Shown: in pieces, positions 1-43,968 of the stretch
Numbering within the stretch: the first letter of the stretch is position 1
Layout: each line of letters opens with the position of its first letter
From: Bacteroidota bacterium
GTDB lineage: Bacteria > Bacteroidota > Bacteroidia > Chitinophagales > Saprospiraceae
Assembly: GCA_029561355.1 (NCBI GenBank)
Contig: JAKQJD010000124.1
Span: forward strand, 1-43,968
Length of the DNA stretch: 43,968 bases
Direction of reading: 5' to 3'
Program-made: the position numbers and the translations under genes
The notes under the pieces: generated by a model
The model's input: only the letters and a program-made list of their open reading frames with translations
What the model was told of the DNA's origin: nothing
Databases searched by the model: none

Positions 1-1355
1 GTCTCTTCGATTTCCCGCCGCAGTTCGGCACGTTCCGTTTTATCGAATGGATTGATTTCCAGCATTTTCTGCGTAAAATGCACCGTGTTCAGGTAATTCT
101 CCCGGTGGTAACCCATCACTTTTTTCCGGCGAATAAACGAGCGGATAGCCTGTAGGTGCGAAGCCAGCAGATCGAATTCCTGCAACTCGTAAAAGATCTT
201 GAGTTGCAGGATTTTGGCTGCCAGATTGAGTAGCAAATCCTTGTATTCGGCTTTCTGAAGCAACTGAAGCGCTTTTCCCGGGTTGTCCCGGTAATATTCG
301 AGCCGGGCGAGGTTGAAACTGAACAGCCCTTCGCGGTGCTCTTCCTTGAGCATCGGTTTGTACGTGTGGATGAGCGAGTCTACCCATTCCAGTTCGCGCA
401 GCACCAGCCCGATGGTGGCCGCATTCTGGTACGTGTATCGGGAAATAATGCCTTCGCTCAGGAAATACTGCCGTTCCAGGCCTTCCTTGTACAAATCGAA
501 TTGCTGCGACAGGTATTCGGGGTTACCGGCATTGTATTGCCGGATGCAATAGTTGATCGCCAGGATGTACAGGTCGCGCAATTCCTCGGCGGGAAACTGT
601 TCCGGATACAATACCAGACATTGTTTAAACTGTTGAAAATGTGCACTTTCCGCAGGATTTACCAATGCCTGGTAACAGTGGTAATAAATAGCGACAGCCG
701 GCTTTTTCAAAACGTCCGATTGCTCCGCATGCCGCAGCACGGCGTCCAGAAAGCCGAATTCGTAAGTAGCATTGCTCACGTTCCGGTGCGACAGCATGGC
801 GCAGGCCTGCCAGAGTTTGCGGGCCAGGAATGCGTGGTCGAGTTGATCGGATTGCGCCTGCAGGTCCTCTTGATCGACCCGCTGGATTTCCACGTTCAAG
901 CGGTGTTTTTCGAGCAGCAACTGATACCGTTCTTCCATAAAATCCGCATTGCGCAGTGATATCTGCTGTTGCAGGTCGATGGCTTCATTGCACACTTTTT
1001 CCGCCTGCTCCGGCAAACGCCTTTCCCGGAAAACGGCAGCCAGTTGTTTTCGATAGGCAACGCCGTTGTTGAGGAATGACTGCACAGCCAGGTACTGTCC
1101 GGTAATCTGGTACAAAAAACTCATGGCCATGCGCACGCGGTGGTCGTCGTAGTTTTCGGAGTCGAAAACCTGCTTGTATGCCAACGTTTTATCGAATGCT
1201 GCCCGGTCGTTTTTGAGCGATGCCAGCAGCCAGTCGAGCAGGGCGGGCACTTCGCTGCGCTGGTTAAAAAACGGCGTACGCACAAATTTTTTCAGTCCTT
1301 GCAGTTCCGTTTTGGATAAAGTGCGTAATAATTTCAGCAGACGGGTGTTCTCCAT
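1..1355 (-). CDS. Uncharacterised helical protein, C-terminus beyond window edge
   Basis: The reading frame starts at ATG 1355 on the minus strand (N-terminus MENTRLLKLLRTLSKTELQG) and stays open to base 1, giving about 451 residues with the end missing. There is no signal peptide and no membrane segment, so a cytoplasmic protein is likely. The sequence is rich in Leu, Gln, Glu and aromatic residues in short helical blocks, which looks like a TPR-like alpha-solenoid. An early FVRTPFFN stretch is the kind of segment I associate with long hypothetical proteins of Saprospiria-type genomes. No catalytic motif is visible and I cannot name a function. It is divergent from the T9SS cargo gene at 1529, with an AT-rich gap between them. 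Confidence 0.8.
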   Translation of the reverse strand, partial: MENTRLLKLLRTLSKTELQGLKKFVRTPFFNQRSEVPALLDWLLASLKNDRAAFDKTLAYKQVFDSENYDDHRVRMAMSFLYQITGQYLAVQSFLNNGVAYRKQLAAVFRERRLPEQAEKVCNEAIDLQQQISLRNADFMEERYQLLLEKHRLNVEIQRVDQEDLQAQSDQLDHAFLARKLWQACAMLSHRNVSNATYEFGFLDAVLRHAEQSDVLKKPAVAIYYHCYQALVNPAESAHFQQFKQCLVLYPEQFPAEELRDLYILAINYCIRQYNAGNPEYLSQQFDLYKEGLERQYFLSEGIISRYTYQNAATIGLVLRELEWVDSLIHTYKPMLKEEHREGLFSFNLARLEYYRDNPGKALQLLQKAEYKDLLLNLAAKILQLKIFYELQEFDLLASHLQAIRSFIRRKKVMGYHRENYLNTVHFTQKMLEINPFDKTERAELRREIEE

Positions 1356-1458
1356 TTCGAATTAGAGTAGACATTTATAAAAATTATACCTACTGATTAT
1401 CAAATACTTATATCAATAACTATTCCATATTTTCTGTTACAAATTTCAAATTTTGTAC

Positions 1459-1489
1459 TTGAACGACAGCCCGCATGCCCGCACTTTTG
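1459..1489 (+). promoter_or_regulatory. Bacteroidota-type promoter of the T9SS cargo gene
   Basis: TTG at 1459-1461, a 20-base spacer, then CACTTTTG at 1482-1489, which fits the Bacteroidota pattern TTG-N17..23-TAnnTTTG with one mismatch in the -7 box. Transcription would start near 1493. That lies downstream of an in-frame ATG at 1475, so the ATG at 1529 is the more likely translation start. Confidence 0.5.
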
Positions 1490-1528
1490 TACTGTTCAAA
1501 TTTTACAAACCAAAAACATGATCATCCT

Positions 1529-3877
1529 ATGCGTATAGATCTCTGTACAAGTGTAAGACGCCTTCAAAACCTGCTTCTTCTTTTCATCCTATTCCTTGCC
1601 GGCGCGATGAACGCCCAGGTTACCATTTCCGGTCGCGTCACTTTACCCACCAACATCCCGCTTGACGGCTTGCCTATCTTTATCAGCGGAACGGTGAACG
1701 ATATGACCCTCACCGATGTGAATGGCGAATATCATATCACCGTACCGTCAGGCGGTTCCTATTCGGTCCGTCCCTTCGCCAACGCTTACCCGTTGAACGG
1801 GGTTTCCACTTACGACCTGGCATTGCTTCGAAGGCACCTGCTCGGAATTGAGCAACTGGACAGCCCCTATAAACTCATTGCTGCCGACGTGGATGACTCC
1901 GAGGAATTTTCCCAGGATACATCGTTGATTTCCAACCTTATTTATGGCATAACCGACGAGTTTCCAGGCGGAGAATCCTGGCGTTTCATACGTGCGGATC
2001 ACGTATTTACCGATCCGATGCACCCGTTCCCATTTCCCCGGACTTATGACATAACCAATCTTACGGCAGATCTGAACAATGTCGATTTTATAGGCGTCAA
2101 ACTCGGCGACCTGAATTACAGTGCGTACATTTTCCTGAACGGGACCTGGCTGACGGACGATCTGCACTACGCCAGGGTAATTGGCAAGGTCACCTGGGAT
2201 GAAAACAACAACTGCACGCAGGATGCATCGGAACAGCCCATAAAAGGCTGGAAAATGGTGGCTACCGGCGCGCCGGGCACCTTTGTCGTGAACACGCGTG
2301 CCGATGGTACTTATACGCTGCGATTGCCGGACGGAAATTTCAACCTTTCTCTTGTAAAACCCAACAACCTGTGGCAGGTATGCACGCCCATCCAAAACAT
2401 TACTGTGGCCCAGGATGACACCCTGACGAGACATTTCTCCGTTCAGGCCGACAAATACTGCCCCCACCTAGAAGTAGATCTCACTTCGGCCTTGCTCCGG
2501 CGCTGTTTTGCCGGGTACTATGTGGCAAGTTATATCAACAGGGGAACTGCCACTGCCGAAGATGCCCACATCGAGGTAGAACTGGATCCTTTCCTTACTT
2601 ACACAGGCAGTACCATTCCCGGGACGCTTGTTTCAGGCAACACGTATTCGTTCCCGCTGGGCGATGTCGTACCCGGCGGACAGGGCTGGGTGGCGATAGA
2701 TGTAGCGGTGAGTTGCGAATCGGTACTTGGTCAGACACATTGCAGCACGGCTCATATTTTCCCGGATACGCTTTGCGGACCACCGATCGGGCTCTGGGAC
2801 GGCGCCAACTTGCGTGTAACCGGCGTCTGCAACGGCACCGAGGTAACGTTTACTGTCCTGAATGAAGGCGACGATATGGAAGCGCCCGCAGGCTATGTCA
2901 TTGTGGAAGATATTATGATCCAGATGAACAGCGAGCAACTTCAGTTGAATCATGACGAAACGGAAACATTTACACTGCCTGCCAACGGATCGACCTGGCG
3001 CCTGGAAGTGGCGCAAACACCCAATCACCCCTTTACAACCCGCTCCAGCGCGGCGGTGGAGGGTTGCGGCACCAATCCTTCGGGCACGGTCAGCCAGGGG
3101 CTGATTACGGTGTTCCCGCAGGACGACGACCCGGTATTTGTGGATGAAGATTGCCACGTGAATGTGGGCTCCTATGACCCCAACGACAAACAGGGTTATC
3201 CAACCGGCGTAGGCGTGCAGCATTATATTCCCAGAAATGAGGAAATTGAATACGTGATCCGCTTCCAGAACACCGGCACCGACACCGCATTTACCGTCAT
3301 GGTACTGGATACGATTTCGCAACTGTTCGACCTTACCACCCTGCGGCCGGGCGCTTCCAGCCAACCCTACACGTTTAACCAGTTGAGCGAAGGTATTGCA
3401 CAGTTTGTATTTTCCAACATCATGCTGCCCGATAGCAACGTGAATGAAGCGGCTTCCCACGGTTTTGTAAAATTCACCATTTCTCCGAAAGCCGATCTGC
3501 CCGACGAAACGCAACTGGAAAACCAGGCGGGTATTTACTTCGACTTCAACGAGCCGGTGATCACCAACCGCACGCTGCACACGATCGGCGAGAATTACCT
3601 GGAAATAACGAACGTCGTGAACCTACAGCCGGACGTGGCACTGAACGTATTCCCGAATCCGACGCGGACGGACGCTACCTTCCAGTTGAAAACCGATCGT
3701 TCCATGAACGGCACCCTGTTTGTTTATGACCTCCAGGGACGCGAAGTGAAACGTTTTGAATTCACTGAAAACACGTTCAAGGTAAATATTACCGGCCTGC
3801 CTTCCGGTCATTACCTCTTCCGGGTAGATGCCGGCGGCCAGGGTGTAAGCACGGGTAAAATAGTGGTGGAGAAATAG
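1529..3877 (+). CDS. Secreted multidomain protein with T9SS type A C-terminal sorting domain
   Basis: A 782-residue exported protein. The start at 1529 is chosen because it gives a clean signal peptide (MRIDLCTSVRR, then a leucine-rich core ending GAMNAQ), and the likely promoter lies downstream of the alternative ATG at 1475. Order of parts: a carboxypeptidase-regulatory-like beta segment; a dockerin-like region (NGVSTYDLALLRRHLLG and later DFIGVKLGDLN); an SdrD/B-type segment (VTWDENNNCTQD); a long beta-rich middle; a DUF7619-like segment (YDPNDKQG, later GIYFDFNEPV); and a final sorting domain with VFPNP, VYDLQGREV and LPSGHYLFRV. The sorting domain implies export by the signal peptide route and then transfer across the outer membrane by T9SS. 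The function is probably adhesive or structural, since no enzyme motif is visible. Confidence 0.9.
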   Translation: MRIDLCTSVRRLQNLLLLFILFLAGAMNAQVTISGRVTLPTNIPLDGLPIFISGTVNDMTLTDVNGEYHITVPSGGSYSVRPFANAYPLNGVSTYDLALLRRHLLGIEQLDSPYKLIAADVDDSEEFSQDTSLISNLIYGITDEFPGGESWRFIRADHVFTDPMHPFPFPRTYDITNLTADLNNVDFIGVKLGDLNYSAYIFLNGTWLTDDLHYARVIGKVTWDENNNCTQDASEQPIKGWKMVATGAPGTFVVNTRADGTYTLRLPDGNFNLSLVKPNNLWQVCTPIQNITVAQDDTLTRHFSVQADKYCPHLEVDLTSALLRRCFAGYYVASYINRGTATAEDAHIEVELDPFLTYTGSTIPGTLVSGNTYSFPLGDVVPGGQGWVAIDVAVSCESVLGQTHCSTAHIFPDTLCGPPIGLWDGANLRVTGVCNGTEVTFTVLNEGDDMEAPAGYVIVEDIMIQMNSEQLQLNHDETETFTLPANGSTWRLEVAQTPNHPFTTRSSAAVEGCGTNPSGTVSQGLITVFPQDDDPVFVDEDCHVNVGSYDPNDKQGYPTGVGVQHYIPRNEEIEYVIRFQNTGTDTAFTVMVLDTISQLFDLTTLRPGASSQPYTFNQLSEGIAQFVFSNIMLPDSNVNEAASHGFVKFTISPKADLPDETQLENQAGIYFDFNEPVITNRTLHTIGENYLEITNVVNLQPDVALNVFPNPTRTDATFQLKTDRSMNGTLFVYDLQGREVKRFEFTENTFKVNITGLPSGHYLFRVDAGGQGVSTGKIVVEK

Positions 3878-3926
3878 GTGTGTGTTTCGTTTTTTGTGTT
3901 TAGTGTTTCGTAAACACCAAATACTT
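3878..3926. repeat. Single-arm word repeat (GTGTTTCGT / GTGTTTAG type)
   Basis: Directly after the stop codon lies a stretch of GTGTTT words (GTGTTTCG, GTGTTTAG, GTGTTTCG) followed by a short opposite-orientation piece (AAACACC). The stretch GTGTTTCGTTTTTTGTGTT also occurs near 9721. It belongs to the same class of word repeats as the palindromes elsewhere in the window but has only a minimal second arm. Confidence 0.4.
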
Positions 3927-3931
3927 ACGAA

Positions 3932-3966
3932 GAAGGGCCTGCTCAAACGAGCAGGCCCTTCGCATT
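3932..3966. terminator. Strong hairpin terminator, probably bidirectional
   Basis: A perfect 13-bp stem (3932-3944 with 3949-3961, GAAGGGCCTGCTC) has a 4-base loop and is followed by GCATTTT on the plus strand. It sits between the T9SS cargo gene (+) and tRNA-Leu (-), so it can end transcripts from both sides. Confidence 0.75.
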
Positions 3967-3973
3967 TTGGTAG

Positions 3974-4057
3974 TGCCCGGAATGGGACTCGAACCCATAC
4001 GACCTCAACGGTCACAGGATTTTAAGTCCTGCGTGTCTACCATTCCACCACCCGGGC
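3974..4057 (-). tRNA. tRNA-Leu (anticodon UAA)
   Basis: The 84-base minus-strand sequence folds with acceptor stem GCCCGGG, anticodon arm CAGGA-CTTAAAA-TCCTG (anticodon TAA), a leucine-type long variable arm and T arm GGGTTCGAGTCCC. CCA is not encoded. It is 59 bases downstream of tRNA-Gly on the same strand. Confidence 0.95.
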
Positions 4058-4080
4058 AGTGGCACAAATATAATGGCCTT

Positions 4081-4110
4081 AAAACAAAAAACCCTGCCAA
4101 TGGCAAGGTT
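4081..4110 (-). terminator. Hairpin between tRNA-Gly and tRNA-Leu
   Basis: On the minus strand AACCTTGCCA pairs with TGGCAGGGTT (one mismatch) and is followed by TTTTTGTTTT. It may end part of the transcripts after tRNA-Gly or act in processing between the two tRNAs. Confidence 0.5.
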
Positions 4111-4116
4111 TCTTTG

Positions 4117-4189
<73 letters not shown>

Positions 4190-4229
4190 ATTTGGTGATC
4201 AGAACTGTTGTTCTGTCGTTTAGCGGCGG

Positions 4230-4261
4230 CAAAGATAACAGCACTCTTTTTACTTAGACAA
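4230..4261 (-). promoter_or_regulatory. Promoter of the tRNA-Gly/tRNA-Leu unit
   Basis: On the minus strand TTG (4261-4259), a 21-base spacer, then TATCTTTG (4237-4230), a full match to TAnnTTTG. This is the clearest promoter in the window. Transcription would start near 4226, about 36 bases before tRNA-Gly. Confidence 0.7.
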
Positions 4262-4332
4262 TACTTTTGGTAAAAAAATTTTCAAAAAGTATTTAAGTCG
4301 CTGACTATCAGGGAAATAAATTTTTAAAAACC

Positions 4333-6384
4333 TTATTCCGACTTCCGTTTGAAGAAAAAATACGTTTCCAATTGAGCCCGAACAGGAATATCGGAGGTAC
4401 TTCGGCGGTATTCGTTTTGATCCAGCCGGTCGATGATGCGCGCTTTCACATCGTCGTTCAGTTGCAGGTCGATCAGCGTACGGATTTCTTTTTTCAACTC
4501 CGGCGCATACACCGGGAATGTCGTTTCGATGCGGTAATTCAGGTTGCGCTCCATCCAGTCGGCGCTGCTGAGGTAAATCCTCTCGTCGCCGCCGTTGTGA
4601 AAGATGAACACCCGGGCGTGCTCCAGGAAACGGTCGACGATACTGATGACCTCTATGTTTTCGCTCAGGCCTTCGATGCCCGGCACGAGGCAGCAGATGC
4701 CCCGTATGATGAGTTGCACCTTCACACCGGCCTGTGAGGCCTCGTAGAGCTTGGCGATGATGTCCTTGTCTTCGAGGCTGTTGATTTTCAGGATCATGCC
4801 GGCCGGTTTCTTGCGTTTGGCGGCAGCAATTTCATTGTCGATGAGCTGGTAAAAGGCCGGGCGCAGGTTGAACTTGCCGACCAGCAGGTGCTGAAACTCC
4901 TGTGCAGGAGGCTTGATATTTTCCAGAAAGGAAAACACCTGGCTCACTTCCACGGTCAGGCGCGGATCGCTGGTGAACAGGCTGAAATCGGAGTAAATCT
5001 TGGCGGTTTCTTCATGAAAGTTGCCGGTGGAAAGGTAACTGTACAACCGCGGCTCTCCATCTTCCAAACGCCGCACCAGCGCCAGTTTGGAATGCACTTT
5101 TACGCCGGGAAAGGAATAATGAACCCGTACGCCCGCTTTTTCCAGTTTTTCGCCCCATTCGAGGTTGGCAGCCTCATCGAAACGCGCCTTGATCTCCACG
5201 AAAGCCGACACCTGTTTGCCTTCCTGCACGGCACGCATAAGCGCCTGCATGATCCGGCTGTTTCGCGCTACGCGGTACTGTATCACCTTGATGTGCGTGA
5301 CGGCAGGATCTTCCGCAGCGCGTTCGAAAAAGTTGACCACAGACTGATATGACTGGTAAGGCACGTGCAGCAACTGGTCTTTTTCGCGGATGATGTCGAA
5401 TGGGTTTTCCGCCTCATGCAGCAGCGGGTGCGGCAGCGGCGGCAGCGGCTTGTTGCGCAGGTGCGACATCCCGAAATCGGGAAATTTGAAAAAGTCGAAA
5501 TTATTGTGGTAACGGCCTTCGGGAAGCATGTCGTTCTTGCGGATGTCGAACGTATCGCGCAGGTACATCAGCAGGTGCTCCGGCATTTCCCGGTCGTAGA
5601 CGAAGCGACTGGGCGGGCCTACCTGGCGTTTTTGCAGACTGGATTTTATTTTCTGCACCAGGTCGCCGGAATATTCGTCGTCGATGTACAGTTCCGCATC
5701 GCGCGTCAGTTTGATCGAGTAAGTATCCTGGATGTCGTAACCCGGAAACAACCAGGAAACGGAATGTCGCACAATGTCGTCGAGCATGATCACATCGTAG
5801 CGGTTGGCCCTGGAAGGCAGGGGCACAAAACGCGGCAACTGATCGGAAGGGATTTTCACCAGGGCATATTCGCTTTCGGAAAGCGGCCGTTTTTTGGGTC
5901 GCAGGTGTACGGCCAGGTAAAGGTTGGCATTGGCGAGAAAGGGCCGGATGCGGTGTTTCACCAGCAAAACCGGCATAACGAACGGCAGCAGTTTTTCATG
6001 GAAATAGTTTTCCACGAACTTCTGTTGCTCTTCGTTCAGGTCCAGCCTTCGTAAAATGTGAATGTGCTGCTTGCTCAGTTCGGGCACGATCTGCTGCTCG
6101 AATATCTCCGAAAACTCCTCCTGGTGCCGGTTGACGATCTGGTGGATGTGCCGCAGCATTTCGCTCGGATCGAAATCCAGCTGCGCTCTGGTTTTTTTGC
6201 CCACCTTTTTCAGATTGCGGATACCTGCTACGCGTATTCTGAAAAACTCGTCGAGGTTGGACGAGTAAATCGCCAGAAACTTCAGTCGTTCCAGCAAAGG
6301 CACCGCCGGATCCTTGGCTTCCTGCAAAACACGGTAATTGAACGAAAGCCAGGAAATATCACGGTGAGTAAGAGGCAACGACAT
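4333..6384 (-). CDS. ppk1: Polyphosphate kinase 1
   Basis: The 683-residue protein catalyses reversible transfer of the ATP gamma-phosphate to inorganic polyphosphate. The length is normal for PPK1. The N-terminal domain carries RDISWLSFNYRVL and SSNLDEFFRIRVA. The two phospholipase-D-like halves carry VHSKLALV, with the likely phospho-accepting His431, and EHARVFIF with His589. Other family segments include VEIKARFDEAANL and LSTGNFHEETAKIYSDF. All key residues seem present. It is separated from mnmD by a long word repeat whose near arm begins directly at its start codon, so it is probably transcribed alone. Confidence 0.97.
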   Translation of the reverse strand: MSLPLTHRDISWLSFNYRVLQEAKDPAVPLLERLKFLAIYSSNLDEFFRIRVAGIRNLKKVGKKTRAQLDFDPSEMLRHIHQIVNRHQEEFSEIFEQQIVPELSKQHIHILRRLDLNEEQQKFVENYFHEKLLPFVMPVLLVKHRIRPFLANANLYLAVHLRPKKRPLSESEYALVKIPSDQLPRFVPLPSRANRYDVIMLDDIVRHSVSWLFPGYDIQDTYSIKLTRDAELYIDDEYSGDLVQKIKSSLQKRQVGPPSRFVYDREMPEHLLMYLRDTFDIRKNDMLPEGRYHNNFDFFKFPDFGMSHLRNKPLPPLPHPLLHEAENPFDIIREKDQLLHVPYQSYQSVVNFFERAAEDPAVTHIKVIQYRVARNSRIMQALMRAVQEGKQVSAFVEIKARFDEAANLEWGEKLEKAGVRVHYSFPGVKVHSKLALVRRLEDGEPRLYSYLSTGNFHEETAKIYSDFSLFTSDPRLTVEVSQVFSFLENIKPPAQEFQHLLVGKFNLRPAFYQLIDNEIAAAKRKKPAGMILKINSLEDKDIIAKLYEASQAGVKVQLIIRGICCLVPGIEGLSENIEVISIVDRFLEHARVFIFHNGGDERIYLSSADWMERNLNYRIETTFPVYAPELKKEIRTLIDLQLNDDVKARIIDRLDQNEYRRSTSDIPVRAQLETYFFFKRKSE

Positions 6385-6660
6385 GAGTAAGTGTGAGTTG
6401 TGAGTAGTGAGTTGTGAGTATGCACCCGGTAAGGCGCACTACAACTTTTAAAATCCGGCCTTTCGGCCACCAGTGAGGTTTACGAAGAGGCGCTATATCT
6501 GTTTTTTAATTTCCGCTTCGAATACGTCGAAACCGCATTATTATTTCCCGCAAAGTAAAAGAAGATGTCAGTTAATTGTCAAAGGACCAATGTGAAGTTT
6601 GTGCACCGTCCAACAAACAACTCACAACTCATCATTCACCATTCACAACTCACAACTCAC
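6385..6660. repeat. Split inverted repeat of GTGAGTTGTGAG words
   Basis: Arm 6385-6420 consists of GTGAGTTGTGAGTAGTGAG-type words. The complementary arm (CTCACAACTC, ATTCACC words) is at 6620-6660, with about 200 bases of ordinary sequence between. The inner part holds no convincing gene. The far arm overlaps the stop codon of mnmD (6657-6659). Confidence 0.7.
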
Positions 6661-7319
6661 ATCTTCATTGCCCGCGTCATTTCTCTTTTTCCCGGCGGCC
6701 CTGGTAATCGCTCCACCTGAAACCCGGCCTGCTTCAGCGTACGTTTAAAAGCGCCCTGTGCGCAATAGGTCACCAGCACGCCGCCCGGGCGCAAGGCGCG
6801 GTACATACGGCCGAAGACGTCGGCGGTCCATAACTCCGGCTGCGCCTGCGGCGCGAAAGCATCGAAGTAAATGACGTCGAATGCATCGTCCGCTTCGAAC
6901 GTTTCTATGGAAATTTGATCTTTCCGGAAATGAAAGGATTCGGAGAAGGCATGTGTTTCGCCCCAGGCGCATCGATGCAGGGACTGAAAATCGGCAGCGC
7001 GCTCCGGCACGCCCAGCAAACCGGCGTAATTCATCTGCGCGGCTTCATCTGCGGTAACAGGCATTATTTCCAGTCCGGTGTATTGTACCTTCAAATTACC
7101 GCGTTCGGCCTCCAGCCACGACATAAATGCGTTCAGGCCTGTGCCGAAGCCCGTTTCCAGGATGTCGATGTGTCGTTGTGCCGCGGCTTTATGTTGCAGT
7201 CCGGCTGCAATAAATACGTGCGCCGACTCCGTCACCGCTCCGTGTGTGGAGTGGTAAGTCACGCCGTAAGTTTCGGAAAGAACGGAATGCGAGCCGTCGT
7301 CGGTAAGAATGATCGCCAT
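6657..7319 (-). CDS. mnmD: tRNA 5-methylaminomethyl-2-thiouridine methyltransferase (MnmD / MnmC N-terminal domain)
   Basis: A 220-residue SAM-dependent methyltransferase of the DUF752/Methyltransf_30 family. It matches the N-terminal half of bifunctional MnmC and has no FAD oxidase half. It should methylate aminomethyl-thiouridine at wobble position 34 of tRNAs. Visible motifs are LETGFGTGLNAF (SAM binding), VIYFDAFAPQAQPELWT and LRPGGVLVTYCAQGAFKRTL, with the usual end GPPGKREMTRA. The start at 7319 (MAIILTDDGS) is chosen because the longer open frame runs back through tRNA-Leu. The stop codon lies inside a GTGAG repeat arm. It follows hscB and tRNA-Leu(CAA) on the same strand. Confidence 0.9.
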   Translation of the reverse strand: MAIILTDDGSHSVLSETYGVTYHSTHGAVTESAHVFIAAGLQHKAAAQRHIDILETGFGTGLNAFMSWLEAERGNLKVQYTGLEIMPVTADEAAQMNYAGLLGVPERAADFQSLHRCAWGETHAFSESFHFRKDQISIETFEADDAFDVIYFDAFAPQAQPELWTADVFGRMYRALRPGGVLVTYCAQGAFKRTLKQAGFQVERLPGPPGKREMTRAMKM

Positions 7320-7326
7320 AAGGCTG

Positions 7327-7334
7327 CGAAGGTA
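7327..7334 (-). promoter_or_regulatory. Possible -7 box of mnmD
   Basis: TACCTTCG on the minus strand differs from TAnnTTTG by one base and ends 7 bases before the mnmD ATG. It would give a leaderless or nearly leaderless mRNA. The hairpin just upstream makes a separate promoter plausible, but no clear -33 element is visible. Confidence 0.3.
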
Positions 7335-7341
7335 TAGAAAT

Positions 7342-7374
7342 AAAAAAAGCGCCCCGGTATACCGGAACGCTTTT
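7342..7374 (-). terminator. Terminator after tRNA-Leu(CAA)
   Basis: On the minus strand AAAAGCG..CGCTTTT encloses a CCGGT-AT-ACCGG core and is followed by a run of T. It lies between tRNA-Leu and mnmD, so mnmD needs readthrough or its own promoter. Confidence 0.7.
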
Positions 7375-7378
7375 CGTG

Positions 7379-7461
7379 TGCGGGAGGCGGGACTCGAACC
7401 CGCACGACCGTGAAGCCATTGGTGTTTGAGACCAACGCGTCTACCATTCCGCCACTCCCGC
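7379..7461 (-). tRNA. tRNA-Leu (anticodon CAA)
   Basis: The 83-base minus-strand sequence has acceptor GCGGGAG, anticodon arm TTGGT-CTCAAAC-ACCAA (anticodon CAA), a long leucine-type variable arm and T arm CGGGTTCGAGTCCCG. CCA is not encoded. It begins only 18 bases after the hscB stop codon, so it may be processed from an hscB transcript. Confidence 0.95.
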
Positions 7462-7479
7462 AATTTTCAAATCCGCTTC

Positions 7480-8016
7480 TCAACTCTCAGAAGCGGCCGC
7501 AAACTTAGACAGATTTTCAAAAATGCGCAATAAATATCTCTTTTTAAAAAAATATTCGCGCACCTGAAGCAGCTCGGCCGGGTTTTCGGCTTCGGCAGTC
7601 CAGTTGTTCAACACCGGTTGTATTTCCTTCAGGAGCGTCTGATCGAGCGCTTCCACGGCATGCCGGGCCTGCTTGTACCGTTCCGCGTCGAAGTCGAATT
7701 CCAGTTCCATCATGGCTTCATTGATGTCCATCATTTCCATCAGAAAATCCTGCGACAGCGCGCCCTGGTTTTCACCTTCTTCCAGCAAACCATTGATTTT
7801 CAGGATGTACTGAATTCGTTTATCCAGATCGGAAAGCGTTTTGAAGGCCTCATTGTTGATCGTGGACAGTTCCAGCATACGCCCCTGTTCCGCTTCGTCG
7901 GACAACGTATGGAAATCCGGATGGTACTGCCGGCTGCGTTCCAGGAAGGTGCGCCGCAGCGCCGCTTCATCGAGTTGGAAGGATTGGGGAAGGTTGTAGA
8001 ATTCGAAGTAGTTCAT
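7480..8016 (-). CDS. hscB: Fe-S cluster assembly co-chaperone HscB
   Basis: A 178-residue protein with an N-terminal J domain (MNYFEFYNLPQSFQLDEAAL, HPD at 32-34) and a C-terminal helical HscB domain with LSDLDKRIQYIL and an ILKINGLLEEGEN segment. The size matches the family (about 170-180). In other bacteria HscB binds the scaffold IscU and the Hsp70 HscA to help release Fe-S clusters. No isc or hsca gene is adjacent here. tRNA-Leu follows 18 bases downstream. A palindromic repeat begins four bases upstream of the ATG. Confidence 0.9.
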   Translation of the reverse strand: MNYFEFYNLPQSFQLDEAALRRTFLERSRQYHPDFHTLSDEAEQGRMLELSTINNEAFKTLSDLDKRIQYILKINGLLEEGENQGALSQDFLMEMMDINEAMMELEFDFDAERYKQARHAVEALDQTLLKEIQPVLNNWTAEAENPAELLQVREYFFKKRYLLRIFENLSKFAAASES

Positions 8017-8020
8017 TTTT

Positions 8021-8133
8021 GGTTATTGGTTATTGGTTATTTGTTATTGGTTATTAGGGGTGGGAACGCTTGGTCAATTGCTAAAACCAGGCGTTACCAC
8101 ACTAATAACCAATAACAAATAACCAATAACTAA
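8021..8133. repeat. Palindromic element, GTTATTGG flavour (copy 1)
   Basis: A perfect 29-bp inverted repeat (8029-8057 with 8102-8130) is built of GGTTATTG, GTTATTTG and GTTATTAG words. It surrounds a 44-base core containing GGTCAATTG and GGCGTTACCACA. It fills the gap between hscB and rseP and ends three bases from the rseP stop. A second copy with a related core is at 23192-23309. Confidence 0.9.
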
Positions 8134-9483
8134 CTACAGAAACCGCTGAATCACGTGCCGCCAGATATCCAGGCCGAAGGCAAAGACCATCAGCGCGAGC
8201 AGCAGGAAGAAACCGGCCGTAACGGCGCGTTCCATGAATTTGTCGCTCACCTTTTTACCGGTCACCACTTCCCACAACAGGAAGAGCACATAGCCGCCGT
8301 CGAGGGCCGGGATTGGGAGCAGGTTCATAAATGCGAGAATAATACTCAAAGAAGCCGTCAGGTTCCAGAAACGTTCCCAGTCCCATACGGGGCCGTACAT
8401 TTTGCCAATACTGATCAGGCTGCCGAGGTTGTCTTTCACAGCGATCTTGCCTTTGAACATCTGTCCGAAAGCCTTGAGTTGGCTGTTCAGGAAATCGGTA
8501 CCCATTTGAACGCCGGCAGGGATAGCCTCCAGGAAAGTGTATTTTTCACGCTCCTCTTTGAAATAACCGGTTATCTGCGTTTTCACGCCGATGAGGCCTT
8601 CTTCGGTGAGGGTAACCGGCACCTGCAGGGTGTCCTGGTTGCGCAGGATGCCCAGCGTAATGGCCTGGCCTTTACGTTGTTGCGCCAGCGGCGTAAACTG
8701 ATCGAAAAAAGGAATAGGCTGACCGTCGAAAGCAATAATGCGGTCGCCTTTCTGCAAGCCCGCAGCGGCAGCAGGTTTGCCGGGCACGGTTTCTTCTACG
8801 ACAAACGGGATACGCGGCGCCATCAGCAGCGCTTTCGGCACTTTCTGTCCGGTAAGTTGTTTGGCAGCGTCTTCCGGCAGGATGACGTGTTGTTCCTGCC
8901 CGTTGCGGATCACCGTGATGTCGCGCACATTGTCGAGCACCAGCGCTTCCACTAACATAGCCGGATCCAGGCGATTAAATGGTTTGTCGCCGAGTTTGGT
9001 GATCACGTCGCCATTTTGCAGACCCTGGCGCAGCAACACCGAATCCATCGCGACACCATATTTCAGTTCGGAGGTGGGGATGTAGGATTTACCATACGTC
9101 CACAACATCATGGCGAAAATGGAAAAACCCAGGATAAAATTCACCGTTACGCCGCCAATCATGATAATAAGGCGCTGCCAGGCTGGTTTGGAGCGGAATT
9201 CCCAGGGTTTCGGCGGTTCTTTCAGGGCTTCGGTGTCCATACTTTCATCGACCATGCCGGAAATTTTCACATAACCACCCAGGGGCAGCCAGCCGAGGCC
9301 GTATTCCGTATCACCTCTTTTGATACTCCACAAGGAGTTGAAAGGGGCGAAATCGAAGAACAGGTAAAATTTTTCAACACGTGTTTTGAACCACTTGGCG
9401 GGCAGAAAGTGCCCCATTTCATGCAATATGATCAGGATCGAAAGACTGAGCAGGAATTGACTTACGGTGATAATGCTATCCAT
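8134..9483 (-). CDS. rseP: RIP metalloprotease RseP (site-2 protease, M50B)
   Basis: A 449-residue inner-membrane zinc protease. The metal-binding HEMGH is at residues 21-25 in the first membrane helix, and the second metal motif LDGG is at 394-397 in a later helix (NLLPIPALDGGYVLFLLWE). Two PDZ-like segments lie at about 143-205 (GLQNGDVITKLGDKPF) and 225-292 (PAAAAGLQKGDRIIAFDG), as in canonical RseP. A role in cleaving anti-sigma factors within the membrane is the family norm. An ECF sigma factor is about 4 kb away, but no adjacent anti-sigma gene is visible. The gene is flanked on both sides by palindromic word repeats. Confidence 0.95.
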   Translation of the reverse strand: MDSIITVSQFLLSLSILIILHEMGHFLPAKWFKTRVEKFYLFFDFAPFNSLWSIKRGDTEYGLGWLPLGGYVKISGMVDESMDTEALKEPPKPWEFRSKPAWQRLIIMIGGVTVNFILGFSIFAMMLWTYGKSYIPTSELKYGVAMDSVLLRQGLQNGDVITKLGDKPFNRLDPAMLVEALVLDNVRDITVIRNGQEQHVILPEDAAKQLTGQKVPKALLMAPRIPFVVEETVPGKPAAAAGLQKGDRIIAFDGQPIPFFDQFTPLAQQRKGQAITLGILRNQDTLQVPVTLTEEGLIGVKTQITGYFKEEREKYTFLEAIPAGVQMGTDFLNSQLKAFGQMFKGKIAVKDNLGSLISIGKMYGPVWDWERFWNLTASLSIILAFMNLLPIPALDGGYVLFLLWEVVTGKKVSDKFMERAVTAGFFLLLALMVFAFGLDIWRHVIQRFL

Positions 9484-9489
9484 TATATG

Positions 9490-9597
9490 GGTTGAGTGAT
9501 GTAGGAGTTGAGGTTGTTGAGAGTTGAGGGTTGAGATTGTTGAGAGGAATTACTTTCGATTGCTCAACAATCTCAACCCTCAACAATCTCAACCTTA
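9490..9597. repeat. Palindromic element, GTTGAGATT flavour
   Basis: Arms of GTTGAG, GGTTGAG and ATTGTTGAG words contain a perfect 19-bp inverted repeat (9526-9544 with 9563-9581). It lies just upstream of the rseP start codon and immediately before a separate terminator hairpin. Confidence 0.85.
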
Positions 9598-9600
9598 ACA

Positions 9601-9640
9601 AAAAGGGGCTTCCGAAGTTTGCGCAAAACTACGGAAGCCC
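9601..9640 (-). terminator. Terminator downstream of porD
   Basis: On the minus strand GGGCTTCCG pairs with CGGAAGCCC and encloses an inner AGTTT/AAACT pairing, followed by CCTTTTTG. It lies at the end of the bamD-rpoZ-coaBC-porD unit, about 160 bases past the porD stop. Confidence 0.75.
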
Positions 9641-9801
9641 ATGAAGTTAACGGCTGAATTGGTTAAAATAGTTTGAAACACGGGCCAAACGACCATTTCA
9701 ATCGACCGGGATGCGGAAGCGTGTTTCGTTTTTTGTGTTGCGTGTTTAGAATATGGCTGACTGTTAAGCCTTTACAAAACAAAAAAAACTCGCGCGATGG
9801 G

Positions 9802-10725
9802 TCAGGAACCTATTTCGCGGTACCGCTGGCTGTTAGCCGGGTCTATTTTCGACATGATCTGGATGACGCGTTCCTTCTGCGGCCGCGCGCCGACTTTCCA
9901 CATTTCCACAAGTTCGTCTTTTTTGGCATTGGCGAACATCTGCACGATCATGGAATTAAAATAAGCGATACTCACCTTATCCACGTCTTCCAGCGCCTGT
10001 AGAATAGACGTTTTCCCTTGGTCCATATTGCTGGTAAACATATCCAGGCCTTTGCGGTAGTAGGTGTACATGGCGGCGCGGTATGGTTTTACACGTGGAT
10101 TGAGCAGGTTTTCGATGATCCAGTAACGGTTGCGGTTTTTGCCGCCGTCGTTGGGACGCCAGCCGCTTGCACCGTTGGTCGACGAGTTTTGCACATTGGT
10201 TACGATCTGCTGGGCGGTCAGCAGGTAAGGCTCGCCGCCGTACAGGGAATACGAATCGAAATCCATACCGAGGATCACATAGGTGTAAAATGCCAGGATG
10301 GCCGGTAAATTCTGGTTGTCCGTAGCGTCGCGCAGGAACTCGATCGGCTGATTTTGCTCGTATGTGAAGATAATATCCTTGTCCAGGTGCGAAATGAGTG
10401 CTGTTTTATAGCCACTGCCGTATACCGGCCGGGTGGCCTGAACGGCCAGTTCGGCTTCGAAAACATTGTTATCCTGTTCGCTCTTGATCGTGAAGATAAA
10501 ATTGCATTCGATACGTTCGTCCTGTTCGAATGTTTCCTGCGTCCATTTCGTGTTGTTGAGGAAATCGCGCAAGGCAACCTCCATCTGGTCGAACACGCGG
10601 CGGTCATTTTTTTGAAGTTGCGGCGTGCTGACCCGCACGGTGGCGTTCAGTTCGCCCTGCGCAAATGTGCTGCCTGCACACAGCAGTATCAGAAGGAATA
10701 AAAAGTTTCTGTTAAACATGATCAT
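9802..10725 (-). CDS. porD: Type IX secretion protein PorD (DUF4835 family)
   Basis: A 307-residue exported protein. The start at 10725 (MIMFNRNFLFLLILLCAG, cleavage near TFAQ) gives a clean signal peptide, while the longer frame from 10821 is repeat sequence read as protein. Family features include ELNATVRVSTPQLQ, KNDRRVFDQMEVALRDFLN, NFIFTIKSE, LSYYAYVILG-like LAFYTYVILGMDFDSY, and a C-terminus with IQIMSKIDP. Members are periplasmic or outer-membrane associated and linked to T9SS and gliding. The gene order bamD-rpoZ-coaBC-DUF4835 is conserved in Bacteroidota, which supports the call. A T9SS cargo gene occurs in the same window. MFNRNF at 10719 is another possible start. Confidence 0.85.
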   Translation of the reverse strand: MIMFNRNFLFLLILLCAGSTFAQGELNATVRVSTPQLQKNDRRVFDQMEVALRDFLNNTKWTQETFEQDERIECNFIFTIKSEQDNNVFEAELAVQATRPVYGSGYKTALISHLDKDIIFTYEQNQPIEFLRDATDNQNLPAILAFYTYVILGMDFDSYSLYGGEPYLLTAQQIVTNVQNSSTNGASGWRPNDGGKNRNRYWIIENLLNPRVKPYRAAMYTYYRKGLDMFTSNMDQGKTSILQALEDVDKVSIAYFNSMIVQMFANAKKDELVEMWKVGARPQKERVIQIMSKIDPANSQRYREIGS

Positions 10726-10785
10726 GGAATCCGATTTTGAAGAATGCTGATGCATAAAACGGCTTTCAGGTTGGCTGGAGTGTTG

Positions 10786-10896
10786 GTTTTTTGTGTTTGG
10801 TGTATGGTGTTTGGGGCGCATTGCTCCCGGTTTTGCAAATAATTAAGGCCATGGGCAACGCGCCCCAAACACCAAACACTACACCCTAAACACCAA
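10786..10896. repeat. Palindromic element, GTGTTTGG flavour (copy 1)
   Basis: Arms of GGTGTTTGG-type words contain a perfect 15-bp inverted repeat (10805-10819 with 10860-10874) that ends in GGGGCGC. The core holds ATTGCTC and GGGCAACG. It separates porD from coaBC, and its distal arm supplies the coaBC stop codon. It is closely related to the element at 12091-12198. Confidence 0.88.
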
Positions 10897-12076
10897 ATTG
10901 AATAATTTCCGCCACGATATCCCCGGCTACCGCCGTTTTGCTTTTCAGTTCGAACGTCTTTTTCACGCCATTCCGGTGAAAAATCGTCACTTTATTTGTT
11001 TCATGGCCAAATCCGGCGCCCTGGTCTTGCAGGGAATTGAGCACGATGAAGTCGAAATTCTTGCGCTCCATTTTGGAAATCGCATGCGTTTCGGGGTCGT
11101 TCGTTTCGAGCGCAAACCCGATGAGCAATTGCCCTTCGCGTTTTTGCCTGCCCAGTGTGGCGGCGATGTCGACGGTTTTCGCCAGCGCCAGCGACATATC
11201 GTCGTCCTTCTTTTTGATCTTGATATCGGAAAAATCCCGGGGCCGGTAATCGGCCACCGCTGCGGCCAGCACAGTAATATCCGTTTCGGGAAACACCTGC
11301 GCGCAAGCCTGGTACATCTGCTCGGCCGACTCGACTTCCACCACTTTTACCCGCGCATCGGTGGGCCGGATTGCCGTCGGGCCCAGCACCAGCGTCACGG
11401 CCGCGCCCTGGGCCGACAGTGCTTCCGCCACTGCAATGCCCATTTTTCCACTGGAATAATTGCCGATAAACCGCACCGGATCGAGGGCTTCGTAGGTGGG
11501 TCCCGCCGTTACGAGCGCTTTTTTGCCGGACAGTGGCAGGGTTGCAGACTTCTCAACGATCGTTTTTTCGATAAACGCCAGAATATCTTCGGGCTCGGCC
11601 ATACGTCCGTCGCCGACGAGTCCGCTGGCCAGTTCGCCATGCCCCACCGGTATCACCCGCACGCCGTGTTCCTGCAAGCGGCGGATATTGGACTGCGTGG
11701 CAGGATGGTGCCACATATCGACGTCCATGGCAGGCGCTACACAAACCGGGCAGCGCGCGGAGAGGTAAACAGCACTTAAAATATTGTCGCAGAGACCGTT
11801 AGCCAGTTTGGCGAGCGTATTGGCGCTGGCCGGAGCAATCAGCATCAGATCGGCCCAAAGTCCCAGATCGACGTGGTTGTTCCAGCCCGCTTCGGAGCGG
11901 ACGTCACTAAAAACCGGTCTTTTCGAAAGTGTGGAAAGGGTGAGCGGCGCGATAAAAGCGGCGGCCGCATCGGTCATCAGCACCTGCACTTCGTGCCCTT
12001 GCTTGATAAGCAGGCGTGTCAGGAAAGCAGACTTGTATGCTGCTATGGAACCGGTGACGCCGAGGATGATTTTCAT
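10886..12076 (-). CDS. coaBC: Bifunctional phosphopantothenoylcysteine decarboxylase / phosphopantothenate-cysteine ligase
   Basis: A 396-residue coenzyme A biosynthesis enzyme. The N-terminal CoaC flavodoxin-like domain (about 1-180) has MKIILGVTGSIAAYK, NNHVDLGLWAD (catalytic His68) and APAMDVDMW. The C-terminal CoaB ligase has KALVTAGPTYEALDPVRFIG, NYSSGKMG and DIKIKKK. E. coli-type CoaC has PxMN and a flap cysteine. Here the Asn is Asp118, and the flap segment GELASGLVGDGRM has no Cys, which I recall as usual in Bacteroidota. The last residues FGV and the stop come from the adjacent GGTGTTTAG repeat words. It sits between rpoZ and porD in a conserved order. Confidence 0.95.
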   Translation of the reverse strand: MKIILGVTGSIAAYKSAFLTRLLIKQGHEVQVLMTDAAAAFIAPLTLSTLSKRPVFSDVRSEAGWNNHVDLGLWADLMLIAPASANTLAKLANGLCDNILSAVYLSARCPVCVAPAMDVDMWHHPATQSNIRRLQEHGVRVIPVGHGELASGLVGDGRMAEPEDILAFIEKTIVEKSATLPLSGKKALVTAGPTYEALDPVRFIGNYSSGKMGIAVAEALSAQGAAVTLVLGPTAIRPTDARVKVVEVESAEQMYQACAQVFPETDITVLAAAVADYRPRDFSDIKIKKKDDDMSLALAKTVDIAATLGRQKREGQLLIGFALETNDPETHAISKMERKNFDFIVLNSLQDQGAGFGHETNKVTIFHRNGVKKTFELKSKTAVAGDIVAEIIQFGV

Positions 12077-12090
12077 GGAACAGCCGTTTG

Positions 12091-12198
12091 GTGTTTCGTG
12101 TGTGGTGTTTTGTGTTTAGGGCGCTTTGCCCTTGGATTTGTTAATATACAATACCAAGGGCAAAGTGCCCTAAACACAAAACACTACACACGAAATAC
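12091..12198. repeat. Palindromic element, GTGTTTGG flavour (copy 2)
   Basis: Two 45-base arms (12091-12135 with 12154-12198) match at 42 positions as an inverted repeat. Outer words are GTGTTTCGTG, GTGTTTTGTG and GTTTAGGG. The inner part is GGGCGCTTTGCCCTTGG with its complement. The loop is only 18 bases. It fills the gap between rpoZ and coaBC. Confidence 0.92.
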
Positions 12199-12208
12199 TG
12201 ACTTCAAA

Positions 12209-12541
12209 TTATTCTTTGAAGTCCGTGTAGCGCCACTGGATCTCATTGTTCAGGAATTCCTGGGCAGCGATGATTGGCGTATTCGGAAGGCGCTCGTAGA
12301 ATTTGGAGATTTCAATCTGCTCCTTGTTTTCCTGCACTTCTTCAATCGTGTCGGTATTCACTGCGAACTCTTCGAGTTTGCGCTGAATTTCCCATTTCAG
12401 GTCGCTGGAAATCTGACGGGCGCGTTTGCTGATGATGGCAATGCTTTCGTAGATGTTACTGGTTTTTTCAACCAGTTCCAGCACATTACGCGGTTGTACG
12501 TTGGGGTCAAGCCCTTGGGCTTTGCTTTTGATATCGCTCAT
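12209..12541 (-). CDS. rpoZ: RNA polymerase omega subunit, Bacteroidota type
   Basis: A 110-residue protein (MSDIKSKAQGLDPNVQPRNV). It contains the omega-like NIYESIAIISKRARQIS segment, in which a helix contacts the beta-prime subunit, followed by a charged stretch and the Bacteroidota-specific end PNTPIIAAQEFLNNEIQWRY. Its place between bamD and coaBC is the conserved Bacteroidota arrangement. Translation ends 12 bases before the palindrome at 12198. Confidence 0.88.
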   Translation of the reverse strand: MSDIKSKAQGLDPNVQPRNVLELVEKTSNIYESIAIISKRARQISSDLKWEIQRKLEEFAVNTDTIEEVQENKEQIEISKFYERLPNTPIIAAQEFLNNEIQWRYTDFKE

Positions 12542-12648
12542 TTTAAACTGAGGTAAGTGGACGGAATTTGATTTTGGTATCTTCAGAACGTACTGACTGC
12601 GAATTAGTTGTATAAAAATGCGCAGCAGACGAATGTATGCTTGCAGGT

Positions 12649-13470
12649 TCAGGTGGTTTTCAGGCGCTTTTTGACGGCCTTCAGTGCATCTTCCGAATCT
12701 TTCCGGATCTGCTTGATCTCTTTCACGTATTTACCGGAACTGTATTTTTCCAGAAAATCATTGGAGCGTTTAATGGTTTCATTGTAACGTTCCTCCTTTT
12801 TTTCTACCACGGAGTTTTCACTCAACAGGTAACTGGCTTTAGCGATCAGGTAACTGACGCGCTCCACATCGGGGCTTTCCGGGTAGTCGCGCAGCAGGTT
12901 GTCGAAAGAAATGACGGCCGACTGGTACTGGCGCAGGTTGAAATACAGTTCGCCTTCGGAAAACGCTTTTTCTTCGAGTTTGCGCCGCATTTCGTCAATC
13001 AGTTTGTTGCACTCGTCCACACGCTTGCTGGCGGGAAAAAGATTGACGAACAACTGAAATTCCTCGATTGCGGTAACGGTATTGGTCTGGTCGAGGCGGT
13101 AGGTCGGCGACAACTGGTAATTGGAATAGGCCGACATGAACGCGGCTTCCTCCCGGAATTCGGAATTGAGGAACGTGTTCGAAAAATTTTTAAAGTAATA
13201 GGCTGCCAGCAGGTATTGTTTCAACTGGTAATGGGTGTATGCGTAATAAAAGTACGCTTTTTCTGCCCGGGCATCGCCTTTTAAAGTGTTGAGTACCAGG
13301 TCGAAAAGTGTCTGGGAGCGCTGGTACTGCCCTTTTTCGTAATAGGAAAACGCCGCATTCAGGATGGCTTCGGGGTCGCCGCTGGTGCGGGTTTTTTCGA
13401 AAGCACTTTTGCAGGAAGCGGTTAAAAAAATGAGTCCTGCAAGCAGCAGGCAGCCGGTAATTTTTCTCAT
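12649..13470 (-). CDS. bamD: Outer membrane assembly lipoprotein BamD
   Basis: A 273-residue lipoprotein. The start at 13470 gives MRKITGCLLLAGLIFLTASC with the lipidated Cys20, and the longer frame from 13572 has no signal. The rest is TPR-like helices (DPEAILNAAFSYYEKGQYQR, AYFYYAYTHYQL, AAYYFKNFSNTFLNS, DECNKLIDEMRRKLEEKAF), typical of BamD/YfiO. It recruits and supports BamA in inserting beta-barrel proteins. It is the first gene of the bamD-rpoZ-coaBC-porD unit. A TAATTTTG promoter box ends six bases before its ATG. Confidence 0.9.
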   Translation of the reverse strand: MRKITGCLLLAGLIFLTASCKSAFEKTRTSGDPEAILNAAFSYYEKGQYQRSQTLFDLVLNTLKGDARAEKAYFYYAYTHYQLKQYLLAAYYFKNFSNTFLNSEFREEAAFMSAYSNYQLSPTYRLDQTNTVTAIEEFQLFVNLFPASKRVDECNKLIDEMRRKLEEKAFSEGELYFNLRQYQSAVISFDNLLRDYPESPDVERVSYLIAKASYLLSENSVVEKKEERYNETIKRSNDFLEKYSSGKYVKEIKQIRKDSEDALKAVKKRLKTT

Positions 13471-13476
13471 AGGGCG

Positions 13477-13484
13477 CAAAATTA
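13477..13484 (-). promoter_or_regulatory. -7 promoter box of bamD
   Basis: TAATTTTG on the minus strand is a full match to TAnnTTTG. It ends six bases before the bamD ATG, so the message would have almost no leader. No clear -33 TTG is visible. Confidence 0.5.
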
Positions 13485-13536
13485 CAATTTTTGGGAAAAA
13501 CGAAGGGAAATGATTCATAATGATGTGCGAAATAAG

Positions 13537-13577
13537 CCGAGGTATCATCTGCGAGGTAGGAACAGATGACACCTCGG
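13537..13577. promoter_or_regulatory. 15-bp inverted repeat between bamD and the ECF sigma gene
   Basis: CCGAGGTATCATCTG (13537-13551) faces CAGATGACACCTCGG (13563-13577), 14 of 15 bases pairing across an 11-base loop. CGAGGT occurs in both arms, in the loop and again near 13603. It lies in a divergent intergenic region and could be an operator or a structured RNA. Confidence 0.5.
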
Positions 13578-13686
13578 GCCCTCATTGACACCAGAAACGT
13601 CCGCGAGGTTGTAAAGGCGGCCTGCAACTTTTTTTTCCAACGCTTTAAAGTAATTTATTCATCCTGCCGTCTTCCCTTAAAAACAG

Positions 13687-13694
13687 CAACTTTG
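13687..13694 (+). promoter_or_regulatory. -7 promoter box of the ECF sigma gene
   Basis: CAACTTTG matches TAnnTTTG except for the first base. Its last base overlaps a GTG that could be read as a start, so transcription would begin just after it. This argues for translation from the ATG at 13709. Confidence 0.4.
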
Positions 13695-13708
13695 TGACTA
13701 CGCAAGCC

Positions 13709-14257
13709 ATGACAAGGCAGTCTACCAACATCATCCATACCGTACGGGAATACGGCAAACGCCTTTTCGGATTCATCCGGAAGCAGGTCGGCTCCGACGC
13801 CGATGCTGAAGATATTCTACAGGACGTATGGTATCAGTTCAGCAACCTGGCCGATGTGGAAACACTGGAAAACACCGGCGCCTGGCTGTACCGCGTGGCC
13901 CGCAACAAAGTGACTGATCGCTACCGGCGCAAGCGGCCCGAAAGTCTGGAAGACTACGGGTTCGAGGACGAAGACGGCGATTTTCACTGGGGCGAGTTGC
14001 TGCTCAGCGACGACAATACGCCGGAAACGGAACACCTCCGGCAGGTTTTTTGGGACGAACTTTTTATCGCCTTGCAGGAACTGCCTGAAAACCAGCGGAA
14101 TGTGTTCGTATGGAACGAACTGGAAGACCAGACTTTTCAGCAAATCGCCGACCGCACCGGAGAGAACATCAAAACACTGATATCCCGCAAACGGTACGCC
14201 GTACAACACCTGCGCCGCCGCCTGGAATCGCTGTACAATGAATTGAATGACTTATAA
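13709..14257 (+). CDS. ECF-family RNA polymerase sigma factor
   Basis: A 182-residue sigma-70 family factor. Region 2 contains RLFGFIRKQVGSDADAEDIL, QDVWYQF and a following GAWLYRVARNKVTDRYRRKR. Region 4 contains LQELPENQRNVFVWNELEDQ, then FQQIADRTGENIKTLISRKR. The start at 13709 is preferred over a GTG at 13694 because the -7 box overlaps that GTG. Ten bases after its stop lies a small membrane protein gene, followed by another and by hsp20, which suggests an envelope or protein-folding stress unit. No zinc-finger or FecR-type anti-sigma gene is next to it. Confidence 0.92.
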   Translation: MTRQSTNIIHTVREYGKRLFGFIRKQVGSDADAEDILQDVWYQFSNLADVETLENTGAWLYRVARNKVTDRYRRKRPESLEDYGFEDEDGDFHWGELLLSDDNTPETEHLRQVFWDELFIALQELPENQRNVFVWNELEDQTFQQIADRTGENIKTLISRKRYAVQHLRRRLESLYNELNDL

Positions 14258-14267
14258 TATCTCAAAT

Positions 14268-14612
14268 ATGAAACGCCGTTTTTTCTTTTTTATACCTTTT
14301 ATGATCGCTGCAGCCGTGCTCGTGTTCGGCGGCCTGGTCATGTGGCTTTGGAACAACATTCTGCCGCCCGTGCTGGGCGTGGGTATGCTCACTTTCTGGC
14401 AGGCCGTCGGATTACTGATTCTCTGTCGTATCCTGTTCGGCGGCTTTCGCGGCAGGCCCGGCGGCGGTCCGCGGGGTGGTGGACCCGGCTGGGGCAAAAT
14501 GCGCCACCTCCGCCATCGCTGGATGAATATGAGCGACGAAGAGCGCGAACAATTCCGTTCCGAATGGCGCGATCGCTGCCGCAATAGAAGAGGTGAGAAG
14601 GGTGAGAGGTGA
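14268..14612 (+). CDS. Small membrane protein with Gly/Arg-rich linker, sigma-linked
   Basis: A 114-residue protein with two hydrophobic segments (about residues 4-27 and 38-58, including FWQAVGLLILCRILFGGF). After them come a Gly/Pro/Arg-rich linker (GRPGGGPRGGGPGWGK) and a charged tail MSDEEREQFRSEWRDRC, which recalls Spy/CpxP-type segments. ATG 14268 is chosen because the upstream frame overlaps the sigma gene stop. It is 10 bases from the sigma gene, so it is probably co-transcribed and could be its membrane regulator (inference only). The last residues (RRGEKGER) and the stop codon are repeat words (GGTGAGAGG). Confidence 0.75.
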   Translation: MKRRFFFFIPFMIAAAVLVFGGLVMWLWNNILPPVLGVGMLTFWQAVGLLILCRILFGGFRGRPGGGPRGGGPGWGKMRHLRHRWMNMSDEEREQFRSEWRDRCRNRRGEKGER

Positions 14613-14705
14613 GAGGGTGAGAGCCCGTAGAGTACACCGCTCCGCTCCAAATCTAGAAGTGAGAGGTGAGAAAGTGAGAAGTGAGAGTTCGTAGAGTACA
14701 CCGAT
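14593..14705. repeat. Direct-repeat element, GTGAGAG flavour
   Basis: GTGAGAG/GTGAGAAG words occur twice, each followed by a core GAGAGYYCGTAGAGTACACC (near 14619 and 14684). The two halves are in the same orientation, unlike the other elements. The rest of the gap to 14888 holds no gene that I can see. The core is shared with 15741-15950. Confidence 0.75.
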
Positions 14706-14887
14706 ACGCTCCTGTGTTTGCTATTGAACTTTGCCGACGTTTGATACGAACGCTCACTTCTTTCACATTTTCAATTCCAAGTACAAGCCGACATTAGTTC
14801 AAGTTTTTTTACCTGCAATTGCCTGATTATCAACACCGATAACTGATAACAGACAACTGCCAACCATTAACCACTTAATTTTTTCAC

Positions 14888-15181
14888 ATGCGACCTTTCA
14901 AGTTCTTTTTCTTTTTTGCCCTGGCTATCATGCTGTTTTTCTGGGTAACCAAAATCCTGTTTTTTGCATTCATGATAGCGGGCGTACTGGCTCTGGGAAC
15001 CTTCGTTCTCAGCGGGATTCGCCGCCTGTTCGGTTTTCGCCGGCACCGCCAATACCCGGCACGTTACTGGGCCGAGCCGCTGGACAGCAAGCGCCAGCCT
15101 TATTCTTCAGAACCGATCGCGCCCCGTTTTCCGCAACGTTTCGACGGCTTTTCAGAGAAACGGACGATAGAGATCGGGTAG
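14888..15181 (+). CDS. Small membrane protein, unknown function
   Basis: A 97-residue protein. The first 45 residues are strongly hydrophobic (MRPFKFFFFFALAIMLFFWV, then FFAFMIAGVLALGTF), likely one or two membrane helices. A basic stretch RRLFGFRRHRQYPARYW and a hydrophilic tail follow. No family recognised. It lies between the sigma-linked membrane protein and hsp20. The stop TAG at 15179 directly abuts a GTGAATGGTGAG repeat. Confidence 0.65.
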   Translation: MRPFKFFFFFALAIMLFFWVTKILFFAFMIAGVLALGTFVLSGIRRLFGFRRHRQYPARYWAEPLDSKRQPYSSEPIAPRFPQRFDGFSEKRTIEIG

Positions 15182-15260
15182 TGAATGGTGAGTTGTGAAT
15201 GGTGAATGGTGAGTTGTGAGTCACGGCCACTCACTATTCACAACTCACAACTCACAATTT
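15181..15260. repeat. Palindromic element, GTGAGTTGTGAATG flavour
   Basis: GTGAATGGTGAGTTGTGA words face ATTCACAACTCACAACTCAC words around a core ACGGCCACTCACT. A core of the same type (ACGGCCGCTCACT) occurs in the element at 20578-20647. It starts at the stop codon of the preceding gene. Confidence 0.8.
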
Positions 15261-15305
15261 TTTCACCTCCGGGAACATCCTTTTCCCGGCAACATTTCAA
15301 CCATT

Positions 15306-15740
15306 ATGTGTTATTCTAATTTTGCAGAACGTGGCGCCTACGCGCACCGCGGCTTCGGACCTATGCACGGTCATCACCCTCACGCTCACTTTCGCAACCG
15401 CTGGAAATCAGGTTTTATGCGACCACCTGTCAATGTGCAGGAGCACAGCGACCGGTACGAATTATTCGTATTCGCACCCGGACTTTCCAAAGCGGATTTT
15501 CAGATCACCCTGCAGGGCGACGTCCTGACCATTGCCGTCAAAAAGCAGCAAACGGAAGAGCAATCTACCAACTGGACGCGCCGCGAATACCAGCCCGGCG
15601 CCTTTGAACGGCAATTTGTGCTGAACGAAAAAATCGATCGCGAAAACATCAGCGCCCGCTATGAAGACGGTGTGTTGGTCGTTTCGATGGCCAAACTTCC
15701 GTGGCAGGAAGGGCCGCAGCAGGAGATCACGGTCGCGTGA
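15306..15740 (+). CDS. Small heat shock protein, Hsp20/alpha-crystallin family
   Basis: A 144-residue protein. ATG 15306 (MCYSNFAERG) is chosen because the frame from 15216 upstream is repeat sequence. After a Gly/His-rich N-terminal arm, the alpha-crystallin domain runs from about residue 42 (PPVNVQEHSDRYELFVFAPG) through LQGDVLTIAVKKQQ to ISARYEDGVLVVSMAK, the equivalent of the conserved A-x-x-x-[ND]-G-V-L end. Members hold unfolding proteins in an ATP-independent way. It closes the sigma/membrane-protein cluster, so stress induction by that sigma factor is likely but not shown. The stop abuts a long palindrome. Confidence 0.92.
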   Translation: MCYSNFAERGAYAHRGFGPMHGHHPHAHFRNRWKSGFMRPPVNVQEHSDRYELFVFAPGLSKADFQITLQGDVLTIAVKKQQTEEQSTNWTRREYQPGAFERQFVLNEKIDRENISARYEDGVLVVSMAKLPWQEGPQQEITVA

Positions 15741-15950
15741 CAGAGGGTGAGAGAAGTGAGAGACGTGAGAGAGGTGAGAGGGTGAGAGACGTGAGAGAGT
15801 GAGAGCCCGTAGATTACACCTGACATACTTAGGCGTTTAGGAGTAAGGATGCCGGGAATAATCAGGTGTAATCTACGGGCTCTCACGTCTCTCACCCTCT
15901 CACCTCTCTCACGTCTCTCACTCTCTCACGTCTCTCACCCTCTCACTTCT
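15741..15950. repeat. Long palindromic element, GTGAGAG flavour
   Basis: The element fills the gap between convergent hsp20 and metX. Outer arms are permuted GTGAGAG, ACGTGAGAG and GGTGAGAG words. The inner part is a perfect 23-bp inverted repeat (15801-15823 with 15862-15884) containing GCCCGTAGATTACACC. It includes the stop codon of metX. It could act as a terminator in both directions. Confidence 0.92.
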
Positions 15951-16992
15951 CTATCCATTCTGTCACCACCCGGTTCACCGCTTCCGTTTCAATCAAAAAC
16001 CCATCGTGACCGTAAGGCGATTTCAGTTCGACCAGTGTGGCGTTCGGCAGGTATTCTGCCAGAAAGCGCTGCTCGGATGGCGGAATCAGTATATCGGTAT
16101 CGATAGCGATGACAAGTGCAGGCATATTGATCCGGCGCAGGGCCTCCTCTACCCCGCCCCGGCCCCGGCCGAGATGGTGCGTATCGAGCGCTTTGGTCAG
16201 AAACCAGTAGCATTGTGCATAAAACCGGCGGACGAGTTTATCGCCCTGATACCGGATATAGGACGCGGCCCGAAAAGAATCCAGCCGGTCATCGTTGTCC
16301 GTCTGATTATCTTTATAGGCGTTGAAAGTCCGGTAGCCGATCAGGCCGATACCGCGCGCCGCCTTCAACCCTGCCGCACCGCCTTCGTTGCGGTCGTCGC
16401 GCCAGGTAGGATCGGCCTGAATGGCCAGCCGCTGTGTTTCGTGGATGGCGATGGCCCAGGCCGTTTCGCGGGCGCTGGTGACCAGCAGGGCGATTTTCTT
16501 GACGATTTCCGGTTGCAGGTACGCAAATTCAAGTACCTGATGGCCGCCGCAGGAACCTCCGACACACAGGGCTATTTCATTGATATGCAAGTGTTTGCGC
16601 AGCAAGTCCTGCGCCTTCACCATATCCCGGATACTGAAAACAGGAAAATCCATGCCGTAGGGCTTTCCGGTTTCGGGCGAAATACTGCGCGGGCAGGTGC
16701 TGCCGTAGCACGATCCGAGAATATTGGAACAAACAATAAAATACCGTTGCGGATCGAGCAGTTTGCCGCTTCCGAAAATACCTTCCCACCAGTCCGCCAC
16801 GTGCGAATTGGCCGTCAGTGCATGGCATACCCAGATCACATTGGAGCCGTCCGCATTCAGGGTTCCGTAGGTGTGGTACGCCAGTGAAAAAGAAGGCAAC
16901 ACGGCACCCGACTCCAGCGGCAAGGGCTCCGGGTGATGAAAAAATTGTAATCCCGGAATGTCCAGGGGTATTAAATAGTCGGCTTCCTGCAT
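15943..16992 (-). CDS. metX: Homoserine O-acetyltransferase
   Basis: A 349-residue alpha/beta hydrolase that acylates homoserine, the committed step toward methionine. Motifs: HALTANSHVADWW, NILGSCYGSTCPRSISPETG, nucleophile elbow GGSCGG with Ser147, then Asp300 (IDTDILIPPSEQ) and His329 (GHDGFLIE). The substrate acyl group (acetyl or succinyl) cannot be fixed from these motifs alone. Its ATG overlaps the metZ stop (TAATG), so translation is coupled. The last residues IEK and the stop lie in GAGAAGTGAG repeat words. Confidence 0.94.
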   Translation of the reverse strand: MQEADYLIPLDIPGLQFFHHPEPLPLESGAVLPSFSLAYHTYGTLNADGSNVIWVCHALTANSHVADWWEGIFGSGKLLDPQRYFIVCSNILGSCYGSTCPRSISPETGKPYGMDFPVFSIRDMVKAQDLLRKHLHINEIALCVGGSCGGHQVLEFAYLQPEIVKKIALLVTSARETAWAIAIHETQRLAIQADPTWRDDRNEGGAAGLKAARGIGLIGYRTFNAYKDNQTDNDDRLDSFRAASYIRYQGDKLVRRFYAQCYWFLTKALDTHHLGRGRGGVEEALRRINMPALVIAIDTDILIPPSEQRFLAEYLPNATLVELKSPYGHDGFLIETEAVNRVVTEWIEK

Positions 16993-18158
16993 TATACTTT
17001 ACTGATTTTCAATGCCTGATCTATATCGGAAATGATATCGTCGATGTGCTCCAGTCCTGTGGAAATACGGATGAGTCCGTCGGTGATACCCGATTCGCGG
17101 CGCGCATCCGGCGTCATTTTAGCGTGGGTCGTCGATGCGGGGTGCGTGGCGATGCTGCGCGTATCGCCGAGGTTGGCGCTGAGCGACAACATTTGCAGGG
17201 CATCGAGGAAGCGGCGGCCCTGTTCGAGCCCGCCTTTCACTTCGAACGTTACCAGCCCGCCGCCGTTTTTCATTTGCCGGCGCGCCACTGCGCTTGCAGG
17301 GTGCGAATCGAGGAACGGGTATCGCACTTGCAGCACCTGGTCGTGTGCAGACAAGTATTTCGCCAGCGCCAGGGCATTGTCGCAATGCCGGTCGAGGCGC
17401 ACTGCCAGCGTTTCGAGGCTTTTCGACAGAATCCAGGCATTGAAGGGCGAGAGCGAAGGACCCGTGCTGCGGCAGAATTTTTTGACTTCCGCCATCAGGT
17501 CGGCGCGGCCGGCCACTACGCCACCCAGCACCCGGCCCTGCCCATCGAGGAATTTCGTGGAAGAATGCACGATCAGATCGGCGCCAAACTGCGCGGGCTG
17601 TTGCAAATAAGGCGTCGCGAAACAATTATCCACATTGAAAATCAAGTTGTTGTGTTTTGCAAAACGCCCGGCGGCTTCCAGGTCGATGATATCGAGTCCG
17701 GGGTTGGACGGCGTTTCGATGAACAGCATTTTCGTATTCGGCCGCACGGCCTGCTGCCAGTCGGTCGTGTCCGATTCCAGCCAGTCGCAGGTGATGCCCC
17801 AGCGCGGCAGCCACTGCGTCATGACGGTAAACGTAGCGCCGAAAATCGCCTTGGTGGCCAGCATATGGTCGCCCGCGCGCAGGAGGCCCATGATGGAAGC
17901 AAAGATGGCTGCCATGCCGCTGGCAGTGCAAACGGCATGGTCGACACCTTCCAGAAAGGCTATTTTTTGCTCCAGTTCACTGCAATTGGGGTTGGTGAAG
18001 CGGCTGTAAATATTTCCTTCCTGCTCGTCGGCAAACAGGGAACGCATCTGTTCCGCATCGTCGAACACAAAACTGGAAGTAGGAAAGATCGGTGTGCTGT
18101 GCTCACGGTGTTGCGAGCGTTCCGTTTGCAGGCGGATGGCGGCGGTTTCAAATTTCAT
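16992..18158 (-). CDS. metZ: O-acyl-homoserine sulfhydrylase (MetZ-type)
   Basis: A 388-residue PLP enzyme of the Cys/Met metabolism family. Visible are EHSTPIFPTSSFVFDDAEQM, YSRFTNPN, the SGMAAIF glycine site and VHSSTKFLDGQG with PLP-lysine Lys202. DGQGRVLGGVV is typical of MetZ rather than MetB. It likely makes homocysteine from O-acyl-homoserine and sulfide. The start at 18158 (MKFETAAIRLQTERS) fits the family N-terminus. An upstream ATG at 18206 overlaps the osmC stop as ATGA and would add 16 residues. It is coupled to metX downstream. Confidence 0.88.
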   Translation of the reverse strand: MKFETAAIRLQTERSQHREHSTPIFPTSSFVFDDAEQMRSLFADEQEGNIYSRFTNPNCSELEQKIAFLEGVDHAVCTASGMAAIFASIMGLLRAGDHMLATKAIFGATFTVMTQWLPRWGITCDWLESDTTDWQQAVRPNTKMLFIETPSNPGLDIIDLEAAGRFAKHNNLIFNVDNCFATPYLQQPAQFGADLIVHSSTKFLDGQGRVLGGVVAGRADLMAEVKKFCRSTGPSLSPFNAWILSKSLETLAVRLDRHCDNALALAKYLSAHDQVLQVRYPFLDSHPASAVARRQMKNGGGLVTFEVKGGLEQGRRFLDALQMLSLSANLGDTRSIATHPASTTHAKMTPDARRESGITDGLIRISTGLEHIDDIISDIDQALKISKV

Positions 18159-18202
18159 ATTTCGGATTTTCCTGTTTTGTGGAAATGCAAGGGATGCCTC
18201 AT

Positions 18203-18631
18203 TCATCGTTCATCATTCCCATCTATTTTCCAGTCGTACGTGATTTCGGCCGTTTTTTCCAGCATACGGCCCACGCTGCAATATTTTTTTACGGAAAGGC
18301 GAATGGCTTCCTCCACTTTTTCCGGGCGAAGGTCGCCTTTCAGGATAAAGTGCAGGTGAATATTTGTGAATACGGCGGGCACCTGTTCGGTAGCGCGTCG
18401 GCCTTCGATTTCGAGGCGCATGTCTTCCAGCGGCTGCCGCATTTTTTTCAGGATCGACACCACGTCCATACTGCTGCACGATGCGAGGCTGATCAGAAGC
18501 AGTTCCATCGGGCGCATGCCCTGTCCTTCGCCGCCAATTTCCGGGCTGCCTTCCACCACCACTTTATTGCCTGCGGAATTAAGGCCTTCGAACCGGACCG
18601 CGTCATTGACTCTTTGCAAGGTAACTTTCAT
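18203..18631 (-). CDS. OsmC-family protein (putative peroxide reductase)
   Basis: A 142-residue OsmC/Ohr-fold protein. The two conserved cysteines are visible: Cys52 in LASCSSMDVV and Cys118 in VKKYCSVGRML. Family members reduce organic hydroperoxides with this Cys pair. The start at 18631 (MKVTLQRVND) is chosen over 18670 because the extra N-terminus has no family match. It is the first gene of osmC-metZ-metX, with a promoter box 60 bases upstream. Its link with sulfhydrylation may reflect sulfur or redox chemistry, but this is inference. Confidence 0.88.
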   Translation of the reverse strand: MKVTLQRVNDAVRFEGLNSAGNKVVVEGSPEIGGEGQGMRPMELLLISLASCSSMDVVSILKKMRQPLEDMRLEIEGRRATEQVPAVFTNIHLHFILKGDLRPEKVEEAIRLSVKKYCSVGRMLEKTAEITYDWKIDGNDER

Positions 18632-18690
18632 ATTATTGGGAGGTTTGAACATGATGGCCATCCGGCACAATAAAACACTGTTTGAAAGGC

Positions 18691-18698
18691 CAAAAGTA
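18691..18698 (-). promoter_or_regulatory. -7 promoter box of osmC-metZ-metX
   Basis: TACTTTTG on the minus strand is a full match to TAnnTTTG, 59 bases before the osmC start. A TTA lies 19 bases upstream where TTG would be expected. Confidence 0.5.
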
Positions 18699-18930
18699 GG
18701 GGAAACAACAGGAGATTTAACACCTCAATTGTTGGGCCTGTGAGGAATCTTATTTTAAACAAGCGGTTTTGGCCAGTTTTTGCATGATCGAAAACAGAAT
18801 GATATTTTGAAAGCGGGCGCAACCGGAAAAGATTTATTTCGTTAAATTTTGTTCGGAAAAATAATAGATCTTATTTTAACTATAATAAAAAAACTTATCC
18901 TACCATTACCCGAAATCTCAGAACATAAAT

Positions 18931-18938
18931 TACTTTTG
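18931..18938 (+). promoter_or_regulatory. -7 promoter box of amtB
   Basis: TACTTTTG is a full match to TAnnTTTG. It gives an amtB leader of about 240 bases. A second possible box, AACTTTTG, is at 19142-19149, much closer to the gene. Confidence 0.45.
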
Positions 18939-18977
18939 CAACAGTCCTACCAAATTATTTACCGGCCAACATTTACA

Positions 18978-18993
18978 ATTCCTGACCAGGAAT
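18978..18993. promoter_or_regulatory. 16-bp palindrome in the amtB leader
   Basis: ATTCCTG-AC-CAGGAAT is perfectly symmetric around a 2-base centre, about 40 bases downstream of the -7 box. A regulator operator is a reasonable guess, but the protein is unknown. Confidence 0.4.
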
Positions 18994-19182
18994 AACCAAA
19001 CGTAACGCCTTGAGAGAGGCCGGAATACGCGCGTTGCGCCGCGCCACATTTTTGCAACGCATCGATTCAAACCACTTGAGTATTACACCATTCTGACCCG
19101 CCTGCCGGGCTCGGACCAGAATAATCATGACCTTTTTCAACAACTTTTGTAAAACTTATTTCACCTTCACAATCAGCTTATT

Positions 19183-20571
19183 ATGAACAAGATTACACTC
19201 AAACAAGCTGCTCCTTTTGCATTGCTGGCGATCGTGGCTGTGGCTTCGATTTTTGCGCCTTCTACGCCGCTGTTTGTAGACGACGGCAAGTATAACGCTG
19301 CAGATATAGCATGGATCATCGTCGCAACCGCACTTGTTTTCCTGATGACACCCGGTCTGGCGTTTTTTTACGGAGGTATGGTACACCGTAAAAACGTTAT
19401 TTCCACCATGATGAAAAGCATCGTGGCTGCCGGCGTAGTGAGCGTATTGTGGGTGGCTGTCGGATTCAGCCTGGCATTCGGAGAAGACATCGGCGGGTTC
19501 ATCGGAAACCCGTTCACGTACTGGTTCTACAAGGACGTAGGCTCGGGTGCGCCATGGAGCCTGGCTCCCACCATTCCGCTTACCCTTTTCTCCTTATTCC
19601 AGTTGATGTTCGCCATTATTACGCCCGGACTGGTTGTAGGCGCCGTTGCGGAGCGGATTCGTTTCACCTCCTACATTCTTTTCACCGCGCTGTTCAGCCT
19701 TCTGGTGTATGCCCCGCTGGCACACTGGGCCTGGCACCCCGACGGATTTTTGTTTAAAATGGGTGTGCTCGACTTCGCAGGTGGTACCGTCGTACACATC
19801 TCCGCAGGTTGCGCCGCACTGATGGGTGCACTGGCGCTGAAACGCCGGATTACGCACATGGAAAACCAGGAAATTCCGCCCGCCAACGTACCGTACGTAC
19901 TGATCGGTACAGGACTGCTGTGGTTCGGCTGGTTCGGTTTCAATGCAGGTTCTGCACTGGGCGCCAACGGTTTGTCCGTTTCGGCCTTCGCTACCACCAA
20001 TACCGCCGCTGCGGCCGCAGGTTTGTCGTGGATGTTTTTCGATGTATTGAAAGGTAAAAAACCATCGGTACTCGGTTTCTGCATCGGCGCCGTCGTCGGC
20101 CTCGTAGCCATCACACCGGGAGCCGGTTACGTAGCCATTCCGCAAAGTATTTTCATCGGTATGGTGGCCGCTATCATTTCGAACATTGCGGTGTATTACA
20201 AGTCGAAATCCACCCTGGACGACACGCTCGACGTATTCCCCTGCCACGGTATCGGCGGTATGGTGGGCATGCTTCTCACCGGTATTTTCGCTACCAAGGC
20301 AGTTAACAGCGCCGGCGCTGACGGCCTGTTTTACGGCAATTTCGAGTTCTTCTTTACGCAGGTAAAAGGTCTTGCCATCGCTGTATCGTACAGCACGATC
20401 GTTTCTTTCCTGATCTTTAAACTGATCAACCTGATCGAACCGCTGCGTGTAAGTTCTGAAGATGAGGAACTCGGCCTGGATGCTTCCCAGCATGACGAGA
20501 AATACATGCAGGGCACCCTGCTTGTTCCGCAGCCGAACGGCAAACTCTCGGAAGTTTCAGTCGAAGACTAA
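19183..20571 (+). CDS. amtB: Ammonium transporter AmtB
   Basis: A 462-residue inner-membrane channel for ammonium/ammonia with about eleven membrane helices. Family motifs are LMTPGLAFFYGGMV, DFAGGTVVHISAG and FPCHGIGGMVGML. The pore twin histidines are His205 and His355, spaced 150 residues apart as in E. coli AmtB (168 and 318). The N-terminal hydrophobic segment may be a signal peptide. A GlnB/GlnK gene, usually nearby, is not in the gap. A porin follows on the same strand. The long structured leader suggests nitrogen-related control. Confidence 0.97.
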   Translation: MNKITLKQAAPFALLAIVAVASIFAPSTPLFVDDGKYNAADIAWIIVATALVFLMTPGLAFFYGGMVHRKNVISTMMKSIVAAGVVSVLWVAVGFSLAFGEDIGGFIGNPFTYWFYKDVGSGAPWSLAPTIPLTLFSLFQLMFAIITPGLVVGAVAERIRFTSYILFTALFSLLVYAPLAHWAWHPDGFLFKMGVLDFAGGTVVHISAGCAALMGALALKRRITHMENQEIPPANVPYVLIGTGLLWFGWFGFNAGSALGANGLSVSAFATTNTAAAAAGLSWMFFDVLKGKKPSVLGFCIGAVVGLVAITPGAGYVAIPQSIFIGMVAAIISNIAVYYKSKSTLDDTLDVFPCHGIGGMVGMLLTGIFATKAVNSAGADGLFYGNFEFFFTQVKGLAIAVSYSTIVSFLIFKLINLIEPLRVSSEDEELGLDASQHDEKYMQGTLLVPQPNGKLSEVSVED

Positions 20572-20577
20572 TGATTA

Positions 20578-20647
20578 GACGTGAGAAATGAGAAGTGAGA
20601 GGCGAGATAACGGCCGCTCACTTCTCACTTCTCGCCTCTCACTTCTA
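20578..20647. repeat. Palindromic element, GTGAGAAGTGAG flavour
   Basis: A perfect 16-bp inverted repeat (20591-20606 with 20631-20646, AGAAGTGAGAGGCGAG) flanks a core with ACGGCCGCTCACT. It begins seven bases after the amtB stop and may serve as its terminator. Confidence 0.85.
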
Positions 20648-20702
20648 AAAAAAAGGTACGGCTTTAACCGCGCTTCTGGAACAAGCGCTAAGCCGCACCA
20701 AT
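20648..20702 (-). terminator. Hairpin with T-run on the minus strand, between amtB and the porin
   Basis: On the minus strand GGTGCGGCTT pairs with AAGCCGTACC (one G-U) and encloses GCGCTT/AAGCGC, followed by eight T. It has terminator form only against the direction of the flanking genes. On the plus strand it would be a strong hairpin in the porin leader. Confidence 0.5.
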
Positions 20703-20731
20703 TCATTTCACTATCCATAAAATGAACTGCA

Positions 20732-21832
20732 ATGTTACAAAGATTTTTTGCAACAGGCATCGCCCTGTCGTGCCTTTTCGTCGCCCAAGCCCAGCAATCC
20801 GCAACGCCGGTTGACACCACGATAGCTGCTCCAGCAGCCCCTGCTCCCAGTCCATTTACCTTCAGCGGAGGCGCTGATGCTTACTTCAGATACAATTTGG
20901 GCGATGAAGCCGCGAATAATTTCACGAGTTTTACCAATTCGCAAAACTCGTTCGAACTGGGTATGGTTACGGTAAAAGGCGAACACACCAAAGGCAAGGT
21001 CGGCATGGTTGCCGACATCGGTTTCGGCCAGCGGGCAGAAGATTTCTCGTACAATGATGCAAACACACGTTTCATTATCAAACAGTTGTATTTGTCGTAC
21101 ACTATTAAGGACAAAGTCAAACTCACGGCCGGCAGCTGGGCTACACACGTGGGTTACGAACTGGTGGATGCATTCGGCAACCGCAACTACAGCATGTCGT
21201 ATATGTTTTCCTACGGTCCGTTTTTCCACACAGGCCTGAAAGCCGAAACGAGTTTCGGCAAAAGCGGCTTCATGCTGGGTGTTGCCAACCCGACCGACCT
21301 GAAGTCGGCCAATTTCAGCAACAAGTACATCATCGGACAATACAGCGTTGCGTCGAAAAACGACAAAATCAAGGCATACCTGAATTTCCAGGCCGGCAAA
21401 CCCGACGATGTGACCAAGGTGTCGCAAATCGACCTGGTGGCTACGGGCGCCGTTACCGACAAATTCAGCATCGGCCTGAACGGTACGCTGGCAGGGGTAA
21501 AAAGCAAACCGACGACCGACGGCGATTACGGCGACGCGAGCACCTGGTATGGCGCGGCAGTGTACCTGAACCTCGACCCGACGTCGTGGCTGGGACTGAC
21601 CCTGCGCTCGGAGTATTTCAATGACGACGATCAGTTGCTGGTTTTCAGCGGCGCAGCAGCGGGCGGCAATATTCTCGCCACCACGCTTTCCGCCAATTTC
21701 AAGGTGGAAGGCCTGACGCTGATCCCGGAAATCCGTTTTGAAAAAGCGTCGGAAGACGTCTTTTTGTCGTCTTCGGGCGCTGCAACAAGCACGAGCACGA
21801 CACTGCTGGTAGCGGCGGTGTATAAGTTTTAA
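20732..21832 (+). CDS. Outer-membrane beta-barrel porin (OmpL/BBP2-like)
   Basis: A 366-residue exported protein with signal peptide MLQRFFATGIALSCLFVAQA, an Ala/Pro-rich linker and alternating beta-strand sequence through to the C-terminal LLVAAVYKF, whose last aromatic residue fits outer-membrane insertion. Segments such as FGQRAEDFSYNDANTRFIIK and SWATHVGYELVDAFGNRNYS fit the BBP2/OmpL-like porin group of Bacteroidota. It follows amtB, so a role in uptake of small nitrogen compounds across the outer membrane is plausible. Substrate unknown. Confidence 0.8.
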   Translation: MLQRFFATGIALSCLFVAQAQQSATPVDTTIAAPAAPAPSPFTFSGGADAYFRYNLGDEAANNFTSFTNSQNSFELGMVTVKGEHTKGKVGMVADIGFGQRAEDFSYNDANTRFIIKQLYLSYTIKDKVKLTAGSWATHVGYELVDAFGNRNYSMSYMFSYGPFFHTGLKAETSFGKSGFMLGVANPTDLKSANFSNKYIIGQYSVASKNDKIKAYLNFQAGKPDDVTKVSQIDLVATGAVTDKFSIGLNGTLAGVKSKPTTDGDYGDASTWYGAAVYLNLDPTSWLGLTLRSEYFNDDDQLLVFSGAAAGGNILATTLSANFKVEGLTLIPEIRFEKASEDVFLSSSGAATSTSTTLLVAAVYKF

Positions 21833-21833
21833 A

Positions 21834-22012
21834 GGTTGATGAGGGTTGATAAGGTTGATGAGGGTTGATATTCAGCCGCTCGAAAATAGAAAATATGTTC
21901 ATTCTAACGAAATGCCGATTATCAACCTTATAAACCCTTATCAACCCTTATCAACCTTATAAACCTTATCAACCCTTATCAACCCTCATCAACCCTCACC
22001 AACGTTACTAAA
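21834..22012. repeat. Palindromic element, GTTGATRAGG flavour (copy 1)
   Basis: GGTTGATGAGGGTTGATAAG words run into a GATATTCAGCCGCTCGAAAA core. Opposite-strand words (TTATCAACC, CTTATAAACC, CCTCATCAACC) follow to about 22012. It begins directly after the porin stop codon. The core recurs at 36980 and 42016. The remainder of the 495-base gap has a terminator and then the promoter region of the next ORF. Confidence 0.88.
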
Positions 22013-22090
22013 CACACATTATCCAGGTTGGAGAACCTAGACACTTCTGCATCCAACCCAATCGTTTACAAAGGTTGATTATTATAGTCC

Positions 22091-22124
22091 GGGAAGATCC
22101 TTTTTACAGGATCTTCCCTTTTTT
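22091..22124 (+). terminator. Rho-independent terminator downstream of the porin
   Basis: GGGAAGATCC (22091-22100) pairs perfectly with GGATCTTCCC (22109-22118) across an 8-base loop and is followed by six T. It closes the amtB-porin region. Confidence 0.9.
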
Positions 22125-22308
22125 GTGTCCTTGTGCGAATAAAATTTCCGGGCAACGGGCCGAACCATCACAATAATTTTTTGTTAATTCCCACGTAAAG
22201 CCCTTGCATTGTGGTTGAATTCCGTTTTGTTTGCAGTGCTTTACACCAGATTATTACCAAATCAATTTTTCAACTTTTTCAAAAATTTAAGCAGGCGCCA
22301 GATTCCTG

Positions 22309-22316
22309 CACTTTTG
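22309..22316 (+). promoter_or_regulatory. -7 promoter box before the arginine cluster
   Basis: CACTTTTG is the same box as at 1482 and 33618. It is preceded directly by an inverted pair GCAGG (22291-22295) and CCTGC (22305-22309). Transcription would begin near 22320, eight bases before the ATG of the short ORF. Confidence 0.45.
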
Positions 22317-22327
22317 TTGAACTGAAA

Positions 22328-22462
22328 ATGAAAAAAAACGCTGCCATCGGGTCCTTGTTTGCCGCGACGCTCGTCGCCCAAAGCCATGGGGGTTTTTCCG
22401 TTCCTGCATCAGGAGTGGTTTTAGGTAATACGCTTCCGTATCCGTACCGGGTGCGACGATAA
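22328..22462 (+). CDS. 44-residue ORF, possible arginine leader peptide
   Basis: The frame MKKNAAIGSLFAATLVAQSH continues to a C-terminus YPYRVRR, with Arg codons CGG, CGA, CGA in the last four positions before TAA. Its own promoter box is 11 bases upstream of the ATG. The following 138 bases, before the acyltransferase gene, contain a hairpin with a T-run. This is the layout of a leader-peptide attenuator ahead of arginine genes. It could also be a small exported or unrelated protein, since three Arg codons is a weak count. Confidence 0.4.
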   Translation: MKKNAAIGSLFAATLVAQSHGGFSVPASGVVLGNTLPYPYRVRR

Positions 22463-22540
22463 AATTTCTCACTATTCCACCTCTGTTTCGTGGTATGCGT
22501 TTTTGTCCGCAAGGGCAGAAGAGCGCATGGTACGTTTATC

Positions 22541-22575
22541 GATTTGCGGCCCTTCGGGTTTCGAATCATCTTTTT
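22541..22575 (+). terminator. Possible attenuator hairpin before the arginine genes
   Basis: GATT pairs with AATC and CCC with GGG around TTC, with weak pairs between them. The hairpin (22541-22567) is followed after three bases by TTTTT. A competing GTATGCG/CGCAT pairing lies just upstream (about 22494-22528). The fold was not computed. Confidence 0.3.
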
Positions 22576-22600
22576 CGCACTCATTTTTCCAATTCTGATA

Positions 22601-23194
22601 ATGGAACATCAATTTTTCAAGGTCATTGTGGCTGGGACAGAGCATTTCGATCTGGCGCCCATGATTTGCGAGGAAATGGCGGCATCCGCCAAAGCACGCG
22701 GAACGGGTATCGCCCGGCGTACTCCCGAATACCTGCAGCAAAAAATGCGGGAAGGGAAAGCCGTCATCGCTTTTTCCCTCGACGGTGAATGGGCCGGCTT
22801 TTGCTACATCGAAACCTGGGGGCATGGTAAATACGTGGCCAACTCGGGCCTGATCGTATCGCCGCATTTCCGGAAAGGCGGTCTGGCGCGGATGATCAAA
22901 CGGAAAATTTTCGACCTGAGCCGCACCAAATACCCGGAAGCCAAGATATTCGGCCTTACCACGGGGCTGGCCGTCATGAAAATCAATTCCGAACTGGGTT
23001 ACGAACCGGTTACCTACTCCGAACTTACCGACGATGACGCCTTCTGGGCAGGTTGCCAGAGCTGTATCAATTTCGATATCCTGGTGAGCAAGGAACGTAA
23101 AAACTGCCTGTGCACCGCTATGTTGTATGATCCGGCAGAGCAGTTGCAGAGTTTGGCAAGGCCGGCTGTGGCGGCGGCACCCGCCGGTTATTAA
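22601..23194 (+). CDS. GNAT-family N-acyltransferase, probable N-acylglutamate synthase
   Basis: A 197-residue GNAT protein. ATG 22601 (MEHQFFKVIVAGTEHFD) is chosen because the extra N-terminus of the longer frame is leader sequence. The acetyl-CoA-binding region is NSGLIVSPHFRKGGLARMIK, followed by FGLTTGLAVMKINSELGYEP. It directly precedes argG. In Bacteroides the argG-adjacent acyltransferase has, as I recall, been proposed to make the N-acylated glutamate that starts this pathway. That role is likely here because no classical argA or argJ is in the window. The acyl donor (acetyl- or succinyl-CoA) cannot be read from the sequence. The final Gly-Tyr and TAA stop are themselves GGTTATTA repeat words. 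Confidence 0.75.
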   Translation: MEHQFFKVIVAGTEHFDLAPMICEEMAASAKARGTGIARRTPEYLQQKMREGKAVIAFSLDGEWAGFCYIETWGHGKYVANSGLIVSPHFRKGGLARMIKRKIFDLSRTKYPEAKIFGLTTGLAVMKINSELGYEPVTYSELTDDDAFWAGCQSCINFDILVSKERKNCLCTAMLYDPAEQLQSLARPAVAAAPAGY

Positions 23195-23309
23195 TTTTTG
23201 TTATTGGTTATTAGTTATTGGTTATTAGTGTGGTAGCCATTGGTTGAGGCAGTTGATCAAGCCATAGGCTACCACACTAATAACCAATAACTTATAACCA
23301 ATAACTATC
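23192..23309. repeat. Palindromic element, GTTATTGG flavour (copy 2)
   Basis: A perfect 24-bp inverted repeat (23215-23238 with 23267-23290) contains GTTATTAGTGTGGTAGCC and is flanked by further TTATTGG words. The 28-base centre includes CAGTTGATCAAGCC. The core resembles the one at 8058-8101 on the opposite strand. It separates the acyltransferase from argG. Confidence 0.92.
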
Positions 23310-23327
23310 AATAACTATTTACCTAAA

Positions 23328-24512
23328 ATGAAAAAAGTCCTACTAGCCTTCTCAGGCGGTCTCGATACAACCTATTGCGCCCTGTACCTGCGCGAAAAAG
23401 GGTACCAGGTACATGCGCTCACGGTACAAACGGGCGGTTTCAGCGCTGAAGAACTGGAACGAATAGAAGCCCATGCACGCGCGCTGGGTGTGGCTTCGTA
23501 TGCCGTAGCCGACGTAACGCGGCAGTACTACGACAGTTGTCTGCGCTACCTGATATACGGCAATGTGCTGAAAAACGGCACATATCCCCTCAGCGTCAGC
23601 GCGGAACGCATCATTCAGGCCATCACCGTGGCCGAACACGCTTCGGAGATCGGCGCAGATGCCGTTGCGCACGGCAGTACCGGCGCCGGCAACGACCAGG
23701 TGCGGTTCGATATGGTGTTTCAAAGTATGTTGCCGAATGTGGAAATTATCACGCCGATCCGCGACCAGCAGTTGAGCCGCGAGGCGGAAATCCAGTACCT
23801 GAAAGAACGCGGCGTGGCGATGAACTTCGAAAAAGCGGCTTACAGCATCAATAAAGGCCTTTGGGGCACTTCCGTAGGTGGCCGCGAAACGCTGGGAAGC
23901 CGTGACAACCTGCCGGAAAGCGCCTGGCCGACACCTGTGACCAAAACGAAGCCGGAAGAAATCAGCCTGACGTTTGTCAAGGGCGAACTGACGGCCGTAA
24001 ACGGACAAAATTTTTCAAATCCGACACTCGCCATCAGCCACCTGCAAGCCATCGCTCAACCTTTCGGCATCGGGCGCGACATACACGTCGGCGATACGAT
24101 CATCGGCATCAAAGGCCGGGTGGGTTTCGAGGCCGCCGCCCCGATCATTATCCTGAAAGCACACCATTTGCTGGAAAAACACACGCTCACCAAATGGCAA
24201 CTGTACTGGAAAGACCAGTTGGCTGCCTGGTACGGCAACTGGCTGCATGAAGGTCATTTGCTGGATCCGACCATGCGCAACGTCGAGAAATTTTTCACGG
24301 ACAGCCAGCAAACGGTCAGCGGAACGGTCTTTGCCACCCTGCACCCATACCGGTTTACACTGGACGGCATCGAAAGTGTGCACGACCTGATGAGCAGCAA
24401 ATTCGGCAGTTACGGGGAAATGAACAAAGGCTGGTCGGGCGACGACGTGAAAGGTTTTGCCAAAATATTCGGAAACCAGACGGCTATTTTCCATGCCGTG
24501 AACAACCAGTAG
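23328..24512 (+). CDS. argG: Argininosuccinate synthase
   Basis: A 394-residue enzyme joining citrulline and aspartate with ATP. The N-terminal ATP pyrophosphatase motif AFSGGLDTTYC is at residues 7-17. Further motifs are HGSTGAGNDQVRFD, ITPIRDQQLSREAEI and LWGTSVGGRETLG. Length is normal. The gene starts 19 bases after a palindromic element. argC follows after 4 bases, so the two are probably in one operon. Confidence 0.96.
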   Translation: MKKVLLAFSGGLDTTYCALYLREKGYQVHALTVQTGGFSAEELERIEAHARALGVASYAVADVTRQYYDSCLRYLIYGNVLKNGTYPLSVSAERIIQAITVAEHASEIGADAVAHGSTGAGNDQVRFDMVFQSMLPNVEIITPIRDQQLSREAEIQYLKERGVAMNFEKAAYSINKGLWGTSVGGRETLGSRDNLPESAWPTPVTKTKPEEISLTFVKGELTAVNGQNFSNPTLAISHLQAIAQPFGIGRDIHVGDTIIGIKGRVGFEAAAPIIILKAHHLLEKHTLTKWQLYWKDQLAAWYGNWLHEGHLLDPTMRNVEKFFTDSQQTVSGTVFATLHPYRFTLDGIESVHDLMSSKFGSYGEMNKGWSGDDVKGFAKIFGNQTAIFHAVNNQ

Positions 24513-24516
24513 ACCT

Positions 24517-25503
24517 GTGAAAAACGCCCCTATCCGCATCGGTATCATTGGCGGCGCCGGCTACACCGGCGGCGAATTGCTGCGCATTTTGCTGCACCAT
24601 CCGCAGGCCGACATCGTGTTTATTCACAGCAAAAGCAACGCCGGCAACCCGGTGGCATCCGTTCACCGCGATCTTGCCGGCGACACGAATCTGTGCTTTT
24701 CGGCTGATTATCAGACGGATGTGGACGTTTGGATTTTATGCGTGGGGCATGGTGAAGCGCGGCAACTGCTCGATAGCGTTGTGTTGCCCGACGAACTGCG
24801 CATCATCGACCTGAGTCAGGATTTTCGCCTGGAAAACCATTCGCAGCATGGCGACCGCCGGTTTGTGTACGGTTTGCCGGAACTGAACCGTGCGGCCATT
24901 TCGGAGGCCCGGAACATCGCCAATCCGGGGTGCTTCGCCACGGCCATCCAGTTGTCGCTGCTGCCTCTGGCGCAGGCAGGCGTTTTACGAACCGTACACG
25001 TCACCGGCATTACCGGCGCTACGGGCGCGGGCCAGAGTCTGCAACCCAGCCAGCATTTCGCCTGGCGCGCCAACAACATTTCCGCTTATAAAACGCTTAC
25101 GCACCAGCACCTGGGAGAAATCCGGCAATCCCTATCGCAACTGGCAGGTCAGGCGCCGGCGCCCGTGCATTTCATTCCCTGGCGCGGCGATTTCACACGT
25201 GGTATTTTCAGCAGCGCCTGCACGGCATTTGAAGGTAGCCTGGAAGATGCGAATGAATTGTACCGGAAGTTTTACGCAGCACATCCTTTTACCCACGTCA
25301 GTACGGAACCTATTGACTTAAAACAGGTTGTAAATACCAGCAAGTGCCTGCTGTTTCTGGAGAAACAGGACGACCAACTGGTCGTTCATGCCGCCATCGA
25401 CAACCTGCTCAAAGGCGCGAGCGGACAGGCCGTACAGAATATGAACCTGCTATTCGGACTGGAGGAAACGGCCGGGCTAGGGCTGAAAGCATCTTATTTT
25501 TAA
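24517..25503 (+). CDS. argC: N-acyl-gamma-glutamyl-phosphate reductase
   Basis: A 328-residue NADPH-dependent reductase. The nucleotide-binding GIIGGAGYTGGE is at residues 9-20 and the catalytic Cys139 is in NPGCFATA. Only a GTG (24517) can start the frame so as to include the Rossmann motif, so this gene uses a GTG start, four bases after the argG stop. It converts N-acyl-glutamyl phosphate to the semialdehyde. The acyl group may be succinyl rather than acetyl, given the carbamoyltransferase downstream. Confidence 0.95.
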   Translation: MKNAPIRIGIIGGAGYTGGELLRILLHHPQADIVFIHSKSNAGNPVASVHRDLAGDTNLCFSADYQTDVDVWILCVGHGEARQLLDSVVLPDELRIIDLSQDFRLENHSQHGDRRFVYGLPELNRAAISEARNIANPGCFATAIQLSLLPLAQAGVLRTVHVTGITGATGAGQSLQPSQHFAWRANNISAYKTLTHQHLGEIRQSLSQLAGQAPAPVHFIPWRGDFTRGIFSSACTAFEGSLEDANELYRKFYAAHPFTHVSTEPIDLKQVVNTSKCLLFLEKQDDQLVVHAAIDNLLKGASGQAVQNMNLLFGLEETAGLGLKASYF

Positions 25504-25518
25504 GTAAGCATCATCGAT

Positions 25519-26685
25519 ATGAAACTATTCGACGTTTACCCGTTGCAGGATATTACCATCGACAAGGCGCGCGGCGCCTGGGTATGGGACACGGCAGGCC
25601 GGAAATACCTCGACATGTATGGCGGCCACGCCGTCATCAGCATCGGTCATACGCACCCGCATTATGTGAAACGGGTAACGGCACAATTGAAAAAGATCGG
25701 TTTTTACTCCAATTCTGTGCATATGCCCATTCAGGAAGAACTGGCTGAAAAACTGGGAAAGGTGTCCGGAAAACCTGATTTTCAATTATTTCTGTGCAAT
25801 TCCGGCGCAGAAGCCAACGAAAACGCACTCAAACTTGCCTCTTTCGCTACCGACCGCAAAAAAGTGGTAGCCTTCACCGGCGCCTTTCACGGGCGCACCT
25901 CGCTGGCCGTGGCGGCTACCGACAACGCCAAAATCGTGGCGCCCGTCAATGAAACGGATCACATCATCCGCCTGCCATTCAACGACACGGAAGCCCTGAA
26001 GCAGTGTTTCAGCAAGCAGGGCAAAGAAATTGCCGCCGTTATTACCGAAGGGATTCAGGGTGTAGGCGGCATTCAGGTGGCTACGGATAAGTTCCTGCAA
26101 CAGATCCGGAAATTGTGCGACACGCACGGAGCCGTATTTATTGCCGACAGCGTGCAGTGCGGGTACGGGCGAAGCGGGCGTTTTTTTTCACACGACTTTT
26201 CCGGTGTTCGGGCCGACATTTATTCCGTCGCAAAAGGTATGGGCAACGGTTTTCCGGTGGCCGGCATCCTCGTTGCGCCGCACCTGAAACCCTGGCACGG
26301 TATGCTCGGCACCACGTTCGGCGGCAATCCGCTGGCATGCGCCGCAGCGCTGGCTGTGCTGGAAGTACTTGAAAATGAAAATCTTATGGAAAACGCCACC
26401 GCTATTTCCAAATACCTGACCGACGAATTGAGCCAGTTTTCCGGCATCCGGGAAATTCGCGGTCAAGGCCTCATGATCGGGCTCGATATGCCCGCCGAAA
26501 TGGGGTCGCTGCGGCAGGAACTGCTTTCAAAACAAGGCGTATTTACCGGTGAGGCCAAACCCAACGTTATTCGCCTGCTGCCTTCCCTGGCGCTCACGCG
26601 GCAGGAAGCGGGTGTTTTTCTGAAAAAATTCGGAGCCGCTTACCAGACTATCCATAAAAGCATTTTGACGCAAACGGGCGGATAA
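25519..26685 (+). CDS. argD: N-acyl-ornithine aminotransferase (ArgD-type)
   Basis: A 388-residue class III PLP aminotransferase. Visible are CNSGAEANENALK (residues 93-105), FTGAFHGRTSLAVAAT, the D210 region ADSVQCGYGRSG and the PLP lysine Lys239 in YSVAKGMGNGFP. It transaminates the N-acyl-glutamate semialdehyde. It starts 15 bases after argC. DSVQ instead of the common DEVQ is a form I associate with Bacteroidota members. Acetyl versus succinyl specificity is not decided by these motifs. Confidence 0.92.
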   Translation: MKLFDVYPLQDITIDKARGAWVWDTAGRKYLDMYGGHAVISIGHTHPHYVKRVTAQLKKIGFYSNSVHMPIQEELAEKLGKVSGKPDFQLFLCNSGAEANENALKLASFATDRKKVVAFTGAFHGRTSLAVAATDNAKIVAPVNETDHIIRLPFNDTEALKQCFSKQGKEIAAVITEGIQGVGGIQVATDKFLQQIRKLCDTHGAVFIADSVQCGYGRSGRFFSHDFSGVRADIYSVAKGMGNGFPVAGILVAPHLKPWHGMLGTTFGGNPLACAAALAVLEVLENENLMENATAISKYLTDELSQFSGIREIRGQGLMIGLDMPAEMGSLRQELLSKQGVFTGEAKPNVIRLLPSLALTRQEAGVFLKKFGAAYQTIHKSILTQTGG

Positions 26686-26717
26686 ACAGCGTTTGAGGAG
26701 AAAGAAGCGAAGGTTTG

Positions 26718-26762
26718 TTCAACTTATTTTTGCCTGAGTCAGAATAAGTCGAATAGCCTTTT
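26718..26762 (+). terminator. Hairpin after argD
   Basis: TTCAACTTATT faces AATAAGTCGAA with one mismatch across a 14-base loop. A short TTTT follows at 26759-26762 after TAGCC. A moderate terminator that would separate argC-argD from the large gene downstream. Confidence 0.4.
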
Positions 26763-26886
26763 AAATTATGGCTTGTATTTTGATATTATTGTCTTTTTAA
26801 AAACACCTTAATCTATTTATCCTATAGCCTTCGATCCTGTTAAAAACATCCTTTAAATTTATTTTTACACAAAAACCGTTACCTCG

Positions 26887-29800
26887 ATGCGTGTCTTGTT
26901 ATTCATCGTATTATCTCTTTTTTGCACTCCCACCCTATTTGCCGACAACTATCAGAAAGCCTGGGACGCCCTGGCTAAAAACGACCGGACAGCCGCCCGG
27001 GAATTTCTGGAAAAAGCCCTGAACGAACCTGAGCATGCCGCCGATGCTGCGCTCACATTGGTGCTGCTGGAAACTTTCGATGGTAATGAGAAAGTAGCGG
27101 CGGATGCCTGGCAAAAAGCGCTCGCCGCTCTCAAAGATCCCTATCCGTACTATTTTCCCTTGTGGTTCCACGACGCGGTCGCCGGAGATTACGGACAGAA
27201 AAATACCCGGCAGGAAAAAATGCTGGAAAAATTGATAGATGACCCGAATTGCCCGGGCATCTACAAAGCCGCTGCACAGTATGCGATGGGCCACCATTAC
27301 CTGTCCGAATCGAAATTCAAAGACATGCGCGCTGCGTGGAACAGCACGACGAATATGACGCAATGGCAATTCGCGGGTCCTTTCGATAACCTGTCCGGCA
27401 GCGGCTTCGATAAAAACTACGGACCGATTGCGCACCCCGAACCGGGAGCGGTTTTTAAATCGACCTATGATGCTGACATTCAATGGTTTAAACCTGAAAC
27501 GTACGTTGTCGAAGGATGGATACCTACCATCTATTATGTGCGCTACAGCACCGGCGTCGTGTTCGCACAAACGTTCGTCACCGCACCGTCCGACATGGAC
27601 GCTGTTCTGGCGCTCGGTTTCACCGGCAACATACGTGTGTGGGTGAACGACCAGTTGCTGATCAGCGAACAGGAATACCTGAAAACCGAATACGACGTGT
27701 TCAAAACGAAGTGCCGGCTGCAAAAGGGCAACAACCGCGTGCTGGTACAAATCGGTTTTGAAGACCAGGATTATCCCAATTTCAACCTGCGTTTTATAGA
27801 CGAGCGGTCGAACCTGATTCCCGGATTAACCAGTTCGGCAGTATACACGCCCTATACCAAAGGGACGGCAAAAAAAGAGCCGATGATTCCGTTTTTCCCG
27901 GAAACGTTTTTTGAACAAAAAATCAAAAACGAACCGGATAACCTGCTCAATTACATGCTGTTAGCGAAGACTTACCTCCGCAGCAACAAAAACCAGGAAG
28001 CGAATTCGGTCATTTTAAAAGCCCTCGAAAAAGCGCCGGATAACAGCATACTCCACATGGAGTACATCAGTATTCTGTCCCAAACGGAAAACAGGACCGA
28101 ACTCACCCGCGAGTTGCAGCATGTCAAGGAAACCGATCCCAACTGCCCGGCCAGTTACGTGATCCGTTTTCAGGAAAATATGAAAAGCGAACAGTACGAT
28201 GCTGCGGAAAAAGAAGCAAGCGAATACGAGCGCACTTTCGGGTTCGATGAAAACCTGTATGAAGATTACATTAAACTCTACATCGCGCAGGAAAAGTTAA
28301 AAGAAGCGGTGACGACTATTCAGGATGCGAGTGAAGCCTACCCGAACAGCGCCTATTTTAATGAAATGATGCACAACGTTGCGCTTCGCCTGCGAAAAGA
28401 TCCGCAGGGAGCCAATCGGATTAACGAACAATTTCTGAAACGGAATTTCGGAATTCCCACTGCCCGGCAACTGATTCAGGAATATTTCGAAATCGGCCAG
28501 AACGACAAAGCCGTCAGGATGCTTCTGGACCTGAACGAGCAGTTTCCGGGGAATGTCATTTACCTCGAACAACTGTACAACTACTATTACAGCAAAAAAG
28601 ACAACAAAAAGGCCGGCCAGTACGTCGCCATGCTGCTTGCCCAGGCGCCTTTTCACGCATCCTACCACGAATATGCAGCGCGCTTGCACGAACAATCCGG
28701 CAATAATGAATCCGCTTTGGCGTCCTTTCAAAAGGTATTAAAATACAACCCGAATGATTTCGACGTGCGCAGGCGCATCCGGGAACTGGAAAACCGCACC
28801 AACCTGAATACTTTACTGCCGCAGAACGATCCTTACGAACTGATCAAAAAAAGCAAGTTGCAGGATAAATCCCGCGAGTTCGACTGGTACTACATTCTGG
28901 ACGAACGCGCCACTATTTTGTATCCCGAAGGCTGCTCCGAAACGTATTATACCATCGTTTTGAAAGTCCTGAACGAAAAAGGCATCGACGATTGGAAAGA
29001 AGCCACCCTGGGCTACAATCAATACCGGCAACGCCTGATCGTGGAGAAAGCCGAAGTTGTAAAACCCGGTGGAAGTAAATTTTCGGCCGAGCAAAACGGC
29101 AACGAACTCGTATTCACCAACCTCGAAAAGGGCGACGCTGTTTACCTGCGCTATCGCATCGTCAGTTATGCATACGGCCGTATGGCCCGCGAATTCTGGG
29201 ACACGTACGCTTTCAATGCTTTTGTGCCGACCGGAATTTCGCGTTATGTCCTGCTCTGCCCCAAAAATCTCGACTTCGATAGCAAAATCGTACATACCGA
29301 ACTAAAACCTGCCGTACAGGAAGTCGAGGATTTCAAAGTATACACCTGGGAGACGCTGAACGAGCCGGCCTTGAAGGAAGAATCATTTATGCCGCCCCGG
29401 TTCGATGTTTCCAGAAGCCTGAATGTCAGCACATTACACGACTGGAAAGAAGTTGCCGACTGGTACTCCGATCTTTCTACGCTGCAATCCAAACAGGATC
29501 AGGAGGTACAACAGGCTGTAAAAAATCTGTTTCCGCAAGGAAAAACATTCAGCCCGGAGGAAAAAGCGCGCAGCATTTATGCGTTTATCCTTAAGAACAT
29601 CCGTTACAGTTCGGTGTCTTTCCGGCAAAGCGCATTTATGCCGCAAAAAGCCTCCAGTGTACTGCAAACCAAACTCGGCGATTGTAAAGACCTGTCGACC
29701 CTCTATGCCGCCATGGCACGGGAGGCCGGACTGGAAGCGAATCTGGTGCTGCTGAACACGCGCGAAAACGGCGAGGAATCACTTAATTTGCCTTCGGTGG

Positions 29801-30630
29801 ATTTCAATCACTGCATCGTCAAGGTAAAAGCAGGCAGCCAGGTATGGCATCTGGAACTCACCGATTCCAATCTTCCCTTCGGAAGCCTGCCCAACGGCGA
29901 TATCGGCGGCCTCGCGCTGGAAATTCCATACAACGGAGCCGGAGCGGCTGCGGGTATTTTCAAACTCAATCCGAAAAACCGCAGTGTCGACTACCGCCAC
30001 CAGCAGGTACAGATCGATATCAAAAACCGCGATCTGAGTATTGTCAACCATGCCACCCTGGGCGGAGCCATTTCCCGCAACCTGCGCGATGATTACGCCA
30101 ATCTCAGCAAGGAAGAGCAGTTGGAAAACATGCAACGTCTGATTGGCAAACGGTTTTCCAATCCCGTCACCCTGAAAAATGTGGCTTTCGGTGCACTCGA
30201 CCAGTTGCAGGACACCTTGCAGTACCATATGCAGTACAACGTGCGCAACGAGATCATCGAGATCGGAGAACTCAAGACCTTCCGCGTTCCATTTTATTAC
30301 ACGTTTATCAAATCGGACGTGTTTCAGGAAGAAACGAGGAATTTCCCGATCAACTACGGTGCATATGAAGATGCCGACGATTACCTGGAAGATATCACGG
30401 TGAACCTGCCGCAGGGCAAGCAGTTGTCCGATATTCCCAAGGACCTTGTTCTGGGCTTTGGCGGCATCGAATACAGCCTGACCTACAAAAAATTATCCGC
30501 CACCTCGCTGCAAATTATCCGCCGCATTAAAGTGAACCGGAACAATATACCGGCGAGCGAATACGCCGCATTCCGCGCTTTTGTGGATGAGGTAGTCAAC
30601 GCCGAAAACAGATACGTGGCTTACAAGTAA
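26887..30630 (+). CDS. Large exported TPR / DUF3857 / transglutaminase-like protein
   Basis: A 1247-residue protein with signal peptide MRVLLFIVLSLFCTPTLFA. Residues about 20-630 are TPR-like repeats with a beta-rich insert around 160-300 (LALGFTGNIRVWVNDQLL). DUF3857 follows (about 670-870, YYILDERATILYPEGCSETY and VYLRYRIVSYAYGRMAREFW). A transglutaminase-like core has the triad Cys933 (GDCKD), His975 (FNHCIV) and Asp993 (LTDSN). A further beta domain ends the protein. It is likely periplasmic, and the intact triad suggests peptide or amide chemistry. It lies between argD and argF', with eight bases to argF', so it may be transcribed with the arginine genes, although no arginine role is known. 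Confidence 0.88.
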   Translation: MRVLLFIVLSLFCTPTLFADNYQKAWDALAKNDRTAAREFLEKALNEPEHAADAALTLVLLETFDGNEKVAADAWQKALAALKDPYPYYFPLWFHDAVAGDYGQKNTRQEKMLEKLIDDPNCPGIYKAAAQYAMGHHYLSESKFKDMRAAWNSTTNMTQWQFAGPFDNLSGSGFDKNYGPIAHPEPGAVFKSTYDADIQWFKPETYVVEGWIPTIYYVRYSTGVVFAQTFVTAPSDMDAVLALGFTGNIRVWVNDQLLISEQEYLKTEYDVFKTKCRLQKGNNRVLVQIGFEDQDYPNFNLRFIDERSNLIPGLTSSAVYTPYTKGTAKKEPMIPFFPETFFEQKIKNEPDNLLNYMLLAKTYLRSNKNQEANSVILKALEKAPDNSILHMEYISILSQTENRTELTRELQHVKETDPNCPASYVIRFQENMKSEQYDAAEKEASEYERTFGFDENLYEDYIKLYIAQEKLKEAVTTIQDASEAYPNSAYFNEMMHNVALRLRKDPQGANRINEQFLKRNFGIPTARQLIQEYFEIGQNDKAVRMLLDLNEQFPGNVIYLEQLYNYYYSKKDNKKAGQYVAMLLAQAPFHASYHEYAARLHEQSGNNESALASFQKVLKYNPNDFDVRRRIRELENRTNLNTLLPQNDPYELIKKSKLQDKSREFDWYYILDERATILYPEGCSETYYTIVLKVLNEKGIDDWKEATLGYNQYRQRLIVEKAEVVKPGGSKFSAEQNGNELVFTNLEKGDAVYLRYRIVSYAYGRMAREFWDTYAFNAFVPTGISRYVLLCPKNLDFDSKIVHTELKPAVQEVEDFKVYTWETLNEPALKEESFMPPRFDVSRSLNVSTLHDWKEVADWYSDLSTLQSKQDQEVQQAVKNLFPQGKTFSPEEKARSIYAFILKNIRYSSVSFRQSAFMPQKASSVLQTKLGDCKDLSTLYAAMAREAGLEANLVLLNTRENGEESLNLPSVDFNHCIVKVKAGSQVWHLELTDSNLPFGSLPNGDIGGLALEIPYNGAGAAAGIFKLNPKNRSVDYRHQQVQIDIKNRDLSIVNHATLGGAISRNLRDDYANLSKEEQLENMQRLIGKRFSNPVTLKNVAFGALDQLQDTLQYHMQYNVRNEIIEIGELKTFRVPFYYTFIKSDVFQEETRNFPINYGAYEDADDYLEDITVNLPQGKQLSDIPKDLVLGFGGIEYSLTYKKLSATSLQIIRRIKVNRNNIPASEYAAFRAFVDEVVNAENRYVAYK

Positions 30631-30638
30631 ACAGATTC

Positions 30639-31586
30639 ATGAAACAATTCACCTCCGTTCAGGACATTCCCGACGTAAGCGCCCTGGTGCAGGAAGCGCT
30701 CCGTCTGAAAGCGCAACCCCTTGATTATCAACACCTGGGTAAAAACAAAACCCTGGGACTGGTTTTTATGAATCCCAGCCTCCGCACCCGGCTGAGCACG
30801 CAGTTGGCCGCTCAAAACCTGGGCATGAACGTGCTGGTGATCAATGCCGACAAAGACAGTTGGGCGCTCGAATTTACCGACGGCGCCGTGATGGACGGCA
30901 CAACGGTGGAACACGTAAAAGATGCTGCGCCGGTGCTGGGCAGTTATTGCGATATCGTCGGGGTGCGTTGTTTCCCGGGCCTGCAATCGCGGGAAGCGGA
31001 CTACTCCGAGCACATCATGAAGCAGTTTATCCGGTACACGGGAAAACCGTACCTGAGCCTGGAATCGGCCACATTGCACCCGCTGCAAAGCCTGGCCGAC
31101 GCCATTACCATTCAGGAGCACCGGCCCGCGCGCCGGCCCAAAGTGGTGCTGACCTGGGCGCCGCACATCAAGCCGATTCCGCAGCCGGTTGCCAATTCCT
31201 TCGCCGAATGGATGTGCCGTTCCGACGTGGATTTTGTTATTACCCACCCGGAAGGATACGAACTCGATCCGCATTTTACGGTCAACGCCACCATCGAATA
31301 CGACCGGCAAAAAGCCCTGGAAGGTGCTGATTTTGTGTATGTTAAAAACTGGAGCAGTTACCGGGATTACGGGAAAGTGCTTTGCACCGATTCTGACTGG
31401 ATGCTCACAGAACAGCATTTGCGCAACGCACCGGATGCCCGGGTGATGCACTGCCTGCCGTTGCGCCGAAACATCGAACTCAGCGACGAGATACTCGACA
31501 GTCCGCGCAGCCTGGTGCAGCAGCAGGCCGCCAACCGGGTGTTTGCCGCGCAGGCGGTGCTGAAAAGAATGCTGGGGGGAGAGTGA
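30639..31586 (+). CDS. argF': N-acyl-ornithine carbamoyltransferase, probably N-succinylornithine type
   Basis: A 315-residue carbamoyltransferase. Carbamoyl-phosphate motif FMNPSLRTRLSTQ is at residues 43-55, with HPLQSLAD, WAPHIKPIPQPVANSF and MHCLPLRR (Cys-Leu-Pro loop) later. The family is that of Xanthomonas N-acetylornithine and Bacteroides N-succinylornithine enzymes, not classical ArgF. The residue known to select the acyl group (Glu92 in Xanthomonas, Pro90 in B. fragilis) is Val90 here (DGTTVEHV). Val at this site favours succinylornithine in published mutants, as I recall. It makes the N-acyl-citrulline. The stop (TGA) directly abuts a GTGAATGG repeat. Confidence 0.92.
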   Translation: MKQFTSVQDIPDVSALVQEALRLKAQPLDYQHLGKNKTLGLVFMNPSLRTRLSTQLAAQNLGMNVLVINADKDSWALEFTDGAVMDGTTVEHVKDAAPVLGSYCDIVGVRCFPGLQSREADYSEHIMKQFIRYTGKPYLSLESATLHPLQSLADAITIQEHRPARRPKVVLTWAPHIKPIPQPVANSFAEWMCRSDVDFVITHPEGYELDPHFTVNATIEYDRQKALEGADFVYVKNWSSYRDYGKVLCTDSDWMLTEQHLRNAPDARVMHCLPLRRNIELSDEILDSPRSLVQQQAANRVFAAQAVLKRMLGGE

Positions 31587-31640
31587 ATGGTGAGTTGTGA
31601 ATTGTGAGTTGTCAGTTGTGAGTTGTCAGTTGTGAATGGC
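31584..31640. repeat. Single-arm word repeat, GTGAGTTGTGAATG / GTCAGTTG flavour
   Basis: GTGAATGGTGAGTTGTGAAT and GTTGTCAGTTGTGAG words start at the argF' stop codon. No opposite-orientation arm is present, so this copy is one-sided. Confidence 0.7.
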
Positions 31641-31654
31641 TGAGGGAAATTTCC

Positions 31655-31662
31655 CAACTTTG
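31655..31662 (+). promoter_or_regulatory. -7 promoter box before the KdpD-like kinase
   Basis: CAACTTTG matches TAnnTTTG except at the first base. Transcription would start near 31666, directly before the large hairpin element, which would then lie in the leader. Confidence 0.35.
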
Positions 31663-31671
31663 CAGGAACGA

Positions 31672-31796
31672 ATCGGTAGCACGGCTTTCAAGCCGTCGGG
31701 ATAAGGCCATTTATGGCCGTAGTTATAGAAAAAATAATGAAAGAGCCCTGAAGGGCCCTTCTCCCGACGGCTTAAAGAAAGCCGTGCTACCCGATC
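31672..31796. repeat. Cruciform-type element, three nested hairpins
   Basis: An outer inverted repeat (TAGCACGGCTTTC with GAAAGCCGTGCTA, then AAGCCGTCGGGA with TCCCGACGGCTT) encloses two small hairpins, GGCCATTTATGGCC and GAGCCCTGAAGGGCCC. This differs from the word-array elements in having a compact REP-like fold. It lies in the leader of the kinase gene, and a GTG inside it opens a false longer start. Confidence 0.88.
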
Positions 31797-31813
31797 ACTA
31801 CTTACTTCCCTGC

Positions 31814-32884
31814 ATGCAAAACAGGTCGAATACCACAGCGCAGTTTATTTCCAGTATCGTCTCCGTCACCGGCGTCGGAAGCGTTTGTTACCTTTTTTCC
31901 GATTTCATCGGTTACCGTTCCGTTGCGCTGATCCTGCTGCTGACGGTGTCGCTTCTTGCCATGCGCCTCCGTTTGTACCCGGTGCTGCTGGCAGCTTTGC
32001 TCAGTGCGCTCATCTGGGATTTCTTTTTCATTCCGCCCCGGTATACGTTTCACATCAACAGTTATGAAGACGTGTTGATGCTGGCCATGTATTTTATCGT
32101 AGCCCTGCTGAACGGAGTGCTCACCGCACGCATCCGTTTTTTTGAAAAACTGGCCCGGGAAAAAGAAGCGAAACATCAAACCCTGGAATTGTACGACACC
32201 CTTTTCGACGCCCTGTCGCACGAACTGCGCACGCCGATTTCAACCATCCTCGGCGCGTCCGACCACTTGCTTTCGGAAGATAAAAACCTGCCGGATAAAG
32301 ACCGCAAATCACTTGTTCTCGAAATTATGCACGCTTCGGAGCGCTTGAACCTGCTGACGGAAAATTTGCTCAACATGTCGCGGCTCGAATCCGGGTTTAT
32401 ACGCCCCAAAGCCGACTGGTGCGATCTTTCGGAACTGATTTACACGGTGGTGAACCGGCTGGAAGACAGTTTGAGCACACACCGGATACAGGTTTCCCTG
32501 CCCGAAAACCTGCCGCTGGTGAAACTGGATTTCGGCCTGACGGAACAGGTTTTGCACAACTTACTGATCAATGCCGTGAAACACACGCCGCAGAACTCGC
32601 TGATCCGCATTTCCGCCCATGCACAGCAGCAGCAATGCACGATCGAGGTGTCGGACTCGGGAAACGGGTTTGCGGATACCGACCTGCCGCATATTTTCGA
32701 AAAATTTTACCGCAGCCGCAATGCCGGCCCCGGCGGTGTGGGACTCGGATTGTCGATTGCGAAAGGGTTCGTGGAAGCGCAGGGCGGCACCATTACCGTC
32801 GAAAGCCTGCCCGGGACCGGCGCTTATTTCCGGATCAGCATTCCTGCCGAACTCAATTACCTGAAACCGGAAAACGATGATTGA
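31814..32884 (+). CDS. KdpD-like sensor histidine kinase (DUF4118 + HisKA + HATPase)
   Basis: A 356-residue kinase. ATG 31814 (MQNRSNTTAQFISS) is used because a GTG at 31784 lies in a repeat. Residues about 10-110 are four membrane helices with the DUF4118 hallmark WDFFFIPPRYTF. The H box DALSHELRTPISTILGASD has phospho-accepting His136. The ATPase end has N (LLINAVKHTP), DSGNGFADTDLPHIFEKFYR and GGVGLGLSIAKGFVE. The KdpD N-terminal domain and USP domain of the full-length protein are absent. Its stop overlaps the regulator start by 8 bases. It likely senses potassium or turgor, here next to kup and not kdpFABC. Confidence 0.88.
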   Translation: MQNRSNTTAQFISSIVSVTGVGSVCYLFSDFIGYRSVALILLLTVSLLAMRLRLYPVLLAALLSALIWDFFFIPPRYTFHINSYEDVLMLAMYFIVALLNGVLTARIRFFEKLAREKEAKHQTLELYDTLFDALSHELRTPISTILGASDHLLSEDKNLPDKDRKSLVLEIMHASERLNLLTENLLNMSRLESGFIRPKADWCDLSELIYTVVNRLEDSLSTHRIQVSLPENLPLVKLDFGLTEQVLHNLLINAVKHTPQNSLIRISAHAQQQQCTIEVSDSGNGFADTDLPHIFEKFYRSRNAGPGGVGLGLSIAKGFVEAQGGTITVESLPGTGAYFRISIPAELNYLKPENDD

Positions 32885-33566
32885 AGCGACCATCCTGATC
32901 ATTGACGACGAGCCGCCGATTCGCCGCCTGCTGGATATTACCCTGTCGGCACAGCACTACCGCGTCATGGAAACCGGTACCGCACGCGACGGCCAGATTG
33001 CGGCAGCCATGCACCCGCCCGACCTTATTTTGCTCGATCTGGGCCTGCCGGATGAAGACGGGCAGGCGCTTTTGCTCAAACTCCGGGAGTGGTATTCCAA
33101 ACCGATCATTGTGTTGTCGGCAAGAAATATGGAAGAAGAGATCGTACAGGCGCTCGACCACGGCGCGAACGATTACCTGACCAAGCCTTTCAGAACGGGC
33201 GAACTGCTGGCGCGCATCCGGTCGGCCCTGCGTGTTTCGCGACAGGAAGAAAACAATCCTGTACGGGAATTCGGCAACCTGCGCATCGACCTCGTAGCCC
33301 GGCAGCTGCGCCGGAACAACGAATTGGTACACCTGACCGCCACAGAATACGCCTTGCTGCTGCTTTTGGTGCAAAATGAAGGCCGGGTACTGACCCACCA
33401 GTTTATTTTGCGGGAAATCTGGGGCGCGCCGTACAGCACTCAATCACAGTATTTACGGGTGTATATCGGCCAATTGCGCAAGAAAATAGAGAACAATCCG
33501 AACCAGCCTGTTCATATTATAACCGCTTCCGGAGTGGGTTACCGGTTTTCAGGAAGTTCTTTATAA
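32877..33566 (+). CDS. KdpE-like response regulator
   Basis: A 229-residue OmpR-type regulator. Receiver motifs are ILIIDDEPPIRRLL, phospho-accepting Asp54 in LILLDLGLP and TKPF. The C-terminal winged helix contains LTATEYALLLLLVQNEGRVL and ends with ASGVGYRFS. Close to KdpE. It is translated with the upstream kinase by overlap. The likely target is the unit starting with the 40-residue peptide and kup. Confidence 0.9.
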   Translation: MIEATILIIDDEPPIRRLLDITLSAQHYRVMETGTARDGQIAAAMHPPDLILLDLGLPDEDGQALLLKLREWYSKPIIVLSARNMEEEIVQALDHGANDYLTKPFRTGELLARIRSALRVSRQEENNPVREFGNLRIDLVARQLRRNNELVHLTATEYALLLLLVQNEGRVLTHQFILREIWGAPYSTQSQYLRVYIGQLRKKIENNPNQPVHIITASGVGYRFSGSSL

Positions 33567-33617
33567 AATCTTTATATCCTTTTCCTGACTTTTACGCCCG
33601 GTTTATACCTCCTGCCT

Positions 33618-33625
33618 CACTTTTG
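33618..33625 (+). promoter_or_regulatory. -7 promoter box of the small peptide-kup unit
   Basis: CACTTTTG, the same box as at 1482 and 22309. Transcription would start near 33630, about 29 bases before the peptide ATG. It separates kup from the two-component genes. Confidence 0.4.
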
Positions 33626-33658
33626 CCCGGTTCTTTTTCTCAAAAAAATGATGGCAGG

Positions 33659-33781
33659 ATGGAGCACGACGATAAAAAAATCACCCCGGCCGAATGGATA
33701 CAGATCATTTTCTGGTGGATGTTTTCCATCGCGATGATAGTCGTGGTTTTTTTTAAAATTAAATACTTGTTGTTCAAGTAA
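33659..33781 (+). CDS. 40-residue single-helix membrane peptide preceding kup
   Basis: The frame MEHDDKKITPAEWIQIIFWW continues with MFSIAMIVVVFFKIKYLLFK. It has a charged N-terminus, one hydrophobic segment (about 14-32) and a basic end (KIK, K40). The stop is three bases before the kup ATG, and a promoter box lies 33 bases upstream. It resembles, in size and design, accessory peptides such as KdpF, but I find no sequence proof. A partner or stabiliser of Kup is an inference. Confidence 0.6.
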   Translation: MEHDDKKITPAEWIQIIFWWMFSIAMIVVVFFKIKYLLFK

Positions 33782-33784
33782 CAC

Positions 33785-35728
33785 ATGAAACCCAGTCATT
33801 CTACTACCTCAAAAGTCACCGCCGGTTCACTTCTCATCGCACTCGGCATAATTTACGGAGATATCGGTACCAGCCCCTTGTATGTGATGAAAGCCATCAT
33901 AGATTCCAAGGAAATATCTGAAATGCTGGTATTCGGCGGAGTCTCCTGCGTCTTCTGGACCCTCGTTTTTCAAACTACCTTTAAATACATCACCCTGACC
34001 CTGACGGCCGACAACCACGGCGAAGGCGGTATATTTTCCCTGTATGCCCTGGTTCGGCGTTACGGAAAAGGGCTCGTTTTTTCGGCTATGATCGGGGCCG
34101 CCACACTCCTGGCCGACGGCATGATCACACCGCCGATTTCCGTTGCTTCCGCAGTAGAAGGACTGGAAAAAGTAGCGCCGCACCTGCCCACGGTGCCAAT
34201 CGTCATCGTGATTATTTCATTTATCTTTTTCTTCCAGCGTTTCGGCACACAAACGGTCGGGCGGGCCTTCGGGCCGGTCATGGCCGTCTGGTTTGCCATG
34301 TTGCTGGTGTTAGGCGCAGTACAGATTTACCATTATCCCGATATCGTGCGGGCCTTAAATCCTTATTACGCCATCCAGTTGCTGACGCGCTACCCGCATG
34401 GTTTCTGGTTGCTGGGCGCCGTTTTTCTGTGTACAACCGGTGCGGAGGCCTTGTATTCCGACCTGGGACACTGCGGCAAATGGAATATTCGCTATACCTG
34501 GATTTTTGTAAAGACCAGCCTGGTAGTCAACTACCTGGGTCAGGCAGGCTGGCTGCTGCACCATGGCGATAATTACCTGTCGGGCCGGAATCCGTTTTAT
34601 GAAATCATGCCGCAATGGTTTCTCATTCCGGGTATCATCATTGCCACTGCGGCGGCGATCATCGCTTCGCAGGCATTGATCAGCGGTTCGTATACACTGA
34701 TCAGTGAAGCCATGTCGCTCAATTTCTGGCCACGCGTCGGGGTGCGCCAGCCTACCGAGTTCAAGGGACAAATCTATATTCCCAGCGTAAACATTATGCT
34801 CTGGGCGGGCTGTATCGCCGTAATGCTGTATTTCCAGAACTCGGAACACATGGAAGCGGCCTACGGGCTGGCCATTACTATGACCATGATGACTACCACG
34901 GTCCTGCTGAGTTATTACCTGTACCGTGTACGGAAATGGGCACTCGGGCTGGTGGCTTTTCTGGGATTGCTGTTTATTTTCATCGAGTTATCCTTCTTTA
35001 TCGCCAACCTGAAAAAATTTCCGGAGGGCGGCTTTATTACCCTCATCATTGGCGGCGGACTTTTCACGATCATGTACTCCTGGTATTTTGCCCGGAAAAT
35101 CAACAACAAGTTCGTGCGTTTCGTTGATCTGTACACTTACCTGCCGGTACTGAAAGAACTGAGCGAGGACGATGCCATTCCAAAATTCAGCACCCACCTG
35201 ATCTATCTCACCAAGGCCGATCACCGCAGTCATATCGAGGAAAAAGTGATCAAATCCATTTTTTCCAAAAAACCCAAACGCGCCGACGTTTACTGGTTCC
35301 TGCACCTGAACCGCACGGACAGTCCATATACCCTGAATTACGAAGTGGCCGAACTGCTCGACGACAAAGTGATCCGGATCGATATCAACCTGGGTTTCCG
35401 CGTGCAACCCCGCACGGAGTTGTTTTTCAAAAAAATCGTCCAGGATCTGGTCAAAAACAAGGAACTAAGTCTGCACATCCGCCCCGACGGAAGCACGAAA
35501 TACAACCCGGAGCCGGACTTTAAATTCGTGGTGATCGAAAAATTCCTGTCGCTGGAAAACGAGTTCAGCCTGCGCGAAGGACTGCTGCTCAACAGTTATT
35601 TCTTCCTGAAAAAACTCAGCCAGTCCGACGAAAAAGCCTTCGGGCTTGACAAGTCGGATATTGTCGTGGAAGACGTACCCATGCTGGTGCAGCCGGTGCA
35701 AAAAATGGATTTCAAGCGGATACCCTGA
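33785..35728 (+). CDS. kup: Kup-family low-affinity potassium transporter
   Basis: A 647-residue inner-membrane potassium importer. The family start ALGIIYGDIGTSPLYVM is at about residues 19-35. Further signature segments are DNHGEGGIFSLYALVR and TGAEALYSDLGHCG. About twelve helices are followed by a cytoplasmic domain from about residue 450. Kup is usually a proton symporter. The small membrane peptide is directly upstream and the KdpDE-like system precedes it, a link that suggests potassium-responsive control. The stop is followed at once by a 118-base palindrome. Confidence 0.96.
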   Translation: MKPSHSTTSKVTAGSLLIALGIIYGDIGTSPLYVMKAIIDSKEISEMLVFGGVSCVFWTLVFQTTFKYITLTLTADNHGEGGIFSLYALVRRYGKGLVFSAMIGAATLLADGMITPPISVASAVEGLEKVAPHLPTVPIVIVIISFIFFFQRFGTQTVGRAFGPVMAVWFAMLLVLGAVQIYHYPDIVRALNPYYAIQLLTRYPHGFWLLGAVFLCTTGAEALYSDLGHCGKWNIRYTWIFVKTSLVVNYLGQAGWLLHHGDNYLSGRNPFYEIMPQWFLIPGIIIATAAAIIASQALISGSYTLISEAMSLNFWPRVGVRQPTEFKGQIYIPSVNIMLWAGCIAVMLYFQNSEHMEAAYGLAITMTMMTTTVLLSYYLYRVRKWALGLVAFLGLLFIFIELSFFIANLKKFPEGGFITLIIGGGLFTIMYSWYFARKINNKFVRFVDLYTYLPVLKELSEDDAIPKFSTHLIYLTKADHRSHIEEKVIKSIFSKKPKRADVYWFLHLNRTDSPYTLNYEVAELLDDKVIRIDINLGFRVQPRTELFFKKIVQDLVKNKELSLHIRPDGSTKYNPEPDFKFVVIEKFLSLENEFSLREGLLLNSYFFLKKLSQSDEKAFGLDKSDIVVEDVPMLVQPVQKMDFKRIP

Positions 35729-35846
35729 AACGCGGATCACGCGAATGAATAGCGCATTACGCGGATTTGATTTGAGTAAGTGAAGATTTTTCTTCATTTT
35801 TCAGGCCAATCCGCGTGATCCGCTATTCATCCGCGTAATCCGCGTT
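35729..35846. repeat. Palindromic element, CGCGGATTACGCGGAT flavour
   Basis: Two arms of about 39 bases (35729-35767 with 35808-35846) match as inverted repeats at nearly all positions, built of CGCGGAT and ACGCGGAT words with GATGAATAGCG. A GAAGATTTTTCTTC hairpin lies in the centre. It fills the 124-base gap between the convergent kup and DUF4249 genes and probably terminates both. Confidence 0.92.
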
Positions 35847-35852
35847 GCAGCA

Positions 35853-36779
35853 TCAGTGTATTTCAATGTCTTTTCTGTTCGACACCGAAAATATCCCCAG
35901 CCCGTTTTCCAGGTTGTGGTAAATGGATACCGGTTCCACCAGCGGGTTTTCATCCACCTCGTAATTGGCTTCATAGGAGCGCGACCATTTGAAATAGTCC
36001 TCCGTCACGTGGCGCACGCGCACTACGATAGAACTATCCGCAGTGCCGTATGACTGGCTGTCGAAACGCGCCTGGAATTTGTAGGTCTGCCCGTCAAAAA
36101 ACTGGTCGCTGATGAGTCCGCCGTTGTAAAAACCGGCTTGCACGTTGGGGTCGTTGTAGCCATCTACATACACCGCATTTTCCACCACCCCTAGTGTATC
36201 CATTTCACCGGTTTGCGGGTCGTATCTCGTCTCGTAAAACAGTTTGAACAGCTTGACTTCGTAATAGTTTTTCACCCCCGGCTGGTCCTGGAAAAACACT
36301 TCCGCCAGATCGATGCGGTCGCCGAATTCGCCCGGAACGGCATTGTATTTTACCCGCGCCGAATCTATCTGAAAATCGGCCGGCATGATCTGTACAGCCC
36401 GTACGGCCGGGAAATCCGGATGCGCTGCACGTATCTCATAGGTGCTGCCGGGTTGTAACGGATGCGTTAAAACGGCTGTCAGCACAAATGAACTGTCGAC
36501 ACTTAAAGGCGTGAATGTCAGCCACTTCTGCCCGTTTTCGTACAGTTCGGCCGTAGCGCCTTTGACGAACCAGTCGTCGAAAGATTCCGGGCTTTCCAGA
36601 ATGCCGTAATTCCGCGATACCACTATGCGAATGGCTGAATCTTTCTGATCGAGCAGCAGGTGAAATGAAAGTTGTTTGTCGTATTCCGGCGGATCGATCT
36701 TGACGGTCTGGCTGAAAAAATCTTCCGTGCAGGATGCCAGCAGGAGGGAAGCGGAAAGGAGGAAGAATATGTATTTCAT
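35853..36779 (-). CDS. DUF4249 outer-membrane lipoprotein
   Basis: A 308-residue lipoprotein with signal and lipobox MKYIFFLLSASLLLASC (Cys17). The family-typical beta-rich domain contains AELYENGQKWLTFTPL, PGSTYEIRAAHPDFPAV, KNYYEVKLFK, GLISDQFFDGQTYKFQARFD and a late ISIYHNLENGLGIFS-like segment (SIYHNLENGLGIFSVSNRKD). DUF4249 genes sit next to TonB-dependent receptors in many Bacteroidota, as here. A surface helper of the receptor is likely. Substrate unknown. A long repeat array lies between the two genes. Confidence 0.88.
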   Translation of the reverse strand: MKYIFFLLSASLLLASCTEDFFSQTVKIDPPEYDKQLSFHLLLDQKDSAIRIVVSRNYGILESPESFDDWFVKGATAELYENGQKWLTFTPLSVDSSFVLTAVLTHPLQPGSTYEIRAAHPDFPAVRAVQIMPADFQIDSARVKYNAVPGEFGDRIDLAEVFFQDQPGVKNYYEVKLFKLFYETRYDPQTGEMDTLGVVENAVYVDGYNDPNVQAGFYNGGLISDQFFDGQTYKFQARFDSQSYGTADSSIVVRVRHVTEDYFKWSRSYEANYEVDENPLVEPVSIYHNLENGLGIFSVSNRKDIEIH

Positions 36780-36799
36780 ATTGTTGGGTGGTTGAGAAT

Positions 36800-36983
36800 G
36801 TTGATGAGGTTGATGAGGGTTGATAAGGGTTGATGAGGGTTGATAAGGGTTGATGAGGGTTGATGAGGTTGATAAGGGTTGATGAGGGTTGATAAGGGTT
36901 GATGAGGGTTGATAAGGGTTGATAAGGGTTGATGAGGGTTGATAAGGGTTGATGAGGGTTGATAAGGGTTGATGAGGGTTGAT
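36800..36983. repeat. 10-bp tandem array GTTGATRAGG, 18 units
   Basis: Eighteen near-identical units alternate GTTGATGAGG and GTTGATAAGG (two units are 9 bases), then run into GATATTCAGCCGCTC. This is the expanded outer arm of the element that continues to 37079. The 10-base period approaches one DNA helix turn. Confidence 0.95.
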
Positions 36984-37079
36984 ATTCAGCCGCTCAAAAA
37001 AGAGGGAATTTGTTCATTCATCGAGCGGCTGAATATCAACCCTCATCAACCTTTATCAACCCTCATCAACCTTTATCAG
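36978..37079. repeat. Palindromic core and second arm, GTTGATRAGG flavour (copy 2)
   Basis: GATATTCAGCCGCTC (36981-36995) faces GAGCGGCTGAATATC (37023-37037), a perfect 15-bp inverted repeat around a loop with GTTCATTC. CCTCATCAACCTTTATCAAC words follow to the stop codon of the TonB receptor. No CRISPR-like spacers are present. Confidence 0.92.
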
Positions 37080-39481
37080 AACTTAAAGCTCCAGGCGAAA
37101 TACGGAATCACCGGAAACAGCGAAGCCTTTTTCAGCACCTGTTTGGTTTGCCCGTTGTTGTATTCCGTATCGGTAAACAGGAAGAACGGATTTTTCCGGT
37201 TGTATGCATTATAGGCGCCAAATGCCCAGGTACGCGTGTAGCGGCGTTTTTTCTTGGTAAATTCCACCCCGACGTCGAGGCGGTTGTAGGACGGCATCCG
37301 GAAATTGTTGCGCTTCGGCGTATGCGTGATGGTGCTGAGGTAATTGCCGTAGTTCGACGGACCGAGGTACTGCGAGTTGCCGAGCGTCACGGCGTTACCG
37401 GTGGAGTACACCCAACTGGCCGCCAGGGAAAAACGCTCGGTGAATTTGTACGAACCCGTCACTTCGAAATCGTGCCTGCGGTCGTATTTGTACGGAAATT
37501 CCTTGCCGAAGTTGATGTCGTCGAATTGCCGTGTAGCCCAGGAAAGCGTGTAGCCGATCCAGCCGCTGAGTTTGCCCGTTTTTTTCTGCACGAAAAACTC
37601 CGACCCGTAGGCGGTGCCGCGGCCTTGCGATACGCGGTCTTCCCAGCCTTCAAATTGCAGCAGGCTGGAGCCCTCGCGGAATGCGATGACGTTGTTCATT
37701 TCCTTGTAATAGAGTTCGACGCTGAATTCGTAGTCTTTACCCAGCGTTTTGGCAGTGCCCACGGCCGCCTGCCAGGAGTCCTGCGGTTTTACACGTTTGG
37801 TCGTCGGCAGCCACAGGTCGGTGGGCAAACCGATGGTTTCGTTGGTAAGCAGGTGGATATACTGGCGCATGGTGCTGAAACCGGCTTTCACCGACCAGCC
37901 GCCATCGAGCAGGTACCGCGCATTGAGGCGGGGCTGCAGGGAGAAATATGGTTTGCCGGCGAGGGCGAATCCGGAAAAGTGCAGGCCAGCATTGACCCGG
38001 AAACTGCTGTTTATTTTCCAGTCGTCTTCGGCGTAGGCCGCAAATTCGGTGGCCTGCACATTGGGTTGTACGTAGTTGGAACTAAAACTGCTGATATCTT
38101 CACCTGCTTCGAAAGAAGAATAACTCGAGCGGAAATCGCCCGGTTTGAACGTATGCAGGATGGCATTCGCGCCGAAGCGAATATAATGTTCCGGGCTGGG
38201 CAGGTAATCGAAATCGATTTTGGCTGCCACGTCGCTGATTCCGGAAAAATAATTCAGGTCGAACTTGTCTTCGCTGATCAGAGCCTTGTTTTCAAATTCC
38301 CGGCTTTCAAAACCGTTGGAAGTTTCAAATTTATAGCGGCTGAACGTAAGGGTGCTGTTGGCAAAAAGTTTGGGCGTCCAGATATGGTTCCAGCGCAGCG
38401 CCGTCGTGATGTTTCCCCAGCCCAGCCCGGCTTTGAACCGGTCTTCGTACTCTTCGTCGTTTTCTTCAATATTGAAGTAAAACTTGTCCTGACCGGCGTA
38501 AAAACTCAGGAAAACGCGGTCTTTTTCAGAAAACTTATAGTTCACCTTCGCATTCACGTCGTCGAAAAAATACCCTACTACCCCATCACTCCCGTCGGCC
38601 TTGAAACCCGCCTTGATGAGCGGCCGCGCCAGAATGTCGATGTACGTGCGGCGCCCGGAAACGATGAACGAGGACTTCCCTTTTTTGATCGGCCCTTCCA
38701 GCGTGAGTTTGGATGCGATGAGGCCGATGGTGCCTTCTCCGTGGAATTCGTTTTCGTTGCCTTCCTTCATATTGATTTCGATCACCGACGACAGGCGCCC
38801 GCCGTACCGTGCCGGAAAACCGCCTTTGATGAGCGAAACGTCTTTGACCGCATCGGGGTTGAACACCGAAAAAAACCCGAACAGGTGTGACACGTTGTAC
38901 ACCGGCACCCCGTCGAGCAGGATCAGGTTCTGGTCGGGACCGCCGCCGCGCACGTAAATGCCGCTCTGGCCTTCGCCGCCGCCCGAAACGCCGGGCAGCA
39001 GTTGCAGGGCCTTGAGCACGTCTTTTTCGCCGAGGAAAGCGGGCACGTTTTTGATTTGCTGGATCGGCACGTCGATGCGGCCCATTTGCGCGCGTTCTTC
39101 GATGCGTTCGTAGCGTTCACCTTTGATCTCGACCTCCCGCAGCACGGAGCCGGGTTCGAGGGAGATATTTTGTGCGGTGTTTTTATCCAGAAAAAACTGG
39201 AATGCGCCGGGTTTGTAACCGATGTAGGTAATGGCGATCAGGGCAGAATCGCTGGGCAGGGTCAGGCTGTAAAAGCCGAAGGTATTGGTGACGGTACCCT
39301 TGCCGCTTTTCACGTCGCGGATGGTAGCGCCGATCAGGTATTCACCGCTGGACTGGTCGGTCACGGTGCCGCTGATGGTAAACTTGTCCTGCGCGCGGAT
39401 TTGCCAGGAAAACAATAAAAACAAAATAAAAACGAAGATTTTAGCCGGTTTCGGCGGGCAAAAGGTGTTTATACGTTGCAT
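37076..39481 (-). CDS. TonB-dependent receptor with carboxypeptidase-like regulatory domain
   Basis: An 801-residue outer-membrane receptor. Signal peptide to about residue 30 (FVFILFLLFSWQIRA), then a CarboxypepD-reg-like domain (about 33-115, GTVTDQSSGEYLIGATIRD), a plug (about 140-235, GIYVRGGGPDQNLILLDGVP and FNPDAVKDVSLIKGGFPARY) and a 22-strand-type barrel. The end (AYNRKNPFFL, later FAWSFKF) fits outer-membrane insertion. It imports an unknown substrate with TonB energy and is paired with the DUF4249 lipoprotein. The stop TGA is in the repeat that follows. Confidence 0.94.
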   Translation of the reverse strand: MQRINTFCPPKPAKIFVFILFLLFSWQIRAQDKFTISGTVTDQSSGEYLIGATIRDVKSGKGTVTNTFGFYSLTLPSDSALIAITYIGYKPGAFQFFLDKNTAQNISLEPGSVLREVEIKGERYERIEERAQMGRIDVPIQQIKNVPAFLGEKDVLKALQLLPGVSGGGEGQSGIYVRGGGPDQNLILLDGVPVYNVSHLFGFFSVFNPDAVKDVSLIKGGFPARYGGRLSSVIEINMKEGNENEFHGEGTIGLIASKLTLEGPIKKGKSSFIVSGRRTYIDILARPLIKAGFKADGSDGVVGYFFDDVNAKVNYKFSEKDRVFLSFYAGQDKFYFNIEENDEEYEDRFKAGLGWGNITTALRWNHIWTPKLFANSTLTFSRYKFETSNGFESREFENKALISEDKFDLNYFSGISDVAAKIDFDYLPSPEHYIRFGANAILHTFKPGDFRSSYSSFEAGEDISSFSSNYVQPNVQATEFAAYAEDDWKINSSFRVNAGLHFSGFALAGKPYFSLQPRLNARYLLDGGWSVKAGFSTMRQYIHLLTNETIGLPTDLWLPTTKRVKPQDSWQAAVGTAKTLGKDYEFSVELYYKEMNNVIAFREGSSLLQFEGWEDRVSQGRGTAYGSEFFVQKKTGKLSGWIGYTLSWATRQFDDINFGKEFPYKYDRRHDFEVTGSYKFTERFSLAASWVYSTGNAVTLGNSQYLGPSNYGNYLSTITHTPKRNNFRMPSYNRLDVGVEFTKKKRRYTRTWAFGAYNAYNRKNPFFLFTDTEYNNGQTKQVLKKASLFPVIPYFAWSFKF

Positions 39482-39601
39482 AGAAGGAAGGTGGGTTAGT
39501 TATGGGCAAAGGACGCAGGGAAGAAGAGGAATGGTTGTTGGCGCAGGCTGTTTTGTGTTTTTTTTAACTAAATCGGATCGTATTGAGGTATAGGTTCATA
39601 G

Positions 39602-40954
39602 TCAGGTTTTCCGGAATGTATACCGGTTAAACACCACCCATCCCTTTTTCTCGTCTTTTCGCCAGTCGGTAAGTTCTATCGTTTGATCATCCAAAAACCG
39701 GTAAACGCATTTGCCCTGCTGCGTTGCCGGAGTTCCCCATAACGTAATGAATTCGTGGCCGTTGTAATGACCTTCCACCGGAAAAATATCGCCGTTGGAA
39801 TCCATCCACTGCGCATTGAAACGATCGGATTTTCCCGCATTTTTGTAAAAGGCTTTCCCTTCGAAAATCTCTGCCGGACCTGTAGGCGGATGCGCGTCCA
39901 GTTTGTAAGTCAGCACCATAAACCTGTTTTGCAGGTCGGGCTCCCATTTCATGCTGGCCTCCGCCGTCGGCGTTTTCGACACCCAGGAACCCAGTATCCG
40001 TTTTTCAAATGAAGTGACGTGCGTGCTGTCGGCCAGCCTGCGCCGCACGTTGCGCCAGGTCTGATCGACCATAGGGCCGGTGCGATTGCCGCCCAGCACG
40101 TGCAGGTGCAGGTGAAATGCCGATTGCCCGGCGTTTTCGTTGGTATTGATCACCAGCCGGTAGCCTGTTTCGGCATGGGTGGTGCGTTGTACCATATCCC
40201 GGGCCGTAAGCAGCATATGGCCGAGCAAGGCTTCGTCAGCCGGGGTCGCATCGTTCAGCGTCGGGATACGGCGATTGGGAATCACCAGCAGGTGGAAAGG
40301 CTCCTGCGGACTGATGGAACGCAAAACCGTTACCAGGCTGTCCTGATAAAAAAGGCGCTCCGGAAATTTCCCGTCAATTTCCTTTTGAAAAACGGAGGGC
40401 TCGGCCAGTGCTTTGGCTTTGCGTTGCAGGTATGCCGGATTCAGCAGACTATTTGTTGTCACCTGCCCGGTATTTCTGTAAATAAGGGAAAACCTGCCGG
40501 TGCTGTTTGCCCAGGGCACTTCCAGGTACTTTTCAAGCACGGAATCTGCTTCCGGGTGGTAAACAGTGCGTTTCAGTACACTCCCCTGACCGGTTTCAAA
40601 AATATAATCTCCCTGGTCTATACGCTTTAACCGGAACGTATCGACCGGGCTGGAATGCGAATAGGCCACTTCGGCCGTGTACAGGATCTGTCCGTTTTGA
40701 TAATGCAATTGCAGGTTTTCGCTCGAAACGGGAAGGGAATCACGCGTGTCAGTATGAACGATCGAGACCTTTCCTTCCAGATGCTGCGGGTTCCGGATTT
40801 CCCATTGCTCATATTCCAGTCCCCGTTCCGTGTGCGCCACCCAGACACCCTGGAGCCGGTAGAAGGCGGCAAAATCCTGCAAAGAAAAGGTCTGCGCTGT
40901 CGTGGTGAACGTCAGCAATAGCACCGCTGCAAGCGGCAACAAAGTTGTTTTCAT
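39602..40954 (-). CDS. Secreted HIT-domain (HINT-like) protein with flanking lipocalin-like domains
   Basis: A 450-residue exported protein. ATG 40954 gives signal peptide MKTTLLPLAAVLLLTFTTTA; the frame from 41023 would bury it. Residues about 25-170 resemble DUF6265-type beta domains (LQGVWVAHTERGLEYEQWEI). About 185-292 is a HINT-like HIT domain: FPERLFYQDSLVTVLRSISP, FHLLVIPNRRI and GYRLVIN, with nucleotide-binding triad H281-x-H283-x-H285 (FHLHLHVLGG). About 315-450 resembles a DUF1579-like barrel (KRILGSWVSKTPTAEASMKW). HIT proteins are normally small and cytoplasmic, so a secreted, three-domain form is unusual. The nucleotide substrate outside the cytoplasm is unknown. Confidence 0.85.
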   Translation of the reverse strand: MKTTLLPLAAVLLLTFTTTAQTFSLQDFAAFYRLQGVWVAHTERGLEYEQWEIRNPQHLEGKVSIVHTDTRDSLPVSSENLQLHYQNGQILYTAEVAYSHSSPVDTFRLKRIDQGDYIFETGQGSVLKRTVYHPEADSVLEKYLEVPWANSTGRFSLIYRNTGQVTTNSLLNPAYLQRKAKALAEPSVFQKEIDGKFPERLFYQDSLVTVLRSISPQEPFHLLVIPNRRIPTLNDATPADEALLGHMLLTARDMVQRTTHAETGYRLVINTNENAGQSAFHLHLHVLGGNRTGPMVDQTWRNVRRRLADSTHVTSFEKRILGSWVSKTPTAEASMKWEPDLQNRFMVLTYKLDAHPPTGPAEIFEGKAFYKNAGKSDRFNAQWMDSNGDIFPVEGHYNGHEFITLWGTPATQQGKCVYRFLDDQTIELTDWRKDEKKGWVVFNRYTFRKT

Positions 40955-41005
40955 ATTCAAGAGGGCGTCGTGGTAAACAGTGCAACGAAAATACAGCAAG
41001 CCCGG

Positions 41006-41013
41006 AATTTTTG
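41006..41013 (+). promoter_or_regulatory. Possible -7 box of the 41051 gene
   Basis: AATTTTTG resembles TAnnTTTG with one mismatch at the first base. TATTTTCG on the other strand (40986-40993) may serve the divergent HIT gene. The whole divergent gap is 96 bases. Confidence 0.3.
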
Positions 41014-41050
41014 TACCTAACACCTCGTTTCCTTCTCAAACCTGAATCGT

Positions 41051-42016
41051 ATGCTGCAAAAAATACTCGAACGGATATCGCAAAAAAGTGGCGTTCATGA
41101 CCTCGCCGGGGTGCTCGCTTCCGGCATTTCCGGCGCCGACCTGAACTCGCTCCTGCTGGAAGTATTTCGGCTAAAAACAGATAAAATGCAGCCTGCGGAT
41201 GTACTGGAGGCGTACCGAACCAACCGTTTTGTGCAGCCCGCCGAAGTAGATACCATTGATTTTCAGGAGTTTACACTGAATGCGCTGAAACTTTCCCGCG
41301 CGGCAGGTTTTCAGCCCATCCAGTTGTCGCCGGTGAGCCCGCTGGGTGCCTGCTCCGTCGTAGCCACAGCCCATCAGCATAAAATCATTTCCGCTACACG
41401 CGGCACGGAAGTAACGGCCGATGCCACCAACGTGCTGGCTTTGGAAAGTGCTGTACGCCGCATGAAAACGAATTTCCCGCAATCGCCCCTGCATTTCAGC
41501 ACAACGCACAGGCACGTGCGCGCCCAGGAAATTCCCGACGTGCCGGGTTTCTCGGCGCATTTCACCATTCTGGGGCTGACATCTGCCGGGCGTGATACGG
41601 GCAGTTTCAGTTTTGAAAAAGAGAGTTTGCTGCGGCACGTCCGGTTTTACAGGACGTATTTTAAAGAAACCTTGCAGATCGAACCCCTGAAAATTCGCCT
41701 CAAAGCGCTGGACCGGCCCGGAGAAATCAACCGCGTTTTCGAGGCTGTAAGCACATATTTACAGGAAATGGAACCGGAATTACCCGTTGAAATCATTCCT
41801 TCTACGGCTGCCGAACAAGGCTATTACCAGCACCTGCAATTCAAAATCGTCATCGCGGGTCCCGACGGCCGGGAAATCGAAATCGCCGACGGCGGGTTCA
41901 CCGACTGGACGCAGCAACTCAGCGGTTTCCGGAAAGAGCGGTTTTTGATTAGTGGGCTGGGGCTGGAAATGTTGTTTAAAGGGTTGATGAGGGTTGATAA
42001 GGTTGATGAGGGTTGA
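41051..42016 (+). CDS. Unknown protein with class-II-synthetase-like C-terminus
   Basis: A 321-residue protein, probably cytoplasmic. I do not recognise the family. Segments: MLQKILERISQKSGVHDLAG, LKLSRAAGFQPIQLSPVSPL, GACSVVATAHQHKIISATRG and, late, EIEIADGGFTDWTQQLSGFR followed by LISGLGLEMLF. The last segments resemble motif 3 of HisRS/HisZ-type class II folds (GGxYDxL...GxGLExL), but I cannot align the catalytic arginines, so this is a weak hint. The final 12 residues (KGLMRVDKVDEG) are encoded by repeat words (GGTTGATGAGG), so the natural end is probably near LEMLF. Confidence 0.7.
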   Translation: MLQKILERISQKSGVHDLAGVLASGISGADLNSLLLEVFRLKTDKMQPADVLEAYRTNRFVQPAEVDTIDFQEFTLNALKLSRAAGFQPIQLSPVSPLGACSVVATAHQHKIISATRGTEVTADATNVLALESAVRRMKTNFPQSPLHFSTTHRHVRAQEIPDVPGFSAHFTILGLTSAGRDTGSFSFEKESLLRHVRFYRTYFKETLQIEPLKIRLKALDRPGEINRVFEAVSTYLQEMEPELPVEIIPSTAAEQGYYQHLQFKIVIAGPDGREIEIADGGFTDWTQQLSGFRKERFLISGLGLEMLFKGLMRVDKVDEG

Positions 42017-42103
42017 TATTCATCCGCTCGGTAAGGCTGACAATTCATACTTTTCGAGCGACTGAATATCAACCCTCATCAACCTTATCAACCCTCATCA
42101 ACA
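41977..42103. repeat. Palindromic element, GTTGATRAGG flavour (copy 3)
   Basis: Two 48-base arms (41983-42030 with 42055-42102) match at 46 positions as inverted repeats. Outer words are GTTGATGAGG and GTTGATAAGG, and the inner part is GATATTCAKYCGCTCG. The loop is 24 bases. It overlaps the stop codon of the preceding gene and lies 78 bases before glpK. Confidence 0.95.
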
Positions 42104-42159
42104 AAAAAAATTCCAAATCGCATCAAATTTCAATTTTTGATTGACATTTACCCGCATAA

Positions 42160-43665
<1,506 letters not shown>

Positions 43666-43727
43666 TCCAGGCATAACCTACTGAATTACACGCTACTATG
43701 CAGGTAGCATGTTCGGAAAAGAAACCG

Positions 43728-43735
43728 TATTTTTG
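43728..43735 (+). promoter_or_regulatory. -7 promoter box of the AAA ATPase gene
   Basis: TATTTTTG is a full match to TAnnTTTG. It ends four bases before the ATG, so the message would be leaderless. No clear -33 TTG is visible. Confidence 0.45.
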
Positions 43736-43739
43736 CAAA

Positions 43740-43968
43740 ATGATCAGAGAAATTCACATCGAAAATTTCCGCTCTATCAATCGCGCCGATCTTCCACTTG
43801 GAAAGATTACGGTACTTACCGGCGCTAACAATAGCGGCAAGTCGAGCATTTTGTATGGTTTGATGGTATTGCAGGATTTTGTAATGAATCCGAATCAGAC
43901 GCTGGAAGAATTGTTTGCATTGCCGTTTATTAATTTGGGAGGATTCGAGGAGGTGAAGTCGAAATATG
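43740..43968 (+). CDS. AAA/ABC-type ATPase, N-terminal fragment (cut by window edge)
   Basis: The frame from ATG 43740 reads MIREIHIENFRSINRADLPL, then the Walker A motif GANNSGKSS and a following helix, and is open to the window end (76 codons). It matches the start of AAA-15/AAA-21 family predicted ATPases, which include RecF/OLD-like proteins and defence ATPases. Only the N-terminus is visible, so the function cannot be judged. A TATTTTTG box ends four bases before the ATG. Confidence 0.8.
   Translation, partial: MIREIHIENFRSINRADLPLGKITVLTGANNSGKSSILYGLMVLQDFVMNPNQTLEELFALPFINLGGFEEVKSKY

Follow-up and report, generated by a model that had tools for sequence, protein, structure and literature searches.

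An unnamed family of single-helix membrane peptides associated with two unrelated potassium uptake systems in Bacteroidota

Directly upstream of the K+ transporter gene kup, a Bacteroidota genome carries a conserved 40-codon frame for a predicted single-helix membrane peptide, relatives of which lie beside the genes of two unrelated K+ uptake systems, namely kup itself and kdpA of the Kdp pump. The family is unnamed, and its linkage to both systems suggests a small helper subunit that has not yet been described. Kup is commonly regarded as a transporter made of one protein, and its fold is unrelated to those of KdpA and KdpB; hence, a partner shared by these transporters is not an obvious expectation. 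Based on comparative sequence evidence, we propose that the peptide is probably an accessory subunit or stabiliser of inducible K+ uptake systems, optional and KdpF-like in role. More tentatively, with slightly less than even confidence, we suggest that this one family might serve as a plug-in subunit for both the Kup symporter and the Kdp P-type pump, moved between operons, and might thereby represent what is, to our knowledge, the first known protein partner of bacterial Kup.

A conserved 40-codon gene upstream of kup

The window, that is, the whole stretch of 43,968 nucleotides analysed here, is an entire contig of a 6.8-Mb draft genome. The genes of interest follow the order kdpD-like, kdpE-like, peptide, kup (Table 1), and kup in the window thus belongs to a KdpDE-type regulatory cluster. 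We use the names ‘kdpD-like’ and ‘kdpE-like’ because KdpD and KdpE are the best NCBIfam matches of these products though the scores fall under the cut-offs; the kinase matches only the C-terminal part of the KdpD model (663-883 of 895), far under its cut-off. The top NCBIfam model for the kup product is kup, at 405.6 bits, below the cut-off of 539.6.

Table 1. Coordinates of the peptide gene, its neighbours and candidate regulatory sites in the window
Feature	Position	Strand	Details
Short kdpD-like sensor kinase, 366 aa	31784..32884	+	DUF4118, HisKA, HATPase_c
kdpE-like response regulator	32877..33566	+	Top NCBIfam model KdpE, 240.5 bits, below the cut-off of 325
KdpE-like tandem site TTTATA-AAATC-TTTATA	33560..33576	+	Overlaps the end of the kdpE-like gene
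Second, weaker KdpE-like pair TTTACG-N5-TTTATA	33591..33607	+	Two mismatches
Bacteroidota -7-like box CACTTTTG	33618..33625	+	One mismatch to TAnnTTTG; putative role
40-aa single-helix membrane peptide gene	33659..33781, stop included	+	ATG 33659, TAA 33781
kup, K+ transporter, 647 aa	33785..35728	+	Pfam K_trans E 5.2e-155

The 40-aa peptide, MEHDDKKITPAEWIQIIFWWMFSIAMIVVVFFKIKYLLFK, has a single hydrophobic stretch with a top 19-residue Kyte-Doolittle mean of 2.41, and AlphaFold2 models it as one helix spanning residues 10-39 (mean pLDDT 85.4). The window holds 945 stop-free frames of at least 25 codons, so an open frame by itself is no proof of a gene; the above-chance signal for this one is conservation. 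In a kup search across 42 genomes of the genus, with the upstream regions read for 30 fetched loci, the same 40-codon frame was found upstream of kup in five genomes (G000, G016, G008, G018 and G025), the four relatives that carry the window-type gene being MAGs. The five clade frames share start, stop and length, with zero indels, and the clade peptides are 65-85% identical to that of the window. Variable columns fall at codon positions 1, 2 and 3 in the proportion 15/8/31 across the five species (chi-square p 4.4e-4), and dN/dS is 0.05-0.14 in four of the ten pairs, dS being saturated in the remaining six. None of the antisense frames stays open across the five members. An alternative TTG start 12 codons upstream would extend the product to 52 aa, but the conservation of the frame starts at the ATG. 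These patterns indicate that the 40-codon frame is a real gene under purifying selection. The initial annotation, which had pointed to an overlooked 40-residue membrane peptide ending three bases ahead of the kup ATG and had looked to conservation and synonymous change in related genomes for support, is thereby borne out on each of these points.

Its further expectation, that the frame should persist in relatives with the same kup context, held only in part: beyond the five genomes that keep it, 10 of the 15 readable kdpE-kup spacers in the genus have no peptide frame, and the window-type peptide is absent from 37 of the 42 genomes. The empty spacers mark the peptide as optional and, together with its absence from those genomes, indicate that Kup works without it. 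When profile A5 (defined below) was run over the same 42 genomes, it recovered the five clade members, a kdp-linked copy in G029 and a match in G023 (E 0.037), the last of which we discount as it lies inside a 139-codon frame with no K+ genes nearby. The G029 copy (L178:1498-1608) has a GTG start and sits between kdpF and kdpA; it is three residues away from the copy of G782, a genome of family f20 (L146), and so transfer or assembly contamination is possible.

A candidate KdpE-controlled promoter

The promoter box that had been proposed upstream of the peptide met a mixed fate. A sigma-70 scan returned no promoter at this site, whereas a box resembling the Bacteroidota -7 consensus TAnnTTTG (PMC9723704, excerpt) is present with one mismatch. 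The CACTTTTG box is kept in four of the five clade members, the fifth having CACCTTTG.

Further upstream, the tandem site at the end of the kdpE-like gene has the TTTATA/TTTACA half-sites, the 5-bp spacing and the upstream position of KdpE-controlled genes, as described for the 6-bp repeats TTTATA and TTTACA bound by Escherichia coli KdpE (PMC3264566, excerpt). It is the single match to TTTATA-N5-TTTAYA in the window, and none of 100 shuffles contains one. Such a site precedes peptide-kup in 5/5 clade members, the second pair in Table 1 matching the exact pattern at that position in G018 and G025 only. With zero or one mismatch, it also occurs in each of the four spacers between divergent kdpD and kup that were examined in family f20, though two of these four 7-kb loci have a further single-mismatch site elsewhere. 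One peptide-less genus locus, in G023 (L011:557-659), likewise has a KdpE-like TTTATACTTTTTTTATA between kdpE and kup; hence, the promoter is independent of the peptide. The other nine peptide-less genus loci have no KdpE-like site in the spacer, which measures 24-48 bases in eight of them.

Relatives of the peptide beyond the genus

A profile of the five clade peptides, searched against 396 genomes of the order, yielded two clade members followed by G655 (E 6.3e-5), G657 (2.2e-4), G663 (0.0024, interrupted by an internal stop) and G611 (0.0040). Three of these four top out-of-clade matches, in G655, G657 and G611, fall in frames of 39, 38 and 36 aa that adjoin kdpA, each close to a KdpF frame, and in the two cases tested (G657 and G611) the neighbour has a Pfam match to KdpF. 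Seven of the ten out-of-clade loci from this search have no kup, kdpA, kdpD, kdpE or NtrC-like gene within 3 kb.

In the reverse direction, profile A3, built from seven kdp-linked peptides, has the kup peptide as its sole match at E<=10 in the window's own 6.8-Mb genome (E 0.0235); three of the seven came from the clade profile and four (L090, L102, L111 and L095) were chosen by eye among the short hydrophobic ORFs that adjoin kdpA. A profile of 23 peptides from which the window clade was left out matches the window peptide with an estimated genome-scale E of 5.4e-4; the kup-linked f20 peptides alone, used as a profile, match it with E 0.32 only. Profile-profile comparison of A1 with A3 gives a probability of 96.2 (E 2.2e-9), against 5.7 and 1.1 for A1 with two other small kdp peptides. 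The latter comparison led us to reject an origin from the second small kdp peptide described below.

In family f20, possibly Chitinophagaceae, the combined profile A4 finds 33 places in 31 of 244 genomes at E<=0.01. The control for this search was the reversed A5 profile, which matched none of 66 genomes, seven of which are matched by forward A4. In 66 f20 genomes the clade-only profile found only G657 and one match inside a frame of 572 codons with no K+ genes, and it missed G524, G564, G673, G688 and G691, all matched by the combined profile; it is thus weak across families, single-helix peptides carrying little information.

Alignment A5 comprises 28 members of 33-43 aa, namely the five of the window clade and 23 of the 33 f20 places, with the core IxxAWLxALAxxYxVxxKIKxLF; the similarity spans the helix and a basic C-terminal stretch, and cross-family E-values are modest. 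Seven loci (L141, L146, L147, L150, L153, L154 and L155) were left out for an unclear start or frame, weakness or lack of context, as were three f20 places for which no locus was initially at hand. Among the 28 members, the only sub-threshold library matches are to DUF2975 (one member, E 0.005) and YonT (one, E 0.08). A PDB profile search gave two chance-like matches (best E 0.23). With A3 partly hand-picked and the window clade included in A4 and A5, the profile searches that followed cannot count as independent of the first one. The tests least affected by this are the clade-only order search, the kdp-only A3 search of the window's own genome, with the caveat of the hand-picked members, and the gene contexts, which the profiles do not use.

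In wider searches, A5 matched eight of 296 genomes of the phylum, with a K+ gene beside the match only in the window and in G916, a genome from a different family of the same class that carries a member of the peptide family; six of the seven out-of-window places lack such a gene. Within the window's own family it matched 10 of 199 genomes, with an adjoining K+ gene only in the window and none at 11/11 other places. In G115, from this search, an 81-codon frame ending ...MYIAWLLALAVIYLVFVRSKILGASMR (L164, E 8.1e-4) looks family-like and has no kup or kdpA within 3 kb; it is either a chance match or a copy that left its transporter. A single-peptide tblastn of 398 own-family genomes gave only weak matches beyond the clade (best E 0.0044), many of them inside symporter-like frames of ~480 codons, which look like chance.

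Gene context and frequency

The 33 f20 places divide into 23 beside kdpA, taken as a kdpA match starting within ~0.9 kb, seven beside kup and three beside neither. Six of the 33 are members of the query alignment, and 24 of the other 27 show a K+ context. The three places that lacked loci, fetched later, are all beside kdpA. The three with neither gene nearby (G658, G755 and G568) are probably chance matches and are still counted in all totals. The recurrence of relatives beside kdpA or kup in another family shows that the link to K+ transporters is not a one-off.

At kup, the peptide gene lies upstream in the window clade and G620, and downstream in G769, G805, G622, G564, G550 and G704, where it starts 15-44 bases past the end of the kup match. 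In an unrooted Kup tree that includes peptide-less kups and leaves out G622, the peptide-linked kups form three separate groups. Loci chosen independently of the peptide put its frequency in perspective: the family model matches six of 46 order loci picked by kdpA, with the duplicate L124 left out (G580, G524, G591, G410, G526 and G549), and five of 30 genus kup loci. The peptide is thus a minority companion of both genes.

We also note that L123 (G549) and L124 (G526) have several kdpA matches in one contig stretch that also contains the new peptide. The kdp operons further encode a second unnamed peptide of ~26-28 aa, ending in FFEKI or similar and located before kdpF, for example, at L106:3183-3263 (contig C422 of the window's own genome). 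In a pattern scan of the 46 order kdpA loci, this FFEKI-type peptide was found in 41 and the KdpF tail in 44, L099 being missed in both counts as its upstream region was mislocated; 14 members of the FFEKI type have no NCBIfam match and one chance-level Pfam match.

Possible roles of the peptide

The coding signal, conservation, family membership, kdpA/kup linkage and conserved KdpE-like site are all features of the sequences themselves. Building on them, we propose that the product is an inner-membrane protein of 40 residues with one helix. Its gene is probably transcribed together with kup, from a promoter that KdpE would activate in the interval separating kdpE from the peptide gene; the three-base gap makes translational coupling likely. 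The family would be built optionally into K+ operons, either next to kdpF and kdpA or immediately flanking kup on one side or the other. Within the membrane, the helix may then pack against the transporter and stabilise it or tune its activity under K+ scarcity, much like KdpF in the KdpABC pump. Among members of the window clade, the flank preceding the helix is acidic (-1 to -3) and the one following it basic (+3), so that by the positive-inside rule the peptide would be oriented N-out, C-in; other family members have N-terminal flanks of 0 to +5 and C-terminal flanks of +1 to +3.

A different partner is conceivable, namely KdpD or a comparable kinase, whose membrane domain the peptide would contact so as to exert feedback on K+ signalling. 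In the window the peptide gene comes after kdpDE, four f20 kup-linked copies adjoin a divergent kdpD (with kdpE also in the stretch viewed in G769, G805 and G564, and kdpD alone in G550), and KdpF has been reported to bind KdpD in a two-hybrid assay with mycobacterial genes (PMC3618439, excerpt). However, 18 of the 23 kdp-linked places, along with G704 and G620, have an NtrC-like regulator and no kdpD or kdpE in the ~1.5-3 kb viewed; the neighbour that stays the same is the transporter gene; and the same excerpt has KdpF overexpression without an important effect on kdp regulation. We hence regard a role at the sensor as unlikely. We see the same low likelihood for control of transporter turnover, whereby the peptide would shield the transporter from FtsH or hand it over to this protease, as MgtU, MgtS and MgtR do for Mg2+ pumps. 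Known small proteins act on transporters in this way (PMC10710835, excerpt), and the link to two unrelated transporters fits an adaptor, since one peptide could then serve both, but by sequence this is inseparable from a subunit.

Considerably less probable is that the window peptide is real and resembles the kdp-linked peptides merely through convergence of short hydrophobic helices. Forty residues with modest E-values leave some room for this, as do the matches below 1e-3 without nearby K+ genes in G658 (f20), G1024 (phylum) and G115 (own family); yet the reciprocal profile matches combined with gene context, the silence of the reversed profile and the failure to match two further small kdp-operon peptides speak against it. 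The least credible alternative is a cis-acting leader, with kup expression governed by translation of the frame rather than by its product: the stop just ahead of the kup ATG would suit it, but selection acts at the amino-acid level, homologues occur on the downstream side of kup or ahead of kdpA with further small genes intervening, a freedom of position that favours an acting protein, and the region 33000-34200 has no Rfam match at E<=0.1.

If the peptide is indeed an accessory subunit, a small interchangeable membrane component would be common to K+ uptake systems, joining either Kup or the Kdp pump, and the peptide would be a testable candidate for post-synthesis control of Kup at low K+. 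The family also illustrates how such small proteins escape family libraries, with none of its 28 aligned members matching a Pfam or NCBIfam model at cut-off.

Comparison with KdpF and other known systems

The closest parallel is KdpF of the KdpFABC complex (PF09604, TIGR02115), a tiny single-helix membrane peptide that is likewise encoded in a K+ uptake operon at the transporter gene, in the window with a candidate KdpE-type site as well; the title of a reference in PMC3618439 (excerpt) credits it with stabilising the Kdp complex in vitro. The suggestion made at the outset of a KdpF-like position and design at a K+ transporter is thus upheld by the relatives beside kdpA and kup, though the peptide is no KdpF: it is longer, also accompanies Kup and has no visible sequence relation. 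Identity with KdpF was rejected on a profile-comparison probability of 3-6% and on the presence of a KdpF frame adjoining the peptide in kdp operons, and the KdpF models match none of the 28 A5 members at the limits used, the window peptide having no match at all in Pfam or NCBIfam. The window's own genome has its kdpA locus on a separate contig with its own KdpF, which ends in KPEKF (the KdpF tail of the order being of the xPEKF type), whereas the window copy precedes kup and ends in KIKYLLFK.

For Kup, we found no small-protein partner among the titles and abstract openings surveyed in the open PMC literature, most subscription papers lying outside this coverage. By their description, MgtS, MgtU, MgtR and AcrZ offer a parallel as transporter-targeting small proteins (PMC10710835, excerpt), though with other substrates and in other organisms. 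Likewise, KimA, a member of the KUP family, provides a precedent for post-translational control of a KUP transporter, exerted in that case by a nucleotide, c-di-AMP (PMC10284832, excerpt), and in our proposal by a membrane peptide.
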